Assembly (NCBI GenBank): GCA_029856045.1
Contig: JAHQWG010000012.1
Span: 1 to 64,000 of the forward strand
DNA: 64,000 nt
Source of the DNA: Promethearchaeia archaeon
GTDB taxonomy: Archaea; Asgardarchaeota; Lokiarchaeia; Sigyniarchaeales; SOKP01
Direction: 5' to 3'
In this document: positions 1-64,000 of the stretch, piece after piece
Layout of the letters: each line of letters starts with the position of its first letter
How positions within the stretch are numbered: position 1 is the stretch's first letter
Notes under the pieces: generated by a model
What the model saw: the letters and a program-made list of their open reading frames with translations, nothing else
Told to the model about the DNA's origin: nothing
The model's database searches: none
Program-made: the position numbers and the translations under genes

Positions 1-3000
1 TTGCATAAACTCCCGAAGTACTTGATTCATGGAATAAATAAGATTGTCCTTCAAAGGTTACTTCAATTGTAGCCCCACTAAGAGATGTACTATGTACAAT
101 ATCAATTAAACTTAGAGTAATTGATACTTCTCTATTTTGGGGCGTAAAGAATACGGTACCCCGAATGTTTTCACTTAAAGTATAGTTAATTGGCTTTGTA
201 TCTACAAAGAAATCAATTGAGGCAATGCCTTCAGAATAATCCTCTTTAACAGCAGTAATTGATAAAGTAAAATTACCTAATAAATCTGCTTCCAACGTGT
301 ATTTATATTCGCCCGGATTTTGAACCGCACTAATCGGAGTAAATGAACCCGTTTTAATTAAATCATTAGTTGGAGTATTATTCCTTATTTCGCATGTAAT
401 TGTTGCACCATTAATTAATTGTCCATCTAAATCACTGATAGAATCAGAAACATTGTAAATTGCAATAATTTCACTACTTTGATCTAAATAAAATTCTATT
501 ATCTTAACAGGAACTATAGACACTTTGTCAGAAATTGGAGTTAAAACAGTAAAAACCGGTCTCACCCATACATACGGATTATATGTATAAGTACTATAGA
601 ATTCTTTTTGTACTGTTGGAGAAACATAATAAGCCGTTGATTCAGATACATTAACGTAAGAGGTGTTAAACCAAATTAAGTAATGACCTGCCCCGTATAA
701 TGGATCTGATTCTAAATCAAAATAGCCCCATTTAGTTCCCCTATCTGCCACTCCCAATTCTTTATAAGGTTGGAATACCTGTCCAACTTTAATAGAAATG
801 TTAAGTGTATTTATATTAGCTCCTGATATTAGTCGATTTGTCCTTGGATCCTCAGTACAATAATAATTTATTATGAATGACGCGTTGTTATACCATGGAT
901 AAAACGATGGTGGTTTTATTAAATCAACTGAAGTTGCCCAGCTGTCCAATATTCTTAAAGTGAGTAATTCTGTTTGATCTTCATAATGTGCTTCATGACA
1001 AAGAAAAGTTAACTCATAATCACCAGCAGAAAATTTGGTAGCATTAATCGTGAGATTATATCGTCCATCCAATAAATCATCAAGAAATATAATCGTTGGA
1101 TAGTCTTCATTTTCAACATCTGTAAGATTGAAGAATAATGTTGATATATCAGCATTAGGCCCAATATAACCTCTAGTAGAATTTATTGTATAGTTGAGTA
1201 TTATAGATGTCAATTCGCCTTGTGCAATTTTTAAAAAGGTTGAGGTTACCTCGTAATCATTATCAATTTCCCAATCGATAAAAGTTGGAATTTCTTTTAC
1301 TGTTAAAGAAAAAGTTTTAGTTCCCATATTAATATCAGTTTTATTTGCAAAGACATAAAGATCGTATGTTCCAACATCCAATGTAGAAGTGTTAAGTTCA
1401 AAAAAATATCTCCCTGAACCTAAACCAGGTATCGCTCCATTTTCATTAGTGCCAATAATTGAATAATTCATAGTTGCTTGCGAGACATTTGCGATTTCAG
1501 GTAATATCGTAGTATAATTTAAAAATAATGTACTATTATCATTCCAATAGACATTAAGGTCAGTTCCAGTCTCAATTTTTTGTATTGTTGATGTATGATT
1601 ATAAATCTCAAAAGAAATATAAATAATAGCATCTTGAATAGATGCAATCCTTCTTGAGAGATTTACCATAACGGAATATGTTCCAGTGTTATATTTTGAG
1701 CTATTTAATAGAAAAGAATAGTTTCCTGAACCAATTTGAGATAATGTATCGTTAAAGATCATATCTTCGCCTATAAATAAACTCCAATTTGATTGAGCAT
1801 CGGTAATGCCACCACCTATCTTAAGATTCTCATAATAGACCGTGACATTAACTAAGTCGTTTTTATATATTGTTATATAGAATGGCTGACTGGAAATGCT
1901 CTCGTAATGTGGCCAACCTTCATTTTCTTTAGTATAATTAGTTTTTTTAATTGTTAGTTTAGATGCAGCATCTGCTATTCTTAATGTGGCGTTGATACTA
2001 ATTTCATTTGTTAGTGTAAAATTTTGTGTTTCAAAAAAATCAATCAATGAAATGTTTAAGATTAATTTTGGCCACTTGTTTTGATAATATGCCGAGACAT
2101 TATAATCATCCGCAGGTAATTTAAAAGAAACCCATCCATTAACGTCTGTTGCTGTTCTGATTATATATGCTCCAGAAGAATCCACAATTTTCATTTTTGC
2201 ATTGTATAATGGAAAATCTGTATCCTCATCATAAGCCACAAAATTTACAGTAGTCAAATTACAATCCAGAACTTGAAATACCTTTCTTTCAATAAATGGT
2301 AAATTGATTTCTTTTGTTATATTACTAATCATAAATTGTGTTTCATTTACTTCATAAATAGTCGTAATCGTGTAATTACTATTTTGAAGACCAGTAAAAG
2401 TAGCATTTCCATTTAGATCTGTCGTTTGATTCTCAATAGCTGTTCCATTTATATAATATAATTCAATTTCAGCCCCTCCTATTAATTTACTATCTCCATC
2501 TTGAGCATGTAAAGTTAAGACTTTTCCTGAAATTTGAGTCTCTCCCATTGAAGATAGTAAAGGACGATCTTGCAGTCCAGGAGCGCGATCTTCTACATAA
2601 TCTCCTTGAGAATTATTAAAAATAACACCCCACATGTTGAATTCAAAGTTTTGTAAAGCCGCTAATGCAGGAGGTCGATATCCAAGATAAATTCTTCTTC
2701 CTTCATCTAAATAAGATCCATATCGATATAATTGTGTAAAATTTCCACCTAAATTATCCCAGACAGTTCCAATACCTTCATTATATCTTTCATCGGTACT
2801 ACCAGGACCAGTATAACCATCTTCACCCTCCCTATTCCAGTCAACAAACCACGACGCAAGTTTCATAGGATTTGTAAAAGATTGGTAGCCAGAAGACATA
2901 CCATCATATGTATCATGATCAGTATATTCATTTGATAATCCAGATATAGGGTCTGAAGTAAAAGTATAACCACCCATCCCGTATGCACTATCAGGGGCAG

Positions 3001-3997
3001 TGTAAGAAGATGTTCCATAACTTGGATTCCACCAAGAGGCAAAATACCATGTCCCTTGTGAAATTGAGGTTTTGGCAGTAACAATATGCTTAATTTCAAC
3101 AGAATCATCTAAATAGTTAATCGTATAATACCGTTCATACAAAAAATTAGTATCATCATTAATCATTTTCACGGTTTTTTTGATAGGGCCATCTGAAACC
3201 ACAGCAATTGTATTTATGTCATAAATAGAACCTCCAGCATAACTCCAACTATATAACATCCAACCCCATCTAGGACCGGTACATTGTTGTTCACTACCAC
3301 TATGTTTATTTATAACTTCATAAATGTGAGCATGGTAGCTTGAAGTATCAGTTTTCAAGCTTACTGAAAATTTATTATTTTCCAACATATAATCCGAACC
3401 TTCGGAAAGTGTTGTTAATTCTAACCCTAGATTACTATAATTAGGTGCAGATTTAGCCCCATTTTGAGTGACATCAAAATAAATAAAGTAATATCTCGTA
3501 TCAGATGCATTAGTAGTTCCATTTAAAACCCATGAGAGTTCTCCTATAGCATTGCTGTCTGCGTCATAACCAGTGCCTTGAGCAAATTGATAAGGTATTT
3601 CTCCAATTATACTACCAATTGAATTGTATTCAATTACTCTAATGGAATTTTCATCAAAAGTTCCAAATTCTGATGAATTATGTAATAAATTAGTAAAGTC
3701 AATATTAAGATCAACTATACGATTGGTAAAATTTATTGGGTTGTTTGAAAAGGTACCTTTTGCAGTAACATTTATATTAGCTCTATAACTCCAATCATAA
3801 TCCCACCAAGCTTCAGGATCAAAAGGTCCTTGAAGTTTTGGAGTGGAAAATATCTTTTTATTATCATCATCATCATCATCGTTTTTAAGAATTTCAGAAT
3901 TGCTATTGATTTGTAGAATTGGCATTATTCCCAGAAATAGCGTTCCAAATATTAGAAATATAAGTAAATCCACTTTAAATTTTTTAGATATATGCAT
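1..3997 (-). CDS. Giant secreted Ig-like surface protein (5' part, runs off window)
   Basis: One open frame of 1332 codons runs from an ATG at 3997 to the window edge; I checked it by reading the complement at several points and it stays open. The N-terminus is basic, followed by a hydrophobic stretch (about residues 9-28) typical of a signal peptide or anchor, then a six-Asp run made by a TCA/CAT microsatellite near 3860. The first third starts with a 'YDWSYRANI' segment like DUF2341 extracellular domains. Later parts are serial beta-sandwich units, one resembling a carboxypeptidase-regulatory repeat. Asn-X-Ser/Thr sequons are very frequent, suggesting heavy N-glycosylation. It is probably an S-layer-associated or adhesive envelope protein. 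Its 3' end lies outside the window, so total size and anchoring mode are unknown. Confidence 0.8.
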   Translation of the reverse strand, partial: MHISKKFKVDLLIFLIFGTLFLGIMPILQINSNSEILKNDDDDDDNKKIFSTPKLQGPFDPEAWWDYDWSYRANINVTAKGTFSNNPINFTNRIVDLNIDFTNLLHNSSEFGTFDENSIRVIEYNSIGSIIGEIPYQFAQGTGYDADSNAIGELSWVLNGTTNASDTRYYFIYFDVTQNGAKSAPNYSNLGLELTTLSEGSDYMLENNKFSVSLKTDTSSYHAHIYEVINKHSGSEQQCTGPRWGWMLYSWSYAGGSIYDINTIAVVSDGPIKKTVKMINDDTNFLYERYYTINYLDDSVEIKHIVTAKTSISQGTWYFASWWNPSYGTSSYTAPDSAYGMGGYTFTSDPISGLSNEYTDHDTYDGMSSGYQSFTNPMKLASWFVDWNREGEDGYTGPGSTDERYNEGIGTVWDNLGGNFTQLYRYGSYLDEGRRIYLGYRPPALAALQNFEFNMWGVIFNNSQGDYVEDRAPGLQDRPLLSSMGETQISGKVLTLHAQDGDSKLIGGAEIELYYINGTAIENQTTDLNGNATFTGLQNSNYTITTIYEVNETQFMISNITKEINLPFIERKVFQVLDCNLTTVNFVAYDEDTDFPLYNAKMKIVDSSGAYIIRTATDVNGWVSFKLPADDYNVSAYYQNKWPKLILNISLIDFFETQNFTLTNEISINATLRIADAASKLTIKKTNYTKENEGWPHYESISSQPFYITIYKNDLVNVTVYYENLKIGGGITDAQSNWSLFIGEDMIFNDTLSQIGSGNYSFLLNSSKYNTGTYSVMVNLSRRIASIQDAIIYISFEIYNHTSTIQKIETGTDLNVYWNDNSTLFLNYTTILPEIANVSQATMNYSIIGTNENGAIPGLGSGRYFFELNTSTLDVGTYDLYVFANKTDINMGTKTFSLTVKEIPTFIDWEIDNDYEVTSTFLKIAQGELTSIILNYTINSTRGYIGPNADISTLFFNLTDVENEDYPTIIFLDDLLDGRYNLTINATKFSAGDYELTFLCHEAHYEDQTELLTLRILDSWATSVDLIKPPSFYPWYNNASFIINYYCTEDPRTNRLISGANINTLNISIKVGQVFQPYKELGVADRGTKWGYFDLESDPLYGAGHYLIWFNTSYVNVSESTAYYVSPTVQKEFYSTYTYNPYVWVRPVFTVLTPISDKVSIVPVKIIEFYLDQSSEIIAIYNVSDSISDLDGQLINGATITCEIRNNTPTNDLIKTGSFTPISAVQNPGEYKYTLEADLLGNFTLSITAVKEDYSEGIASIDFFVDTKPINYTLSENIRGTVFFTPQNREVSITLSLIDIVHSTSLSGATIEVTFEGQSYLFHESSTSGVYA

Positions 3998-4227
3998 ATT
4001 AAACCCTTTTTATTAGAGATTGATATTTAATTTTATTTATAACTAAATTTTTAAAAAATAATGTTAGATATATAATCAAAATTTGAGTATTAAAATTTTT
4101 ATAGGTTAATATTATCGAAATATCACAAAAATTTCAAAAATGAAGAAAATTTGATTATGTAGTGAATAAATCCGACAAAAATTATGATGATTTTTTGAAA
4201 TAATTTAAACAATTTTATGTGTATTAT

Positions 4228-4857
4228 TTAAGGTTTTTTTTTTAGGAATAAAAAAATTTTTCTCTTTTTAGGGCTTTTAATATTATCTATAATAAAGTTT
4301 CCCTCGAAAAAATCTTTTTTTTTGAAGGTAGAGCCAATTTTTTCCATAATATTTTTTGTTTTAGGATAAAATTGAAAAATTACTTTTCCATTAGGTTTTA
4401 AAATTCGATGAAATGAATTGATTAAATTATATAAATTATTTTCCATATTAGTATTATTTAAATCTGAATATATCCATTGAAGTGCGGAGATTGATATTAT
4501 TGCCTCAAAAGTCTCATCTCTAAAAGGAGTTAAACATATATCGGCAAGAGTAGGATTTAATTCAGGAATTTGATAATAAGTAAGTAAATGTTTAATAATA
4601 TCCAACGATACTACATTGAAACCCAACTTATTAAGAACAATTGAAGAGAAACCACAACCACTCCCCGCATCAAGGACTAAATCTTTTGGTTGAATTTTAA
4701 TAATTTCTAATGCCCGTAAAGTAATTTTTTCTTGTATTTTCATCATACTTTTGGATGTACTATATTTAATTACTTGGTCATCTTTAAAGTATTCAAAAAC
4801 ATTTTGATAAATTTCTTCGGGTCTCTTTGCCTTAATATTAAAATTATAATCAGTCAC
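4228..4857 (-). CDS. Bud23/WBSCR22-like SAM-dependent methyltransferase
   Basis: This is a 209-residue class I methyltransferase. The SAM-binding loop 'LDAGSGCG' is at residues 62-69, and 'ISISALQWIY' at about 121-130 is the post-motif signature of Bud23/WBSCR22. The upstream helix with 'ITLRALEII' also matches that family. Eukaryotic Bud23 makes m7G in 18S rRNA with Trm112; an rRNA role here is inferred. It ends in a short basic tail (KKRK, KKK) and is shorter at the C-terminus than eukaryotic Bud23. The start is GTG; an ATG 7 nt upstream is out of frame. The gene is divergent from eS25, which suits a ribosome-biogenesis role. A generic methyltransferase of another substrate is the alternative. 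Confidence 0.75.
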   Translation of the reverse strand: MTDYNFNIKAKRPEEIYQNVFEYFKDDQVIKYSTSKSMMKIQEKITLRALEIIKIQPKDLVLDAGSGCGFSSIVLNKLGFNVVSLDIIKHLLTYYQIPELNPTLADICLTPFRDETFEAIISISALQWIYSDLNNTNMENNLYNLINSFHRILKPNGKVIFQFYPKTKNIMEKIGSTFKKKDFFEGNFIIDNIKSPKKRKIFLFLKKKP

Positions 4858-4988
4858 AATTCATAACTTCAAATAAAAAGTCCTTGTCAACAAATATAAA
4901 AAGAATAAATTTTATATTTTTTCAATCTCTACATTTCTTAATATAATTATTCTTAAATTGCATATAAGGACATTTATTATCAATAAAG

Positions 4989-5294
4989 GTGCAACAGGTG
5001 TCTGAAAAAGAAGAAAAATTAAGTGTAGTCAAAAAAACGATTAAACTTGGAAGAAAATATGGAAGAGTAAAACAAGTAAATATTACAAAAAGAGATGTTT
5101 TTATTCCTACTGGTTTAGAAAAACAAATAAAGGAAGAGATTATGAAACTAAAAACAATTACTCCAACAACATTATCAATGAAGTATGAGATTAGAGTTTC
5201 AACTGCGAAAAAATTACTAGAAAAATACAAGGAGGAAGGTCTTTTAGTTTTAAAGAAGTCAACCCCCAAATTTAAAGTATATATTCCTGCTTGA
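4989..5294 (+). CDS. rps25e: Small-subunit ribosomal protein eS25
   Basis: This is a protein of about 101 residues with a Lys-rich N-terminus followed by the winged-helix domain of eS25: 'ITPTTLSMKYEIRVSTAKKLL' style helix-turn-helix at about residues 58-78 and 'YIPA' at the C-terminus. eS25 is found in archaea and eukaryotes, not bacteria, and sits on the small-subunit head. Two GTG starts are possible. One is at 4989. The other is at 4998, which would be preceded by an AGGTG Shine-Dalgarno at 4987-4991 and so may be the real one. It ends with TGA, showing that UGA works as a normal stop in this genome. The gene is divergent from the Bud23-like gene. Confidence 0.88.
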   Translation: MQQVSEKEEKLSVVKKTIKLGRKYGRVKQVNITKRDVFIPTGLEKQIKEEIMKLKTITPTTLSMKYEIRVSTAKKLLEKYKEEGLLVLKKSTPKFKVYIPA

Positions 5295-5344
5295 GGTTAA
5301 ATATTTTTTATAATTTATCTTTCCGATATTGGAATGAAATTAAA

Positions 5345-6226
5345 TTATTCATCTTTCTTATCTTCTTTAATCATTCTGAGAAAATCTATAAAGGCATTTT
5401 TTTCTTTAGATAATTCCTTTTCTAAAAATTCTTTTATCTCTTCAGATAAAATTATTGCGTTTTTTAGATCGTATTTAAAAAAATAAAATATATTTTTATC
5501 AGATAATTTTCTTTTTGAAATTTTTTTCTTAATTTGTTTAGTTTTATTAGGATCATTTAATATTAAGATATGGTCTTTTCCAATTTTTGAGGCTGATATT
5601 AATGCAAGCCAATGATAAGATGAATTAATTGCAATACAATGATTGGGAGCTTTCTCAATATGATTTTTGATAGCTTGATATTTTAAGGTAAATCTTTCGC
5701 GATTTATGTCTTTCAAATCTTCATTTGTAAAATAAAAAAATCCACTCAAATCACTTAATTCTTGAGAGATATACTTTCCACCAAATAGACTAAAGAGAAT
5801 CCTTAATTCATAATCATGTTTTATTGAATAGAGGTGATTCCTAATAATGAAAGGATTTACTAAACCTGTTTTAAAATAAGAATCTAGTGTGTGTGTTTTC
5901 AGTTCACTATTTAAAATAAAATCCGTGTCTTTCTTTTTTTTAAGTTCAGATTTAATGAGTATTTTAGAATTTTCAAGTAATTCAGGGATTTCTTTTGATA
6001 AATGTTCGCTTAATTTATTATTTGCGAGTGATTTTAGAAGGAAATATTCAAGTACATACGACCATCGAAATTCTTTTTTGTTATATTTGAGATCTAATAC
6101 CAGAAATTTCATTTTTTTGAAAAATCCTTCTAAAAATTCTTTTATAGTAATATTTTTTTCAGGATTAATCAACATTAGAAAAGTGGATAATCCACAACTA
6201 TTAGGTAATTGAGAATAAAGGGGCAA
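5345..6226 (-). CDS. Papain-like cysteine peptidase (C39-like / ACTMAP-like candidate)
   Basis: This 293-residue protein shows a papain-type catalytic set: Gln6 and Cys11 in 'QLPNSCGL', His205 in 'SYHWLAL', and Asn224/Asp225 in 'LNDPN'. The Q-(x4)-C-G arrangement and the large helical insert between Cys and His are typical of C39-like cysteine peptidases. The same layout occurs in the eukaryotic actin-maturation protease, so that is one possible relationship, but it is inferred from motifs alone. No signal peptide or membrane segment is present, so it should act in the cytoplasm. The start is TTG at 6226. An in-frame TGA lies 11 codons upstream (6259-6257), so the protein cannot be much longer. 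The substrate is unknown. Confidence 0.6.
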   Translation of the reverse strand: MPLYSQLPNSCGLSTFLMLINPEKNITIKEFLEGFFKKMKFLVLDLKYNKKEFRWSYVLEYFLLKSLANNKLSEHLSKEIPELLENSKILIKSELKKKKDTDFILNSELKTHTLDSYFKTGLVNPFIIRNHLYSIKHDYELRILFSLFGGKYISQELSDLSGFFYFTNEDLKDINRERFTLKYQAIKNHIEKAPNHCIAINSSYHWLALISASKIGKDHILILNDPNKTKQIKKKISKRKLSDKNIFYFFKYDLKNAIILSEEIKEFLEKELSKEKNAFIDFLRMIKEDKKDE

Positions 6227-6446
6227 TTTATGTGACAGGATAAAAACCTCGAGTTTTCAATATTAAAAATTTAAAAAATGTTTAATTAATATTTTATAAA
6301 ATGATATATATTTCGAATTTGAAAATCTTGATAGCAAAATGAAGAAATTTCCATTATTTGAATGTGAGTAAAAAAAATTAAGAAAAACTTCCTATATTTA
6401 ATAATAGAAAATAAAAAAAGAAAATTAATTAAACCATATAACACAA

Positions 6447-6546
6447 GCAGAAGTAGTCTAGTGGTAAGGCGCCGGCCTCGAGATTCTTAGAATCAGGAGA
6501 GCCGGTGTGTGTTTCACACGCGGGGGTTCAATTCCCTCCTTCTGCG
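6447..6546 (+). tRNA. tRNA-Ser(CGA) with a 17-nt anticodon-loop intron
   Basis: The acceptor stem GCAGAAG/CTTCTGC, D stem GTCT/AGGC, T stem GGGGG/CCCTC with loop TTCAATT, and a long variable arm GTGTG-TTT-CACAC make a type II tRNA. The anticodon stem is CCGGC (6472-6476)/GCCGG (6501-6505). The loop reads CTCGAGA only if 17 nt (for example 6483-6499) are removed; the anticodon is then CGA. Discriminator G6546 fits serine. CCA is not encoded. The intron folds as GATTC-TTA-GAATC, giving a relaxed bulge-helix-bulge near the canonical 37/38 position. A GAGA sequence at both ends leaves the exact cut sites ambiguous. Confidence 0.92.
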
Positions 6547-6586
6547 CATTTTGTGATCATATTTTAGTAATAAAGGTCTGATTATC

Positions 6587-7681
6587 ATGCAAGATAGAAA
6601 AAAAATCTTAGTTGTAGGAGAATGCCATATTGACTTGTATTATAAAACACAATTCTTTAACCAACTTATTGAAAGAATTTCAGATAGACTCTTTAGTCTT
6701 TATGAAATAAATAAAATTCAATCGAAAAATTCTTTGAAAGAGAGGATTTTAGAGACGATTTTAGATTCACGTAAAAAAAATGAAGGAATTTTTTTTTTAA
6801 ATCGTGGAGGAAATGGGAATAATTCTGCAGAATTAATGGTAAAATTAGGATTACCTATAAAATTACTAACAATTATTGGAAAAGACGCAAATTGGATATT
6901 AGACGAATTGGGAAATATGGGAATTGACATAGAAAATGTATATCAAATTGATAAACAAACCCCAATTAGCACAATTATTGAAGACCCACCGATTACAAAA
7001 ATATTTGTATCTCCAAATTTAAAACAAGAAATGAATTTTGATAAGATTGAATTAAATAAGAGTGTTTTACCTGGAAACAAGATCATTTATTTTACACCTA
7101 TTGCGAAAAAATTTAAAAAGCTCATTAAATTAGCAAAACACCAAAATATAATATCAATCTTCACGATAGAATTACAACAAGTAAAATCAATTGAAGAATT
7201 AGAAGAAATATTGGATTATAAAATGGATATTATGTTTTCTAATCTTAAGGATTTAACGGAAATATTGGGAACCTCCATAGTAGGTGTTGAAGATGATATT
7301 GCAACAGAGAATTTAATTGATAGAATTGATGAAATTATGAAACAATTTTCCCATATAAGGATTTACACATATGGAAAAGAAGGTTCCTTTATAAGGAGCG
7401 AACATAATATTAAAATTAAAATCCCAATAATACCAGTTAAAGTTTTAGATCAAACAGGTGCTGGAGATACCTATTCCGCTGGATTTATATCAAAACTTTA
7501 TAATCTTATTGAAGATTTAAATCATCTCAAATCACTTTATCAACCAGAAAATCGTAAAGAATTATTTGAAGTATTAGAAAATTGCGGAAAATTTGGTACA
7601 TACACGGCTGCATTTAAAATCTCAAAAGGAGAGAGCCCAAATGAAAAAGAATTAGATAAATTTTTAAAGAGCCAATTTTAA
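6587..7681 (+). CDS. PfkB/ribokinase-family carbohydrate kinase
   Basis: This is a 364-residue kinase. The N-terminal 'VVGECHIDLYY' is the PfkB nucleophile-fold start, 'NRGGNGNNSA' at about residues 72-81 is the substrate-binding glycine motif, and 'DQTGAGDTYSAGF' near residue 290 is the PfkB signature 2 with the catalytic Asp of the anion hole. Length is slightly above the family norm (about 300-330). It probably phosphorylates a sugar or nucleoside in the cytoplasm; the substrate cannot be told from sequence. It follows tRNA-Ser by 40 bp and is convergent with the GTPase gene at 7692. Confidence 0.82.
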   Translation: MQDRKKILVVGECHIDLYYKTQFFNQLIERISDRLFSLYEINKIQSKNSLKERILETILDSRKKNEGIFFLNRGGNGNNSAELMVKLGLPIKLLTIIGKDANWILDELGNMGIDIENVYQIDKQTPISTIIEDPPITKIFVSPNLKQEMNFDKIELNKSVLPGNKIIYFTPIAKKFKKLIKLAKHQNIISIFTIELQQVKSIEELEEILDYKMDIMFSNLKDLTEILGTSIVGVEDDIATENLIDRIDEIMKQFSHIRIYTYGKEGSFIRSEHNIKIKIPIIPVKVLDQTGAGDTYSAGFISKLYNLIEDLNHLKSLYQPENRKELFEVLENCGKFGTYTAAFKISKGESPNEKELDKFLKSQF

Positions 7682-7691
7682 AATCGAGAAT

Positions 7692-8621
7692 TTATGTAAG
7701 GATTTGTGAAATAATTTCTTCCATATTATCTCTCTCGGCTTCAATTGCATCTAAAGCGCTAACTGTTTTTTCTAAATCTTTTTCTTCTTCAATTAGGATC
7801 AATAAATAAAAATCGAAATTACTTAATTTTAAAACTTCAATAACACCTGAAAAACGTTTTCCACTTGAAAGTGTATCAGAAAATTCATGTTTTTCTTTAT
7901 TTTCCATTTTTATTTTTTTTAAAACTTCCAAGTATAGATTATAAATTTTCAGTTTATCAATCAACCTTAATGCTGAATAATATTCTCCAACTGTGATTCC
8001 CGTAGAATCGATTAAAGAAATGAAAAGAATATTATATCTTTTAGAAATATCTTCGAAATAGCTATAAAGCATCTCAATATTTTCGAAGAGAAACGAGAGT
8101 CCAGTAGAAAAAGCATCCATAATACTTTTGATATCATAAATAGATGTTTCAAAAAAATAAATCTGAAATTCTTTATATTTCAATAAATTTTGCTTTAATA
8201 CCAATGCTCTTTTATTTAATTCTCGATTCTCTTTTATGTCTGGATCAAATTTGTGAAGGAGAATAAGAATAGGAAAATATTCCCGTTGCTCCTTGAAATA
8301 CTCCATAACTTTATCAAAATAATCCAGTGACTCCCCATAGCGGTTAGGATCTTGGCAATCAATTAAATAAAATAAAAGATCTGTATTTGCTAGATAACGG
8401 TGAGGGAATTTTAAATAATCATCTCTATATTGTATCTGACCTCCAAAATCGTGACTAATAATTTCTAAATTTAAGAATTGAAATTCCTCTCGTTCAATTA
8501 ATCTTGTAGGTTTTAATGCTTTTACTGTGTCTACATAACCAAATTTTTCTTTAATTGATACTATCACTGAGGTTTTGCCTGAATTATCAAGTCCTAAAAA
8601 TTTAATGGATTTCTTTGGCAT
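7692..8621 (-). CDS. Arf/Rag-like small GTPase with C-terminal extension
   Basis: This is a 309-residue protein. The G domain has P-loop 'GLDNSGKTS' (10-18), a switch I Thr in 'LKPTR', switch II 'DFGGQ' (58-62) and G4 'HKFD' (123-126), matching the Arf/Gtr-Rag part of the small GTPases. Residues of about 175-309 form an extra alpha/beta domain, plausibly of longin or roadblock type as seen in Rag/Gtr proteins; this assignment is inferred. No N-terminal Gly myristoylation site or C-terminal prenylation motif is seen. A paralogue with the same architecture is encoded at 55716. The role is probably regulatory, perhaps at membranes. Confidence 0.78.
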   Translation of the reverse strand: MPKKSIKFLGLDNSGKTSVIVSIKEKFGYVDTVKALKPTRLIEREEFQFLNLEIISHDFGGQIQYRDDYLKFPHRYLANTDLLFYLIDCQDPNRYGESLDYFDKVMEYFKEQREYFPILILLHKFDPDIKENRELNKRALVLKQNLLKYKEFQIYFFETSIYDIKSIMDAFSTGLSFLFENIEMLYSYFEDISKRYNILFISLIDSTGITVGEYYSALRLIDKLKIYNLYLEVLKKIKMENKEKHEFSDTLSSGKRFSGVIEVLKLSNFDFYLLILIEEEKDLEKTVSALDAIEAERDNMEEIISQILT

Positions 8622-8719
8622 TATAATCTTAAAAAAACTTAGTATGATTCAAAATTTTCACTTTACTATTGTAAAATATATATAATGATAATATATATAT
8701 AATTTCTCATGATTTAGAT

Positions 8720-9001
8720 TTAACCTCCCGAGACTGGAAGGGATAGATAAATTTTATCATTATCAGTTAATTTAGTTTTTTTTCCTTTTAAGAATCGTAC
8801 ACTTCTTCCATTTAGAAGGATTATTATCAAGTCACTTACAAAATTTTGTTTTGTATTTAAAAAATCAGTCCCAATTTTATCTTTATATTCTGCTAGAAAT
8901 TTTGAAATGAGTTGTTTGATATTATTAGCTTCATATTCTAAAACATTCTTTTTAACTCTTAGATAAAAAAAATTTAGTAAATATAGCTGTACTTTAGCCA
9001 T
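8720..9001 (-). CDS. MoaD/ThiS/Urm1-type ubiquitin-like sulfur carrier
   Basis: This is a 93-residue beta-grasp protein ending in 'LPVSGG', the diglycine tail that is adenylated and thiocarboxylated in MoaD, ThiS, Urm1 and SAMP proteins. 'LLNGRSVRFLKG' in the middle and 'DNDKIYLSLPVSGG' at the end match the MoaD/ThiS pattern, including the Asp-rich turn before the last strand. It lies 71 bp downstream of the start of a ThiI-like gene on the same strand, so it may supply sulfur for tRNA thiolation; molybdopterin or protein conjugation roles are alternatives. No E1-like activating gene lies in the window. Confidence 0.78.
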   Translation of the reverse strand: MAKVQLYLLNFFYLRVKKNVLEYEANNIKQLISKFLAEYKDKIGTDFLNTKQNFVSDLIIILLNGRSVRFLKGKKTKLTDNDKIYLSLPVSGG

Positions 9002-9072
9002 AATCTTATAAAAAGAGATTTTTTAACTTTTTAAACATCATTATTATAAAAATTAACCAAATTTTAATTTCC

Positions 9073-10296
9073 CTATGAATAGATATTGAGTTTTTTAACT
9101 TCAAATAATCCTTTTTTGAGATATTTTTCTAAATTCATCGATTCCAATAGATCAAAAACTAATTTATTGTTAAACTCTTGATTGTTAGGGCAATATGGAC
9201 ATTTTTTTTTTACTTTCAGATTAGGAGAGATTTTATTTAATAAATCTTTAATTTCATGTATTTCTAAACCGATACAAGCTGTGAAAACTGGTAAATCTAA
9301 AAATTTATTACTGTACGCTAGGATATCTAATTCTACAGCATTAGGGCAACAATCAATGTTGGTTAAATTGATGCCAGTAGTTAATCCTCGAATTTTAATT
9401 TCACCTTTAAAGTGACTAGATTTTAAAAGATTTGATATAATTTTTAATCGAATTAGACTACAAAGAGCGCACACATACTTTTTTTCACTGATTTTGTTAT
9501 AAATTTTTTTTAAAATAGGATTAAAATTTATGATATTAAGGTTTAAATTTTTATCGTTGGAGTATGTCCCTATAATCTTCCAATTATTTAAAATTGAATC
9601 TAAATTTTTCTTATTTTCAAATAAATTAAAGATAATCGGGTTTATATTGCAACCACGTTTCATTAATAAAAATGCCGCAAGATAATCAGTTGGTCGTCCA
9701 ATATCCATATTAATAATATGTTTCCCAGGTTCAATTGGAAGACCTCCCCAATCAGTTTTTATAATTCTTGTGAAAATATAAGTAAAATTATCTCGAACTT
9801 CGACAAATATTTTCTTTTTGGGATTTGATAAATTAACATTTAGGTTCAAATCTTTAAAATAACTTAAAACTGCATCACCACACTGTTCTGCAACATCTTG
9901 TGATGTAAATGGATGTTTTCCGGATCTCCTTACTCTTATAGCAAAAGAATCACTTTTTTCTAAAATATCTTTCCCTACTTCAAGAGTTCTATTGATAATA
10001 TTTTTAATTGTACTTGAGGTTCTTACAGCGGGACTAATTGAGTGAATTCCAAAAACTCTTTTATTTAAAACACTGATAGCCTCTTTTATATCTTCATTTT
10101 TAAAGAAAAACAATATTCTTGCAAAATCTTGAGTGTATTGATATTTAGGAAAAGGGATATTATTTTTTGTCAAAGAAAAAATGATATTTTTTGTCAAAGT
10201 TTTTATCATTCGGCTTTTTATTTTCTTTGATTTAAGCCAAATTTCATTGTATCGTATGAGTATTAAATTAAAAAGCTTTGAGTTTATGTTTTGCAT
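9073..10296 (-). CDS. ThiI-like THUMP protein with degenerate PP-loop
   Basis: This 407-residue protein follows the ThiI layout: an N-terminal ferredoxin-like region and THUMP domain (about 1-180, with 'FAIRVRRSGKHPFTS'), then a PP-loop-type domain. In active ThiI the domain opens with SGG-D-SP; here the aligned stretch (about 196-215) reads 'MDIGRPTDYLAAFLLMKRG', so the ATP-pyrophosphatase loop is lost while the following helix is kept. A 'CALC' pair (about 276-279), conserved Cys residues and 'CPYCP' near the C-terminus remain. It could be a tRNA-binding thiolation partner that relies on another ATPase, or a diverged enzyme. The MoaD-like carrier lies just downstream in the same direction. 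Confidence 0.65.
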   Translation of the reverse strand: MQNINSKLFNLILIRYNEIWLKSKKIKSRMIKTLTKNIIFSLTKNNIPFPKYQYTQDFARILFFFKNEDIKEAISVLNKRVFGIHSISPAVRTSSTIKNIINRTLEVGKDILEKSDSFAIRVRRSGKHPFTSQDVAEQCGDAVLSYFKDLNLNVNLSNPKKKIFVEVRDNFTYIFTRIIKTDWGGLPIEPGKHIINMDIGRPTDYLAAFLLMKRGCNINPIIFNLFENKKNLDSILNNWKIIGTYSNDKNLNLNIINFNPILKKIYNKISEKKYVCALCSLIRLKIISNLLKSSHFKGEIKIRGLTTGINLTNIDCCPNAVELDILAYSNKFLDLPVFTACIGLEIHEIKDLLNKISPNLKVKKKCPYCPNNQEFNNKLVFDLLESMNLEKYLKKGLFEVKKLNIYS

Positions 10297-10358
10297 TTTA
10301 ATACCTTAATAATTTTTATATATTAATAATTTTATAGTTAATTTGTTTTTAAATAAAT

Positions 10359-11945
10359 ATGAAAACAACTTCTATTAAAGTAGCAAATCCAACAATTTCA
10401 GAGGGCGTAAAAAAAAGAATTGTGATAATTTCAGATACCCATATAAGTAATAGTGAATCGGATTTTAATTTGACTGCTTTTAGAAAGGGAATAGCCCAAA
10501 TAAATAAACTTAAAAACATAGATTATTTCATACACCTTGGTGATCTCACTCAAAACGGTACTTTAAATGAATTTGAATATGCAAAAACGTTGATGAATGA
10601 GATAAAGCAAAAAATCTCAGTTCAATATGTTATTGGAAATCATGATGCATTAAATGTAGGATATTTACTTTTTGAAGAAATGATTGGAGAGCGACATTTT
10701 GAAATTGAAGATGAAAATTTTTTCTTATTAGCGGTAGATTCGACTATACCTGACTTGGCTACGGGTAAGATTAATTTTAGAACAATGATGAGGATAAAAA
10801 AGTTATTGTTGGATCGACCTAATAAAATGAAGGTTGTTTGTTTTCATCATCAATTAATACCAATCCCACATACAGGGAAGGAAAGGTCTGCAATCCTTGA
10901 TTCTGGTGATATGCTTCAAATACTCAAAGAGTGTGGGGTTCATTTAGTTATAAATGGACATAGACATATATCAAATCTTTATACTATTAATTTGGGAGAA
11001 CAAGATCTTCTAGCTTTTAATTCTGGCACATTTTCCTCTAACAAAACAAGATATAGGGAAAATTTTACTTATAATATAATAGATATAAATAATGATATTT
11101 TTAGATTTAATATAATTCCAATCCTACAACAAGAAAGATTTAAAAAAGAAATTTTTAGAAAAGTATCCACTTATTCCTTGAGAAAGAAGAAAAAAGATGA
11201 AAAACCTTTTTGTAAATTAATACACTTTTTTGATTCTTCTCTTTCTCCAGACGATAAAAAAACCGAACAAACCTTTGATAAATTAATTCAAAAAATCAAC
11301 AATCAAAAAGACATTTCAATTGTTTTACACTCTGGAAATGTAACTAAGAATAGTTATAAAGAAGAATATGAATTTGCAATTGAGAGATTAAAGGGCATAG
11401 CATATCCTTACATCATAGTTCCCGGAATAAATGATGTTAAACCAAATGGTTATCAATTATGGCTCAAAAACATTGGTGATTTAGATTCTACTTATGAAGA
11501 TAATAAATTAGTTGTTTTGGCATTGGATACAACTACATTTAATTCTAAAGTTGGTCGAATTGGACGTCGTAGAATAAAAGAAATTTCAGAACAGACTATG
11601 AAAAAATCAAGAGAGAAAGTAATTTGTGTTTTATGTCATCATGAGATAATTCCTACGCCCATGAGTGTTTGGAAAACAGAGTTAATCGATGCAGGAGATG
11701 TATTATCAAGATTTTCTTTATCACAGATTGCTTTAATTCTGACCAGCTCATCTGGTTTGTCAATAAATACAAAAATAGATAATTCAATATTTTCTAGCGT
11801 ATCTAGTTTGAAAAAGGATTATTTCAACGAGATTTTTATAGAAATAGACATATTTAAAGATGGCTTAGTAGAATTATATGAGCATGATTTAACGGAACAT
11901 AAAATTACAAATATTGGGAGATATTCAATTAATCTATTTACTTAG
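10359..11945 (+). CDS. Tandem calcineurin-like metallophosphoesterase, second domain degenerate
   Basis: This is a 528-residue protein with two metallophosphoesterase domains. Domain 1 (about 20-265) has all metal motifs: 'SDTH', 'GDLTQNG', 'GNHD', 'FHHQ' and 'GHRH', as in class III cyclic-nucleotide phosphodiesterases (CpdA type). Domain 2 (about 285-528) shows the same order with changed residues: 'FDSS', 'SGNVTKN', 'PGIND', 'CHHE' and 'SSGLS', so it should be catalytically dead and may be regulatory or structural. The substrate may be a cyclic nucleotide, but this is family inference. The start is ATG at 10359. Its 3' end overlaps the convergent gene at 11938 by 8 bp. Confidence 0.8.
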   Translation: MKTTSIKVANPTISEGVKKRIVIISDTHISNSESDFNLTAFRKGIAQINKLKNIDYFIHLGDLTQNGTLNEFEYAKTLMNEIKQKISVQYVIGNHDALNVGYLLFEEMIGERHFEIEDENFFLLAVDSTIPDLATGKINFRTMMRIKKLLLDRPNKMKVVCFHHQLIPIPHTGKERSAILDSGDMLQILKECGVHLVINGHRHISNLYTINLGEQDLLAFNSGTFSSNKTRYRENFTYNIIDINNDIFRFNIIPILQQERFKKEIFRKVSTYSLRKKKKDEKPFCKLIHFFDSSLSPDDKKTEQTFDKLIQKINNQKDISIVLHSGNVTKNSYKEEYEFAIERLKGIAYPYIIVPGINDVKPNGYQLWLKNIGDLDSTYEDNKLVVLALDTTTFNSKVGRIGRRRIKEISEQTMKKSREKVICVLCHHEIIPTPMSVWKTELIDAGDVLSRFSLSQIALILTSSSGLSINTKIDNSIFSSVSSLKKDYFNEIFIEIDIFKDGLVELYEHDLTEHKITNIGRYSINLFT

Positions 11946-12681
11946 ATTCTTCCAGTAGTTTAGCAGGATGACCACCGTAATTTTTATTTACCTCCAATAT
12001 TTGTCCTGGTAAAGTATAAGAATGTGCAGTAATCTTTACGTTTTCTCCTACTTGCGTTCCAGGCATTAATACAACCTTAGAACCCATTTCAACATTACTG
12101 TTAATTAAGATGCTTTTTAAAAAGAACTTATCCTTTTCAATTCCATATGAGAGTATTGTGCTACTAATCCCGCAAATTACATTATTTCCAATAGAAATAA
12201 ATTCTGAAGATATCCAACATTGATCACAAGATGTATTCTTTCCTATTCTAACTCCAAAAATCCTTAAAACAAATTTATTTTTTAACCATGGCAAAGGATT
12301 TGTTCCAGCTACATAAAGTGGCCACTTTTTTATCAAATTTCTAATATTCCAAAATAAATAATCCTTATCTTTAATGTCTCGTTGGAAGATTCCTTCTTTT
12401 GGTTTGTGAATTAAATTAACAATCATAATAAAAATTTTGGAGACAAGAAGTGAGCTAAGTAACAGGATATAAATTCCAGCTATGATATTAAGTGGAAAGA
12501 AAATCCAAAATAACCAAATCCAGCCAGATACCCAAAAAAGTGTAAAATAATAATTTTCGAAAATTGTTAATGGAATAAAACTAAGAAATATTATTATAAA
12601 ATAGATAACTAAATATTTTTTCCTAATTCGTGCATCTACTGGAGTAGGAGAAGCAAGCTTCATGCTAGTTGGACCACTCAT
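11938..12681 (-). CDS. Membrane-anchored hexapeptide acyltransferase-like protein (second of pair)
   Basis: This is a 247-residue protein. Residues of about 20-90 hold two to three hydrophobic helices; residues of about 140-240 form a left-handed beta-helix built from I/V/L-G-x hexapeptides ('VRIGKNTSC', 'ISIGNNVIC', 'VEMGSKVVL', 'TQVGENVKI'). This layout resembles the C-terminal acetyltransferase-like membrane domains of Pls/PosA-type proteins. It probably transfers an acyl group to an envelope or lipid substrate, unproven. An AGGTGA Shine-Dalgarno lies 8 nt before the ATG at 12681. It is 11 bp downstream of its paralogue at 12693, clearly the same operon. Confidence 0.72.
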   Translation of the reverse strand: MSGPTSMKLASPTPVDARIRKKYLVIYFIIIFLSFIPLTIFENYYFTLFWVSGWIWLFWIFFPLNIIAGIYILLLSSLLVSKIFIMIVNLIHKPKEGIFQRDIKDKDYLFWNIRNLIKKWPLYVAGTNPLPWLKNKFVLRIFGVRIGKNTSCDQCWISSEFISIGNNVICGISSTILSYGIEKDKFFLKSILINSNVEMGSKVVLMPGTQVGENVKITAHSYTLPGQILEVNKNYGGHPAKLLEESK

Positions 12682-12692
12682 TTTTTTTTCAC

Positions 12693-13514
12693 CTACTGAT
12701 TCTTACCTTTTTGTGGTTTTTTTTTTTTATATTGTTCAACTCCAAGCCTTGTCAATTTATTCTCAGTCTCCTCAATACTCATAATTGGAAAACTTTTAGA
12801 GACGGGAACACCAATATGAATTTTACCTCCTTCTAATGCTTGTCCAATTTTTGTTATACTATTGGCTCCTAAAATTGTTCCTTCTTCTAAAGTGGTTCCT
12901 GGAGAAACAATTGTTTGGGGTCCAATAATGCAATTTCTTCCAATTTCGACACGCTTTATTATTAGTTTATCATTGTATATTAAATGCGAGTGAATTATAG
13001 TATTAAGGCTCGTCATTGTATGATCTCCGATAGTAATAAATTCTGGATCAACCCAACCATCATAAATACATACATTTCTTCCTAATTTTACTCCAAAAAT
13101 TCTATACACAGCAATATCTAACCACGGAAGAGGGAGTGCTCTTACTGACCAAAGAGGAAGATAAGTTATCCAATATCTGTACCTCCAAAACTTCCAATCT
13201 TTACTATTTCGCTCAAATATTCCCTCTTTAGGGGGATAGACTTTATTTACTAATCGTAATAATAGAAATGCAATAAAAGTAATAGAAAATGTAAATAAAT
13301 ACAAACAACTATATACAGATAATGGAACCAATAACCATAGAATCCAAAACCCTTGAAGCAAATAATCAATTAACCATAAACTTGTATAGATTACAATAGA
13401 AATACCACAAATAAATTCAATTAATAAAAAGAATGATGCTTTATCCTTAAAAATTCCAGAAGTTGATATGATCAAAACATTTTTGTTCTTTAATTGCACC
13501 ATTTTGAAGATCAT
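12693..13514 (-). CDS. Membrane-anchored hexapeptide acyltransferase-like protein (first of pair)
   Basis: This is a 273-residue paralogue of the next gene. It has two or three hydrophobic helices (about 22-95), a cytoplasmic linker with 'YPPKEGIFERN' shared almost word for word with the paralogue ('HKPKEGIFQRD'), then a hexapeptide beta-helix ('VKLGRNVCI', 'ITIGDHTMT', 'VEIGRNCII', 'TTLEEGTIL'). A His in 'IIHSHL' may be catalytic. The C-terminus is Lys-rich. The two genes look like a local duplication and may form a mixed trimer. The start ATG at 13514 allows four extra residues before a second ATG. Function is inferred from fold only. Confidence 0.7.
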   Translation of the reverse strand: MIFKMVQLKNKNVLIISTSGIFKDKASFFLLIEFICGISIVIYTSLWLIDYLLQGFWILWLLVPLSVYSCLYLFTFSITFIAFLLLRLVNKVYPPKEGIFERNSKDWKFWRYRYWITYLPLWSVRALPLPWLDIAVYRIFGVKLGRNVCIYDGWVDPEFITIGDHTMTSLNTIIHSHLIYNDKLIIKRVEIGRNCIIGPQTIVSPGTTLEEGTILGANSITKIGQALEGGKIHIGVPVSKSFPIMSIEETENKLTRLGVEQYKKKKPQKGKNQ

Positions 13515-13671
13515 ATACAGTTAATTTTTTTAATATAAAATATTTTTTATAGTATAAAAGATATCCAAAATTTTTTTTTTCAAAATTATAATTAAGAAGA
13601 ACATATTTAAAATATTTAAATTAATATTACTAAGTATATCGAAATATATAAAGTAATCAAGGTGAAAAACA

Positions 13672-14571
13672 ATAAGTATTAATTGGGCTGCAATAGAAGC
13701 AAAACCAGATAAGGCACAAAAGGTTCAAGGGCAAGTCTTATTGGATTTACGAGCAAAAGTGAATGATTTAGAAAAGCAATTAGCTACTACTAAAACGGAA
13801 TTAGATAAAAAAATTAAAGAATTAAAAGCAACTAATGATAAATTATCATCGACGGAACAGAGTTTGAATGAAACTAAAGAAAAATTAAGTTCTACAGAAT
13901 CAAAATTGAGTACTCTAAAAGGAGAAAAGGAAACAGCAGATAGTAAAATTATTGAACTTGAATCAAATCTACAATCAACTAAATCTGAATTAGAAAAAGC
14001 GAATGAAAAGAGTTCTGATTTAGAAAATGAACTAGGGGATGCTAAAACAAAAAACACAGAATTAGACGGAAAATTAAATAATGTGTCTGGAACTGTTGCT
14101 GATTTAGAAAAGGAAATATCACAAAAAGATAAAGATATAGAAGAACTTAAAAGTAAATTAGAAAAAGAAGGAGAAGAACTTAAAATTAATCTCGAGACAA
14201 AAACAAATAAAATCAAAGAACTTGAAACTGAAATTGCTTCTAATCATGATAGAATTAATGAATTAACAAATGATTTGAATGAAAAGGAAAGTCAATTGAC
14301 TGCTTTAACAACTTCTCTCACACAGAAAGATGACGTATTGGCTAAGGCTGCTGAGCACTTAGAGGAGGTTGAGTCTGAATTAAGTGAGTTAAAGCCACCA
14401 GAGATTAGCGCAGCTGGAGGTTTTTCGAGTGAAGAGAGAATTATCTGTCCTATGTGTGGCGGAAAGTCAATTAAAGAGGTTGAAGATAAGAGTAAAGTGC
14501 TGTCTTATGTTGGTCATATTCCGTTGTACGCCAAGAAGCGTATTTGCAAACAGTGTGGCTACGAATTTTAA
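13672..14571 (+). CDS. Coiled-coil protein with C-terminal zinc ribbon (AUA start likely)
   Basis: This protein of about 299 residues is almost entirely heptad coiled coil (Lys/Glu/Leu-rich, about residues 25-235), with a Pro-Pro hinge and then a zinc ribbon 'CPMCGG ... CKQCGYEF' at the C-terminus. I do not recognise a family. The first canonical in-frame start is TTG 13741, but the frame reads well for 23 codons further upstream ('NWAAIEAKPDKAQKV'), back to a TGA at 13663 that lies inside an AAGGTGA Shine-Dalgarno (13659-13665). ATA 13672 is 6 nt after that site and is my chosen start; ATT 13678 is second choice. Confidence 0.65.
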   Translation: MSINWAAIEAKPDKAQKVQGQVLLDLRAKVNDLEKQLATTKTELDKKIKELKATNDKLSSTEQSLNETKEKLSSTESKLSTLKGEKETADSKIIELESNLQSTKSELEKANEKSSDLENELGDAKTKNTELDGKLNNVSGTVADLEKEISQKDKDIEELKSKLEKEGEELKINLETKTNKIKELETEIASNHDRINELTNDLNEKESQLTALTTSLTQKDDVLAKAAEHLEEVESELSELKPPEISAAGGFSSEERIICPMCGGKSIKEVEDKSKVLSYVGHIPLYAKKRICKQCGYEF

Positions 14572-14751
14572 GATTTCTTTTTTCTATTTATTTTTTTTAA
14601 TGTTTGGCTTATTTGCATTAATTTAAATCATCCTATGAAGATTTAATGAAATATTTGAAATTATGTTCTTTGCAGATTTTTTATCAAAAATAAAAAATTT
14701 TAATTTTTTTTAATTTAAGTAACAGTTTAAAAATAAAGTAATTTGAATAAG

Positions 14752-15891
14752 ATGCAATATAAAACAAAAATTTTTTTCACTTCAAATGTATTTTCTGATA
14801 CCGAGATCGGTAAAAATACAAAAATAAGTAAAAAATATCGAGAAAAAATAGTGGAATTATGGGATATTCTAAGAAAGAAAGCAGAATTAAACATCTTCAA
14901 TGGACGCTTTCCTTCAGAATCTCAAATATATAGTGAAATAAAAAATTTTAATCCTGATATTATTGGATGTCATTTAAGTCATAAATTAGCAACAGATATT
15001 CTTGAAGATTCAGAAATATTTGCAATTGCTACTGCGACAATGGGATATAACCATATTGGGAGGATTTCTGGAGATAAAATTTTAATATCTCATACTCCAG
15101 GTGTTCTTTTTGAGACTGTAGCAGATTTTACAATAGCAATTATTATGACAAACCTTAGAAACTTAGTTGATTTACATAATTTTGTATGGACTGGAAAATG
15201 GACAACAGAAGAGAAGTGGGACCTCGACCAAAAACTGTGTTCAATAATTAATATTAAAACACTGGGAATTATTGGTTTAGGTCAAATAGGTCAAGAGGTA
15301 ATAAAAAGATTATATCCTTGGGGAGTAAAAATATGGTATAATGATATATTCAGAAATAAAGCGATGGAAGAAAAATTTCCGGGAATAAAATTTATTGATA
15401 ATTATGAAGAGATTTTTACTAATTGTGATATTATTTCACTTCACATTCCTTTAATGGAAAAAACTAAAGGAATTGTCAATAGAGATTTATTAAAATTAAT
15501 GAAAAAGGATGCGGTTTTAGTTAACACCGCACGAGGTGAAATAATCAATATTTATGATCTTTTAGAATTACTAGAAAATAGAGAGATCTCGATAAATTTG
15601 GCGTTTGATGTTTTCGAACCAATTGAACCAATTCAACCTAAAATCTTAGAACGTTTTAAAAAAATAAAAAAAGAAAATCCTAATTTGCGATTTACTTTTA
15701 TACCTCATAATGCAAGTGCAGATGCAGATACCAGGGCTAAAATGAATGTTATGTTTTTGCAAGATATTATAAAAATCATTGAATCTAAAAATTTAGATGA
15801 TTTAGAAGAGGTCCATATTATCCCCGAACAAAAGAAAAGAAAAAATGAAATTGATTTTCGAATTAAAAAATATTGGAAAAAAAAGGCTTGA
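14752..15891 (+). CDS. D-isomer-specific 2-hydroxyacid dehydrogenase family protein
   Basis: This is a 379-residue NAD-dependent dehydrogenase. The Rossmann motif 'GIIGLGQIGQEV' lies in the middle, followed by 'NTARGEIINIYDLLELL' (active-site Arg region), the catalytic Glu region 'DVFEPIEP' and the catalytic His in 'IPHNASADA'. This pattern covers phosphoglycerate, glyoxylate/hydroxypyruvate and formate dehydrogenases; the substrate is not decided by sequence. The ATG at 14752 is preferred over an in-frame TTG at 14743; neither has a clear Shine-Dalgarno. The next gene starts 8 bp downstream, so they are likely cotranscribed. Confidence 0.82.
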   Translation: MQYKTKIFFTSNVFSDTEIGKNTKISKKYREKIVELWDILRKKAELNIFNGRFPSESQIYSEIKNFNPDIIGCHLSHKLATDILEDSEIFAIATATMGYNHIGRISGDKILISHTPGVLFETVADFTIAIIMTNLRNLVDLHNFVWTGKWTTEEKWDLDQKLCSIINIKTLGIIGLGQIGQEVIKRLYPWGVKIWYNDIFRNKAMEEKFPGIKFIDNYEEIFTNCDIISLHIPLMEKTKGIVNRDLLKLMKKDAVLVNTARGEIINIYDLLELLENREISINLAFDVFEPIEPIQPKILERFKKIKKENPNLRFTFIPHNASADADTRAKMNVMFLQDIIKIIESKNLDDLEEVHIIPEQKKRKNEIDFRIKKYWKKKA

Positions 15892-15898
15892 AAAAATT

Positions 15899-16474
15899 AT
15901 GAAAATAAGAACATTTATTGCATTTGAATTAAGAGATGATAAAACAGTTAGGAGTTTATTTGATTTCTCTTCTAAATTAAAAAATATTCAAACAAAAATT
16001 AAGATAGTTGAACCAGAAAACTATCATATTACAATGAAATTTCTCGGCAATATTGAAGAATCTCAAGCTAAAGTGATATATAATTTAATTACTAATCATA
16101 TCAACAATGAATTTTTTAAAGAGGGATTAAAAAAATATTCGCTAAAAGGGGTTGGGGAGTTTAAAGGATATAGTACAATTTGGGTTAGGTTGATTGGGGA
16201 TATTCAATTTTTGCAAGAGATTAAAGATACCCTTGAGAATTTATTAAAAAGCCAACTCAATATTGAAAAAGATAAAAGGGAAATTTTTAAACCACATTTA
16301 ACTATTGGGAGATTAAAATCTAATAAAATTAATTATAAAAATTTTGATGATTTTAAAAATTTGATTAAGCAGAATAAAAATTTAGATTTAGGTGAATTCA
16401 CAATAAATAAATTAGTGTTAAAAAAGTCAGATCTAACTCCAAAAGGTCCGATCTATACAACTTTATCGTATTAA
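15899..16474 (+). CDS. thpR: RNA 2',3'-cyclic phosphodiesterase (LigT/ThpR, 2H family)
   Basis: This is a 191-residue 2H phosphoesterase with both catalytic His-x-Thr/Ser motifs: 'YHITMKFLG' near residue 42 and 'PHLTIGRL' near residue 135. These proteins open RNA 2',3'-cyclic phosphates or ligate tRNA halves in vitro, acting in the cytoplasm. A longer frame starts at 15845, but that would overlap the dehydrogenase by 47 bp; ATG 15899, 8 bp after its stop and followed by 'MKIRTFIAF', matches the family N-terminus. Confidence 0.85.
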   Translation: MKIRTFIAFELRDDKTVRSLFDFSSKLKNIQTKIKIVEPENYHITMKFLGNIEESQAKVIYNLITNHINNEFFKEGLKKYSLKGVGEFKGYSTIWVRLIGDIQFLQEIKDTLENLLKSQLNIEKDKREIFKPHLTIGRLKSNKINYKNFDDFKNLIKQNKNLDLGEFTINKLVLKKSDLTPKGPIYTTLSY

Positions 16475-16492
16475 TTGAAGTAGAATTGCATT

Positions 16493-17185
16493 ATGAGTGT
16501 TCCAGAGAAGAAAATAAGGGCAATAGCATGGGATTTAGACGGGACTCTCGTATATTTTAATATAGACTTTATTCAAGCGAGAAAAAACGTTATTGAAGTT
16601 TTCACGGAAAATGGAGTAGACCCTTCTGGTTTAAGTATTCAAAAGCCAATAATAGAAAATGTGAACATTGGAAAGGAAAAATTAAAAGAATTGAAAATTT
16701 CTGAGAAAAAAGAAAAAAAAATATTGAAAAAAGTTGAAAAATCTATCATCAAATTAGAGGCTCAGGCAGCAGAAAATGCAAGAATTGTTGATGGAATTAA
16801 GGAGATTTTAGAATTTTGCCATCAAAAACAATTAAGACAAGTAATCTATACTTTAAATACGAATTTAATCGCTAAAAATACTTTAAAAAAGGTAAAGATA
16901 TTAAAATATTTCGATTTTATTGTTGGTAGAGATGATCTATCTAATCCAAAACCTCATAAAGATCATCTAATTTATATTTGTAATAAATTGAATTTATCTA
17001 ATAAAGAATTATTAATTATTGGGGATAATTCACGTGATATTGAAGGTGCAAACAATATGGGTGCGCCATCTATTGGAATTTTAACTATTAGGTACTCAGA
17101 AAAAGGTTTAAAAGGAGCAAATTTTATAATAGAACAGAATAAAATTGCTCAAGATTTAAAAAAAGCAATAAAAACTTTTTTATAG
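16493..17185 (+). CDS. HAD-superfamily hydrolase (phosphoglycolate-phosphatase-like)
   Basis: This is a 230-residue HAD hydrolase. Motif I 'WDLDGTL' with the nucleophile Asp is near residue 14, motif II 'YTLNTN' has Asn-Thr instead of the common Thr/Ser-Asn pairing, motif III Lys is in 'NPKPHKD', and motif IV is 'IGDNSRDIEGA'. The helical cap between I and II is of C1 type and unusually Lys-rich. It probably dephosphorylates a small metabolite. It is 18 bp downstream of the LigT-type gene, same strand, likely operonic. Confidence 0.82.
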   Translation: MSVPEKKIRAIAWDLDGTLVYFNIDFIQARKNVIEVFTENGVDPSGLSIQKPIIENVNIGKEKLKELKISEKKEKKILKKVEKSIIKLEAQAAENARIVDGIKEILEFCHQKQLRQVIYTLNTNLIAKNTLKKVKILKYFDFIVGRDDLSNPKPHKDHLIYICNKLNLSNKELLIIGDNSRDIEGANNMGAPSIGILTIRYSEKGLKGANFIIEQNKIAQDLKKAIKTFL

Positions 17186-17247
17186 ATATTTCAATTCAAA
17201 TATCTTATTAAAAACAATAAATAAAAAATTTTTAAAAAAGTACAAAA

Positions 17248-17535
17248 ATGAGCTCGATTAAGAGATTGGTATTGGATGTCCTCAAACCTCATCAACCAAA
17301 TATTGACATATTAGCTACAGAATTAATGAATCTCGACCTTATAAAAGGAGTTAAAATAAAAGTCGAGGAGATTGATGAAAAAACAGCTTCAGTAAAAATA
17401 ACAGTTCAGGGAGAAAAATTGGATCTAAAAGAAATTATTGAAAAATTAGAAAGTTTAACATGCGCTGTGCACTCTGTTGATGAAGTGTGGAGCGGGGATT
17501 ATCAAGAGAAGGTAACGCGAACATTGAAGTACTAA
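17248..17535 (+). CDS. DUF211 family protein
   Basis: This 95-residue archaeal protein starts 'SSIKRLVLDVLKPHQPNI' and ends with 'CAVHSVDEVWSGD', both hallmarks of DUF211 (MTH889 type), a ferredoxin-like fold of unknown function reported to form multimers and bind Ca2+. The length is usual for the family. The gene stands between the HAD gene and an uncharacterised ORF on the same strand; no Shine-Dalgarno is obvious. Confidence 0.82.
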   Translation: MSSIKRLVLDVLKPHQPNIDILATELMNLDLIKGVKIKVEEIDEKTASVKITVQGEKLDLKEIIEKLESLTCAVHSVDEVWSGDYQEKVTRTLKY

Positions 17536-17572
17536 ATAATAGAAAATATTTGAAGAATTTTTTTTTTGTTAA

Positions 17573-17926
17573 ATGACTGAACCAAAAATCGCAAAAATAG
17601 TTAATGAAAGTGGCGAAATCTCTGATGATTTAGATTATGCCTTAGCTAATTTTTTATTAGCTCAAAGAGGTGCAGGATTTACAGCTTGTCGTCCGCAATT
17701 AGTTGAATTAGAAGATCAAACTAAGGCGATAAAAATGATGATAGACCATACTTACATTGGAAAGGATAACAATGTCTATGGTTTGGGAATTGTAGGTTAC
17801 ATTTATATTTCAACAACAGATTATTCAATTATTTTTTGCACTCCCCTTGGGGAGATGGAAGTAAATATTCAAGTCCTTAAGGATTCTGGAGTTGAAGCCC
17901 AAGTAAGACCAAAAGGAAAATATTAA
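17573..17926 (+). CDS. Uncharacterised 117-residue protein
   Basis: No family is recognised. The protein is soluble and alpha/beta, with an acidic N-terminal helix ('ISDDLDYALANFLLAQRGA'), then strands ('GLGIVGYIYIST', 'YSIIFCTPLG') and a basic C-terminus. Normal codon use and a clean ATG 38 bp after the DUF211 stop support it as real. It may be cotranscribed with the DUF211 gene upstream. Confidence 0.65.
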   Translation: MTEPKIAKIVNESGEISDDLDYALANFLLAQRGAGFTACRPQLVELEDQTKAIKMMIDHTYIGKDNNVYGLGIVGYIYISTTDYSIIFCTPLGEMEVNIQVLKDSGVEAQVRPKGKY

Positions 17927-18026
17927 GTATTGAAACAAATAAATTTTATCAATAGTCTTTTTTTCCAAAACTTTTATGATACGGCTTAAATAAAATAAAA
18001 ATTGACTAAAAATCTTGTGAAAATTG

Positions 18027-18596
18027 ATGTCTAAGAATAAAAAAGTGGAATCAGAACATACTGAAAATGTTGATGTACAAATTCTTGACTTTTTATTGGA
18101 AGAAGGAATATTAAGAAAAAAATTACCCTTAAGACCAAAAATTGAGTTTGGTTATGAAATTGCATATCCACCAGATCCTAGAGGAAAGAATCCTAATACT
18201 AAATTAATGGTGATAATTAAACCAAAAGAAAAAGACTATATAATAATTCAAATTGCAACTCAAATTTCCGAACCACATGTAAAAGCTTTAAATTCCTTGC
18301 CAGAAGAGAAAAAATTTTCTTTTTTTATAGATTTGAAAAAAGCATTATTATTAAGAAATTTAATGTATAATATCGATATTCAAAATTATAGATATCTTAT
18401 TTCCGACCAGATCTTCATAGAAAAAAACAATAAGATTTCAAAGAATGATTTATTTAAAGGTATTAAAAATGTTTTTAATATTGCACTTTATGCTAATATT
18501 TTATTAGGGGAACTCTGTTCAGGAAAGATTGATAAATCTATTTTTGAAAAAGGAAAAGGAAACTCATCAGATCCAAGTTTTTCATTATATTCATAA
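18027..18596 (+). CDS. Uncharacterised protein, DUF2299-like
   Basis: This is a 189-residue soluble protein. The central part ('FGYEIAYPPD', 'LMVIIKPKEKDYIIIQIATQIS', 'FFIDLKKALLLRN') has the strand order of archaeal DUF2299 proteins; the match is from memory and moderate. No catalytic motif is seen. ATG 18027 is preferred to an in-frame TTG 3 nt earlier, with a TTGTGA-like Shine-Dalgarno just upstream. The HIT gene follows 20 bp later on the same strand. Confidence 0.6.
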   Translation: MSKNKKVESEHTENVDVQILDFLLEEGILRKKLPLRPKIEFGYEIAYPPDPRGKNPNTKLMVIIKPKEKDYIIIQIATQISEPHVKALNSLPEEKKFSFFIDLKKALLLRNLMYNIDIQNYRYLISDQIFIEKNNKISKNDLFKGIKNVFNIALYANILLGELCSGKIDKSIFEKGKGNSSDPSFSLYS

Positions 18597-18616
18597 TATC
18601 TTAGGTTTTTTATAAA

Positions 18617-19138
18617 ATGTTTAATCGCTGGCTTCAAGTTATTGGAAAAATAGATTATGTTAGAAAAAAAGATCGACCAGATGTTAAGTGTATATTATGC
18701 TCTGTCAGGGATGATGATGAACGGGTAAAGATTTTTAAAATTTATCAAGATGATATAACTTTTGTTTCGCTTAATGCCTTTCCTTATAATCCTGGGCATT
18801 TATTAGTAGTACCCAATAGACATATTAAATCTTTTAGAGAATTAACTAAGACTGAAATAATTCATATCTCTAGATTAATTCAAGGACTTCAATTATTAAT
18901 GATCGATCTATTTAATAATACTGGATTTAATATAGGAATAAATGAGGGTCCCAATTCAGGTGGAAGCATAGAACATTTTCACTATCACATAGTTCCAAGA
19001 TATAATAATGAATTAGGATTTATCGATCTTATTTCAAATTCTCGTATAGCAATTGAAGGGCTAGAGTCTGTTTTAAAACGTTATAAAGAAAAGATTAACG
19101 ATTATATTAATAAAGAACACTTTAAGAATTTTAAATAA
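18617..19138 (+). CDS. HIT-family nucleotide hydrolase/transferase
   Basis: This is a 173-residue HIT protein. 'CILC' near residue 25 may bind zinc, 'NPGHLLVVPNRHI' is the nucleotide-binding beta-hairpin, and 'HFHYHIVPR' is the histidine triad with the catalytic second His. HIT proteins hydrolyse AMP-linked substrates such as adenosine phosphoramidates or diadenosine polyphosphates, or act as diadenosine tetraphosphate phosphorylases. The exact substrate is not determined. Confidence 0.88.
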   Translation: MFNRWLQVIGKIDYVRKKDRPDVKCILCSVRDDDERVKIFKIYQDDITFVSLNAFPYNPGHLLVVPNRHIKSFRELTKTEIIHISRLIQGLQLLMIDLFNNTGFNIGINEGPNSGGSIEHFHYHIVPRYNNELGFIDLISNSRIAIEGLESVLKRYKEKINDYINKEHFKNFK

Positions 19139-19195
19139 GAAAAAAAAATAGAATTTAAATAAAACTTTTTTTTAATACTTTATTATTGAATTTAT

Positions 19196-19429
19196 TTATC
19201 TTGAAGCATTACGAATATCAGCTGCCGTGACTCTCTTTCTTTTCGCTTTTTTCGTAAAATCAATTGCATCTTTTGTAACTGTTGCTGCTCCTTTTTCTAA
19301 ATATTCAATCAATTTATCAAGAGCTTCTGCAGCCACTAAATTGGCTCCTTCCGCTTTCATTAAGCGCCTTATAGGAGCTTTTGCGATATAAGAGTCTCTT
19401 TTTTTAGCGGCTGGTTTCTTTTTAGCCAT
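19196..19429 (-). CDS. Archaeal histone with basic N-terminal tail
   Basis: This 77-residue protein holds one histone fold: 'IAKAPIRRLMKAEGA' (alpha 1), the long central helix 'VAAEALDKLIEYLEKGAATV', and 'KAKRKRVTAADIRNA' (alpha 3 with the R-T pair). Unlike methanogen histones of about 67 residues, it has a Lys/Ala-rich N-terminal tail 'AKKKPAAKKRD', reminiscent of eukaryotic and some Asgard histones. The start ATG at 19429 is fixed by a GGAGG Shine-Dalgarno 10 nt upstream; the in-frame GTG at 19444 overlaps that site and is rejected. It packages DNA as dimers or longer stacks. Confidence 0.92.
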   Translation of the reverse strand: MAKKKPAAKKRDSYIAKAPIRRLMKAEGANLVAAEALDKLIEYLEKGAATVTKDAIDFTKKAKRKRVTAADIRNASR

Positions 19430-19876
19430 AATTTTTTCCTCCACTAATATTTTTAAATATAAAAAAATTTTTATATTTAATATAACCTACATCTTTCTAA
19501 TATATAAATATTTTGTTTCGAATTTATATTAACTTTAATTTCTGAATATATTTTTCATTATTAGTAAAAAAAATTGATACAAGTAAATACCGACAAAATA
19601 TTAAAAAAAATAAAGAAATTTGATTTAATTTTTGAAATCCTTTTTAGGGATGTAGAAAAAATTTATTAAAAATTTGAAAAAAGTTCGAATTTATTAACCA
19701 TTTATAACTAATACAAATGTAAAATTATTTGATTTTATTAAATTAAAATTCTTCTTCAAATTTATTTTTTTAAATAATTTAACCAATTTTGAAATAAAAT
19801 TTGAGTAAAAAATTAAATTTAATAATGTTATCTGAGATTATTTATTTAACTATTGAATACGGATTGATGTCTAATC
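19430..19876. other. AT-rich intergenic region, no gene seen
   Basis: This stretch between the histone and the TrmB-like gene is nearly all A/T. It must hold the two divergent promoters; TATA-like stretches (for example TTTATATATT read on the minus strand near 19500) lie upstream of the histone. No stable hairpin, RNA gene or ORF with coding character was seen. Confidence 0.6.
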
Positions 19877-20725
19877 ATTGAAAAGCCCGAGAAGATAAGT
19901 TTAAATTTTGATAACATCGTAAAAAAATTAGAGAAATTAGATCATTTCACAAAAAATGATGCTAAAGTCTTTTTAACTTTAGCTCAATATGGTTATCTAA
20001 GTCCTGCAGAAATCTCTAGGTATTCTTCGGTTGACCGGGCAAGAGTATATGACTCTTTGAATAGATTGGTTGAGAAGAATTTTGTACAAAGGGAACCTAT
20101 TAAAAGGGGGGCAGGGTATAAAGCTAAACCACCTTCCAGCGTCTTTTCAATTATTCGGGAAGAATTAAGGAATAAAATTGAGATTACTACCGATATTGAG
20201 AAACAAATAGAAAGTTTAGAACCACCAGTAGAAAAGACAGAATCTAGGGTTTGGAGTATATATTCAAAGGAAAATATTAGAGCTAGAATTATAGACCTAA
20301 TTGATAAATCACGAGAAAGAATCTATTTTATAATTACACCAGATCTAATAATGGGTGATGAAGGATATAAATGGTTACTTGATAGAATTTATTTTAAAAA
20401 ATTTAAAGATGAGAAGATTGAAATAATTATTGCATTAAATGTAACTTCCAAATTATTGGATGATCTCAAAAAATTATTACAAATAGGCATCAAAATATAT
20501 AAATCAGTTAGCTCAAATATTGTTCCTTTTGGACTTTTAATTGCTGATAATGAATTTTTATTAACAACCTTAGATAAACCAAAAGAATTACCGGAATATA
20601 ATTCGGGACTATGGTTGGAAGGTGGTGATAAAGAACAAGTAATTGGATATGTCCATTTATTTAACCATTTTATTAGTGCAGAATGTAAAGAAGGAACAAT
20701 AATAAAAAAAACAAAACTTAATTAA
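19877..20725 (+). CDS. TrmB-like winged-helix transcription regulator (start unclear)
   Basis: This protein of about 282 residues has an N-terminal winged helix ('FTKNDAKVFLTL', 'SPAEISRYSSVDRARVYDSLNRLVEK') of TrmB type and a C-terminal PLD-like effector domain ('RIYFIITPDLIM', 'GLWLEGGDKE'). TrmB proteins sense sugars or metabolites. The first canonical in-frame start is TTG 20057, which would cut off the recognition domain. The frame is open back to a TGA at 19865. Either ATT 19877 is used, or the real start is ATG 19867 (ATG TCT AAT, then C) and a one-base shift joins it to this frame. Confidence 0.7.
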   Translation: MEKPEKISLNFDNIVKKLEKLDHFTKNDAKVFLTLAQYGYLSPAEISRYSSVDRARVYDSLNRLVEKNFVQREPIKRGAGYKAKPPSSVFSIIREELRNKIEITTDIEKQIESLEPPVEKTESRVWSIYSKENIRARIIDLIDKSRERIYFIITPDLIMGDEGYKWLLDRIYFKKFKDEKIEIIIALNVTSKLLDDLKKLLQIGIKIYKSVSSNIVPFGLLIADNEFLLTTLDKPKELPEYNSGLWLEGGDKEQVIGYVHLFNHFISAECKEGTIIKKTKLN

Positions 20726-20754
20726 AAAATTTTAAAAAAAAGAGTTAATGAAAA

Positions 20755-21279
20755 TTGACAAATTATAAAGCAAAAGTAATAATGGCTGGTTCTTATCGGG
20801 TTGGAAAAACATCCCTAATTGTAAGATATTGTGATAACACTTTTTTAGAAGAATATATCCAAACTATTGGGGCAAATTTCTACATAAAAGAAATTGATCA
20901 GAAGGTTTTTACAAATTCAAATATTAATTTAACGCTTTTTTTATGGGATATATGCGGACAGATTGATAAATTATTTGTTACTGAGTATTATTTTCAAGGT
21001 GCGGCGGCAGCTATCATTGTTTTTGATTTAACTAATGAACAAAGTTTTAAAGATTTAGATTTTTGGATTAAGAAAATAAGAGATCTCTCGGGAGATATTC
21101 CATTTATAATAGTAGGAAATAAAATAGACCTAGAGAATGAGAGAAAAATTTCTAAAGATATTGGAATAAAAAAGTCAGCTGATTATAATGTAAATTATAT
21201 TGAAACTTCTGCCAAGAAGGATATTAATGTTAACATAATTTTTAATGATATTTCGAAAATGATTATAGCAAGAGTATAG
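20755..21279 (+). CDS. Rab/Ras-like small GTPase
   Basis: This is a 174-residue G domain: P-loop 'GSYRVGKTS' (residues 12-20), switch I with 'QTIGAN', switch II 'DICGQ', G4 'GNKIDL' and G5 'ETSAKK', all as in eukaryotic Rab/Ras proteins. The usual 'WDTAGQE' is 'WDICGQI', so the catalytic Gln is kept. There is no C-terminal Cys for prenylation, so membrane binding must differ from eukaryotic Rabs. The start is TTG at 20755, with an in-frame TGA two codons upstream. It lies 29 bp after the TrmB-like gene. Confidence 0.87.
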   Translation: MTNYKAKVIMAGSYRVGKTSLIVRYCDNTFLEEYIQTIGANFYIKEIDQKVFTNSNINLTLFLWDICGQIDKLFVTEYYFQGAAAAIIVFDLTNEQSFKDLDFWIKKIRDLSGDIPFIIVGNKIDLENERKISKDIGIKKSADYNVNYIETSAKKDINVNIIFNDISKMIIARV

Positions 21280-21330
21280 TTTTAAGAATTATTATTGTTT
21301 TTAAATATTCCTTTTTTATTTTTATTAAAT

Positions 21331-22023
21331 ATGAATATTCTTATTATCCCTGTATCTCAACTAGATCAAGCTAAGATAAGATTACGTGACATTTTTTCTA
21401 AAGAAAAGATAAAAGAATTCACTTTAGCAATGTTTAAAGATATTTGCCAAAAAACTTTGGATATAGATTGTTTCTCTAAAAAGATTGTATATTGTAATAC
21501 CCAAGAAATTTTAGAAATTTCACGAGATTATGGTTTTATTCCAATTAAAGAAGAGAGGAGTAAAAAATCTCCTGATTTTAATAATATTATTACTGAAATT
21601 AATGATATTGTTGTAGAAAAATTTGATCCAATCAGTACATTAATTGCATTTGCGGATATAATCCTAATTTCACCTAAAAATTTCTTGGAGATAAGTGAGC
21701 TATTAAAAAAAAGCCAGTTAGTGATATGTCCATCAGTAAATTCATTGGGAATATCTTTAATTGGCAGATCACCTCCAAAAATTATTAAAACTTGTTTTTC
21801 AAATTCTAAAAACTCATCATTAATTGCTCAAATGGAATTAATAAAAAAGAAAGGATTAAAGAAAGTAGTGTTATATGATTCATTTAGAGCTGGCTTTGAC
21901 GTCGATATTAAAGAACAAGTAATTTTAGGTTATGAGTTTTTGAAAATATTCAATCTTACGGATACAGAAACTTACAAATTTTTAAAACGGAATTTGAAAG
22001 AAAGTATAAGGCACAATAAATAA
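21331..22023 (+). CDS. cofC: 2-phospho-L-lactate guanylyltransferase (F420 biosynthesis)
   Basis: This is a 230-residue nucleotidyltransferase. The N-terminus 'NILIIPVSQLDQAKIRL' is the CofC start motif; a central 'FADIILISPKNF' replaces the common acidic metal motif, and 'FRAGFDVDIKEQ' near the C-terminus corresponds to the D-x-D family ending. CofC activates 2-phospholactate (or a related acid) with GTP for coenzyme F420. An in-frame start at 21295 adds 12 hydrophobic residues absent from the family, so ATG 21331 is chosen. F420 use fits the FrhB-like gene at 27635. Confidence 0.78.
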   Translation: MNILIIPVSQLDQAKIRLRDIFSKEKIKEFTLAMFKDICQKTLDIDCFSKKIVYCNTQEILEISRDYGFIPIKEERSKKSPDFNNIITEINDIVVEKFDPISTLIAFADIILISPKNFLEISELLKKSQLVICPSVNSLGISLIGRSPPKIIKTCFSNSKNSSLIAQMELIKKKGLKKVVLYDSFRAGFDVDIKEQVILGYEFLKIFNLTDTETYKFLKRNLKESIRHNK

Positions 22024-22041
22024 AGTTGTTTAAATTATTCC

Positions 22042-23274
22042 TTAAAAAGTAAATGTTATTGCAATTTTAATTTTCTTATCGGTTATATCTTCCACCATTT
22101 TACTGAATTTTTCACGTTCTTCTTTTAATTTTTTAAGATACGAGTGGTAATCATCATTTTTCTTCTTAAAATCGTTTTCTAAATGATCTTTTTTCAAACT
22201 TATTGTAGCAATTTTCTCTTTTAATTGGGTAATATTTTTTGAGAGTCCAATATCATTGATCTGTTTTTCTGAATTTCTAAATTCTTCTTGTAAATTTTTA
22301 TATTTTTCAATATTTTCTTTTAATTCATTTCCTGAAAGAATTTGATTAATTTGTTCTATAGTAGTTTCCTTTTTGGTTGTTTTTAAATTTAATTCATTAG
22401 ATTCTAAAGTTAATCTTAATTGTACTAATAAATCAGACAATTTTCTTAGATCTTTGCTATCTTTACATAAATTGGCAATAGGATCTTTAAGAAAATCTTT
22501 GATATCATCTATGGAAATATTTCTTAATTTAATATTTCCCCTTTCTATCTCAACTCGTAATTTTTTTAATGCCTTTTTGAATTTCAAATTATCATTTATA
22601 TCTATTTTTAGATTAAATAAAGAATTGTTCAAATCTAATTGTTTTTTGAAAAGTACATGATCTTCAAACTTTATTAATTCATTTTTCAATGATTTTAGTT
22701 GTATCGCCACATCTTCCTTTTCATTGCCTATTTCATTTATTGATATTTTAGTATTTTCAATATTGTTTTTTATTGCAAATAATTTTGGCATCTTATTGAT
22801 CAAATTTTCAGCTTCCCTAATTTTTTTATATTTTTCTCTCAAGAATTTATCTAGTATTCCACCTTTTTGGCCTAATTTTCTTGTATAGTAATGTAAATCT
22901 TTTATTTCTACTTGAAAATCCCTTTGGAATTTAGGAATGGTTTTTTTACTAATATCTGTTATTAATTCAAATAATTTTTTTATTTCTTTTAATAAACTAG
23001 AGAGTTTTTCATAGGTCATATCTTCCGGAATTTCAATAACATTAATATCTTTTTTAACTCTCTCTGTAAAATAAGACAGTGATTTATTTGCCTTTTGGTC
23101 TAGATTCTCTTTGGCTTCGGATTTTTCCATTCTATCTATTGATTTTTTTAAGTCAATTAGACTTTCATCAATGCTATCAATTAACTTCTGGGCTTTTCCT
23201 TTAACTTTAGAAAATATCTCTTCCAACTTGGTATCATACCATTCTTCAAAATCTTCAATATTAATTTCAGATAT
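22042..23274 (-). CDS. Large coiled-coil protein of unknown function (AUA start likely)
   Basis: This soluble protein of about 410 residues has long Lys/Glu/Leu heptad stretches over most of its length and a short basic/hydrophobic C-terminus ('KIKIAITFTF'). No family is recognised; it could be structural or an SMC-like partner. The first canonical start is TTG 23226, but upstream codons ('SEINIEDFEEWYD') read as protein back to a TGA inside GGGTGA (23289-23284). ATA 23274 lies 9 nt after this Shine-Dalgarno and 2 bp past the SerRS stop, as expected for an operon partner. GTA 23280 is less likely. Confidence 0.6.
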   Translation of the reverse strand: MSEINIEDFEEWYDTKLEEIFSKVKGKAQKLIDSIDESLIDLKKSIDRMEKSEAKENLDQKANKSLSYFTERVKKDINVIEIPEDMTYEKLSSLLKEIKKLFELITDISKKTIPKFQRDFQVEIKDLHYYTRKLGQKGGILDKFLREKYKKIREAENLINKMPKLFAIKNNIENTKISINEIGNEKEDVAIQLKSLKNELIKFEDHVLFKKQLDLNNSLFNLKIDINDNLKFKKALKKLRVEIERGNIKLRNISIDDIKDFLKDPIANLCKDSKDLRKLSDLLVQLRLTLESNELNLKTTKKETTIEQINQILSGNELKENIEKYKNLQEEFRNSEKQINDIGLSKNITQLKEKIATISLKKDHLENDFKKKNDDYHSYLKKLKEEREKFSKMVEDITDKKIKIAITFTF

Positions 23275-23276
23275 TC

Positions 23277-24578
23277 TTACTTTTCACCCTTAATTGGATT
23301 AATAATTTTTTTATTATTCATATATTTTTGTAAGACTTTTGGGATATTTATAGAATTATCCTCATTTTGATAATTTTCCAATATACAACATATAGTTCTT
23401 TCTGTCGCTATTGCAGTAGAATTTAATGTATGGATTATTTTATATCCTTTAGGATCACCTAGCTTCCCAAATCGAATATTTAATTTTCTTGCTTGATAAT
23501 CCAAACAATTGCTACATGACCCTAGTTCTCTATATGCATTTGAAGCGGGAAACCATCCTTCAAGGTCGTATTTTTTTGCAGCGTTATCATTCATTTCTCC
23601 AGAAGCAATATTTACAATTCTATATGGAATTTCTAGTTGTTTGAAAAGATCTTCAGTATTTTTGTTTAATTCCTCATGATAATTCCAAGAATCTTCGGGT
23701 TTGCAAAGTATAAATTGTTCAATTTTTTCAAATTGATGGACGCGAAAAATTCCTAATGTATCCTTACCATGAGCTCCAGCTTCCCTTCTAAAACATGTAG
23801 AGATTCCGGCATATTTTAAAGGTAATTGATTATTATGAATTACTTCATTTTGATGATATGCAGCAAGCGTTTGTTCAGCTGTAGCAATCATATATAAGTC
23901 TTGATCCTGAATCTTATATAATTGTTCTTCAAAATCAGCAAGTTCTGATGCTGCTTTAATTGAATTATATTTGATGAAAAATGGGGTCCATAATGGGATA
24001 AAACCTTTTGAAATTAAGAAAGCTAAAGCAAATTGCATTAATGCAAGATTCATTACAGCTATATCATTTTTTAGGAAATAAAATCTGGAACCAGAAATTT
24101 TAGATGCCCTTTTAATATCTGCACCATCAATAAGTTCAATTAAATTAACATGCGAAAGCGGATTAAATGAGAAATTTGGTAAATCACCAACAACTCTGAC
24201 CAATTCGTTTGAATCTTCATTCTCCCCTACAGGAACACTTTCATCAATTAAATTTCCAACTTTATAACGATACTCTTCTCGTTTTTCTAATAATTTATTA
24301 ACTTCATTTTCAATACTTAGAATTAAATTTCCAATTTCTTTTGAATTCTGAATAGTTGGTTCGATCTCTTCTGGGGATTTTTGGGCTAGCTTCATTGCAG
24401 ATATATCCTGAGAGAAGATATTTCTTTGACGTCTTAATTCGTTTAATTGTTGTAATTTTTTTCTATAAGTTGTATCATACTCGATAACTTTATCAACTAC
24501 ATTCGTATTTTTAAAGCGTTTTTTCTCGGATTCATATATCAAATCAATGTTTTTACGAAATTTCTCAATATCAAGCAT
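23277..24578 (-). CDS. serS: Seryl-tRNA synthetase
   Basis: This is a 433-residue class II synthetase of the common (not methanogen-type) SerRS form. It has the N-terminal coiled-coil tRNA-binding arm (about 20-110), motif 2 in 'CFRREAGAHGKDTLGIFRVHQF' region, 'TAEQTLAAYH' substrate loop, 'ELGSCSNCLDYQARKLNI' and motif 3 near 'TLNSTAIATERT'. It charges tRNA-Ser and, in organisms with selenoproteins, also tRNA-Sec. The ATG at 24578 is preferred to an in-frame TTG at 24596 because the family begins 'MLDIEKFR'. It is tightly linked to the downstream coiled-coil gene. Confidence 0.93.
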   Translation of the reverse strand: MLDIEKFRKNIDLIYESEKKRFKNTNVVDKVIEYDTTYRKKLQQLNELRRQRNIFSQDISAMKLAQKSPEEIEPTIQNSKEIGNLILSIENEVNKLLEKREEYRYKVGNLIDESVPVGENEDSNELVRVVGDLPNFSFNPLSHVNLIELIDGADIKRASKISGSRFYFLKNDIAVMNLALMQFALAFLISKGFIPLWTPFFIKYNSIKAASELADFEEQLYKIQDQDLYMIATAEQTLAAYHQNEVIHNNQLPLKYAGISTCFRREAGAHGKDTLGIFRVHQFEKIEQFILCKPEDSWNYHEELNKNTEDLFKQLEIPYRIVNIASGEMNDNAAKKYDLEGWFPASNAYRELGSCSNCLDYQARKLNIRFGKLGDPKGYKIIHTLNSTAIATERTICCILENYQNEDNSINIPKVLQKYMNNKKIINPIKGEK

Positions 24579-24762
24579 TTTTTGTAATTGACCCAACTTT
24601 CAATATCTTAATGAATTTTTTTATTAATTTTTCCTTTATTATAATATTTAGTATTAGTAGTAAGTTATTGATAAGTTATATTTATTTTATTCAACAACTA
24701 AAACATTTCACAAAAATTATTGATTTTAATAAGAGATTAAGGAATAAATAGTAATAAAAAAA

Positions 24763-24951
24763 TTACTTTTTTTCGTTATTAATTCTTTTGCTTAGAGTCG
24801 CTCTAAGATAAGCGGTTTTAATTTTTTTTTCGGATAATCCTACCTTTTTAGCAATTGATTGGAGTAGGATCCTATTTTTTTTGCCTTTCAAGCTTTCCCT
24901 TTCCATAAATCTGTTTACAAAAGCTTCAATTGGGTCGTCTTCTAAACTCAT
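24763..24951 (-). CDS. Small helical protein of unknown function
   Basis: This 62-residue basic protein has a helix-turn-helix-like centre ('LLQSIAKKVGLSEKKIKTAYL'), so it might bind DNA or RNA. No family is recognised. An ATG start, charged termini and ordinary codon use support a real gene, but size limits certainty. It stands alone, divergent from the seleno-HdrA gene. Confidence 0.5.
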   Translation of the reverse strand: MSLEDDPIEAFVNRFMERESLKGKKNRILLQSIAKKVGLSEKKIKTAYLRATLSKRINNEKK

Positions 24952-25060
24952 TGTTAATTATAAAAATAAATAAATAAAGATAAATTTAATTTTTCTTTTT
25001 CTCAATTACAATTTTTATATTAAATCAAATTTTAAAAGAAAAACAATTTACATTATTTAA

Positions 25061-25070
25061 TTTATAAAAA
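25061..25070 (+). promoter_or_regulatory. Probable TATA box of the hdrA-vhuD transcript
   Basis: TTTATAAAAA lies 34 nt upstream of the HdrA ATG in A-rich DNA, an archaeal TATA-box match at a distance that gives a short leader. A purine-rich AAGGGGAG (25092-25099) 4 nt before the ATG is the likely Shine-Dalgarno. Confidence 0.45.
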
Positions 25071-25103
25071 GTAAAAAACAGGTGAGTAATTAAGGGGAGA
25101 ATT

Positions 25104-27077
25104 ATGGAACAAGTTAGCATTGGAGTTTATGTTTGTGAGTGAGGGGTAAATATAGGGGGTTACGTAGATTGTGAAGCATTAAGAGACTTTGCAGAAACAC
25201 TACCAAATGTTACAGTGTCTAAAGTAAATAAATTTACATGTTCAGATCCAGGTCAAAAAATAATTAAAAATGATATTCAAGAGTTGGACTTAAAAAGAGT
25301 AGTAGTGGCGTCATGAACACCAAAAATTCACGAACCTACATACAAATCATTGTGTGCTGAGTCCGGATTAAATCCAAATTATTTTCAAATGGTAAATATA
25401 AGAGAACATTGTTCTTTTGTACATCAAGATAACAAAGAAAAAGCGACTCAAAAAGCAAAAAATTTAATTCGAGCAGGAGTAAATAGAGCACGTCTTTTAG
25501 AAACTGTGCCAATCAAAGAATTGAGCGTTGAAAAATCCGCGTTAGTTATAGGAGCTGGTATTGCTGGGATGAATGCTGCGTTAAATTTAGCAAATCATGG
25601 TATTAAGGTATATCTAGTTGAAAAAGAACCAACAATAGGCGGTAGAATGGCACAGTTAGATCGAATATTTCCAACAGATGATTGCGGAATATGAGTACTA
25701 GCACCAATTATGGTTAATGCATCAAAACATCCAAATATTGAATTAATGACATACTGTGAAGTTGTCGAATTTGGTGGATTCGCTGGCAATTATGAAATAA
25801 AAATTCTTAAAAAACCAAGATATGTTGATGAAAACAAATGTACGGGATGCGGTTTATGCACCACTAAATGTCCAATAGATGTGCCAGATGAATTTAATAG
25901 AGGAATTGGGCAGAGACATGCAATTTATATCCCATTTCCACAAGCAGTCCCGATTCTTGCTTTAATTGATAAAGAAGTATGCATTGACTGCAAACTTTGT
26001 GAAAAAGATTGTCCTGCTGAAGCAATTGATTATGAACAACAGCCAGAATATATCGATATTAAAGTGGGGGCTGTTATAATAGCAACTGGTTGGGATGAAT
26101 ATCCAATTATTGATAGTAATGAGTATGGTTATGGCATCTATCCGAATGTAATAACCCAAATAGAATTGGAAAGATTATTAAGTCCAATCGGTCCAACATA
26201 TGGTCATGTCCATAGAATTTCCGATTGTAAAACACCTAAAAATGTTGCTATGTTTCAGTGTGTTGGATCACGGAATTTAAAAGCTAATATATATTGTTCG
26301 GGTGTTTGTTGCATGGTTGCAATGAAAAATGCCCAACTTTTAAAACAAGAATATCCAGATATGGAAATCACAATTTTTTACATTGATATTAGAGCGACCG
26401 ATAAAGGGAATGAAGAGTATTATACCGCAGCGAGAAAAGCAGGAGTTAATTTCATAAAGAGTAATATTTCACGAGTGTATGAAGATCCGAAAACAAAAAA
26501 TTTGAAATTTTTGGTGCAAGATTCTTTAAGAGAATCATTGGGCATTCAAGAGAAGGAATATGATTTAATTGTTTTATCTACTGGAATCAATCCATCAAAA
26601 GGAACAAAAGAAGCCATTGCAGTATTGGGATTAGACAAAGGACCAAATGGATTTTTATCAGAAATTCATGGATGTCTCGCACCTCAAGAGACCAATAAGC
26701 GGGGTATATATATTTGTGGTTGTGCTGCAGGTCCAAAAAATATTCCTTATTCCGTATCTACTGCCTTAGCAGCTGCGAGTAAAGCATCGGCCCTAGTATT
26801 ATCAGGCAGAATAAGACAAGAATTAATGATTCCGGAAGTTGATCAGAATTTATGTATGGGATGCCACCGGTGTGAAAAATCATGTTTCTATCACGCTATT
26901 AAAGTAAATGAAGATGGTGTAGCCGAAGTTGATGAATTAAATTGTAAAGGATGTGGATTGTGTGTAACAGTCTGTCCAGCTAATGCATTAGATCTAAAAT
27001 ATTATAGGAATAATCAATTTAGAAGTGAGATATATGGAATCTGTGGAAATAATTATTCTATGGAGGATACAGTTTAA
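25104..27077 (+). CDS. hdrA: Heterodisulfide reductase subunit A with three in-frame UGA (selenocysteine)
   Basis: Reading through three TGA codons (25140-25142, 25314-25316, 25692-25694) gives a 657-residue HdrA of normal length. The UGAs encode residues 13 ('VCEUGVN'), 71 ('VASUTPKIHEP') and 197 ('DDCGIUVLAP'), all Cys or known Sec positions in HdrA. FAD-binding 'VIGAGIAG' is at 148-155; two ferredoxin motifs start at Cys246 and Cys293, 'CSGVCCM' marks the HdrA-specific cluster, and two more ferredoxin motifs end the protein. HdrA is the flavin-based electron-bifurcating core of Hdr complexes in the cytoplasm. No SECIS fits in the 38-nt gap after it, so the hairpin behind vhuD probably serves both genes. 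Confidence 0.93.
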
Positions 27078-27115
27078 ATCTAAGTAAATAATAAAAAATG
27101 AGGGGTTTAAAAAAA

Positions 27116-27541
27116 ATGGAAAGTAAAATAATAAATCAAAATCCTAAAATTATAATGTTTGCTTGCGAAAAATGAGGCTATGCAGCTGCAGATTTAACCG
27201 GAACTTGTAGAAAACAATATTCATCTGATATCTATATAATAAGAGTGAAATGTACAGGACGTGTAAGTTTGGATATAATCATAGAATCACTTCTCAATGG
27301 GGCAGATGGAGTTGCAATAGTAGGTTGACATGAGCATGAGTGTGAGTTCGGAGATGGTAATATGAATACATATAAGCATATTAAATTTTTAAAAAAACTT
27401 TTCAAACATATCGGAATATCTGAAAATAGAGTTGAATATTATTTTGTATCTGCTGCAGAGGTGGAAAATTTTCTTAATGCTACTACTGATATAATAGATA
27501 AAATAACAAAATTGCCTCCTTTACCAAAAAAATCTGAATAG
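27116..27541 (+). CDS. vhuD: VhuD/MvhD-type [2Fe-2S] electron-transfer subunit with two in-frame UGA (selenocysteine)
   Basis: Reading through TGA at 27173-27175 and 27326-27328 gives 141 residues, the family length. The codons fall at residue 20 ('ACEKUGYAAAD') and 71 ('IVGUHEHECEF'), which are cluster-ligand Cys positions of MvhD; Cys17, Cys46 and Cys76 are the remaining ligands. MvhD passes electrons from hydrogenase or another donor to HdrA, and selenocysteine forms (VhuD) are known from methanogens. GAGGGG upstream supports ATG 27116; an in-frame ATG 18 nt earlier overlaps it. The SECIS lies 28 nt past the TAG stop. Partner hydrogenase subunits are not in the window. Confidence 0.92.
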
Positions 27542-27551
27542 AATGACCTTC

Positions 27552-27612
27552 ATAAAAAAATTTTAGTTATGAAGTGACTCTCCTTGCAAGGGATCTCGGA
27601 TTATTTTATATA
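27552..27612 (+). promoter_or_regulatory. SECIS element in the 3' UTR of vhuD, eukaryote-like core
   Basis: ATGA (27569-27572) faces GGAT (27598-27601) so that U-U, G-A, A-G and A-G oppositions form the non-Watson-Crick core of eukaryotic-type SECIS. Above it GUGA and UCUC pair with UCUC and GGGA (one bulged C, one U-U mismatch), closed by the loop CUUGCAA, which contains the AA typical of eukaryotic SECIS. Below, A/U-rich flanks pair loosely. Lokiarchaeal SECIS with such intermediate features are known. The apical helix is shorter than in eukaryotes. Drawn by hand, not computed. Confidence 0.7.
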
Positions 27613-27634
27613 TAAATATTTAATTTGAAGAAAA

Positions 27635-29089
27635 ATGAAAGTGCAAGAGAATATTAATAGGAATGTTTTAAATGATGCATTAAATGTTATGAAATCATAT
27701 AGATTTAGAAATCTAATTGATTCTAAGGAAGACATTTTAAATTCAAGAATATATTCAGAAGAGGAATATTACGATTTCATTTTTACATTGTACGATGAAG
27801 ACAAATTAAAATATTCTCTCTTTAATTTTTTAAAAAATAAAGAAATTGCTTTTATTAAAGATTTAAAAGAATTTGGTAAAGAATTTAATCATGATTTAAA
27901 AAAGATCTTGAGCTTATGTTATCTTTTAAAATATGAAAATTTAATTGAAATTAAAAAAAATGAAAATACTTCAGAATTAGAAATTAATATTAAAAATAAG
28001 GATTTTATTAAAGTTAAACCAATATATGAACCTGTCAAGGTTATATTTGATTCAAAAATATGTTCTGGTTGTGGAATTTGTCAAGGAATTTGTCCTGTTA
28101 ATTGTATAAAAATTGATAACGGCGTTGGTATTATTGATGATAAGAAATGTATTAGTTGCGGGTTATGTTATACAGTTTGTCCAAGGTCATACTTACCAAT
28201 AGACATTTTAAACATATATATCTCTAATTCAAATAAATTTAAAAATCAATCAGATATTGGAGAATATTTGGAAGCATATTCTGCAAAAACAAAAGTTGAT
28301 GAGATATCCAAAATTTGCCAAGATGGTGGAATTGTAAGTTCTATTTTATATTATTTATTTGATACCCAACAAATTGATGGTGCAATTGGGGCTGGTATGA
28401 GTGAAACAATTTGGAAGCCAACACCACTTTTAATTAAAAATAAAGATGATATTAAAAAAACCTCAGGTACAAAATATGCAAATAATCCTAATTTGCAATT
28501 ATTAAATCAGCATATAGATTGTGAAAACTTGGCTGTAGTTGGAACTCCATGCATGATGCAAGCATTACTAAAATCTCATATCTATAATTTTAAAACTCCT
28601 AACCTAGATAAGATAAAATATAGAATTGGAATTTTTTGTATGGAAAGCTTTCCATATGAAAGTATTTTAGAAATTGCAAAAAGATTATCTATAAAAATTA
28701 ATGATATAAAGAAAATGGACATAAACAAAGGAAAATTCTTTTTATATTCAAGAACTGGAGAGACTAAAAATATCCCAATTAAAGAAATAACTTCATTGGC
28801 TAGAGAAGATTGCGAATATTGTTATGATTTAACATCAGAGTCTGCTGATATTTCTATAGGCTCAATTGGGTCTCCAGCAGGGTGGTCGACTGTTTTAGTC
28901 AGAACAAAAGTTGGAAAGGAAATTTTTAAGGGATTAGTCGATAAAAATTATATCGAATGGAAAGATCTTCAAGATGTTCAGCCAGGTTTAAACTTATTAT
29001 TAAAAATTGCTAAGACGAAAAGAAAGAATTGTACTGAACACATTAATAAGGTAAAAATGGAGAAAGAGTATATTCCTCAATATTATTAA
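27635..29089 (+). CDS. FrhB-like F420-dependent oxidoreductase with N-terminal extension and two 4Fe-4S motifs
   Basis: This is a 484-residue protein. Residues 1-130 form a helical, possibly winged-helix, extension not usual in FrhB. Residues 143-186 hold two ferredoxin motifs ('CSGCGICQGICP', 'CISCGLCYTVCP'). The rest is the coenzyme F420 hydrogenase/dehydrogenase beta-subunit fold: 'QDGGIVSSILYY', 'GTPCMMQALL', 'IGIFCMESF' and 'REDCEYCYDLTSE'. FrhB proteins bind FAD and F420 and join them to Fe-S chains. It follows the SECIS by about 20 nt on the same strand, so HdrA, VhuD and this protein likely form an F420-linked bifurcating complex (inference). Confidence 0.82.
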   Translation: MKVQENINRNVLNDALNVMKSYRFRNLIDSKEDILNSRIYSEEEYYDFIFTLYDEDKLKYSLFNFLKNKEIAFIKDLKEFGKEFNHDLKKILSLCYLLKYENLIEIKKNENTSELEINIKNKDFIKVKPIYEPVKVIFDSKICSGCGICQGICPVNCIKIDNGVGIIDDKKCISCGLCYTVCPRSYLPIDILNIYISNSNKFKNQSDIGEYLEAYSAKTKVDEISKICQDGGIVSSILYYLFDTQQIDGAIGAGMSETIWKPTPLLIKNKDDIKKTSGTKYANNPNLQLLNQHIDCENLAVVGTPCMMQALLKSHIYNFKTPNLDKIKYRIGIFCMESFPYESILEIAKRLSIKINDIKKMDINKGKFFLYSRTGETKNIPIKEITSLAREDCEYCYDLTSESADISIGSIGSPAGWSTVLVRTKVGKEIFKGLVDKNYIEWKDLQDVQPGLNLLLKIAKTKRKNCTEHINKVKMEKEYIPQYY

Positions 29090-29157
29090 ACAAAATTATG
29101 ATAAGAATTATTAGAAATATTGAATTATCTTATAACTATTACAAGAATCTCTAATTA

Positions 29158-31953
29158 TTACTGAAGTAATATCTCTTTATCACGATATATCATTCCAAGG
29201 AAAGAGACTAAATCCATTACTTTTAGTTTTAAATCTCTATTTTCTTGTAGATAGCAATTAAAATGAGTTAAACATTTTGGACACGTTACTATCAAAAATT
29301 CGGCACCTGTATCAATAGCTTCATTAATTCTTTGACCTTGCAGTAGTTTTGAATAATTACTGCAAGAGATAAAGGCAGAAACTCCACAACAATTTGCATC
29401 TTGCCTGTTATTTATCATTTCTATTAATTCAATATTTGGTAAATTATTTAATATATCACGGGGGGCATCATAAACATTACTCAATCTGCCAAGTCTGCAG
29501 GGATCGTGGTAAGTTATTTTAATTTTATCCTGATTAGATAATTTCAAATCATCTAATAATCTTTCTTTTTGTATGTATTCGCTAATGTGATATACTTCAA
29601 AATCATATTCATTATCATCTTTAAAAAAGTCTTTATATACATACTTCCACATATAGTAACCTTCAGCACAGCTGCATATTATGGTTTTTACTCCTGCATC
29701 TTTATATAATTTTACGTTATATTTTGCTAGCTTTTCGAAAGTATCAAGATCTCCAGTCCAATAACAATCATGTCCACAACATCTCTCATCAGCTAAAACC
29801 ACTGGAGTGATATTATTTAGGTTTAGAATACCAATAGTCGTTTTGGGAATATTAAGATAATCAATATTGTTATGGTAGAGTGGAAATTGACATGTTCCAT
29901 AGTAATGTTTTGGTTTTTGGGAATTATTAGATGAATCATCATTTTTTTTATAGGGGATATCACAGTTAGAACAACTATTACAATTTAAGCATCGATTTGC
30001 TTCTTGAATTGCAATTTCTTCGGTAAATTCTAGTTCAATTTCATTAAAAGTGCTACATCTTTCTTCTATAGGGATAATAGGCAGATCATTTCTCTCTTCG
30101 AATATAACTTCCTTCTTTGGGATTGGTGATGTTTTAAATTGCTCTCTTTTAAATCTGTTTTCTCCTATATCAATCCCTCTTAGATATCGATCAATAGAAA
30201 TTGCTGCTTCATATCCATTAGCTATTGCTCTAATTGCTATTCCTTGACCCTCTGTAACATCTCCTCCAGCAAAAACACCAAGGATATTTGTTTCTAAAGT
30301 AGAGTCATCGAATTGAATTTTTCCTCTTTTATTAATTATCAACTCATTTTGAGCTGCCTTTAGGAGAGAATAATCAGCTTCTTGACCTATTGCTAATATT
30401 AACACATCAAGTTGTATTTTAAATTCAGAGCCTTCGATTTGAATAGGTTTTCTCCTTCCTGAGGAATCTGGTTCGCCAAGTTTCATTCGGATACATTCTA
30501 CTTTGGAAACATTTCCTTTTTTATCTCCAATTATTCTTACGGGATTAGTTAAGAATTGAAAATCTATATTTTCTTCTTTTGCCATTTCAATTTCCTCTTC
30601 TGCTGCAGGCATTTCTTTTTCCGAACGTCTATAAATAACAATTACTTTTTTTGCACCTAACCTTACGGCCGTTCTTGCTGAGTCCATAGCAACATTTCCA
30701 CCACCCGTTACTCCAATAATTTTATCTTTAATTATGATAGGAGATTTTTTAGATTCTTGATCTGTAGGTCTGAGATATTTGAGAAATTCTATTCCTCCTA
30801 TAACATTATTCAATTCTTCACCTTCGAGTCTCATACTTCGGCTACTCTGGAGTCCTATTGATATAAAAATCGCTTTATAACCCATATTTGTTAACTTCTT
30901 GAATGTCAAATCTGGTCCTATTGGAGTATTTGTTTTTATCTCAACGCCACTTTTTTCTATGAATTCAATTTCATAATCCAAAATATCATCAGGTAATCTA
31001 TATTCTGGGATTCCAACTCTCAACATACCTCCTTTAAAGGGGCTGGCTTCAAATATTGTTGGTTTGTATCCTTTCTTTGCGAGGAAATATGCTGCTGTTA
31101 AGCCAGCGGGTCCCGAACCAATAATAGCAACTTGTTCGTTTGTTTGTTCAAATGGTTGTAATTGACTTAAGGGTTGGTTTTTTATTTCCCAATCAGCAAC
31201 AAATCTTTTTAATGCCCTGATGGCAATTGGCTTATCTATAGTATTGCGATTACAACTTAATTCACATGGATGTGTACAAATTCGTCCACATACACCTGGA
31301 AGGGGATTTCTTTCCCGTATTAAATTGAGAGATTCTTGAAATTTTCCTTCTTTAATTAATGTAATATAACCTTGAACATCAATATTTGCAGGACAAGCTT
31401 GTGTGCACGGTGATATTCCATTCATAAATGGCAAGCAACCTATAAAATATGCTATTTCTCCTTTTCTAGCAATCTTTAAATCTGTATTGTCTAAAAAGCC
31501 AATTTTATTTACTAATTCTATTTGATCATTAGCCATTAAATACGGTAAATTTGAATATAATCGACCATGAGTTGTACATTGAAGCTTTTCCTCTTGAAAT
31601 GAGTCATTTTCTGTAGCAATATTTCGAAGTTTCAAAATAATATCGAGAAAATTAACACCAACGTTATCTTTAGACATTGGACAGTATTCTGAACAAAGTC
31701 CACAAGTTAAACAACTCCAAATATTTGAATTATTAATTGCCACTTCAACTGAGTAAGTAGAAAAATCTCTAACTAATTGCCTTGGATAAAACAATCCAAA
31801 TGGAGAGAGGGGGCATATATTAATACAACGATTACAATCATAACAATAGTAAGAGGATTTTAACAACTCAGACATTTTTTCAATACCTTTATGTTCAATA
31901 TTTAAACTCGTTCCTATTGAAGTTTTACTTTTAGTTTTCATTTTAAAAATCAT
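29158..31953 (-). CDS. HdrC-HdrB-like protein with a GltD/NfnB flavoprotein nested inside the first CCG domain
   Basis: This is a 931-residue fusion. Residues 37-47 and 81-91 are two 4Fe-4S motifs (HdrC/GlpC type). 'AYFIGC' (168-173) opens a CCG domain, but it is broken by a complete NADPH-dependent GltD-like module (about 181-665: Cys183/187/222/226/230/234, FAD motif near 277, NAD(P) motif 'GVTGGGN' at 414, 'GGDVTEGQG', final 'CLNCNSCSNC'). The CCG domain resumes at about 688 with 'DERCCGHDC' and a second CCG domain carries 'DPCRLG' and 'NCCGVS'. It may couple NAD(P)H to a heterodisulfide-type or ferredoxin reaction. It is convergent with the FrhB-like gene. Confidence 0.85.
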   Translation of the reverse strand: MIFKMKTKSKTSIGTSLNIEHKGIEKMSELLKSSYYCYDCNRCINICPLSPFGLFYPRQLVRDFSTYSVEVAINNSNIWSCLTCGLCSEYCPMSKDNVGVNFLDIILKLRNIATENDSFQEEKLQCTTHGRLYSNLPYLMANDQIELVNKIGFLDNTDLKIARKGEIAYFIGCLPFMNGISPCTQACPANIDVQGYITLIKEGKFQESLNLIRERNPLPGVCGRICTHPCELSCNRNTIDKPIAIRALKRFVADWEIKNQPLSQLQPFEQTNEQVAIIGSGPAGLTAAYFLAKKGYKPTIFEASPFKGGMLRVGIPEYRLPDDILDYEIEFIEKSGVEIKTNTPIGPDLTFKKLTNMGYKAIFISIGLQSSRSMRLEGEELNNVIGGIEFLKYLRPTDQESKKSPIIIKDKIIGVTGGGNVAMDSARTAVRLGAKKVIVIYRRSEKEMPAAEEEIEMAKEENIDFQFLTNPVRIIGDKKGNVSKVECIRMKLGEPDSSGRRKPIQIEGSEFKIQLDVLILAIGQEADYSLLKAAQNELIINKRGKIQFDDSTLETNILGVFAGGDVTEGQGIAIRAIANGYEAAISIDRYLRGIDIGENRFKREQFKTSPIPKKEVIFEERNDLPIIPIEERCSTFNEIELEFTEEIAIQEANRCLNCNSCSNCDIPYKKNDDSSNNSQKPKHYYGTCQFPLYHNNIDYLNIPKTTIGILNLNNITPVVLADERCCGHDCYWTGDLDTFEKLAKYNVKLYKDAGVKTIICSCAEGYYMWKYVYKDFFKDDNEYDFEVYHISEYIQKERLLDDLKLSNQDKIKITYHDPCRLGRLSNVYDAPRDILNNLPNIELIEMINNRQDANCCGVSAFISCSNYSKLLQGQRINEAIDTGAEFLIVTCPKCLTHFNCYLQENRDLKLKVMDLVSFLGMIYRDKEILLQ

Positions 31954-32213
31954 CTTTTATTTAAAATTTATTCAATTTTTCAACAAAAGTTATCATTCCT
32001 AAATAATTTAATAAAGTATTGGTTATTAGATGGCTGAATCATTAATACTTTAAAGTTTATTTACCTTGTATAGGAATATGCAATATTTTATAATTATTTT
32101 TAATTTGTAGAAATTAATGTTTTTTATTCAGCGCTAAAAACGGTTTAATATTTAAGGTATTTTTTATTAATCATAAAATTAATAATTATCTCCTTATTAT
32201 ATTTAATAATACT

Positions 32214-32705
32214 ATGGCACAAGAAACTATAATAAAGCAAAATACTTTCAAAGAGATTATTAGAATACTACGTACTAATATAGATGGTACATTGCTGGTC
32301 CAACATGGGTTAGCGAGAATTAAAGGTGTTGGACAAAGACTTTCTCAAGCAATCTTAAGAATTGCAAATATTGATCCAACAATAAGAATAGGATTGATTT
32401 CTGAAAAAGATATTAAAAGAATCGAAGAAATAATTGAGGATCCCATAAAAAATGGGATTCCAAATTGGATGGTTAATAGACAGAAAGATTTAAGAACTGG
32501 TGAGTACCTACATATAACCGGTCCTCGTTTAGAATTAACTGTTAAAAGAGATATTGAAAGAATGCGAAGACTTAGATCTTGGAAAGGCTATAGGCATGGG
32601 TTCGGTCTGAAGGTTAGAGGACAAAAAACTCGCTCAACTGGTCGTAAAGGATTAGTTGTGGGTGTAATCAGGAAGAAGATTCTAAGACAAATGGAAAAGA
32701 AATAA
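32214..32705 (+). CDS. rps13: Small-subunit ribosomal protein uS13
   Basis: This is a 163-residue uS13: 'LARIKGVGQRLSQAIL' is the N-terminal helix-two-turn-helix, 'GEYLHITGPRLELTVKRDIERM' the central helices, and 'GFGLKVRGQKTRSTGRKG' the conserved C-terminal tRNA-contacting tail. It sits in the small-subunit head and contacts P-site tRNA and uL5. uS4 follows 20 bp downstream, the conserved archaeal S13-S4 pair. Confidence 0.95.
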   Translation: MAQETIIKQNTFKEIIRILRTNIDGTLLVQHGLARIKGVGQRLSQAILRIANIDPTIRIGLISEKDIKRIEEIIEDPIKNGIPNWMVNRQKDLRTGEYLHITGPRLELTVKRDIERMRRLRSWKGYRHGFGLKVRGQKTRSTGRKGLVVGVIRKKILRQMEKK

Positions 32706-32725
32706 TAATACTAAAGTGAAGATGA

Positions 32726-33238
32726 ATGGGAGATCCAAGAAGATTAAAGAAGAAATATAAAAAACCAAGTCACCCCTTCCAGAAACAGAGAATTGAAGAA
32801 GAATTAAGATATTTGGGAGAATATGGACTCCGAAATAAAAGAGAATTTTGGAAACATCGAACACAATTAGGGAATTATAGAAGAACTGCCAGAAAAATAA
32901 GAACTTTACCACCAGAAAGACAAAAAAAAGAATTAAGGGTTTTAATGGATAAACTGATTCGTTTAGGGATTATCGAGAAAAATGCTGAATTTGAAGATGT
33001 ATTATTTGTAACTGTTGATGATATTTTAAACAGAAGACTTCAAACTTTAGTATTTAAAAAGGGTTTTGCTAATTCTATTTATCAAAGTAGGCAGTTTATT
33101 ATACATCGGCATATTGAAGTCAATGGCAAAAGAATTGATTCACCTTCATATCTTGTTAAAAAAGATGAAGAAGATACACTCAAATTTGTAAGTTCTAGTC
33201 CATTTTATGGAAGAGAAGAACAACCTGTAAGTGATTAG
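32726..33238 (+). CDS. rps4: Small-subunit ribosomal protein uS4
   Basis: This is a 170-residue archaeal/eukaryotic-type uS4. It starts 'GDPRRLKKKYKKPSHPFQ', as in archaeal S4/eukaryotic S9, has 'YGLRNKREFWKH', and an S4 RNA-binding domain ('RRLQTLVFKKG ... RQFIIHRHIEVNGKRI', about 104-150). It is a primary 16S rRNA binder. The start ATG at 32726 is preceded by a weak AAGTGAAGA signal. In most archaea uS11 and RpoD follow, but here a cold-shock gene does. Confidence 0.95.
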   Translation: MGDPRRLKKKYKKPSHPFQKQRIEEELRYLGEYGLRNKREFWKHRTQLGNYRRTARKIRTLPPERQKKELRVLMDKLIRLGIIEKNAEFEDVLFVTVDDILNRRLQTLVFKKGFANSIYQSRQFIIHRHIEVNGKRIDSPSYLVKKDEEDTLKFVSSSPFYGREEQPVSD

Positions 33239-33432
33239 TAAAAATTTTATAATACTTCTAATTTTAAACATTGTACCTATATTTAAATAAATTTAAACTA
33301 CCAAAAAAAAAATAGATTGATTATTAATCTAATTAATCAAAATAACAAAAAATTTAATATTACCATGTTCTTCAAATAATTAATTGTTTTAATTTAGAAC
33401 AATGTTAGTATATTTAATACTTGGTTTTAAGA

Positions 33433-33699
33433 ATGGTAAACGGAACTGTAAAATGGTTTAATAGTCGAAAAGGCTATGGTTTTATTACTTTTGAAGATGA
33501 TGGCGAGGAAAAAGATGTATTTGTACATTATTCCGCGATTTCAGCCGAAGATGATAGATTTAAAACATTAAATGAAGGAGATAAAGTAGAGTTCACTATT
33601 GAAGAGGGACAAAAGGGTCCACAAGCCAGTGATGTAGTTATAACTGAAAAAGCACCTGTGCAACATAGATCGAGAGGAGGATATTCTCGTTCTTTTTAA
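33433..33699 (+). CDS. Cold-shock domain protein
   Basis: This 88-residue protein has a full cold-shock domain: '[20 protein letters not shown]' contains RNP1 ('KGYGFI'), followed by RNP2 'DVFVHYSAI' and '[17 protein letters not shown]'. An Arg/Ser/Gly tail follows. It binds single-stranded RNA or DNA and probably melts RNA structure. Such proteins are common in bacteria and patchy in archaea, so old horizontal transfer is possible. The ATG at 33433 is chosen over an in-frame TTG at 33421. Confidence 0.92.
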
Positions 33700-33909
33700 A
33701 TAAGAAAGTAATAAAAAGAAAATTAAAAAAAAAATATTAAGTAGAAATTGGGAATTTAATTATTTCTCTAATCTTCTTCTTATTTTTTTATTTTTTCTAT
33801 GTAAAAATGCAAATTATTTTAAATTAAATTAGGATATTAAAAATTATTTAATTTTCAAAAAATTTTCCCTAAATTAATGTAATAAGAAGAAAAAACGATA
33901 TTTTAATTT

Positions 33910-35169
33910 CTATTCCTTTGTAAATAATTCTGCCAAATGAATTACGACTTCAGCAGCTTTTTGTAAAGATAAAGTCGGAATATATTCTTTTTTAGAATGA
34001 AATAATAGGCCCCCAGTAAAGATATTGGGAGTTGGAATACCCATAGCACTTAAATGAGAGCCATCAGTCCCACCTCTAATTAGATGAATATTTACTTCTA
34101 TTCCTGCTAACTCTATTGCCTTCTCAGCTAAATCTATTATTTTATGTTCTTTTTTTAAATAATCATACATATTCTCGTATTGATGTTGAAAGTCTAATCC
34201 AATTTTCAAGCTTGGATAACGAATTTGATATGCATTTTTCAAACTTGTGATATAATCCATCCGCCTTTTGTTGTTCTTTAATTCAAAATCTCTTATAATC
34301 AAAGTTGCGGTTGCTTCTTCTTCTCTTCCTTGTAGATTTGATAAATGATAAAATCCTTCCCTCTCCTCAGTATGTTCGGGGGATTCTGATTCAGGTATTT
34401 CGCTTAAGAATCGGCAAGCTATATGAATTGCGTTAAACATTAAATTTTTAGCATATCCTGGATGAACACTCAATCCTTTAAATTTTATTAAAGCTTTCCA
34501 TGCATCAAAGCATTCACTTTCTAATTCTCCCATCTCAGAACCATCTAATGTATAGCAGATTTTCGGTAATTTTTCAATATTTACTTTTTTTGTTCCTCTT
34601 CCAATTTCCTCATCTGGAAAAAAACAAACTACAATAGGTCCATGTTTTAATTCAGGAAATTTTTTCCAAGCAGCGCATGCTGTCATGATTTCAGCAATAC
34701 CAGCTTTATCATCAGCACCTAATAATGTATCTCCTTGGGATGTAATTATATCAAGTCCAATGTATTTTTCTAATTGCAGAGAATCATTGATGTTTAATTC
34801 CAAATCATTGTCTTGAGAAAATTTTATTGCTGTTCCATTGTAATTTTTATGAATTACAGGTTTTACATCTTTACCACTTACAGCAGGAGAAGTATCTAAA
34901 TGGGCAATAAAACCAACTTTTTTTACATTTTCAAATCCTTGGCTTGGAGGTAAGTTTGCATAAATATATCCAAACTCATCTTGAATAATATTTTCGTAAT
35001 TAAGACTTTTCAATTCTTCTACTAATAATTTACCAAATTCTATTTGCCCTTGAGTAGATGGTATATTTTCTGTATTCTCATCTGATGTAGTCCAATTTTT
35101 TACGTATCTTAGAAATCGCTCCACCGCATTATCTAATAAAAAATTTTGGATTTCTTTAGAAAGAATCAT
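33910..35169 (-). CDS. pepT: Peptidase T (tripeptidase, M20B family)
   Basis: This is a 419-residue M20 aminopeptidase. Zinc ligands and catalytic residues are visible: 'GFIAHLDTSPAVSG' (His, Asp), 'LLGADDKAGIAEI' (bridging Asp), 'PDEEIGRGT' (Glu pair), 'SVHPGYAKN' in the lid domain, and 'RGGTDGSHLSAMG' (Asp) with 'NIFTGG' at the end. PepT releases the N-terminal residue from tripeptides in the cytoplasm, suiting a peptide-fermenting life style. Length and order are normal for the family. Confidence 0.93.
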   Translation of the reverse strand: MILSKEIQNFLLDNAVERFLRYVKNWTTSDENTENIPSTQGQIEFGKLLVEELKSLNYENIIQDEFGYIYANLPPSQGFENVKKVGFIAHLDTSPAVSGKDVKPVIHKNYNGTAIKFSQDNDLELNINDSLQLEKYIGLDIITSQGDTLLGADDKAGIAEIMTACAAWKKFPELKHGPIVVCFFPDEEIGRGTKKVNIEKLPKICYTLDGSEMGELESECFDAWKALIKFKGLSVHPGYAKNLMFNAIHIACRFLSEIPESESPEHTEEREGFYHLSNLQGREEEATATLIIRDFELKNNKRRMDYITSLKNAYQIRYPSLKIGLDFQHQYENMYDYLKKEHKIIDLAEKAIELAGIEVNIHLIRGGTDGSHLSAMGIPTPNIFTGGLLFHSKKEYIPTLSLQKAAEVVIHLAELFTKE

Positions 35170-35294
35170 AATAACAATAACCCACTTTAATTTTTAAATT
35201 GGTATTTAATATAATAAATTTGAAAAATATGATATTTCCTCATTTAACGAATAAAATTAGAACTTAATTTTTAATTAAAGCGTAGAGAGAATGG

Positions 35295-35696
35295 CTATAC
35301 ACGCCTACCTCTATGCCCTCCTTTTCTTCTACTTCCATCATGGGACTTTGGTGTGACTTCTTCTATTCTGCCTATTCTTAAACCAGACCGTGCCAATGCA
35401 CGAATAGCAGCTTGAGCCCCGGGTCCAGGTGTTTGAGCTTTATGTCCTCCAGGACCACGAACTTTAATATGAACTCCATAAATACCTTTATCCTTTAACC
35501 CTTGGGAAACTCTAAAACCCGATTGCATAGCACTGTAAGGAGAACTCTCCTCCCTTGAAGTTCTAACTACCATCCCTCCTGAACATTTTGCAAATGTCTC
35601 AGCACCTGATAAATCGGTAACTGTAATAATAGTATTGTTATAGGAACTTAATATGTGAGCGATAGCCCATTTTTCTTCTTTCGACTTTTTACTCAT
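35295..35696 (-). CDS. rps11: Small-subunit ribosomal protein uS11
   Basis: This is a 133-residue uS11: '[25 protein letters not shown]', '[19 protein letters not shown]', '[31 protein letters not shown]' style blocks and the basic C-terminus '[14 protein letters not shown]' are all conserved. It binds the 16S platform. An AAGGAT Shine-Dalgarno lies about 9 nt before the ATG. It is on the opposite strand to uS13-uS4, so the usual S13-S4-S11 operon is split by inversion, with CSP and PepT between. Confidence 0.95.
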
Positions 35697-35785
35697 TTAG
35701 AATATCCTTTTTAAATTAATAATAATAGAAATAAAAAAGCAATTTTTTTTAATTTTACGATTTTTAGGATAAAGAATGTTGCAAT

Positions 35786-36493
35786 CTATATTTTTTCTTT
35801 TAATGCTTTTTTTTCAAACATTCTTTTTTTTAATTTAACAATACCTTTATCTTCATCATATTCTAGTAGATGAACATTTGCTAATTCATGTATAGCTCTC
35901 AAAACCATAGCTCCTGATATTCCAGTAGTTGTTTTTATTTCTTCCCTGGACATCTCTTCTTTATCACCGTGAAGTGTCAATAGAATTCGAAAATGGGGTT
36001 GACCCTGCCATATTTCTTCTAATAACACCATATAGATAGACAATAAGGCTTTAATTCTATCAAAATTAAACTCAGATTCTTCTTGTTCTTCAGCTATTTT
36101 TGCAAATTTTTTTAATTCAACTTTTAATTTTTCATATTCATCCAATAATTTCATTTGTTCTTCTGTGAGGGTACCGATTTTTTGATCTCTTTCTTGTTTT
36201 TCTTTTTCTAATTGTTTTGTCTCTTCTTCTAATTTCTTTTTATCTTGTTTTAATTGGATTTTGTCTTGCTCTAATTTTTTTTTTACATATTCTAATTTGG
36301 TTTTTTCTTCTTCTAATTGATCCTTTTCTCCTTCTAATTTTTGTTTATCATTGCTTAATAGAGATTTGTCCTTTTCAAGAGTTATTAATTCATTTTTCGC
36401 TGTTTTCAATACATCTGAAAATTGGGTAAAAATGTTTTTAACGGCTTCAAGAGTTCCATCTATAATATCTATTGTATTTTTTTCTTCTGACAT
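35786..36493 (-). CDS. Coiled-coil protein with C-terminal winged helix
   Basis: This is a 235-residue protein. Residues of about 30-135 are a near-perfect Lys/Glu/Leu coiled coil with a repeating 'LE..K..L' pattern; residues of about 145-235 fold as a winged helix ('MSREEIKTTTGISGAMVLRAIHELANVHLLEYDEDKGIVKLKKR'). This suggests a DNA-binding dimer or a structural adaptor, not an assigned family. ATG 36493 ('MSEEKN') is preferred to an in-frame TTG four codons upstream. Confidence 0.65.
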   Translation of the reverse strand: MSEEKNTIDIIDGTLEAVKNIFTQFSDVLKTAKNELITLEKDKSLLSNDKQKLEGEKDQLEEEKTKLEYVKKKLEQDKIQLKQDKKKLEEETKQLEKEKQERDQKIGTLTEEQMKLLDEYEKLKVELKKFAKIAEEQEESEFNFDRIKALLSIYMVLLEEIWQGQPHFRILLTLHGDKEEMSREEIKTTTGISGAMVLRAIHELANVHLLEYDEDKGIVKLKKRMFEKKALKEKI

Positions 36494-36757
36494 TGAAATC
36501 AAATTATAATTTTCAATTAATTAATATAAAGTTATTTATGGATTTATAAACAGAAAATATTTAGAAAAAATATTAATTTAAATTAATGAGAATAAAATCA
36601 ATAATATTAAAAAACTAAAGACTAATAATAAAAAAAATCCGCTCTAAAGGTAAAAAATAAATATTTATAATATAATTAGATTATTGAGAAAAAAAGTAAT
36701 TTAAATTAGAAATTTTGAAGAATCTATTTATTTTAGTAAGTCCCCCAAGGTGATTCC

Positions 36758-38176
36758 GTGGCTCAAGAAAAATATTATGAAGCACTTAAACAAATAAAAG
36801 ATACATTTATTAAATTATATGAAAAGGAACCAACTCCAGATGATGAAATTGAAGCTAAGGGAGAGCTTTTAAAACTTCTAAGGCAACTTTTAAATAATAT
36901 TTCTGGTTTTGAAGATAAAGAAGTATTAATACAAGATACCTTGAAAATAATTGAAAATTGGGACACACTTGATTTGTGGTTTAAAGAAGTAAATGGACTT
37001 TCTGAAAATATTAAAAAACTCATCGAATATAGGGAAAAATCAGAGATTCAAGAGAAAATAGAAGAATTAATTCAAGAATCTGATGAAGAAACCGAACCCA
37101 CACCAGAATTTGATATTAAAGAAACAATTTCTCAAGTATCTGATGATTTTAAGGGAGAAATTTCAAATTTAAAAAATTATATATCAGATTTAGAAAAAAA
37201 ATTAAGAGAAAAAGATACAGCATTAAAAGGTGGTAAAATAAAACCAAGTACCACATCACAATCTGAATTTCCAGTAACCAAAAAAGGAAAACCAAGATTA
37301 CAACCTCCAAAAGTTATTATCCCTAAAATTGGGGCTCCAATTATACAACGTAAAAAAGAATTAGCTCCTAAGAAGAAAGAAAAGGAAGAAATTATAGAAT
37401 TACAAAAAATAAAAGCTCCAAAAATGGAAATAGCCCCGGTTCCAAATGAGAAACCGAAGATAGGAATTGTATCGCCCAAAAAATCACATTTTACTCCTCT
37501 TCCAAAAAAAGAAATTAAAATTAGTGAAGAATCAGTTATTCAACCCACTGAAAAACCAATTTCAACAAAAAAACCTAAAATTAAACATGTTTCTGCCGAG
37601 GAAATTGAAGTAGTACCGAAAGAAGAAGAGAAATTAAAAGTATTACCGTTTTCAGATACAATATCTAGAACCGAAATAGGTTCAGCTAAAAAAATGAAAG
37701 TGTCTAATGTACCAGAGGGAGAAACAACACCTATTCCAAAAAAACCAAAAATCACTCCAGTTAAATTAGAAGTGACACCTGAAGATCAAATAGAAAAACA
37801 AAAGAGAATAAGTTCTAAAAAATTATATAATGTTTTTTCAAGTGCAGGTAGTGGAGAAACGAAATCTATCCAAAAAGAACAACAGAAAGTTATAGAATCT
37901 ACTCAAGAAACATTGACTTCTAGTAATATTATTGACACACAACAATTACAAGAAGGATCTTTCACGTATAATAAGGATAAATTATATCAAGATTTAATTG
38001 TTCTTGAGGGAAAGAGATTTTCAATCGAAAAAACTCAAAAAGAGTCAGAGTCAAAGTATAAAAAAGGGGAATTAGATGATCTTGCATATAAACGGGAGAT
38101 GGATAAAATAAGAGCTCATATGGGGGAAATTACTTCAAAGATTAATGAGATTAGAAAAGTAATACAAGGATTATAA
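36758..38176 (+). CDS. Pro/Lys-rich low-complexity protein with helical ends
   Basis: This is a 472-residue protein of unknown function. N-terminal residues 1-110 are helical ('YYEALKQIKDTFIKLYEKEP'), the middle (about 160-385) is a Pro/Lys/Ile-rich disordered linker with irregular 'PKI.P' repeats, and the last 70 residues form a charged helical hairpin resembling short SHOCT-like 'KGELDDLAYKREM' oligomerisation units. A GTG start at 36758 follows an AAGGTGAT Shine-Dalgarno by 4 nt, a clear initiation site. It is divergent from the coiled-coil/winged-helix gene. A scaffolding role is only a guess. Confidence 0.65.
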   Translation: MAQEKYYEALKQIKDTFIKLYEKEPTPDDEIEAKGELLKLLRQLLNNISGFEDKEVLIQDTLKIIENWDTLDLWFKEVNGLSENIKKLIEYREKSEIQEKIEELIQESDEETEPTPEFDIKETISQVSDDFKGEISNLKNYISDLEKKLREKDTALKGGKIKPSTTSQSEFPVTKKGKPRLQPPKVIIPKIGAPIIQRKKELAPKKKEKEEIIELQKIKAPKMEIAPVPNEKPKIGIVSPKKSHFTPLPKKEIKISEESVIQPTEKPISTKKPKIKHVSAEEIEVVPKEEEKLKVLPFSDTISRTEIGSAKKMKVSNVPEGETTPIPKKPKITPVKLEVTPEDQIEKQKRISSKKLYNVFSSAGSGETKSIQKEQQKVIESTQETLTSSNIIDTQQLQEGSFTYNKDKLYQDLIVLEGKRFSIEKTQKESESKYKKGELDDLAYKREMDKIRAHMGEITSKINEIRKVIQGL

Positions 38177-38177
38177 A

Positions 38178-38939
38178 TTATTCTTTAATTATTAATTTTG
38201 GAATTTCTTTTATTTTATGTTCAGAAGACTTCATCATTTTTTGAACTTTTACTAATTTATCTTGGTTTATATCGGTTAAATCTTTATTGTGATCTATTCT
38301 ATAGATTATTTCATCCAAATCATCATATGTAAGACCTATTTCTCCTTCATCGGTCTGTCCCTTCCATAAACCAGCTGATGGAGGTTTATTAATGATTGTT
38401 TCAGGGATTTTTAATTTTTTTGCTAATTTTCTTACTTCACATTTATATAAATCACCAATTGGAAGAAAATCAACACCTCCATCCCCATATTTTGTAAAAT
38501 ATCCTATAGCATCTTCAGTTCTATTCCCTGTTCCAACAACTAAATGATTTTCTAATGATTGTCCGATAAAATAGGCAGTTATCATTCTTAATCTTGGTTT
38601 GATATTGGCATTAGAAAGCATATTTCCCTTAATTTCCTTCTCTGTAACTTTAAGGAATTCTAAATAAATGGGAGTTAAATCAAAACGATAATGTTTAACT
38701 TCAAACATATCCAAAACTAGCTTTGCATCTATCTCATCTTGAGGTTGACTTTGACATGGTAAAATTAAAGCTGTTATTTTTTCTTTACCTAGAGCTTTAA
38801 CACATAATGTTAAGATAACGGCACTATCAACTCCTCCACTGACACAAACAATAACACCATCAGCGTTTGCGTTTTTTACATAATCTCGTATCCAATTTTG
38901 AATTTCTTGTATCGTTTTATCGATATTTATTTTTCTCAT
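38178..38939 (-). CDS. nadE: NH3-dependent NAD+ synthetase
   Basis: This is a 253-residue PP-loop amidating enzyme: ATP motif 'VSGGVDSAV' near residue 33, 'ANIKPRLRMITAYFIGQ', 'VVGTGNRTEDAIGYFTKYGDGG' and 'KPPSAGLWKGQTDEGEIG' are all NadE signatures. It converts nicotinic acid adenine dinucleotide to NAD with ammonia; no glutaminase domain is attached. It is convergent with the low-complexity protein gene, 1 bp apart. Confidence 0.94.
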   Translation of the reverse strand: MRKINIDKTIQEIQNWIRDYVKNANADGVIVCVSGGVDSAVILTLCVKALGKEKITALILPCQSQPQDEIDAKLVLDMFEVKHYRFDLTPIYLEFLKVTEKEIKGNMLSNANIKPRLRMITAYFIGQSLENHLVVGTGNRTEDAIGYFTKYGDGGVDFLPIGDLYKCEVRKLAKKLKIPETIINKPPSAGLWKGQTDEGEIGLTYDDLDEIIYRIDHNKDLTDINQDKLVKVQKMMKSSEHKIKEIPKLIIKE

Positions 38940-39240
38940 AAACTAATCACTATTTAATTGAAATATAATTAATCCAATGAATGAATTACTATTTAATGAT
39001 TTTTCTAATAAGTCATTCAATTTATTCACAGTTTTTATTCTATATCAATTAAAATTTAATTTTAATTAAAAAATATTTTTTCGATTATATCGATTTTATT
39101 TAGTTAATATTATATTAGTAATTTTTAACAAATATCATAAGAGATTATAAATCAAAACAAATTTAAAATAAAATTTAGATTAAATATTTAAATTAATAAT
39201 TAAAAAATAATTTAATAGCATAAAATTATTGGTGTTAAAA
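38940..39240. other. AT-rich intergenic region, no gene seen
   Basis: About 300 bp of A/T-rich sequence lies between two divergent genes. It presumably carries both promoters. No ORF, RNA gene or repeat beyond A/T tracts was seen. Confidence 0.6.
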
Positions 39241-39657
39241 ATGGATAACGAGATATTGAAAATTATAGATACTGCATTTGATATCAGAACTCCCTTTATT
39301 GTTTACACAAGTGATTATATTTATGGACTCGTTCCTTTAGATACTGAGGGAAAAAGATGGAAAGAAATTTCTTATATGTTCGAGGGGGAGAAAAACAATT
39401 TGGAAACACGAGAAATGGCAGCGGAACTTTCATTTCAATTCCTCTGCGAAGAGATTGAGAAAGGATTAAGCCACTATGTTGAAGATTTGAATGTTATTAA
39501 AATAAAAGAGTATATTGAATCCATAAAGGATAAATCTGGAGAGGAAAAAATACAAATAATTATTGATGAATTAATTGCTAAATCAACAAACTATTCAGCT
39601 TCAATGCCAATAATTAAATCAAAAGAAGAACTTCAAGTTTTAAAAGATAAAATCTAA
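39241..39657 (+). CDS. Uncharacterised acidic protein
   Basis: This is a 138-residue acidic soluble protein with no family recognised. The N-terminal half reads as alpha/beta ('FIVYTSDYIYGLVP'), the C-terminal half as helices ('EEKIQIIIDELIAKS'). The ATG at 39241 is chosen over in-frame TTG/GTG codons at 39229-39234. It overlaps the convergent ORF at 39654 by 4 bp. Confidence 0.6.
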   Translation: MDNEILKIIDTAFDIRTPFIVYTSDYIYGLVPLDTEGKRWKEISYMFEGEKNNLETREMAAELSFQFLCEEIEKGLSHYVEDLNVIKIKEYIESIKDKSGEEKIQIIIDELIAKSTNYSASMPIIKSKEELQVLKDKI

Positions 39658-40124
39658 ATATAAAGATTTTTTCGCTGGGGGTATCTTTTTGAAAATTCTC
39701 CATCTACTTTTCTAGCTAATGATTGGGCTAGATTCTTTTTTTTCTCAGTAATTTTATCTTTTAAAAATTTTCCTTTTTGCTGAGAGAATCTTTCTATTCC
39801 AGAAGTGATTATCGCATTATTTGAAGATACAGGTACAATAAATCCAAATAATCTCAACATTTCATCAGGTGTCAATTTTTTACCTATTTCCTTATTGATC
39901 TCATCATCAAGATGTCGGACTACAGATCCATAAGAAATTGCTGAAAAAGGATTAATTGTTTTTGATTTTAACCAAAAAGTATTTGGAGGTTGTGTTATAA
40001 AGGTTTCTTGATTTCCATATTTATCTCTACAACCAGTAACTTTCCAATCTTCAGGATCTTTATCATATTTTCTCTTAATTTTTTTGATAATCTCCTTAAC
40101 TGGTTTTATTTCATCGTCATCCAT
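39654..40124 (-). CDS. Uncharacterised basic protein
   Basis: This is a 156-residue basic soluble protein of unknown function. It contains 'WKVTGCRDKYGNQETFITQPP', a hydrophobic segment 'LFGFIVPVSSNNAIITSG' and a Lys/Arg-rich helical C-terminus, compatible with nucleic-acid binding. The start ATG and ordinary codon use support a real gene. Its 3' end overlaps the neighbouring convergent gene by 4 bp. Confidence 0.55.
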   Translation of the reverse strand: MDDDEIKPVKEIIKKIKRKYDKDPEDWKVTGCRDKYGNQETFITQPPNTFWLKSKTINPFSAISYGSVVRHLDDEINKEIGKKLTPDEMLRLFGFIVPVSSNNAIITSGIERFSQQKGKFLKDKITEKKKNLAQSLARKVDGEFSKRYPQRKNLYI

Positions 40125-40226
40125 TACTTATTCCCATAAAATAAAAGTAAAATAAAATATAAAAAGATATATATATTATTTGTAGAATTTGGGTTTATTC
40201 TGCATTAAACGGTTTTCCTTCCACGA

Positions 40227-41501
40227 CTACACGGTTTCCAATTCAATTCCCTTAGTTTCTTTGATATACCGATATATTAATGGGATATTGATTAAAAGTA
40301 GAAGGCTTATAATTAAAAACGATATTCCTAAACCAAAAATCAAATTTAAGACCGAATTTAATAGCAATCCACAAGTAATGCCTATAGCTGAAATTATTGA
40401 TCTCCATCCTGTTCCTGTTCCTCTGATGTCGGTTGGAAGTATTTCAATTGAAACCAAACGATTTACGATTCCTAATCCATAAAATGTTATTGTTGCTAAT
40501 CCTGCACCTATACACGCTGCAATTAATGCTAAATCTGATGATTGAACTCCAATAATGACAATAAAAATTGCTATTGGCGTTAATATAGTATAGATATAAA
40601 ATAATGGCTTTCTTCCTACTTTATCCGCAAAAACACCTGTTATTAAATAACCGCATATCGCAGATACACTCATTATGGTTACAACTATATTTACATCACT
40701 TTCGTCCAAATTTACATTATTGGCTAAAAAACTCTCTCCCATTTGAATAAAGATATAATTTAATCCAGAAATAAATGCCATTATTAAAATTGGAATATAT
40801 TGCCTTCTATATTGTTTATCAAATGGTTTCTTTAAGTTAATAAATGGAGATTGCTTTACAAAATCATCTGATTTTCTCATCTCTTTTAATTCTTTGAACT
40901 TTGATGTTTCTTTAATTCCGATCATTAAAAAGGAAATTGGTATGGCTAGAAATGCAAAAATTGTCATATTTCTCCAAGCAGATACGGGTGATGTTTCAGT
41001 TATGAAAATGGAACGGAATGTAGGAACTAAGATTGCACCTATGCAGCCAACAACGAGGATTAAATTTAAGTATAATCCACGGTGTTCTTTTGGACTTTCT
41101 TCTGAAATGTATATGGTCCATATATCACTTGAAAAAAATACATATAGAAAGAATAAAGAAGATGTATATTGGATTAAATCTGCTGTAAAAAAAATGAATA
41201 AGGACGCAAGTCCCATACCAAGCACCGTAATAAAAAGCATTATTCTCCGTCCTATAAGATCCGCAAGAAATTGATTAATTACAACAAAATACATACCAAT
41301 ACTTGCTACAGCAATAGCTAATGACATAATAGAATCAGCGATTACTTGAGTCTCATGAGCCAAAAATTCATCTTGTACTTTAGAAACAATCACATTTGGG
41401 AAAAGTGTGGTGTATGTATCAAATATCTCAACGAAACTTAAAAAAATAACAAGAAAAATAAGATATCCAAATAATTTTCTTCCAGATTTTTCTTCACTCA
41501 T
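40227..41501 (-). CDS. Major facilitator superfamily transporter
   Basis: This 424-residue membrane protein has about 12 hydrophobic helices in two halves with a central charged loop ('GIKETSKFKELKEMRKSDD'). The loop 2-3 MFS motif is 'NQFLADLIGRRIM' and its second-half copy is 'TGVFADKVGRKPLF', both with the conserved Asp and Arg. 'PTDIRGTGTGW' is typical of sugar/anion-cation symporter branches. The substrate cannot be assigned. It should act in the cytoplasmic membrane. Confidence 0.87.
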   Translation of the reverse strand: MSEEKSGRKLFGYLIFLVIFLSFVEIFDTYTTLFPNVIVSKVQDEFLAHETQVIADSIMSLAIAVASIGMYFVVINQFLADLIGRRIMLFITVLGMGLASLFIFFTADLIQYTSSLFFLYVFFSSDIWTIYISEESPKEHRGLYLNLILVVGCIGAILVPTFRSIFITETSPVSAWRNMTIFAFLAIPISFLMIGIKETSKFKELKEMRKSDDFVKQSPFINLKKPFDKQYRRQYIPILIMAFISGLNYIFIQMGESFLANNVNLDESDVNIVVTIMSVSAICGYLITGVFADKVGRKPLFYIYTILTPIAIFIVIIGVQSSDLALIAACIGAGLATITFYGLGIVNRLVSIEILPTDIRGTGTGWRSIISAIGITCGLLLNSVLNLIFGLGISFLIISLLLLINIPLIYRYIKETKGIELETV

Positions 41502-41573
41502 AATATTAAACCTATAAATTATATATTGTATTAAATCAAAAGATATAAATAATTTTCTTATGAAAAAAATTAA

Positions 41574-42341
41574 TTATTCTAATCCTTGACAAAAAGATAC
41601 TACATTTATACCTAAATGTTCATAATAATAACCGCCTTCAAGTATAGCAAATCGCCTTCCCTCACATAATTTCAAAGCATATTCCTTCATCAATTGTCCA
41701 AGTGTATTATAATCGTCTGTGGTTAATTTCCCACCCCAATCTAACTCATACTCATCAAAACCGGCACTGGCGGCAATGATATCAATATTACTTAATGATT
41801 CAAAAGTTTCTTCTACTTCCTTAATATAATTTGCTCGTCCGCTAGATCTTGGATTTAAGATTTGAACCTTTGAATTTTGCCCAATAATGTTAATATTTCC
41901 ATCTCCTGTGTGTAAATCAAAATCCAAGATGAAAGCACTTTCTATTTTTTTCTCTGCAATCAATTTTAATAATGCGATACTCATATTATTAAAAAAACAG
42001 AAACCCCAACATGAATCTGCAGATGCATGATGACCCGGGGGTCTAATCACACCAAATGCAGCTTCTTTATTATTATAAGCAATTTCTGCGGTTTTAATCG
42101 CACCACCAGCTGCAAGACTGGCGATATAATGTAAGTTTTTGTCGCTCTTGATATGTTTTACATGTCTTTCAGTGTGAGCTCTTAGAATATCTTCTTCACT
42201 TGCTGGTTCAGGCTTTATTATCTCATAGTCTGTTTTTTCTTTTATTTCTTTAATAATTGGTATAAACCTGCCCGAAGATGCAGCTGGATCAGATGAGTAT
42301 CCCGCATAATTTACATAATCTTCATGATAAATTATTTTCAT
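41574..42341 (-). CDS. Histone-deacetylase-family hydrolase
   Basis: This is a 255-residue arginase-fold deacetylase. 'RPPGHHA' gives the His pair, 'LDFDLHTGDG' the zinc Asp and His, 'SAGFDEYELD' the second zinc Asp, and 'LEGGYY' the glycine motif before the catalytic Tyr. All key residues are present, though the protein is short for the family. Substrates could be acetyl-lysine (for example the histone at 19196), acetylpolyamines or small amides; sequence does not decide. ATG 42341 is preferred to an in-frame TTG four codons upstream. Confidence 0.87.
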   Translation of the reverse strand: MKIIYHEDYVNYAGYSSDPAASSGRFIPIIKEIKEKTDYEIIKPEPASEEDILRAHTERHVKHIKSDKNLHYIASLAAGGAIKTAEIAYNNKEAAFGVIRPPGHHASADSCWGFCFFNNMSIALLKLIAEKKIESAFILDFDLHTGDGNINIIGQNSKVQILNPRSSGRANYIKEVEETFESLSNIDIIAASAGFDEYELDWGGKLTTDDYNTLGQLMKEYALKLCEGRRFAILEGGYYYEHLGINVVSFCQGLE

Positions 42342-42599
42342 TTTTTTTTTCAACGATTTGATTTTTTTTTTTATCTTTTAAATTTTTTAAGAATTTTAAA
42401 TAATTACTTATTCGAATATAGGTTATCAATTTTATTAAAATCTATTAATATTATTTAATATTTTTAATAAAATAGAGTATTATATTGGTTCTAAGGTTTT
42501 AAAAAATATTTTTAACTATGATAAATTCTCTAAAAAATGTAAGGCAACTTATTTCCAATATAAAAATTAGCTAAAGTATGATAATTTAAAAAAAATATA

Positions 42600-45500
42600 T
42601 TAAATCTTAACTTGATAAATTTCTTTAAAAAATTCAATTTGAGAAACTACTTCTGATATTATTAAATCTCTTTCTTCGTCTGTTATATTAAACAAATCAA
42701 ATATTTGGGTATCAATCTCCTTAAATAATGGATAAATTTCATTATTTATTTTATTATCATTATTTTTTAAATATTGATTAATTTCATCCACATTTAAGAT
42801 AATTTTATTTAAAACGTCCTCATTTGGTTTAAGAATAGGAAGATGTCTAATCATATATTGATTTAAATTGATTGTTGTATCGCTCTGATTATTAATCGCT
42901 TTGATACAATAAAATTGAATCAATGCTGAATTAATAATTGCAGATAAGTATTTTAATTCATTCTCGTCCTCATGAAGTAAAGAATAAATCGAAGATGTAA
43001 AACATACATTATCTTCTGTATATAAAGATTCAGGAATTATACTATTATGTTTAATTAATAGTTTTGGATTTTTATAGTATTCATAATTATCTCCTTTTAA
43101 AATGCTTGATGATATTTCTTCAATGTTAAAAGATTTATTTTTTTTAAAATAATAATATCTCATATCTTCTTTAGCATTGATAAAAATACAGTTACCATCT
43201 GAATTATCACCAAGTTTCTTTTTTACTTCAATTAACCCTATTTCTTCTTCACCTCGAACCATTTTTGGAAAATCTTTAGTGTTTAGATAATTCAGATTTC
43301 CTGTTTTTTCAATTTTATTTATTAAACTGAATATTTCAATTGATGGTTTTATTCTAATTCTATTTAAGGGTGATGTATCTCCAGTACATATTGGACATTT
43401 TTCATTAAATGTATAATAATAAAAACTAGCATTTCCATCATAATAACTACAATTTTGATTATTACATATTTTTATTCGATCTATTTTATTAGATGCATCT
43501 ATATCTTCCTTCAAACCATATTCAATTCTTAATTTGTTTTCAAACAAATCCTTTACCTTTAATATTTCAGAATATTTTGGATCTGTATGAAAAAAAGTAA
43601 TTTGTACTTCATTTGTAGCCCCCTGAAATTGTCCAGAGCCTATATCAGTTATTTCATAGATTCCTACGTTTTTTAATAGAGTATTTCGAATATCTAAATA
43701 TTTTTGCCTTAATAAATAAGATTTTGGTGTAAGAATTCCAGCATATTGAAAAGAAATTTCCTTTCGTGCAAGTTTATATAAAAAATTTATATATATATCT
43801 TCAGTTATTTTATCTTTTGTTTTTAAAATTTTTTTAGCTAATGGGTTTAAAATATTTCCATAAGGAGGATTTGCTATAATAATATTAAATCCTTTTGTAT
43901 TAATAAAATCCGAGAATTCCATTGACCAATGAAAACATTTCAGATTTTTTAATTCTGATTCATTTATAAAAAATTTTATGCGAATTTCCTTAATTAAATT
44001 TTCATTAATACAACTTATAATTTTTTTATAAATGTTTAGTGGATCTTGAGGTTTAAATTTATGATTATGTTCGGGTTGAAATACAATATTAGAGAGAGAA
44101 ATGGAATTTTTTCTAAATGTAATTCCTTTAATTTCTTTCCCAAAATCATCAAATTTAATCTGATTTTTAAGTTCATCGGTAAAAACCAAATTATCATTTA
44201 ATTTTATTAGAATTGATTCCACATAATTTAAATTTAAATCATAAAATTCTTTAGGTTTTACAATAAGTTCCTTACAAATTATTTTTTGCCTTTGATATTC
44301 TTTAAGTAATAATTTATCAAAATTTTTATTATAATTATTAGTTAATTCTATTATTTCAGATCGTAATTGATTTCTTTTTATTGTATCTCTTTCTTTATAA
44401 TATTCTTTTATTTTTTTATTTCTTTCTAATAACATTTGGGATAATGACTCTTTCTTCTTTCCAGCCCATTCACTAATTGGGGTAAACTCAATTTTATACC
44501 CCGTTTTTTTATCTACAGTATCAATTTTTGTAACACCTTTTGTATAGCCAAATAGACTATTACCCGCTCTTATATTATAATCAATATTGGGTAATGGCTC
44601 TATTTCAATATTCAATGTATCTAAATTTGAGGGGGGTTGAACGATCCATAACCATAATCTTAATTCACATATTTCAACTGCGGATGAATTAATATCAACT
44701 CCATATAAATTATTTTGAACGACATAACTCTTTAAATCATATAAGTCTTTAAATGGTCGTTTATCTTTATCAATTGATTCTGTGGATTTATAGGGTAATT
44801 CATTCAATCCAATATTTTTAATAAAAAAGTTATAAATTTTTACAATTAATTCCGCCATACTAACTAAAAACGCTCCTGAACCTACTGCTGGGTCACATAC
44901 TTTAAGATCTTTGAGAATTTTAATTGCATATTCAAAAATTTTGGTTTTTGTTTCAAGCGGATACATTTTTATTTGTTGAATCGTTTCTAGTTGCCATGGT
45001 AAAAGCTCTTTTAATCCCTGATTAATATTATCGAGAAGATATCTTTCCAGAGTATTTTTTGAGATATAATTAGTAATTATTGATCGAGTGTAATAAGTTC
45101 CAGTTTTTTTTCGATAATCTCCTATAGATTTTTCAAATATGTATCCTAGAATATTCGGGTTAATTGAATTATTATTTTCAGTGTCCTCATCATTCAGGTT
45201 TAAAGTAAAATTATATTTTTTTAAAAATTTCCAAATGTCAATAATTGCTTCAGAATTTAATGAGATATTGGGATTATTTTCTTCAATTTCAGAAATTCTA
45301 AATAGACCACCATTTAAATATGGTAAATCTTTAAATCTTTCCAATATGTCTATTCTCTTGCCATCATTATTAAAAACATTAAAAAATAAACTTCTTAAGC
45401 TATTAAAATAATTTCTTTTATGCTCTAAATTAAAAATTTCTTGTATAGGATCAAATTTTAATAATTTCCAATCTAACAAAATTTTTATAAACATTATTCT

Positions 45501-46271
45501 AAAGAATATAGTTCTAAAAAATGTGATTTTCATCTGATTGAACTCTTGATCAGATGTATTAGTAGGTCTATTTAACCCTTGAATTAAAATTGTCTTATTT
45601 TTTAAATCTAATAATTTTCTTAATTTATTACTAAATTCAGCATAGAAAGCTCTTGTTATTTTTTCTCCTTTTTCATCTTCTAAATAGATCCTTTCTTGCC
45701 TAATTGCTACATCGCGAATAATTTCCAATATTTCAGCAGGAGTTTTTTTGACTGGTATCATATTATTTGATTTTTTATCATAGATTAATAGATACCATTC
45801 ATTAAAATTTGTAACAACTGCATTATAGTCTTGTTCCAGTCCAACACAAAAATGAAACCACTCTATCGCTTGTTCAATGCCTTCTTTATTCCCTAATTTA
45901 GTTAGATCTTTATTTAAACTTTCAATTTCAAAAAGTAATGATTTTCCTTCTCCTTTATTAATGATTCCAAAATCAGGGTAACGATTAAATGAACGACCTC
46001 CAAATGAAGTTGCCATTATTCTAATCTGGGGTACGATTAAATCATCCATTACTCCCATTTTATAAAATAATTTTTTAATATAACTTTCAGTTATAGCTTC
46101 AGGTTTAGCACCTTGAGTTGAAGGTAGCGGTTTTATATGATAAGAACTAAGAACCAATCGAGTTTCTGTTTTATAATGTGAAAAAAATAATTTTTCCTTT
46201 AATTGTTCATCGTCAACAATGATATTTATAAAATCATTCTTTATTTGCTCATATATATCTTGAAAATTCAT
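42600..46271 (-). CDS. Eco57I-type combined restriction endonuclease/DNA methyltransferase
   Basis: This is a 1223-residue protein. N-terminal 'YPDFGII ... LLFEIESLN' (about 98-119) resembles a PD-(D/E)xK nuclease site, but reads E-x-E where E-x-K is usual. A linker leads to the N6-adenine methylase: motif I 'DPAVGSGAFL' (near 460) and motif IV 'NPPYGN' (near 803), then a zinc-finger-like Cys cluster (about 940-960) and a target-recognition region. It would modify and perhaps cut foreign DNA on its own. No specificity or separate nuclease gene is nearby. An in-frame GTG two codons upstream is an alternative start. Confidence 0.85.
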   Translation of the reverse strand: MNFQDIYEQIKNDFINIIVDDEQLKEKLFFSHYKTETRLVLSSYHIKPLPSTQGAKPEAITESYIKKLFYKMGVMDDLIVPQIRIMATSFGGRSFNRYPDFGIINKGEGKSLLFEIESLNKDLTKLGNKEGIEQAIEWFHFCVGLEQDYNAVVTNFNEWYLLIYDKKSNNMIPVKKTPAEILEIIRDVAIRQERIYLEDEKGEKITRAFYAEFSNKLRKLLDLKNKTILIQGLNRPTNTSDQEFNQMKITFFRTIFFRIMFIKILLDWKLLKFDPIQEIFNLEHKRNYFNSLRSLFFNVFNNDGKRIDILERFKDLPYLNGGLFRISEIEENNPNISLNSEAIIDIWKFLKKYNFTLNLNDEDTENNNSINPNILGYIFEKSIGDYRKKTGTYYTRSIITNYISKNTLERYLLDNINQGLKELLPWQLETIQQIKMYPLETKTKIFEYAIKILKDLKVCDPAVGSGAFLVSMAELIVKIYNFFIKNIGLNELPYKSTESIDKDKRPFKDLYDLKSYVVQNNLYGVDINSSAVEICELRLWLWIVQPPSNLDTLNIEIEPLPNIDYNIRAGNSLFGYTKGVTKIDTVDKKTGYKIEFTPISEWAGKKKESLSQMLLERNKKIKEYYKERDTIKRNQLRSEIIELTNNYNKNFDKLLLKEYQRQKIICKELIVKPKEFYDLNLNYVESILIKLNDNLVFTDELKNQIKFDDFGKEIKGITFRKNSISLSNIVFQPEHNHKFKPQDPLNIYKKIISCINENLIKEIRIKFFINESELKNLKCFHWSMEFSDFINTKGFNIIIANPPYGNILNPLAKKILKTKDKITEDIYINFLYKLARKEISFQYAGILTPKSYLLRQKYLDIRNTLLKNVGIYEITDIGSGQFQGATNEVQITFFHTDPKYSEILKVKDLFENKLRIEYGLKEDIDASNKIDRIKICNNQNCSYYDGNASFYYYTFNEKCPICTGDTSPLNRIRIKPSIEIFSLINKIEKTGNLNYLNTKDFPKMVRGEEEIGLIEVKKKLGDNSDGNCIFINAKEDMRYYYFKKNKSFNIEEISSSILKGDNYEYYKNPKLLIKHNSIIPESLYTEDNVCFTSSIYSLLHEDENELKYLSAIINSALIQFYCIKAINNQSDTTINLNQYMIRHLPILKPNEDVLNKIILNVDEINQYLKNNDNKINNEIYPLFKEIDTQIFDLFNITDEERDLIISEVVSQIEFFKEIYQVKI

Positions 46272-46277
46272 CTTCAC

Positions 46278-47044
46278 TATTTGTAATTAAATATTATTCA
46301 TCTATAGAGAGGATTTTTAAATTTATAACATTAACTGAAAACTATGACATTTAAATTATTTGCCGACTTGAATAGTGATTATCCCTTATAGAATAATGTC
46401 GGTATAAATGATTACTCTAGTAATAGCAATTGATAATATGCTTGTTGTGCGAGTTGAGGAAAAATGGAACAAAAATTAATGTGATTTGTTATAGTAAAAA
46501 TACGGGATTTTCCAATCTCATCGGGGCGAGCGATTCTATAAGATATATTTATTTTTAGAAGAATAAATATTAAGATCATGAATCTACGTTTTGAGACAAT
46601 CTCAATACCTCGTACATTTGCACGCCTTGCATAATAGACAACTATATTATGAGAAAATTATCATTCAATTTCGGTTCTAATTTTCATGAACATAAGTATT
46701 TACTCGTCTGTCCAATTTTTCGGAATATAATCTATCTTAAAATTTAATCTATCAAAAAACTTAATAGCAAAAATTTATAAATTTAAGGGAAATTATATAA
46801 TAACCCTGACAATATCCAAAATGAGATAATTAAAGTTTATATCAGAATAAGATTATAAAATTTCAAAAATGAATTTAATTTCTTGTTTTAAAAAGATCCT
46901 CTATAAAAACTTTAAATAAAAATTTAAAATATTTTATTAAAGTTAAAAATTTGAATTTTCAAATTATATTAAAAATAGGAGAGAAATTTACCCCAAAAAA
47001 ATAGTAAATTAACAATAAAAAATCTTACTTTTATCTAATTCTAC
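46278..47044. other. Gene-poor region upstream of the restriction-methylase
   Basis: About 770 bp hold no convincing ORF. Between about 46360 and 46720 base composition is less A/T-skewed than ordinary spacers here. CCGAC (46363-46367) and GTCGG (46398-46402) form an inverted repeat enclosing a second ATTAT/ATAAT pair, which could be an RNA hairpin or the remnant of a mobile piece. No tRNA, transposase fragment or tandem repeat was recognised. Confidence 0.45.
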
Positions 47045-47242
47045 TTAATAATTTAACTTAAAATTCTTATTCAATGGGACATTAAATCTTTTTGCATTCA
47101 TTAATGTTTTTCTAATTTCTTTACCACCGCATTCTGAAGAATCTTTAAATTTACAAGTTTCGCAATATTTTAATCCTTTCACTTGGATCCAAAAACATTC
47201 TTTATTACTTAGATTTATTTTTTTGATTATTATTTCTTTCAT
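47045..47242 (-). CDS. Small Cys-containing protein
   Basis: The 65-residue version starting at ATG 47242 holds 'YCETCKFKDSSECGG', a C-x2-C-(x7)-C arrangement plus an upstream Cys that could bind zinc or a cluster, followed by a basic helix. An in-frame ATG at 47305 would add 21 mainly hydrophobic/basic residues and overlap the opposite ORF, so the shorter form is chosen. No family is recognised. Confidence 0.5.
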   Translation of the reverse strand: MKEIIIKKINLSNKECFWIQVKGLKYCETCKFKDSSECGGKEIRKTLMNAKRFNVPLNKNFKLNY

Positions 47243-47298
47243 TTTTTTATTGTGTTTTTTAATAAAAAATTCTAGGAGTTCTCTAATAAAAAAATAAA

Positions 47299-47595
47299 AT
47301 CTCATTTAATTTAGTAAATTTTTCAGAAGTAGTATGTAAATTTGATAATTTCCACGCTAAATTCTTTATTGAGTTAACTGATCTGATTACTTATCAAACT
47401 TATTTTAAGAACTTAAAAGAGTTACCTAGTTTATTAGATATTTTTAATGAGTATATAAAAAATTACACATTAAAGATAGAAAATTTAAAGAATCTCTCAA
47501 GGCTTAAAGAATTCATTGAGAATAGTAATATTTTCAAGTCTGTAAAAACCAAAATATATTTAAATCCTTGGATTCAAGAGATAAATAAGGTTTAA
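47299..47595 (+). pseudogene. Start-less ORF, possible gene remnant or non-AUG gene
   Basis: A frame of about 99 codons reads as ordinary protein ('FIELTDLITYQTYFKNLKEL', 'LYLNPWIQEI'-like end) up to TAA 47593-47595 but contains no ATG, GTG or TTG; ATC 47299 is the only near-cognate codon at its beginning. It may be a decayed gene, or one more gene with an unusual start. No family is recognised and no Shine-Dalgarno stands out. Confidence 0.3.
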
Positions 47596-47640
47596 AGAAA
47601 AAAAGTAATTTGAATTTATAATTTAAAAAAGGTGATAATA

Positions 47641-47850
47641 ATAAATATCTCAAAATTTATTTCCGAGCATTTAATCAATAAAGAAGTCGATGTATATTGC
47701 ACACATGACAGTTCATTTCAGGGAAAAGCTATAGGTTGTGCCGATAATGTATTAACTTTATTGGATAAAACTGCAACTATGACTTTTATAAACATTCCAC
47801 ACATTATTGCGATCTGGGAAAAAAAAAGAGAGAAAAGCGATAAATCTTAA
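47641..47850 (+). CDS. Small Sm/SH3-like fold protein (AUA start likely)
   Basis: This is a protein of about 69 residues. 'HLINKEVDVYCTHDSSFQGKAIGCADNVLTLLDKTATMTFINIPHIIAIWE' region shows the beta-strand pattern of an Sm/SH3-like barrel, similar to small archaeal LSm-like proteins of the MM0484 type; it may bind RNA. The apparent GTG start at 47632 lies inside an AAGGTGAT Shine-Dalgarno (47629-47636), so initiation there is unlikely. ATA codons follow in frame at 47635, 47638 and 47641, the last at good spacing. Confidence 0.6.
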   Translation: MNISKFISEHLINKEVDVYCTHDSSFQGKAIGCADNVLTLLDKTATMTFINIPHIIAIWEKKREKSDKS

Positions 47851-47868
47851 ATAGAAAGTACAAATATT

Positions 47869-48714
47869 CTAATCTATTTTAAGATTAAACAGTTTTTTAG
47901 CATTTTTATAAAAGATATCTCTATAAAAGTTTCTTGATAAATCGAGATCTAGCAATCCTAACATTGAGTTTTCATAGGAGTATGGAATATTTGGGAAATC
48001 AGAACCAAAAAGAATACGATCTTGATATGATAAGAGTACATCTGGTTTTGGGCGTTTAATCTTTCTTTCAGGAAAAATATTATTACGGATATAAATCATT
48101 GTGGTGTCCAAGTACAAATTTTCATGTTTATCAAGTAATTTAATGAATTTATCATATTCGAATGCACCCATATGTGCAATAATGAGCTTCATATCTGGGA
48201 AATTATCCAGAAATTTTTGAAAATTTTTTATTCCTACATATTCATTTCTATATGGTGCTGTTCCTGCATGCCATGTGATAATTTTGTTATATTTTTCAAC
48301 AATTTTGTAGATTTTCTTCATTCTCGGGTCGTTTGGATAAAATTCTTGAACTAAAGGTTGGATTTTTAACCCTTGAAAATTGTAAAGACTAAATAATTTT
48401 TCCGTATATTCTTCACGATTTTCATCTTCAGGCCAAACAGTTCCAAAGGGTATTGCATTAGGATTTTCTTTTACAAATTCATTTGTCCATTCATTCATTT
48501 CTTCTGCGATGTTTTTTTTATGGGCGTAATTATATGTTGTAAATGCCTTCACATGGTTTTTTTCTAAAGTTTGAATTAATTCATTATTTGGTAATTTATA
48601 AAATATCGGCCACTTGTGCTTTTCAAAAAAATTCCAAATAGATTTAAACATTTTTGGTGAAAAGAAATGAGTGTGTGAATCGATATATTTAAAATCTGTT
48701 GAAGTGTATACCAT
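47869..48714 (-). CDS. Amidohydrolase-2 family metal hydrolase/decarboxylase
   Basis: This is a 281-residue TIM-barrel amidohydrolase. 'DSHTHFFS' near the N-terminus (His-x-His), 'ITWHAGTAP' (His), 'IIAHMGAFEYD' (His) and 'ILFGSDFPN' (Asp) form the metal centre of the amidohydrolase-related (ACMSD-like) group. Such enzymes hydrolyse or decarboxylate small cyclic or aromatic acids; the substrate is not known. The gene is divergent from the DHH nuclease gene. Confidence 0.82.
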   Translation of the reverse strand: MVYTSTDFKYIDSHTHFFSPKMFKSIWNFFEKHKWPIFYKLPNNELIQTLEKNHVKAFTTYNYAHKKNIAEEMNEWTNEFVKENPNAIPFGTVWPEDENREEYTEKLFSLYNFQGLKIQPLVQEFYPNDPRMKKIYKIVEKYNKIITWHAGTAPYRNEYVGIKNFQKFLDNFPDMKLIIAHMGAFEYDKFIKLLDKHENLYLDTTMIYIRNNIFPERKIKRPKPDVLLSYQDRILFGSDFPNIPYSYENSMLGLLDLDLSRNFYRDIFYKNAKKLFNLKID

Positions 48715-48781
48715 TATTCAATTTAATAAAGAGTTAATATTATTAAAATATTTAGTAATATTTAGTTATATATTACTAGAG

Positions 48782-50290
48782 ATGAGTGATTTAAACCAAA
48801 AAAAAGAATTTTATGATTATATTGGCAATAGTATAAAGTTTTTTAACGAGAAAATTGATGAGTTTAATTTTCCAATTAGAATTTTTACTCATTATGACGC
48901 CGACGGATTATGTTCTGGTGCGATCCTTTCCGTTATGTTATTTCGAGAAAAAATTCCATATCACCTTACAATAAAAAAGCAATTAGATAGACAAAATATC
49001 CAAGAAATAGCAAAATTTACTGAGAAATCTAATAATTTTGTGATTTTTTCTGATTTTGGAAGCGGACAATGTCAAGAAATCGAAAATAACATTAAAAAAG
49101 GTCAATATATAATTTTAGATCATCATTTACCCCAAAAAATTGCCAATAAAGAAATGAAAAAAGAATTGAAAATTTTAAGAGAGAAACACTTTCCATATCA
49201 TGTTAATCCATATTTTTTTGAAATAGATGGAAGTATAGATGTTTCAGCGGCAGGTATATGTTTTCTTTTCTCTAGAACTATGAATCCTGCTAACATTGAT
49301 TTATCTCCCTTGGCAATAGTCGCAGCAACAGGTGATATACAAAATCAAGGGCCAAGTAGGACTTTTATAGGTTTAAATTCTGATATTTTAAACGATGCAT
49401 TAAAAGAAAATAAAATTGAAGTAAAAACAGATTTAAATTTCTCAAGTTTCAAGCCATTAAATCAAGCCATTGCATATTCTAATGAGATTCAACTTCCTGG
49501 ATTATCTCAACGCGAAGATGTCTCTTTAAAATTTCTCCAAAAAACAGGAGTTTTTGTTGAAAATGTTGATGGAGAGATAAAAACTCTGAATGAGTTTAGT
49601 TGGGACGAGAAAAGAATTATTTCTTCAGCAATAGTCAAATATGCTGTGGATTCCTGTGGATTGGATCCAGCAGAAATAACTGAAAAATTAATTATCAATA
49701 AATATCTTCTTTTAGATGAAATTAACTATCCAGAACTTTCAGAAACAAGTGAATTCTCCCGTCTTCTCAACTCTTGTGGAAGGACAGGGAATTCTTCCTT
49801 GGGTATTGCCATCGCTATGGGAGATAGAATTAAGAGTATAGAAGAAGTTAGAAAGATTTTAAAAAATTACAAAACCAGCTTATCTAAAAGTGTAGAGTGG
49901 ATACTATCAAAAAAAAAGTTAAAGAGTATGGAGCATATTCATTATTTTTATGGAGAAGATGTGATACCAGAAGAAATTATTGGAACTATTTGTTCCATGT
50001 TAATAAATTCTCAATTAATAGATAGAACCAAGCCGATTTTTGGTTATGCAGACAAGATTGGTGAGGATTTCTATAAAATTTCAGCTAGAACAACAATAGA
50101 TTTAGTAAATGATGGTGTAAATCTTTCACAAGTAATAAAGGAAGCAATAAGATTAATGAAAGTTGATACTTTGGGTGGCGGTCATCCACCAGCTGCGGGC
50201 ACTAAAATTAAAAGGGAAAAAATTGATGAATTTTTATTAATATGTGATAAAATCATAAAGAAACAATTAAAACAAAAAATTTCTTTTTAA
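48782..50290 (+). CDS. DHH-family ssDNA nuclease (archaeal GAN/RecJ, Cdc45-related)
   Basis: This is a 502-residue DHH/DHHA1 phosphoesterase. 'THYDADGLCSG' is motif I, 'IFSDFGSGQ' motif II, 'LDHHLPQ' the DHH motif and 'GGGHPPAAG' the DHHA1 end. This set matches the archaeal RecJ/GAN proteins that associate with GINS and MCM at the replication fork and are orthologous to eukaryotic Cdc45. An intact DHH motif suggests active nuclease. A 37-codon N-terminal extension to 48671 would overlap the divergent gene, so ATG 48782 is used. Confidence 0.87.
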   Translation: MSDLNQKKEFYDYIGNSIKFFNEKIDEFNFPIRIFTHYDADGLCSGAILSVMLFREKIPYHLTIKKQLDRQNIQEIAKFTEKSNNFVIFSDFGSGQCQEIENNIKKGQYIILDHHLPQKIANKEMKKELKILREKHFPYHVNPYFFEIDGSIDVSAAGICFLFSRTMNPANIDLSPLAIVAATGDIQNQGPSRTFIGLNSDILNDALKENKIEVKTDLNFSSFKPLNQAIAYSNEIQLPGLSQREDVSLKFLQKTGVFVENVDGEIKTLNEFSWDEKRIISSAIVKYAVDSCGLDPAEITEKLIINKYLLLDEINYPELSETSEFSRLLNSCGRTGNSSLGIAIAMGDRIKSIEEVRKILKNYKTSLSKSVEWILSKKKLKSMEHIHYFYGEDVIPEEIIGTICSMLINSQLIDRTKPIFGYADKIGEDFYKISARTTIDLVNDGVNLSQVIKEAIRLMKVDTLGGGHPPAAGTKIKREKIDEFLLICDKIIKKQLKQKISF

Positions 50291-50367
50291 TCTTTTTTAG
50301 AATATTTTTTTTCTTTCAAATTAAAAAAAATTACTGAATTTTCGATTTTAATTATTAAGATATATAT

Positions 50368-50937
50368 TTAGAAAAATAAGAAATATCGTGGCACTTTATT
50401 CTTATATTCTTTATATGATTCACCATATTGTTCTAATAACCTTCTTTCCTCACCCAAAATTCTAAAATGTGAAAATATTGCGTAAAAAACAAACGATATT
50501 ATCGCAATTCCTGAACCTATAAGTATAGAGCTTCCAAGAGTAGAAAGATATAACATAAGTTGCTGAGGATTTCGTGAAATCTTATATATTCCCAAGGTAA
50601 TTGGTTTGTCAAGTGGAGTATTTTTAAAATTAAAAATTGCTACAATAAATCCAACAGTTCCCAGTAATAATATTACTAAACCAATTATGAAATCAATTGA
50701 TAAAAAATTTATTGGGGTAAAGATCATTAAAAATAAATTCAAAAGGGCAAAAATTTTCGAAATCTTAGCTAAGATTTTTTGTGACTTTGTCCAACCTTTC
50801 TCATCATAAAGCCTTTCTCTTACTTCTTTAGAGCAAGTTAAAATTAACAAAAAAAAAATTGAGTAGGATATTACTATAAATATCCATCCGTTAAACCAGT
50901 CTAATCTAAGTTCTGGAAATAGTTCCATTTTATTCAC
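50368..50937 (-). CDS. Isoprenylcysteine/phospholipid methyltransferase-like membrane protein
   Basis: This 189-residue protein has four to five hydrophobic helices and the SAM-binding C-terminal pattern of the ICMT/PEMT family: 'GIYKISRNPQQLMLYLSTLG', then 'EERRLLEQYGESYKEYKNKVPRYF'. Such enzymes methylate prenylcysteines or lipid amines in the membrane. Because Rab-like GTPases here lack CaaX tails, a lipid or other substrate seems likelier, but this is inference. Confidence 0.8.
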   Translation of the reverse strand: MNKMELFPELRLDWFNGWIFIVISYSIFFLLILTCSKEVRERLYDEKGWTKSQKILAKISKIFALLNLFLMIFTPINFLSIDFIIGLVILLLGTVGFIVAIFNFKNTPLDKPITLGIYKISRNPQQLMLYLSTLGSSILIGSGIAIISFVFYAIFSHFRILGEERRLLEQYGESYKEYKNKVPRYFLFF

Positions 50938-51197
50938 TAATAAAGATATTTTATATTTTTTAGAAAGCTTTTAGCTGTATCTAATAAAATAAAAAGATTA
51001 TATGATATTTAAATTTTTATTTATCAAATTTACCTTATTACTTAAATCTATAATGAAATACTAATAAAATAAAATAGAATATAATAAAACAAGAAGAATT
51101 TATCCTCATATAAAATTAAATAAAGCTAAAAAAAACATATTAAAAATAATTAATAGATTTTCTTCTAACTATTTTGGGTTGTTATATCTCTTAAATC

Positions 51198-51620
51198 TTA
51201 ATTTGACTTTTTCATCCTTTTTGCTAATAATATTGTAGGCATTGAGATTAGTAAGAAACAACTAAGATATAATATAGAAAGAAATGAAATTTTACCCGTG
51301 TATCTATTAACATTTATATCAACGACTATAAGGGAAGTTATAGCTATTAACATTGCGCAAATAAAAATTATTAAAGAATCTAATTTTAGAGGGAACCCCT
51401 TTTTTAATTTCAATACACGGTATTCATCTTTAGTTATAATTAGAATTGTTAATGCGATACAAAAAAGTATCCAACCTATAATTTGGATAATAAATATAAG
51501 AATAGAAAACGGAGTAAGTAAAGTAAAAATTAACGAAAGGATAATCATAATTGTTCCAATTATAAGGTTTAATAATCCCATGTCTGAGAATTTTGACATA
51601 CCAAAGAAAGAATATTTCAT
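51198..51620 (-). CDS. Four-helix membrane protein of unknown function
   Basis: This 140-residue protein is made almost wholly of four hydrophobic segments with short loops and a Lys-rich C-terminus ('AKRMKK'), a layout expected for an integral membrane protein with a cytoplasmic tail. No family is recognised. It begins with an ATG and stands between two unrelated genes. Confidence 0.55.
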   Translation of the reverse strand: MKYSFFGMSKFSDMGLLNLIIGTIMIILSLIFTLLTPFSILIFIIQIIGWILFCIALTILIITKDEYRVLKLKKGFPLKLDSLIIFICAMLIAITSLIVVDINVNRYTGKISFLSILYLSCFLLISMPTILLAKRMKKSN

Positions 51621-51805
51621 TTAATATTTAAACCTTTTGAAGTTTATTTAAAGATTAATTTAATATTTTTATCACTGAATTTTGTACCAAACCACTATTT
51701 TACCTTTATTTATTCCTAAAAAAAATTAAATGCTCAGAAAATTTCTCTTATTAAAAGAAATTATTCTCTTTATATATCTTTTAGATATGGAGGAATGAAC
51801 GGAAT

Positions 51806-52531
51806 ATGAAAGTCTTGGCAATAAATAGTAGCCCAAATATGGGTAAGGGTAGTACTGCTATGATTCTTACTCCCTTTCTTGAGGGAATGAAAGAAGCGGG
51901 AGCACAGATTGAATTATTTTACACAAAGAAGTTAGATATTAAACCGTGTCAGGGGGAATTTAACTGTTGGCTCAAAACACCAGGTAAATGTTTCCAACGG
52001 GATGATATGCAAATGCTTCTACCCAAGCTAGGTAATTCAGATATCTGGGTATTTGCAACTCCTGTCCATTGTGATGGAATCTCTGGATCGCTACTGAGTT
52101 TGTGGGAAAGAATGATATCAGTAGCGAAGCCATTCGTAGAGCTACGGAATGGACACTGTCGCCATCCTCTGCATGAGGGATTCAAACAAGGTAAGGTTGT
52201 GCTGGTTTCAACCTGTGGACATTTCGAATTAGATAATTTCGACCCAATGCTTTTACATATTAAAGCATTTACTGCGAATTCCAATAGAGAATTTGCTGGG
52301 GCATTATTACGTCCCCATGGAGCTGGATTGAGGATTATGAGGAAGATGGGCGTGCAGATGGATGATATCTTTAAAGCGGCAAAAGAAGCAGGTCATCAAC
52401 TCATTGTTGATGGTAAGATGTCTCCTAAAACCCTAAATACTATCAGTCGCGAACTTATATCACTAGATATGTATTTAAAAGGAGTCAATAAGGCATATCA
52501 GCGTATTTTTGACAGTTTGAGAGAAAAATAA
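51806..52531 (+). CDS. Flavodoxin-fold NAD(P)H-dependent oxidoreductase
   Basis: This is a 241-residue FMN reductase-like protein. 'AINSSPNMGKGSTA' near the N-terminus binds the FMN phosphate; 'CWLKTPGKCFQRDDM' is typical of iron-sulfur flavoproteins or NADPH-dependent FMN reductases, and 'IWVFATPVHCDGISG' is the flavin loop. Base composition is clearly more G/C-rich than its neighbours, and codons differ (CTG, GGG, CGC appear), suggesting recent transfer or high expression. GGAGG at 51790-51794 is the Shine-Dalgarno for ATG 51806. Confidence 0.82.
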   Translation: MKVLAINSSPNMGKGSTAMILTPFLEGMKEAGAQIELFYTKKLDIKPCQGEFNCWLKTPGKCFQRDDMQMLLPKLGNSDIWVFATPVHCDGISGSLLSLWERMISVAKPFVELRNGHCRHPLHEGFKQGKVVLVSTCGHFELDNFDPMLLHIKAFTANSNREFAGALLRPHGAGLRIMRKMGVQMDDIFKAAKEAGHQLIVDGKMSPKTLNTISRELISLDMYLKGVNKAYQRIFDSLREK

Positions 52532-52591
52532 AATAATAGATTTTGAAAACTATTATGTTAAGTTAAAATTTTTGAATATAAAGAAAAATAT

Positions 52592-53893
52592 TTAAATTGT
52601 AAAAACATCACCGATTTCCGGAGAAACGGCTGAATAACCTTTTTTATTAAGATCTTTTGCAAAATTAGTGCAAGATTCAGCACTTCCATGCATGCAAAAT
52701 ATATTTTTTTCTGAATCCTCATTAAATTTTAAATCATCAACGAATTTACGTAAATCTGAGGCTCCTGTGTGACTTGAAAAGTCAAAATTCTTTACATCAC
52801 AAACTGCATTAATTCCGTTTGAGTCATTTTTAGACTTAAAAAATAAATTTTCATCAAGTAAAATTCTTCCTGGAGTATTTTCGACTTGATAACCAACTGA
52901 ATAAATAGCGGAATTAGGCTCGTTGACAATTGATCTTGCATAATTTCTAGCTGGACCACCCTGTAACATTCCTGAAGGACTAATTATTATACCAGGTGTA
53001 GTTTTAGCGATCTTTCTGTCTCGTTTTAATCGGGAATTTAAAATAAAAGTGGCATTACTTACAGCTCTTCGAAATTCTCTTGGATCTCTTAAAAATTCAG
53101 CGTAATCAAAATAGATCTCAGAGATTTTTCTTGCCATTCCATCTAAAAAAAGATTGCCACGATATCCATAATGATAAAGAACACTTAGAATCTCTTGAGA
53201 TCTAGCTACACCAAAAGCGGGAACTAGCACACGTCCCTTATCCTCTACAATTATATTTACATTTTCAATAAATTCCTTTTCGATTTCATCTCTTGGTCGA
53301 TGATCTCTTAAAGCATATGTTGATTCTATGATTAGTGTATCTAATTCTGGAAAATCATGAACATCGATACTATTTACAAGTCTAGTTTTTTGCGTGTTAA
53401 TATCCCCCGTGTATAAGATCTTTTTTCCATCAACTTCCACTAAAATAGAACATGAACCAGGTACATGACCTGCATCTTTTAAAGTTATATAAAAATTGTT
53501 TGCAATCCTCTGCCTTGTTCCATATTCAAGAAAATAACTCGAAATTCCCATTTTATTAAGTTCTTGATTTGAGTATTTTATTTTAAATTTAGAAATTTTA
53601 AGTGCATCGCGAATTAATATCTCAATTATCCTATAAGTTAATTCATTTGTAAATAATGGAATCTGACGATTTTTATATAAGCTTGGAAGGCTTCCTGAGT
53701 GGTCAATATGACAATGTGTTAATGCAACTGCTGATATTTTATTCCCATCAATACTTAAAGGTAAAATGTTGTTATTTCCTTGTAATCTTATTCCATAATC
53801 AAGGAGTAAGGAGACTCCTGTTTTCTCAGATTGAATTAGTACGCCAGATGCTCCAATTTCTCTACATCCGCCAAGAAATTTAATTTTAACCAT
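52592..53893 (-). CDS. Beta-CASP metallo-beta-lactamase RNase (aCPSF-like, no KH domain)
   Basis: This is a 433-residue protein. 'LTHCHIDHSG' is the His-x-His-x-Asp-His zinc motif, with further ligands near 'DAGHVPGSC' and 'YTGDIN'; 'IESTYALRDHRPR' and 'ISPSGMLQGGPA' are beta-CASP motifs, and 'FSSHTGASDLRKFV' plus the final 'MHGSAESC' complete the site. Without KH domains it corresponds to the aCPSF2 group rather than aCPSF1. It would process or degrade RNA in the cytoplasm. Confidence 0.88.
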   Translation of the reverse strand: MVKIKFLGGCREIGASGVLIQSEKTGVSLLLDYGIRLQGNNNILPLSIDGNKISAVALTHCHIDHSGSLPSLYKNRQIPLFTNELTYRIIEILIRDALKISKFKIKYSNQELNKMGISSYFLEYGTRQRIANNFYITLKDAGHVPGSCSILVEVDGKKILYTGDINTQKTRLVNSIDVHDFPELDTLIIESTYALRDHRPRDEIEKEFIENVNIIVEDKGRVLVPAFGVARSQEILSVLYHYGYRGNLFLDGMARKISEIYFDYAEFLRDPREFRRAVSNATFILNSRLKRDRKIAKTTPGIIISPSGMLQGGPARNYARSIVNEPNSAIYSVGYQVENTPGRILLDENLFFKSKNDSNGINAVCDVKNFDFSSHTGASDLRKFVDDLKFNEDSEKNIFCMHGSAESCTNFAKDLNKKGYSAVSPEIGDVFTI

Positions 53894-54062
53894 TATAGTA
53901 ATATTCTCTTCTTATCCCATAATAATGTAATATAAATGAAAAAAATTTTTAGTGTGTAGTTATTAATCAAATAACAAAAATCAAAAAGTTTTATCTTTAT
54001 AAAATAAACAATAAAATAAGAATTTAAATTAAAATAAAAAAAAGCGTTAAATTGATTTTAAA

Positions 54063-54932
54063 ATGAAATATTCGGAAGAAAATGTAGAGATAGGAATAAT
54101 TGGGGGGACTGGTTCCGATTTAATACTAGAAGACGCTGAAGAAGTAAAAGTTTATACTCCATATGGAATGTCATCTGATCTTATTTCAGTTGGCTTTTAT
54201 AAAGGTAGAAAATTAGCATTTATACCAAGACATGGTCGTGGTCATGTAATAACTCCACATAATCTTAACGCTAGAGCAAATATATGGGCATTAGCTAAAG
54301 AATTAGGTGTAAAGCGAATTATATCTCCAAGCGCAGTAGGTTCTTTAGTGAAGGAATATGACAAAGGAGATTTTGTAATAGTTGATCAGTACATAGACCG
54401 AACAAAAAAGAGATTAGATACTTTTTATGAAGGCGGTCAGATCTGCCATATGAGCCAAGCTGAACCATTCTGTCCCGAAATGAATGAAATTTTTTATAAT
54501 GCGGGCAAAGAAATTCCGGGTTTAAATATCACATTGGGGGGTACTTATGTTTGTATCGAAGGGCCGAGATTTTCCACTATTGCAGAATCACGTATGTTTC
54601 GAATTTGGGGTGGTGACGTGATTGGAATGACATGCTACCCAGAAGTGGTTTTGGCCGCAGAAGTCGAAGTCTGCTACAGTACAATTGCAATGGTTACTGA
54701 TTTAGATGTATGGGCAGCTGAATGTGATCGGTGTGGAGTTGTTGAAATCGGTCCAAAATGTCCAAGTTGTGGTGGTCCAATCAAAAAATATTCAGTTAGC
54801 ATCGAGGAAATCTTAGCAACAATGGAAAAAAATGCAATTAATTTAACTAAAATTCTCGATATAGCAATTCCTAAAATATCTAAAGATAGAGCTTGTAGAT
54901 GTAAAGATTCTATGAAAGGTGCAATTATCTAA
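54063..54932 (+). CDS. mtnP: S-methyl-5'-thioadenosine phosphorylase-like, with embedded zinc ribbon
   Basis: This 289-residue protein is an MTAP/PNP family-2 phosphorylase: 'IGIIGGTGSDLILED' phosphate loop, 'PRHGRGHVITPHNLN' phosphate/ribose site, 'GTYVCIEGPRFSTIAESRMFR' base site and 'VIGMTCYPEVVLAAE'. After 'VTDLDVW' an unusual insert (221-236) has Cys221-x2-Cys224 and Cys233-x2-Cys236, a zinc ribbon; Cys-x-Cys near the C-terminus ('CRCKD') is extra. It would cleave methylthioadenosine (or an inosine-type substrate) with phosphate. The convergent neighbour is adenine phosphoribosyltransferase, so adenine released can be salvaged. Confidence 0.87.
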   Translation: MKYSEENVEIGIIGGTGSDLILEDAEEVKVYTPYGMSSDLISVGFYKGRKLAFIPRHGRGHVITPHNLNARANIWALAKELGVKRIISPSAVGSLVKEYDKGDFVIVDQYIDRTKKRLDTFYEGGQICHMSQAEPFCPEMNEIFYNAGKEIPGLNITLGGTYVCIEGPRFSTIAESRMFRIWGGDVIGMTCYPEVVLAAEVEVCYSTIAMVTDLDVWAAECDRCGVVEIGPKCPSCGGPIKKYSVSIEEILATMEKNAINLTKILDIAIPKISKDRACRCKDSMKGAII

Positions 54933-54968
54933 AATGTAAAAAATAAAGAAATTTATATTACTTTTTTT

Positions 54969-55523
54969 TTATTCTTCCACTGGGATTTTTACTAAAGCAA
55001 AAACATCGTAGCCAGCTAATTTATCTCTACCATGAAGGCTCCCAGTTAATTCAATAACAAATCCAACACCAGTCACTTCACCACCTGCTTTTTCTACTAA
55101 ATTGCATGCAGCTTTTGCGGTCCCCCCAGTTGCCAGTAAGTCATCAAATATTAAAACTTTATCTCCCTTTTCAATTCCATCAACATGCATCTCTATAGAG
55201 TCAGTTCCATATTCCAGTTTATAAGTTTCAGATATCGTTTTAGAAGGCAATTTTCCCGGCTTTCTCATCATTACAAATCCAGCGCTTAATTTTATAGCAA
55301 GAGCACCACCAAAAATATAACCTCTTGCTTCTATTGCAGCAACTTTTGTAATTCCTTTATTTTTATATTTTTCATATAAAAAATTAACTGAGTCTTTTAG
55401 ACCATCTACATCCTTTACTAAGGTTGAAATATCTTTAAATTGAATTCCTTCTTTAGGAAAATTCGGAACATTACGAATCTTTTTTAGTATTTTATCTTCT
55501 AACTCTTTTTCTGAAAAACTCAT
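54969..55523 (-). CDS. apt: Adenine phosphoribosyltransferase
   Basis: This 184-residue protein has 'FPKEGIQFKDISTL' at the N-terminus, 'AIEARGYIFGGALA' substrate loop, 'RKPGKLP' flexible loop and the PRPP-binding motif 'VLIFDDLLATGGTA' of type I PRTases. This is the bacterial/eukaryotic APT form. It makes AMP from adenine and PRPP, using the adenine made by the adjacent MTAP. The start ATG lies after an AAAGGT-type Shine-Dalgarno. Confidence 0.93.
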   Translation of the reverse strand: MSFSEKELEDKILKKIRNVPNFPKEGIQFKDISTLVKDVDGLKDSVNFLYEKYKNKGITKVAAIEARGYIFGGALAIKLSAGFVMMRKPGKLPSKTISETYKLEYGTDSIEMHVDGIEKGDKVLIFDDLLATGGTAKAACNLVEKAGGEVTGVGFVIELTGSLHGRDKLAGYDVFALVKIPVEE

Positions 55524-55715
55524 TAAATTACCTTTAATTGATTTAAATTATTTTAATTTATATTCAAGCTAATAAAAAACTTAAATTTATAGAATTACAA
55601 AAATATTATATAATCAATATTTTAATCAAATTATCATTATTATATAAAATTATTACAAAAAAATTACAAATCCTAAAAATCATCGAATGAATAGAAAAAC
55701 TGAGTGAGGAAATTA

Positions 55716-56672
55716 ATGAAAACAATTATATTCGGTCCTGCAAACGCAGGAAAGACAAGTTTGATGAGAACGACGTGCTTGGGTTATAATTTCATGAAAG
55801 TTATAAATCTCAAACCAACACGTGGTATAAGTCGCGAAAATTTTATATTTCGAGGGTTATTGGAAATTTCCGTATGGGATTTTGGAGGACAAAAAAAATA
55901 TCTAGAGCGTTATTTTTCAGAAAAACAGAGACCTGTTATTTTTGGTGATGTGGACGTTGCGATTTTTATGGTAGACGCAACCCGAAATGAACAGTTTGTA
56001 AGAGATACATTTGATAAATTTCTTGAAGCATTAATACAAAATACACCAAAAATAGATAAGATTTATGTTCTTCTAAACAAAATTGATTTAGAGGAATCTA
56101 TGGAGGATGCTGTTTTTGAACTATTGACTAAAAATCTCGACTCAGATTATAGACAAAGATGCGCTTTCACACCAGTTTCTGTAAAAGAGGGGAGTGCACA
56201 GCACAGATTGATCGAGATATTAGATTTCGAAATTCAAATATCTACTTTATCAATTCAAAGATTAACAGGTATAAGAGCAATTTTAGATAATTTAAAATCA
56301 AATACGAAGGCAAATTATTTAGTTTTTAATAGACCAGATGGATTATTAATATCATCTACATTTGGAAAATTTAGTTTAGAACCATTAGAATATATTAAAT
56401 TTGAGATAGGAACATTAGATTCTAATTTATACCAGATATACCAAAAAGTTTACCGGATTGAGAATAGAATGTCCATATCTCCATTAGAATTATCATTAAT
56501 TATCTATGAATCTGAAGAAAATTATGTTTTAATAAAAGAGATCTCTGATAAAGCAGTTTTGATGATAATAACAAATAATAAGGAGAATAATGAATTGAAT
56601 TCGATTTTTGATTTATTTAAAAGTTCCAAGTTTAAAGAATTGGAAAATGCCTTAAGCATTTCCTCTATTTAA
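55716..56672 (+). CDS. Rag/Gtr-like GTPase with C-terminal roadblock/longin-like domain
   Basis: This is a 318-residue protein. G domain: P-loop 'FGPANAGKTS' with switch I 'LKPTRG', switch II 'DFGGQKKYLERY' and G4 'LNKIDL' match Gtr1/RagA. Residues of about 185-318 form an extra alpha/beta region like the roadblock/longin C-terminal domain of Rag GTPases, needed there for dimerisation. Paralogue at 7692. GTG 55704 is in frame, but ATG 55716 has GTGAGG seven nt upstream and is preferred. Nutrient-sensing or membrane roles are extrapolated from eukaryotes. Confidence 0.82.
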   Translation: MKTIIFGPANAGKTSLMRTTCLGYNFMKVINLKPTRGISRENFIFRGLLEISVWDFGGQKKYLERYFSEKQRPVIFGDVDVAIFMVDATRNEQFVRDTFDKFLEALIQNTPKIDKIYVLLNKIDLEESMEDAVFELLTKNLDSDYRQRCAFTPVSVKEGSAQHRLIEILDFEIQISTLSIQRLTGIRAILDNLKSNTKANYLVFNRPDGLLISSTFGKFSLEPLEYIKFEIGTLDSNLYQIYQKVYRIENRMSISPLELSLIIYESEENYVLIKEISDKAVLMIITNNKENNELNSIFDLFKSSKFKELENALSISSI

Positions 56673-56717
56673 ACATCAATATATCATCAATTAATTCATT
56701 ATTTTTTTATTTTTAAA

Positions 56718-57599
56718 TTAACTCTTCGATTTTTCAACCGAAAAAATGGATGATGCCATATAAAGGGCTCCATTTAATTCATTCTTTGGTGCTATTCTAG
56801 ATGTGTCAATTAAAATATATTTTATATCTAAATAAACAGCTCCATATGATTTTCCATTACCCAAATGGATTAATGTTCTATAAATTAAGTTTCCACTAAT
56901 TCCATTTGGTGCCAAAATTAAATTTGCTCCATTTTTGATACTATTTTCAATTAAAATCTGGTCGTGAAAAATTTCAATGTTTGGTTTCTGATTACGGAAA
57001 TATTTAACTAAATTTTCAGCATCATCTATTGTTTCATCAACACTCTTATCGCGACCAACATCAGTAAGCCTTCCACCGCTCAAGATTGAAATCTTTGGTT
57101 TAATCTTTAATTTTTCAAATAATTCTAAGGATTTCTCGATGAATTTCTTTTTTTCGTTGAAATTTTTACACTCATCAATACCAACAGGTCCAAAAAAAAA
57201 CTGCACTCCCTTTACGGTTTCGAGAAGTGCAAGCCTATAAATGTTTTTAATTTTTAATGAATCTTTGAGTAATTTCAAGAACTCAGAAGATTTAAAACTC
57301 CCTCTTACTATTGCATTTATCTTATTGTTAATTAAATATGTTATCATTTCTTTTTCTGGTTCAATACTACTAATTAATTTAATTTTTGATTGACGTGGGC
57401 TATTATTTAGCTGATATGATTTAATTTCATGTATGGCTTTTTTTTCTCCAAATAAATAAATCCAAACTTGATTTTTAATAGAAAAATCTAATGCAGTTGT
57501 AAAAATCTTAATGTTTTGATTTTTCTTTTCTCCCACACCTATTCCTATTATCAAGTCGTCAAATGAAATTTTTTGTTTTAAAATTTCAATTATTCTCAT
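56718..57599 (-). CDS. MtxX / methanogenesis marker protein 4-like
   Basis: This is a 293-residue protein related to phosphate acetyl/butyryltransferases. 'IGIGVGEKKN' at the start, 'SILSGGRLTDVGRD' and 'NGANLILAPNGISGNLIYRTLIHLGNG' blocks are the MtxX/Mmp4 signatures. In methanogens the gene tracks with methyl-coenzyme M reductase users, yet no such genes are seen here; the biochemical role is unknown even in methanogens. The assignment rests on remembered motifs and could be checked by a profile search. Confidence 0.7.
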   Translation of the reverse strand: MRIIEILKQKISFDDLIIGIGVGEKKNQNIKIFTTALDFSIKNQVWIYLFGEKKAIHEIKSYQLNNSPRQSKIKLISSIEPEKEMITYLINNKINAIVRGSFKSSEFLKLLKDSLKIKNIYRLALLETVKGVQFFFGPVGIDECKNFNEKKKFIEKSLELFEKLKIKPKISILSGGRLTDVGRDKSVDETIDDAENLVKYFRNQKPNIEIFHDQILIENSIKNGANLILAPNGISGNLIYRTLIHLGNGKSYGAVYLDIKYILIDTSRIAPKNELNGALYMASSIFSVEKSKS

Positions 57600-57640
57600 T
57601 CTTCAATAATGGTTTGTGATATGATGTTATATATTAATAT

Positions 57641-58702
57641 TTAAAAAAATAAAAAAGCAATTGATATAGTTACAGCGTTATAGACGCCATGCCCAACAAT
57701 ACATGCTGTTAAATTTTCCTTTCTCCAGATATATAATGCACCTAACATTAGGGAAATAATAAAATAAGGTGGGAAAAGCAAAAGAAACAATTCAGTTGGC
57801 ATAAGTATTGGAATTACATGGAAAAAAGTAAATAAAATAGCTGTAAAAATTAAAGCCCATTTTTGTCCAATATGTCTATCCCATCCTTTTTGAGTAAACC
57901 CTCGGAAAATTATTTCCTCCGATGGACCTACAATTAAAATCATCATTACTATCATTAAAATCAATTCTAATATGTTTGATGCTAGCATATCTGTAGTAAA
58001 ACCAGTTTCTTCTGCACTACCATATGCTCTTTCAAGAAATTCTGGACCAAATATTGACCCAAAAGTTAAGTCTGTTAAAAATGATACGAGATTAACTATG
58101 AAATATGCACTAACGGCAAATAATAGACCAATTAAAACTTCTTTTAAAATATAATTATCCTTATTTTCATTATTAAAAATACCTAGGAGTTTAATTCGAT
58201 TATTAAATGTAGGATGTTGAATATATCTACCAACATACCATATTGGAATAAAGAAAAAAATCAGTTCTGCAATTGTTGTTAGAGAAATAAATAAAGGACT
58301 AGTTAAAAATTCAAGAACCTCATAAGGATTTTCCATTGTAAAAATCAATGGAATAATAATAATTAACGATATAACTAGAATTAACACTTCAATTAGAATA
58401 AAAGAGAGAATAGGCAAGCCTAATGAACTAAAAATTCCCCATAATTTTTTCTTCTTGGTCTTGATTAACTCATCATCATTTAATTTTATTCTTTCATCGA
58501 TACGGGTTAATGGGATTGTAGATGGTAATGATTTATAATGCTTGAAGTACTGAATATCAAAACCACATTGCATACAGAACCTAATATTTTCAACTGAAGG
58601 CAACCTGTTACCACAACGGGGACAAAATTCCCATAAAGTATCTGTTGGTTTTTTGGGTAATTCCAATTCGATTTCGTCCTCTTTAAAATTCTTTTCATTC
58701 AT
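57641..58702 (-). CDS. CPBP-family intramembrane metalloprotease with N-terminal zinc ribbon
   Basis: This is a 353-residue protein. The N-terminus carries 'FCPRCGN ... FCMQCGFD', a zinc ribbon, then about eight hydrophobic helices. CPBP motifs are present: 'GPSEEIIFRGF' (Glu-Glu and Arg) and 'FTFFHVIP' (His), plus the final 'VGHGVYNAV'. Relatives are the CaaX protease Rce1 and bacterial abortive-infection/immunity proteases. The target is unknown. ATG 58702 is preferred to a TTG five codons upstream. Confidence 0.87.
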   Translation of the reverse strand: MNEKNFKEDEIELELPKKPTDTLWEFCPRCGNRLPSVENIRFCMQCGFDIQYFKHYKSLPSTIPLTRIDERIKLNDDELIKTKKKKLWGIFSSLGLPILSFILIEVLILVISLIIIIPLIFTMENPYEVLEFLTSPLFISLTTIAELIFFFIPIWYVGRYIQHPTFNNRIKLLGIFNNENKDNYILKEVLIGLLFAVSAYFIVNLVSFLTDLTFGSIFGPEFLERAYGSAEETGFTTDMLASNILELILMIVMMILIVGPSEEIIFRGFTQKGWDRHIGQKWALIFTAILFTFFHVIPILMPTELFLLLFPPYFIISLMLGALYIWRKENLTACIVGHGVYNAVTISIAFLFF

Positions 58703-58786
58703 ATTCTTCAAATCCAAACTATTATTAATATATCAATTTTTTTATTTTTAGTTTTGTAAAATATCAATATTATTCAAAAACAATTT

Positions 58787-60553
58787 TTATTGAGTAAAAT
58801 AACAAAACAATTCATTTTCTTTCAGTTTTATGGGGTTCACAAAACCATATCTTTCGAATTGAATGGTTTTATTCATGGGAATATCTAATAAATTCAATTC
58901 TCCATAACCTACTTCCATTAAACCATCAATTTTTAAAATTTTAACTCTAATATTTTCTTCTTGAAGAACCCAATGAATGATTTTAAAAGTTCGATTTAAT
59001 TCTTTGCTAGCAAATTCAGCATTAATACGATTAGTTGGCTTTAAAATTTCAGTTATTTTAATATTAAATAAGTTTTTTAAACGTATTTGATTGTTCTGAG
59101 TTAATTTCCCAGCATCACTTTTAGAGATATATACCTTCAATTTATCATCTATTATTCTACTCCTTATCAATCTTTTACCTTTTTTTGGATTAGTTGGTAA
59201 TAAAAGTGGTTCTGCCTTAATCTCCTCAAACGGAATACCCTTTATTATCAAAGATACGGGATTATTAACAAAAAAGTATCTATTCGAGATAGAATCAATC
59301 AATTCAGAATTTTTGGCATATAACCATTGATCAGAGAATGTAATTCCTGAAAGAGATAATCCTAAATTAAATAATGTTTGCCTTAAAGCTTCAGTTTTAA
59401 TACCCCGCTTTTTAAGAGATTGCAAACTCCAAGTTCTTGGATCATTCCATCCAATATAAGTTCCTTGTAAAATCGCATTTCTTGACAGTGTTTTACTGAG
59501 TTTTTTTTCAGGAAAATTTAATCTACCATAGTGTAGAAATTCACAGTATTCCCAATTAAATATATCCCAGATGAATTTCTCGATAATATCTTCTTTAACA
59601 AGATCAGATCCCCTTAAAATATGGGTAACTCCAATTAAATAATCATCAATTCCCCAAGAAAATTCAAGCATGGGCCAGACTCGATATTTAGTACCAACTC
59701 GTGGATGTTCTGCATCAGATATTCTCATAATAATTTGATCTCTTAAAGCAGGATCTTTCTGATCCATACCAGTTTTCAATCGAACAACAGCTGCCATCTC
59801 TTGATAATCACCATTTAACATTTTTTCCCAGCCTTCTAAATTTTTCTCGGGAGTATTATTACGATGAGGACATTCCTTTCCAGTTTTTTTATAGTTCTCC
59901 CTAAAATCATTACCTTCACATAAACAAACATATGCATTATTTTCAGTGAGAAGTTGTTTGCAATATTTATAGTATATTTCCAATCTATCACTCTTATAAT
60001 ATTCCTTATTATATTTTACTCCTAACCATTCCAATCCTTCCTTAATTAAGTCATACGCCTCAGGAAGAATATATTTAGCTTTTGGATCATTTCTCTTGGC
60101 TTTAGAACTACCGATTGTATCATCGTAAAACAAAATTAATTCTCCATTGTATCTTTTTACATATTCATTATTCAAAATAATCATTCGAGCATTTCCGATG
60201 TGTAAAGCTCCACTTGGATATGGTGCAAGTCGCATTACAACTTTTTTATAATTCTCTACATTTGGCAGATCTGGTAATGTTTTAAATTCTTCTACTTTTT
60301 CTTTCATTTTCTCTAAAGCAGATGGTTCTAAAGAGAACAATTTTTCTTTTTGCACATTTAATGATAAATTATTGATTTCCTCAATTATTGAATCTATTAA
60401 TGGCATTATATCTTTTAATTTTGAACGAATTTCACTATTTAAAGCTATTAACTTTCCAATAATTGCTTTTCTTTGGGCGATGCCTTCAAATTTTATAGCA
60501 TTTTTAAGCCCTACAATCCAAATAGATTTTTCTATATCTTCGCGGTTTAACAT
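58787..60553 (-). CDS. gltX: Glutamyl-tRNA synthetase, archaeal type
   Basis: This is a 588-residue class Ib synthetase of the archaeal/GlnRS-like group. The long helical N-terminus (1-100) is followed by HIGH-type 'PSGALHIGNARM', an acidic 'DDTIGSSKAKR' loop, the KMSKS-type 'KKLSKTLSRN', and a beta-barrel anticodon-binding domain (about 400-588). It charges tRNA-Glu and probably tRNA-Gln, needing an amidotransferase not in the window. A Cys-rich insert near 'CKQLL ... CLCEG ... CPH' may bind zinc. Confidence 0.92.
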   Translation of the reverse strand: MLNREDIEKSIWIVGLKNAIKFEGIAQRKAIIGKLIALNSEIRSKLKDIMPLIDSIIEEINNLSLNVQKEKLFSLEPSALEKMKEKVEEFKTLPDLPNVENYKKVVMRLAPYPSGALHIGNARMIILNNEYVKRYNGELILFYDDTIGSSKAKRNDPKAKYILPEAYDLIKEGLEWLGVKYNKEYYKSDRLEIYYKYCKQLLTENNAYVCLCEGNDFRENYKKTGKECPHRNNTPEKNLEGWEKMLNGDYQEMAAVVRLKTGMDQKDPALRDQIIMRISDAEHPRVGTKYRVWPMLEFSWGIDDYLIGVTHILRGSDLVKEDIIEKFIWDIFNWEYCEFLHYGRLNFPEKKLSKTLSRNAILQGTYIGWNDPRTWSLQSLKKRGIKTEALRQTLFNLGLSLSGITFSDQWLYAKNSELIDSISNRYFFVNNPVSLIIKGIPFEEIKAEPLLLPTNPKKGKRLIRSRIIDDKLKVYISKSDAGKLTQNNQIRLKNLFNIKITEILKPTNRINAEFASKELNRTFKIIHWVLQEENIRVKILKIDGLMEVGYGELNLLDIPMNKTIQFERYGFVNPIKLKENELFCYFTQ

Positions 60554-60654
60554 ATTTATCTAAATTACTTCTAATTAATAATATTATTAGCTAAATTTTA
60601 TAATTTAACTAACTATAATAAATAGTAATAAACGCAAAAAAATTATTTCCTAAC

Positions 60655-61254
60655 ATGCCAAAATATTACAAAGGATACATTCTTATCAGATTACGGGAGA
60701 TAGGCTCAGAATGGAAAGTAGTAGAGAAAGTTAGAAATTTAAAATCAAGAGAAGATGATGAAGATGAAGATTGGTATGCTTTTTATTGTACTCCCATATA
60801 TGGATCGTGGGATATTTTATTGGAAATATGTCTTTCGAAGCATGAAGAATTAGATAAGTTGAAAACTTTTCTTAAAATCGACGAGGAATTATCTAAGATG
60901 ATTGAAGAATCCATAACATTAATTTCTATGAAGAATAATTTTGATGCTTCAAAAATAAAATCTCAAAATCTTTATTATCGTGCTTATGTTCTTATTAGAT
61001 TAAAAAAAATTGGGTTGGAAGAAGAAATTGTAAATAAAATAAAAGATTTAAGATCTACCGAGTATGGAGAAGATTGGTTAATAACATATGCTTCTCCGGT
61101 TTATGGAGGCTGGGATTTATTAGTTTCTATATCATTTTCTAAACTTTATGAATTAGATAAAATAATTACTAATTTACGTAGTGAAAAGGAGTTATCAACA
61201 ATTATCGAAGAAACTACCACGCTAATTGGAGCAAAGCAGAATTTTATGGGGTAA
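60655..61254 (+). CDS. Duplicated Lrp/AsnC-type ligand-binding (RAM) domains without HTH
   Basis: This is a 199-residue protein built from two similar halves of about 90 residues: 'YKGYILIRLREIG ... WYAFYCTPIYGSWDILLEI ... MIEESITLIS' and 'YRAYVLIRLKKIG ... WLITYASPVYGGWDLLVSI ... IIEETTTLIG'. Each matches the alpha-beta sandwich of Lrp/AsnC effector domains, where G-x-W-D marks the ligand/dimer region. No helix-turn-helix is present, so it may be a stand-alone sensor or modulator. A tandem duplication is evident from the sequence. Confidence 0.7.
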   Translation: MPKYYKGYILIRLREIGSEWKVVEKVRNLKSREDDEDEDWYAFYCTPIYGSWDILLEICLSKHEELDKLKTFLKIDEELSKMIEESITLISMKNNFDASKIKSQNLYYRAYVLIRLKKIGLEEEIVNKIKDLRSTEYGEDWLITYASPVYGGWDLLVSISFSKLYELDKIITNLRSEKELSTIIEETTTLIGAKQNFMG

Positions 61255-61280
61255 TACAAAAGAAAATAAAAAATAGAAAT

Positions 61281-62282
61281 TTAAGATAAACCATAAGATA
61301 ATTTAAGAAGGTCGTTATTTATAGCTCCAGCTGATATTGTCTTCCCGGTTTTTAAATTATTTACAGTATATAATGCTGGAGCGAAAAGTCCTGGGTCAAT
61401 ATCATAGAATTTATAGTCGACTTCTTTAAAGGTTTCAATGAAAGGTTTTCCATAGCTGGAAGATGTGTTTGATGGTGCTTTTTTAACAAGTTCCCACAAT
61501 TCTTCTTGTTTTTCTTTGTCAGTTTCAATTGTATAATATACACTTCCAGTTGCAATTAATGAGTCGTTAGTAACTCCCATCGCTTTTAAATCATCTTTTG
61601 CAATTGGGGCAATTGTGGTCGTTCCAAAACCATATTTAATCACATCTAACGGAAAATGTAACTCATGCAGTTTATGAATACCCGTTTCTACAATTCTTGA
61701 TGCTACTTGAATTGAGCCACATAAACATGCTGTGGGTGCGCAACATGCATAAGTATTACTAGGGCTTACTCCGCATTTTTTAGCCACTAATTCCATTACT
61801 TCCTCATTGGGTAATATTGCTGTTTCAAATACTAAAATTGCACAATCGGCATCATCTTTATACCCCAATTCTTCATATAAATCCTTTTCAACTAGCGACA
61901 GCGCTCTAGCAGGTCCAGAACCTAAAGATTCAAAAATTTTTTTCTTTTTGATTTCTCCATCAATTTCCACTTCTCTTTTTAGTTTTACATTCCACCCTGC
62001 GAATTGAGATGCCATACAAGCAATTATTGGCTCAGAAGTATTAACAGTAATAGCGGGAATATAATGTTTATCCAGCATATAATTTGTAAATTTTACAATT
62101 CCAAGACCTCCTAGACAAATTTCAGATAAAAATTTTCCAGCTCCATAAGATCCTTTACTAAAATCTAATACTGTGGCGCGATTTGACAGAGTATTAACTG
62201 AAACGTTTAATATTTCCTTATTTGCGATAACCCTCTTTACAATCTCTAAAGCTAATTTATTTACACTTAAAGGTGCTTCCAA
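61281..62282 (-). CDS. mch: Methenyltetrahydromethanopterin cyclohydrolase
   Basis: This is a 333-residue Mch: 'SVNKLALEIV', 'GSYGAGKFLSEICLGGLG', 'SLGSGPARAL', 'NTYACCAPTACLCGSIQV' and 'IKYGFGTTTIAPIA' are family blocks. It interconverts methenyl- and formyl-tetrahydromethanopterin in the archaeal C1 (Wood-Ljungdahl methyl) branch. The start is TTG at 62282 behind a GGTGA Shine-Dalgarno (spacing 7 nt). The presence of an H4MPT pathway fits Asgard archaea of Lokiarchaeal type. It is convergent with the RAM-domain gene. Confidence 0.92.
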   Translation of the reverse strand: MEAPLSVNKLALEIVKRVIANKEILNVSVNTLSNRATVLDFSKGSYGAGKFLSEICLGGLGIVKFTNYMLDKHYIPAITVNTSEPIIACMASQFAGWNVKLKREVEIDGEIKKKKIFESLGSGPARALSLVEKDLYEELGYKDDADCAILVFETAILPNEEVMELVAKKCGVSPSNTYACCAPTACLCGSIQVASRIVETGIHKLHELHFPLDVIKYGFGTTTIAPIAKDDLKAMGVTNDSLIATGSVYYTIETDKEKQEELWELVKKAPSNTSSSYGKPFIETFKEVDYKFYDIDPGLFAPALYTVNNLKTGKTISAGAINNDLLKLSYGLS

Positions 62283-62456
62283 ATAATTTCACCATTAGAA
62301 TATTTTCTTGATTTTTTAAGTATTTATTAATTTACTCTGAAAATAAATAATTATTTATTTATAAATAAATACAAAATTAAAAAATAATTATATACTTAAA
62401 GTTATCAATTAAATTAACAAAATTTTGTATTCAAGTCTAATTTATGGTGTATCCAC

Positions 62457-63284
62457 ATACCCACTAAAATACAAATAATAAAATATTTAGATTTCTTTAA
62501 AAATCCTCCAATTCTTCTTGATGTCAATACAAATCGATTCATTGCCGAAATTGCAGGAAAAGACAGTATTGCTGCAGTGATTCTAGCACTTAAGGAGTAT
62601 GAAGTAAAGTCATTACTAGGAATTAGTTTGTATCATCGGGTTTTATATGGTAATAAAAATGAACCTTGGGAAAATTTCAACCTTCTAGTAGAGTTGTTTT
62701 TATCAAAAGAATTAGATTTCGTACCCTTTATTTATCTCGATGTCGGAAATTTATTTGAGCAATTAATTTTACATAATATTGCTATAGTTCAAAAATATTT
62801 TGGATATTTTACCCCATGTCCAGCATGTCATTTATTTTTTCATATGATGCGAATTCCTATAGCAAATTTCTATAATATTCAAAAAATCATAACAGGTGAA
62901 AGGGAATCTCATAATTCCGTTGAAAAGTTGAATCAAATTTCTGAAATTTTAGATTTATACAAATCTTTACTAGAAAAACATCAGATTGAATTGGTACAAC
63001 CCATACGGAAGATTAAACAAGATGTCAATATTTATCGAATTTTAGGTGATCAATGGAGAAATAATATTAACACATTAAAATGTAGTTTTTCAAATAATTA
63101 TTATGATGAAAACGGAAAAATCCCTTTTGAATTTGATAGAATTATGGATTCCATAACAAATTTTTACTTTCCTTTGTTTTCTTCCGTTATACATTTTATT
63201 AATACTCAACACGAGGAACCAGACGAACAATGGGTCCGAGAAAAAATCTTAAAGGTTATTGATACTTTAAAAGATAAAAGATAA
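62457..63284 (+). CDS. PP-loop ATPase-like protein (non-canonical start likely)
   Basis: The first canonical in-frame start, GTG 62577, lies just after 'AEIAGKDSIAAVI', which looks like a PP-loop (G-K-D-S) of the ATP-pyrophosphatase superfamily, so it cannot be the true start. The frame is open upstream to TAA 62415. ATA 62457, 7 nt after GGTGT (62446-62450), or ATA 62478, gives a 268-275-residue protein. 'CPACH' and 'GERESH' are further conserved-looking motifs, like PP-loop tRNA-modifying or diphthamide-type enzymes. Function is not assigned. An ATG at 62444 is out of frame. Confidence 0.55.
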   Translation: MPTKIQIIKYLDFFKNPPILLDVNTNRFIAEIAGKDSIAAVILALKEYEVKSLLGISLYHRVLYGNKNEPWENFNLLVELFLSKELDFVPFIYLDVGNLFEQLILHNIAIVQKYFGYFTPCPACHLFFHMMRIPIANFYNIQKIITGERESHNSVEKLNQISEILDLYKSLLEKHQIELVQPIRKIKQDVNIYRILGDQWRNNINTLKCSFSNNYYDENGKIPFEFDRIMDSITNFYFPLFSSVIHFINTQHEEPDEQWVREKILKVIDTLKDKR

Positions 63285-63306
63285 CAAGGGAGAAGTAATT
63301 AAAAAT

Positions 63307-63888
63307 CTACTCTGATTTATGAGATAAATTCTTATAAGCAAAAATAAATCGTTGAATTGCAGTTAAGTGAGTTCCAATTGCTAATATTACCATTGTCCAC
63401 CAAATAGCAAAAGGGATCCAGATTTGGATTATTGTGCCAATAATAAGTATTGGAATCCGGTCTGTCCGTTCCAGTAGCCCCACTCCACTTAAACTTACAA
63501 TACCCAGAGATTCTATTTTCGCTCTAGTATAAGAGGTTAAAAATGCACCGAAAATAACAATAAATCCAATTATTATCTCAGTAAATTCTCCAATAATAAT
63601 TCCAACAAAGATCAATATATCTGAATATCGATCTAATGTTGAATCTAAAAATCCTCCGAATTTTGTAACTCCTTGGAGTCGAGCGATTACACCGTCAAGT
63701 TGATCAAGCAAAAAGATAAAACAGAGGAATACAATATCTAATAAAATCCATTTAAAAGAGAATCCTAAAAATACTAAAATTGCAGAAATAAAACCACAAA
63801 TACTAATATAATTTGCTGGAATCTTTTTTAACTTCTTACCTAAAGGAAGTAGAAGCTTGTCTGAAAATTTTTTCACTCTAAATAACAT
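63307..63888 (-). CDS. CDP-alcohol phosphatidyltransferase (archaetidyl-inositol-phosphate synthase-like)
   Basis: This 193-residue membrane protein has about five hydrophobic helices and the CDP-alcohol signature spread over 'DQLDGVIARLQG' and 'GGFLDSTLDRYSD', i.e. D-x2-D-G-x2-A-R-x(8)-G-x3-D-x3-D with all Asp present. It joins a CDP-activated lipid to a polar alcohol. In archaea such enzymes make archaetidylinositol phosphate and other ether lipids; the head group here is not proved. The start is ATG at 63888 near the window end. Confidence 0.88.
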   Translation of the reverse strand: MLFRVKKFSDKLLLPLGKKLKKIPANYISICGFISAILVFLGFSFKWILLDIVFLCFIFLLDQLDGVIARLQGVTKFGGFLDSTLDRYSDILIFVGIIIGEFTEIIIGFIVIFGAFLTSYTRAKIESLGIVSLSGVGLLERTDRIPILIIGTIIQIWIPFAIWWTMVILAIGTHLTAIQRFIFAYKNLSHKSE

Positions 63889-64000
63889 TTATAACAAGAT
63901 AAAGATATATTTTATATTTGAAAATCTATTTGTATATTTTCTTTATTAAGTTAAATTCATTTAGTAACGCTTAAACAAAAAAAAAATAAGAGATTATTGA

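Follow-up and report, generated by a model that had tools for sequence, protein, structure and literature searches.

One described relative of the gene considered here is VhuD, which a 2026 review (PMC13188914) lists as a CxxU protein with two selenocysteines (Sec), crediting multiple-Sec VhuD to Wilting et al. 1997. Two structures, PDB 9SFI and 9T1S, bring the case closer: in chain K both MvhD sites are occupied by a non-standard residue, and so is position 197 of the accompanying HdrA chain, whose residues 13 and 71 are Cys. The non-standard residues are taken here as Sec. A preliminary description of the present locus called two selenium ligands on one [2Fe-2S] cluster chemically unusual; with two-Sec VhuD and chain K of 9SFI, a two-Sec subunit of this kind has precedents.

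There are also precedents within the Asgard archaea, where adjacent hdrA and frhD genes share one eSECIS (PMC11227280). The main text of that paper presents the FrhD and HdrA selenoproteins without the number of Sec per protein and without mapping Sec sites to clusters. Finally there are the structurally characterized complexes Elp-Hdr, Mvh-Hdr, and Fdh-Hdr (8RVU, 5ODC, 7BKB), in which an ElpC/MvhD subunit is partnered by HdrA. As far as the alignments go, these ElpC/MvhD proteins have Cys at both of the sites in question.

The window analysed here is a stretch of 64,000 nucleotides from a contig (JAHQWG010000012.1, positions 1 to 64,000) of a lokiarchaeal genome assembled from metagenomic data. 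Like Methanococcales VhuD, the MvhD it encodes has CxxU and two Sec, its gene stands beside hdrA, and the partner HdrA bears Sec. The differences are that the SECIS of the window is eukaryote-like, whereas methanogen SECIS are of the GAA_A type, that the partner HdrA has three Sec rather than one, and that an frhB-like gene then follows. The resemblance to the Asgard FrhD and HdrA selenoproteins extends to the families themselves, the hdrA-frhD order, and a SECIS of the form AUGA...GA with an A-rich apical loop. With the three solved complexes the predicted lokiarchaeal complex shares the ElpC/MvhD fold and the HdrA partner, and with Elp-Hdr and Fdh-Hdr also a nearby F420 subunit of the FdhB/ElpB type.

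How much of this is new? Lokiarchaeal selenoproteins were reportedly first described by Mariotti et al. in 2016. The literature examined, whose scope excluded that report, lists HdrA with one Sec and mentions none with three or more. A two-Sec MvhD is thus largely known already; the five-Sec HdrA-MvhD pair, and the pattern centred on clusters that is set out below, are new as far as I can tell.

Frame, family, and conservation of the UGA codons

The mvhD gene occupies 27116-27541 (+). Translation confirms the earlier observation that its frame of 141 residues is broken only by TGA, at codons 20 (27173-27175, in CxxU) and 71 (27326-27328, in GU-H), and with TGA read as Sec the frame ends at TAG. 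An in-frame ATG at 27098 offers an alternative start. Residues 12-133 match the Pfam family FlpD (PF02662; E=2.4e-39, 134.6 bits against a cut-off of 22.3), and an AF2 model (pLDDT 79) has the fold of solved MvhD, with Z of 18.1-18.5 against 7bkb_F, 5odh_D, 5odc_D, and 8rvu_F and superposition on these four chains at rmsd 1.8-2.3 over 127-134 residues. The protein had been called VhuD/MvhD. The family match and the fold uphold the second half of that name, but the first is loose: the NCBIfam model for methanogen VhuD (NF045873) gives 129.1 bits, below its cut-off of 215, so the protein is placed in the MvhD/FlpD family rather than under the methanogen model.

Just upstream, as the preliminary description had it, lies a gene for a seleno-HdrA (25104-27077, +), whose end is separated from the start of mvhD by 38 nt. 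It encodes 657 residues, with in-frame UGA read as Sec at codons 13 (25140-25142, VCEU-G), 71 (25314-25316, VASU-TP), and 197 (25692-25694, DDCGIU). Residues 1-646 match the HdrA of 5odc (E=4.8e-221); against NCBIfam NF040770 the protein scores 833 bits, which is below the model's cut-off. Downstream of mvhD, at 27632-29089 (+), is a gene for an FrhB/FdhB-like F420-dependent subunit of 485 amino acids with two [4Fe-4S] motifs (PF04432, E=1.7e-43; NF006807, above cut-off), likely the electron-input partner. The order is thus hdrA-mvhD-frhB, and in orthologous loci too the frhB-like gene lies 3' of mvhD. Of an HdrA-based bifurcating complex, the locus encodes an HdrA with its N-terminal FeS domain, FAD domain, and inserted and C-terminal ferredoxin domains, together with MvhD.

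Convergent to this group of genes is another (29158-31953, -) encoding 931 residues, in which an HdrD-like part with Fer4 and CCG domains is fused to a GltD-like NAD(P)H oxidoreductase; its product is a possible functional partner. Elsewhere in the window, at 6447-6546 (+), a 100-nt Rfam tRNA match is without an ARAGORN call and is perhaps an intron-bearing tRNA.

If the TGAs were true stops, in a decayed gene, through errors of assembly, or in a gene giving two short products, matters would look much as they do to ordinary gene calling, which stops at codon 20 of mvhD and recovers from hdrA only a fragment of 455 amino acids. The comparison of relatives makes this hardly credible. It covers MvhD and HdrA from the window's own genome and from 40 further loci of relatives, 51 MvhD and 44 HdrA sequences altogether. 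TGA in MvhD is restricted to columns 20 and 71, where only Sec or Cys is found (44 U and 7 C at the first, 37 U and 14 C at the second). In HdrA, TGA occurs at columns 13, 46, 71, 197, 296, and 299, each otherwise Cys, with position 160 the sole outlier; the three sites of the window have U in 35, 15, and 41 of the 44 sequences and C in 9, 29, and 3. Two random TGAs would fall on the five invariant Cys columns of MvhD with p about 0.001, and three would fall on the 26 columns of HdrA (of 657) that have Cys/Sec in 90% or more of the 44 sequences, across all cluster domains, with p about 6e-5. Independent MAGs, from different families too, share these TGAs, in every case at a conserved Cys; frame and motifs downstream of them are conserved, and a SECIS and Sec machinery are present. 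Over the HdrA codons 1-196 dN/dS is 0.20-0.22; MvhD has too few changes to judge.

The preliminary description held that Cys codons at these sites in close strains, together with the lack of a SECIS downstream, would tell against a selenoprotein. What is found is the reverse. Of the named genomes the two closest, Candidatus Lokiarchaeota CSMAG_2237 and 6H3_1 (94-95% identical), keep all five TGAs, and a SECIS lies at 27543-27577. Across 195 Asgard genomes, MvhD with two TGAs is the rule in the window's family and turns up in many other families, and forms with a single TGA occur too. The genome of the window itself encodes 11 MvhD homologues, four with two TGAs and seven with none.

The two named genomes show one peculiarity each. 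In the HdrA of 6H3_1 (L064/L105) an extra in-frame TGA is found at codon 160, where all others have Leu, Ile, Val, or Ser; it probably reflects an error in sequencing or a lesion of recent origin. In CSMAG_2237 (L104/L065) the 3' end of the mvhD frame, which in the window is closed by TAG, runs into TGA codons immediately ahead of the SECIS; presumably UGA so close to the SECIS is read as a stop.

Could UGA stand for some other amino acid, through a changed code or general read-through? Its rarity as a terminator would fit, since TGA ends just one of the 50 non-overlapping ORFs in the window that reach 120 amino acids. But relatives carry Cys at the UGA columns and never Trp, the genome encodes a tRNA-Sec adjoining SepSecS, and a SECIS stands directly behind mvhD, all of which makes this reading extremely unlikely. 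The genome also encodes EFSec and SelD, all four above cut-off, and SelD itself carries one TGA and is Sec-containing. A PSTK-like kinase is present (E=5.7e-43), below the cut-off of its model. UGA at the Cys of homologues, a SECIS in the 3' UTR, and genes for Sec synthesis and insertion are what one looks for in an archaeal selenoprotein, and all are found for mvhD. That mvhD is a selenoprotein gene with two Sec I regard as practically certain.

A SECIS element behind mvhD and its reach

One nucleotide after the stop codon of mvhD begins a eukaryote-like SECIS (27543-27577, +), consisting of AUGA, a stem of nine positions, the loop AAAAAUUUUAG, and GA. A SECIS covariance model gives this site 49.1 bits, against 16.6 for the next best in the window. 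Thermodynamic folding of the region by itself is not significant (z -0.74), and for that reason the case is built on covariation. Among 27 SECIS elements, compensatory change is seen at 9/9 stem pairs, and the covariation score is 1.02, compared with 0.25 after shuffling and at most 0.27 when the partner is slid. Stem cells are paired in 93.8% of instances versus 55.5% after shuffling, a figure biased upward in that the elements were chosen partly for hairpin formation; covariation and the conserved loop are less affected. A sequence pattern that ignores the stem has two matches in the genome of 3.34 Mb, both directly 3' of mvhD genes with two TGAs. Searched genome-wide, the model also finds sites outside its training set: one follows a VhuU-like peptide, and two more follow other genes that contain UGA.

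The 3' end of the apical loop keeps UAG in nearly all of the elements (27543-27577 and 26 related), with A23 and G24 invariant. No mention of this loop end was found for Asgard SECIS. A lokiarchaeal SECIS placed in Methanococcus maripaludis reportedly did not work there (PMC11881835).

If this element serves hdrA as well as mvhD, its reach is long. The distances from UGA to SECIS are 2400, 2226, and 1848 nt for the three codons of hdrA and 367 and 214 nt for the two of mvhD. Published archaeal distances span 70-1500 nt, and the genes concerned have one or two Sec each (PMC9499178). One might suppose from the 2400 nt that separate the first UGA from the SECIS that the UGAs of hdrA are recoded by a signal of their own, within the gene or 5' of it, and that the SECIS serves mvhD only. 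The SECIS model, however, finds no second site near hdrA, and sharing of one element by hdrA and frhD is what has been reported in Asgard archaea (PMC11227280), so a separate signal is improbable. It is highly likely that the SECIS behind mvhD is common to both genes. In that event hdrA and mvhD would be co-transcribed, and the one SECIS would recode all five UGAs.

A second hdrA in the same genome (L024 in G000:C44; also L088) specifies Sec at 13, 71, and 197 plus 296 in the inserted ferredoxin domain. It adjoins a two-Sec mvhD whose SECIS fails to match the type I model.

Three other selenoprotein candidates of the genome came to light. Behind a hydrogenase large subunit is a short VhuU-like peptide, RCYDCULSCAAH, with a SECIS at 57353-57387 (-) of G000:C35 (L145). 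A protein of 154 residues with two adjacent UGA (CUU, or HADUU in some paralogues) has a SECIS directly behind its gene (L146:2454-2915; 26953-27414, +, of G000:C32). Homologues are found in 27 of 39 relatives, nearly all keeping two or three TGAs, and neither Pfam nor NCBIfam has a match; it looks like an undescribed family of Sec-Sec selenoproteins. The third is a single-transmembrane protein of 49 residues ending in PPPNGGGGUC (L144:2362-2508; 2362-2508, +, of G000:C10), with a SECIS about 35 nt downstream and, in three sister genomes, the tail GGGUC or GGGUG. Its membrane helix, Gly-rich tail, and near-terminal Sec resemble eukaryotic SELENOK and SELENOS in layout only.

Clusters around the bifurcating flavin

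What do the Sec residues do? It is plausible from the sequence that positions 20 and 71 of MvhD are ligand positions of its [2Fe-2S] cluster. There are five invariant Cys/Sec columns in MvhD (17, 20, 46, 71, and 76), and only four can occupy ligand places at once, which leaves one column without a permanent ligand role. This surplus leaves room for a different assignment, in which just one Sec is a permanent selenium ligand and the other is a second-sphere residue or a redox-active selenol, possibly an exchange ligand. Cys replaces Sec71 more often than Sec20 (14 vs 7 of 51 sequences; four changes vs one on an HdrA tree), as such an assignment might lead one to expect. Yet both columns are invariant as Cys/Sec, even among the relatives with Cys only, and in the AF2 models residues 20 and 71 each appear directly after a parallel strand, like the conserved Cys of the N-terminal domain of HdrA (whose model is poor, pLDDT 51.6). 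A single permanent selenium ligand therefore seems rather unlikely, and probably both Sec20 and Sec71 are ligands of the cluster, to judge from the pattern of conservation.

Given the like placing of Sec in the two domains, it is tempting to think of common descent. Comparing the profile of MvhD with that of the HdrA N-terminal domain gives a probability of 2.3 (E 0.021), and the MvhD model matches the N-terminal part of 8rvy_A with Z 6.8, whereas unrelated lumazine synthases reach 7-8.5. Since both matches are weak, the similarity is noted and homology is not claimed.

The HdrA sites can be placed with the help of solved structures. The N-terminal FeS cluster takes one of its ligands, Cys197, from the second HdrA protomer of the dimer (PMC9012536). 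The HdrA of the window aligns to that of 5ODC with identical numbering at 197, which puts Sec197 at the cross-dimer ligand position. The N-terminal domain must supply the remaining ligands, and on that ground I infer them to be 13, 46, and 71, the invariant Cys/Sec of the domain, with Cys11 a further candidate. Positions 296 and 299 lie within the CxxCxxCxxxC motif of the inserted ferredoxin domain. In all 44 HdrA, Sec is absent from the four cluster Cys of the TrxR domain (386-403) and from the eight Cys of the C-terminal ferredoxin domain. Sec thus occurs in 6 of 13 columns on the side of the N-terminal domain, 197, and the inserted domain, and in none of the 12 remaining columns (Fisher p about 0.015, for columns that are not independent and a grouping picked after the data were seen). 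The sites differ in how often they switch between Cys and Sec on the HdrA tree: at least eight times at 71, three at 13, two at 46, and once at 197. In two relatives, L096 (genome G013) and L100 (G005), sites 13, 46, 71, and 197 are all Sec.

L096 has Sec at 299 also, making five in its HdrA and seven in its HdrA-MvhD pair.

The preliminary description imagined five Sec lining one electron path. There are indeed five in the adjacent pair, but they are better seen as lying around two separate clusters: the [2Fe-2S] of MvhD feeds FAD while the N-terminal cluster of HdrA lies on the low-potential branch (PMC9012536, PMC6019823, PMC12350162). The low-potential electron passes through HA3, HA5, and HA6 (PMC6019823). 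In Elp-Hdr, HA3 is the shuttle cluster, and the mobile arm is made up of the donor module with the N- and C-terminal domains of HdrA (PMC12350162). That HA3 is the cluster of the N-terminal domain is my reading; the wording of PMC12350162 puts it at the C terminus. Most likely, then, the five Sec surround two clusters flanking the bifurcating FAD and do not form one continuous wire.

I propose that the FrhB-like protein would take electrons from reduced F420 and hand them to the [2Fe-2S] of MvhD, which would exchange them with the bifurcating FAD of HdrA. The route would run from F420H2 through the FrhB-like protein, the ferredoxin domain of HdrA, and the [2Fe-2S] of MvhD to the FAD, or the reverse in vivo. 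In other systems, F420-oxidising FdhB/ElpB is paired with MvhD/ElpC and HdrA (PMC12350162). Sec20 and Sec71 of MvhD would be selenolate ligands of the [2Fe-2S]; Sec13 and Sec71 of HdrA, with Sec197 of the partner protomer, would ligate the N-terminal [4Fe-4S] of the low-potential, ferredoxin-side branch. Selenium would in this way be carried by the two clusters next to FAD, the one preceding it on the donor side and the one following it on the low-potential side, both of which would move relative to the flavin. The benefit may be faster electron exchange, easier release of a ligand during movement of the arm, or resistance to oxidation. I am confident of the account in outline: Sec20 and Sec71 replace two conserved Cys in an MvhD-type [2Fe-2S] subunit, which belongs to a lokiarchaeal complex built on HdrA that bifurcates or confurcates electrons.

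On a broader claim I am evenly divided. It is that Asgard archaea have repeatedly placed Sec on the ligands of two FeS clusters flanking FAD, the [2Fe-2S] of MvhD and the N-terminal shuttle of HdrA, possibly amounting in two relatives to an all-selenolate [4Fe-4S] split across the HdrA dimer, of whose four sites the window has three, and that one SECIS would direct five recodings over 2.4 kb and two genes. With one SECIS behind two cistrons, the locus is well suited to gauging the reach of the Asgard recoding signal. The frequent switches between Cys and Sec at HdrA 71 (at least eight, on one tree) are natural swaps of a single atom at a likely cluster ligand. Structural papers still call the mechanism of electron transfer over more than 20 Å at the bifurcating flavin unknown. 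If the wider pattern holds, selenium would have a specific role there, namely to tune the clusters that have to approach and leave the flavin, or to make them looser.

Follow-up and report, generated by a model that had tools for sequence, protein, structure and literature searches.

The closest described counterparts of the element treated here come from Asgard archaea, where hdrA and frhD lie adjacent and have one common eSECIS-like structure (Huang, Xiao and Zhang 2024, ISME J, PMC11227280). These elements have AUGA_GA or AUGA_AA cores, and the UGA stop codons often overlap the AUGA; the model given in that study comprises the core, an upper stem and an apical loop, with no strongly conserved bases in the internal loop or lower stem, and does not mention a side hairpin. 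According to later papers citing Mariotti et al. (2016, Mol Biol Evol 33:2441), the SECIS of Lokiarchaeota has a eukaryote-like AUGA core, and vhuD is among the genes concerned. The sharing of one SECIS by the Asgard hdrA and frhD cistrons is thus not new (PMC11227280); what is added here is a corrected geometry of the element, a comparison of gene orders and the side hairpin.

The hdrA-vhuD locus and the element behind it

The window (G000:C15:1-64000), that is, the whole stretch of DNA analysed, covers 64 kb of a Lokiarchaeota genome of 3.34 Mb; all features of the locus lie on its plus strand. The hdrA gene (heterodisulfide reductase subunit A; 25104-27077) has 657 codons and ends with UAA, and Pfam recognizes its product as an FAD and multi-[4Fe-4S] protein. 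It contains three in-frame UGA codons at 25140-25142, 25314-25316 and 25692-25694 (residues 13, 71 and 197). A gap of 38 nt (27078-27115), with a Shine-Dalgarno-like GAGGGG and without a SECIS-like hairpin, separates it from vhuD/frhD of the FlpD family (27116-27541; stop UAG at 27539-27541), the product of which matches FlpD (PF02662) with 134.6 bits and which has two UGA codons at 27173-27175 and 27326-27328 (residues 20 and 71). All five UGAs align with Cys in homologues. In all 74 Sec-type hdrA genes positions 13 and 197 are Sec, and 37 of them have Sec at position 71; VhuD 20 is Sec in all 95 rows of the alignment and VhuD 71 in 90. The genome encodes tRNA-Sec, SepSecS and a UGA-containing SelD. 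The FrhB/FdhB-like gene further downstream (27635-29089, by Pfam) has no in-frame UGA past its ATG and is not a target of the element. Elsewhere in the window, Rfam matches a tRNA of 100 bases (6447-6546, 50.2 bits) which ARAGORN missed; its length suggests an intron-containing tRNA gene.

The element comprises three helices and spans 27531-27602. Helix I, the lower stem, pairs AAUCUGA (27531-27537) with UCGGAUU (27596-27602); its 5′ strand falls within the last vhuD codons, and the stop codon of vhuD sits between it and the core. In the kink-turn-like core, AUGA (27543-27546) stands opposite UGAC (27575-27578) and forms tandem G.A pairs (27545.27577 and 27546.27576). Helix II, the upper stem, has 8 bp (27548-27555 with 27567-27574) and is closed by an A-rich apical loop of 11 nt, AAAAAUUUUAG (27556-27566). 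Helix III, a side hairpin of UCCU (27581-27584) and AGGG (27589-27592) around a UGCA loop, lies on the 3′ strand between core and lower stem and turns the element into a three-way junction; it is weaker in this genus than in relatives. A preliminary description of the locus had let AUGA face GGAU and had the hairpin begin at 27552. GGAU (27598-27601) belongs instead to the 3′ strand of helix I, and 27552 falls inside the upper stem, about ten bases late; the AA noted in the hairpin loop agrees with the A-rich loop found here.

The element fits the Asgard type I class (PMC11227280) in genes, gene order, position behind frhD/vhuD, core type and A-rich loop. The class core, 5′-GA_[G/A]A-3′ (mostly AUGA_GA), is represented by AUGA at 27543-27546 with GA at 27576-27577. 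The upper stem of 8 bp compares with 7–15 bp and at most two mismatches in the class, and the loop of 11 nt with 8–20 nt, adenines first and no ministem; the energy predicted for 27540-27585 is −5.8 kcal/mol, the class limit being < −5.0 kcal/mol. Its setting also agrees with the class: the genome has Sec machinery, and the element follows a selenoprotein gene at its 3′ end, with hdrA and frhD adjacent and very probably sharing it.

With type I eukaryal SECIS elements it has in common the AUGA/GA quartet under the upper stem, the unpaired run of A in the loop, the 3′ position and the presumed action over kilobases; it differs in the side hairpin on the 3′ strand, in a 5′ strand lying in the coding region and in probably serving two cistrons. 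Rfam covariance models gave no match to any SECIS family up to E 10 in 25000-27700. The designation “eukaryote-like” in the preliminary description fits the AUGA/GA core as well as the A-rich loop, not the side hairpin, which is foreign to the eukaryal consensus. The SECIS of euryarchaea (Methanococcales) is likewise archaeal, mostly located 3′ of selenoprotein genes, and has a kink-turn-like motif, but its two stems flank a GAA_A bulge, over which stand three S-S pairs; here the GAA_A bulge is missing and the upper stem starts with C-G, U-A and U-A over an AUGA/GA core.

Comparative evidence for the structure

The folding energy of the 88 nt around the element is unremarkable against chance (z = −0.01) and was rejected as proof of the element. 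Since folding of a single sequence says little and Rfam gives no SECIS match, relatives were examined (50 orthologous and 40 paralogous loci). Three segments are invariant in the 49 aligned elements behind vhuD: AUG in the core, AAA in the loop and UCGG in the lower stem. RNAalifold on a plain MAFFT alignment recovers the upper stem, with compensatory changes in 8 of 8 pairs; some lower stems are one base out of register in that alignment, and the counts for helix I were therefore taken from the one fitted to a covariance model (R1; 17 pairs) built from the 49 relatives. Across the R1 matches, which include the training sequences and were aligned by fitting to the structure, 94.2% of cells are paired (73.2% in shuffles; sliding by one column leaves about 60% at best), and compensatory changes occur in 17 of 17 modelled pairs, in all three helices. 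In this fitted alignment helix I is paired in 92.4% of cells, with 5 of 5 pairs compensated, and helix II in 97.3%, with 8 of 8.

Because training sequences were counted and the alignment was fitted to the structure, a second model lacking the lower stem and side hairpin was used; in the alignment not fitted to the side hairpin, 85.6% of its cells are paired, compared with about 51% at best when slid. The side segment alone also folds better than shuffles in the vhuD elements of both groups, in the elements behind lone hdrA genes and in a Sec-Sec family treated below (Fisher p 1e-6 to 5e-22, which are not true probabilities as the sequences are related). A third subtype at six loci has AUGA, a longer upper stem and the side hairpin; R1 misses it and RNAfold mostly shows it. 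The same gene order and the same three helices occur in two genomes from other families of the class, G150 and G178; the core of the G178 element (L227 = G178:C59:12000-16500, at 3673-3746) reads AGGA in place of AUGA. The covariation called for in the preliminary description is thus present. The hairpin behind vhuD is real, and comparison among the sequences establishes its structure, the equivalence of the hdrA and vhuD UGAs with Cys and the position of the element in each gene order.

One element for two genes

Over the whole window R1 yields a single match. With filters off it scores 71.7 bits (E 1.2e-15) at 27529-27602 when run on 24600-29200; the next match reaches only 11.0 bits. R1, which detects what resembles its training set and would miss a signal of another structure within hdrA, found no second element in that gene, upstream of it or in the 38-nt gap. 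At 93 Sec-type hdrA-vhuD loci (87 by R1, plus the six of the third subtype by inspection and folding) the element is located behind vhuD and none lies between the genes; over 454 kb, R1 has outside the 87 loci one match belonging to another gene (in L011) and one chance match (E 0.9). Lone Sec-type hdrA genes, retrieved with the initial portion of HdrA as query, behave differently: in 15 of 15 whose 3′ end is intact, the element follows hdrA directly (77.9–96.5 bits), and many of their genomes also hold the two-gene form. Neither 20 Cys-type hdrA loci searched with R1 (best score 12.6 bits) nor the 7 Cys-type hdrA-vhuD loci of the present genome have an element. The element thus accompanies this hdrA family, and where vhuD comes next, the sole copy is behind vhuD.

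Very probably, then, a two-gene mRNA of hdrA and vhuD has its SECIS at 27531-27602, which serves the three UGAs of hdrA as well as the two of vhuD. The preliminary description had proposed just this, a single element apparently serving five UGAs in two cistrons and, given one common transcript, acting over up to about 2.4 kb, and had seen no comparable hairpin in the 38-nt gap or upstream of hdrA; gene order, the match of UGA and Cys, and the filters-off scan agree with it. A second group of hdrA-vhuD loci (L072, L090 and others in L063-L100) has up to five UGAs in hdrA and thus up to seven on one two-gene unit with a single SECIS.

It is unlikely that hdrA has a signal of its own, structurally different and located in hdrA or vhuD, the element behind vhuD serving vhuD only. 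Such a signal could go unnoticed, as covariance models are limited to look-alikes of the training set and R1 missed the third subtype at six loci; a strict scan for AUGA hairpins does give hits in hdrA at 19 of 100 loci, which is chance level and about the rate in shuffles, and its hit in vhuD is confined to this genus. In the same genomes an ordinary element stands behind the lone Sec-type hdrA genes, so that a hidden signal would have to be confined to hdrA genes followed by vhuD. Separate transcripts for the two genes, with the hdrA UGAs decoded without a SECIS in cis or by one acting in trans, are less probable still: the genes are 0 to about 50 nt apart or overlap at all loci (in 24 of 95 rows the distance from the hdrA stop to the VhuD domain is at most 15 nt), and lone hdrA genes retain their element in cis. 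To our knowledge, no SECIS acts in trans. One shared hdrA-vhuD transcript is what this spacing points to.

Hardly credible is the reading of the hairpin as a chance fold or a terminator and of the UGAs as true stops or decay. The A+T-rich sequence, T runs after the hairpin and the ordinary folding energy would suit it; against it are the compensatory changes in every modelled pair, the conservation of the UGAs at Cys positions in 74 hdrA and 95 vhuD rows, tRNA-Sec and SepSecS encoded in the genome, and the Cys-type loci without an element.

Several other observations carry no weight in this. A loose eSECIS pattern scan gave hits near chance, and hairpins near the end of hdrA in L052 and L100 were rejected as chance hits at the start of vhuD. 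Avoidance of UGA as the hdrA stop, which is complete in the two-gene loci, is uninformative, because UAA or UAG is the stop in 50 of the 53 open reading frames listed mechanically for the window (of the three with UGA, one is an hdrA fragment) and Cys-type hdrA genes have no UGA stop either. A search of plasmid records gave no match.

The probable shared SECIS lies 1.85–2.4 kb from the hdrA UGAs, and the distances in lone hdrA genes are nearly equal. This exceeds the 80–1300 nt listed for archaea in 2010 (PMC2933860), which counts against sharing, yet is within the eukaryal range; in Methanococcus maripaludis no strict distance limit for the SECIS was found (PMC9622424). Also counting against the SECIS reading is the inactivity of a Loki vhuU SECIS in M. 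maripaludis (PMC11881835).

Recognition and the side hairpin

The tandem G.A pairs of the core point to a kink-turn that a protein of the L7Ae/L30e type may bind. Such a protein, together with the archaeal Sec-specific elongation factor, would use the element to deliver Sec-tRNA to ribosomes that have reached in-frame UGAs farther upstream in that mRNA, one element serving UGAs 0.2 to 2.4 kb away; judged from sequence, both the binding protein and the insertion of Sec itself are putative. No SECIS-binding factor is known to us from archaea. The eukaryal factor SBP2 has an L7Ae/L30e-type domain (PMC2746813), but is reported absent from Asgard archaea (PMC11227280), a further difference from the eukaryal system. 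As the 5′ strand of helix I lies in the last codons and stop of vhuD, ribosomes finishing vhuD must briefly open the element. At 32 two-gene loci an in-frame UGA follows the VhuD domain ahead of any UAA or UAG, and by inspection it is mostly the one within the AUGA core; since the element would be held open by a terminating ribosome, this UGA could still function as a stop.

The side hairpin recurs behind selD, vhuU, lone hdrA and the candidate Sec-Sec family. Whether Lokiarchaeal SECIS elements are generally three-way junctions, with a side hairpin of UGC/AGC-like loop in an almost constant position past the GA core, is evenly balanced. The SECIS behind a VhuU-like small selenoprotein (RCYDCULSCAAH; G000:C35:57335-57392, minus strand, L111) has a long lower stem, UUGGUUU/AAACCAA, plus the side hairpin, and the UGA stop of the gene is the UGA of the AUGA core. 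The selD gene (G000:C44:100200-101800, minus strand, L228) contains a single UGA. A fold is possible in its 3′ region that has AUGA, an apical ministem, a lower stem of nine pairs and, by eye, a similar side hairpin above that stem, CACC-UGUGU-GGUG.

The Sec-Sec family is represented by a candidate selenoprotein of about 150 aa (G000:C32:26953-27414; L110 3954-4418) with two adjacent in-frame UGAs in a GCUU or HADUU motif and a SECIS at C32:27409-27486; a similar SECIS is present behind most copies. Relatives (L116-L145, L229, L230) occur in 52 of the 65 genomes of the family, nearly all with both UGAs; the closest named records reached through this protein are Candidatus Lokiarchaeota MAGs. 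The protein has no match in Pfam, NCBIfam or PDB and is not among the seven families of PMC11227280; AlphaFold predictions from two sequences reached a pLDDT of 36.8, too low to be informative. In L229 and L230 the open reading frames next to the Sec-Sec gene (2327-2830) resemble, by eye, those for a transporter of the arsenite/bile-acid type, a TlpA-like thioredoxin, a membrane protein like DsbD/CcdA and a regulator like ArsR, hinting at a function connected with redox or arsenic.

The comparison of gene orders makes the use of one SECIS across cistrons much firmer than proximity alone. An intermediate between archaeal and eukaryal recoding, which the preliminary description saw here, is already contained in PMC11227280 and is not a new idea. 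The covarying side hairpin may be a new feature, as no mention of it was found in the literature on SECIS and three-way junctions, the paper of Mariotti et al. (2016) standing outside that coverage. If Lokiarchaeal SECIS elements are generally three-way junctions, the hairpin would represent a recognition site not yet described, and a test construct lacking it could explain the failure of the Loki SECIS in Methanococcus. The third helix offers a concrete, mutable feature for tracing the missing binding protein and for repeating the Methanococcus experiment with the element in full, and bears on how selenocysteine decoding in eukarya arose from that in archaea.
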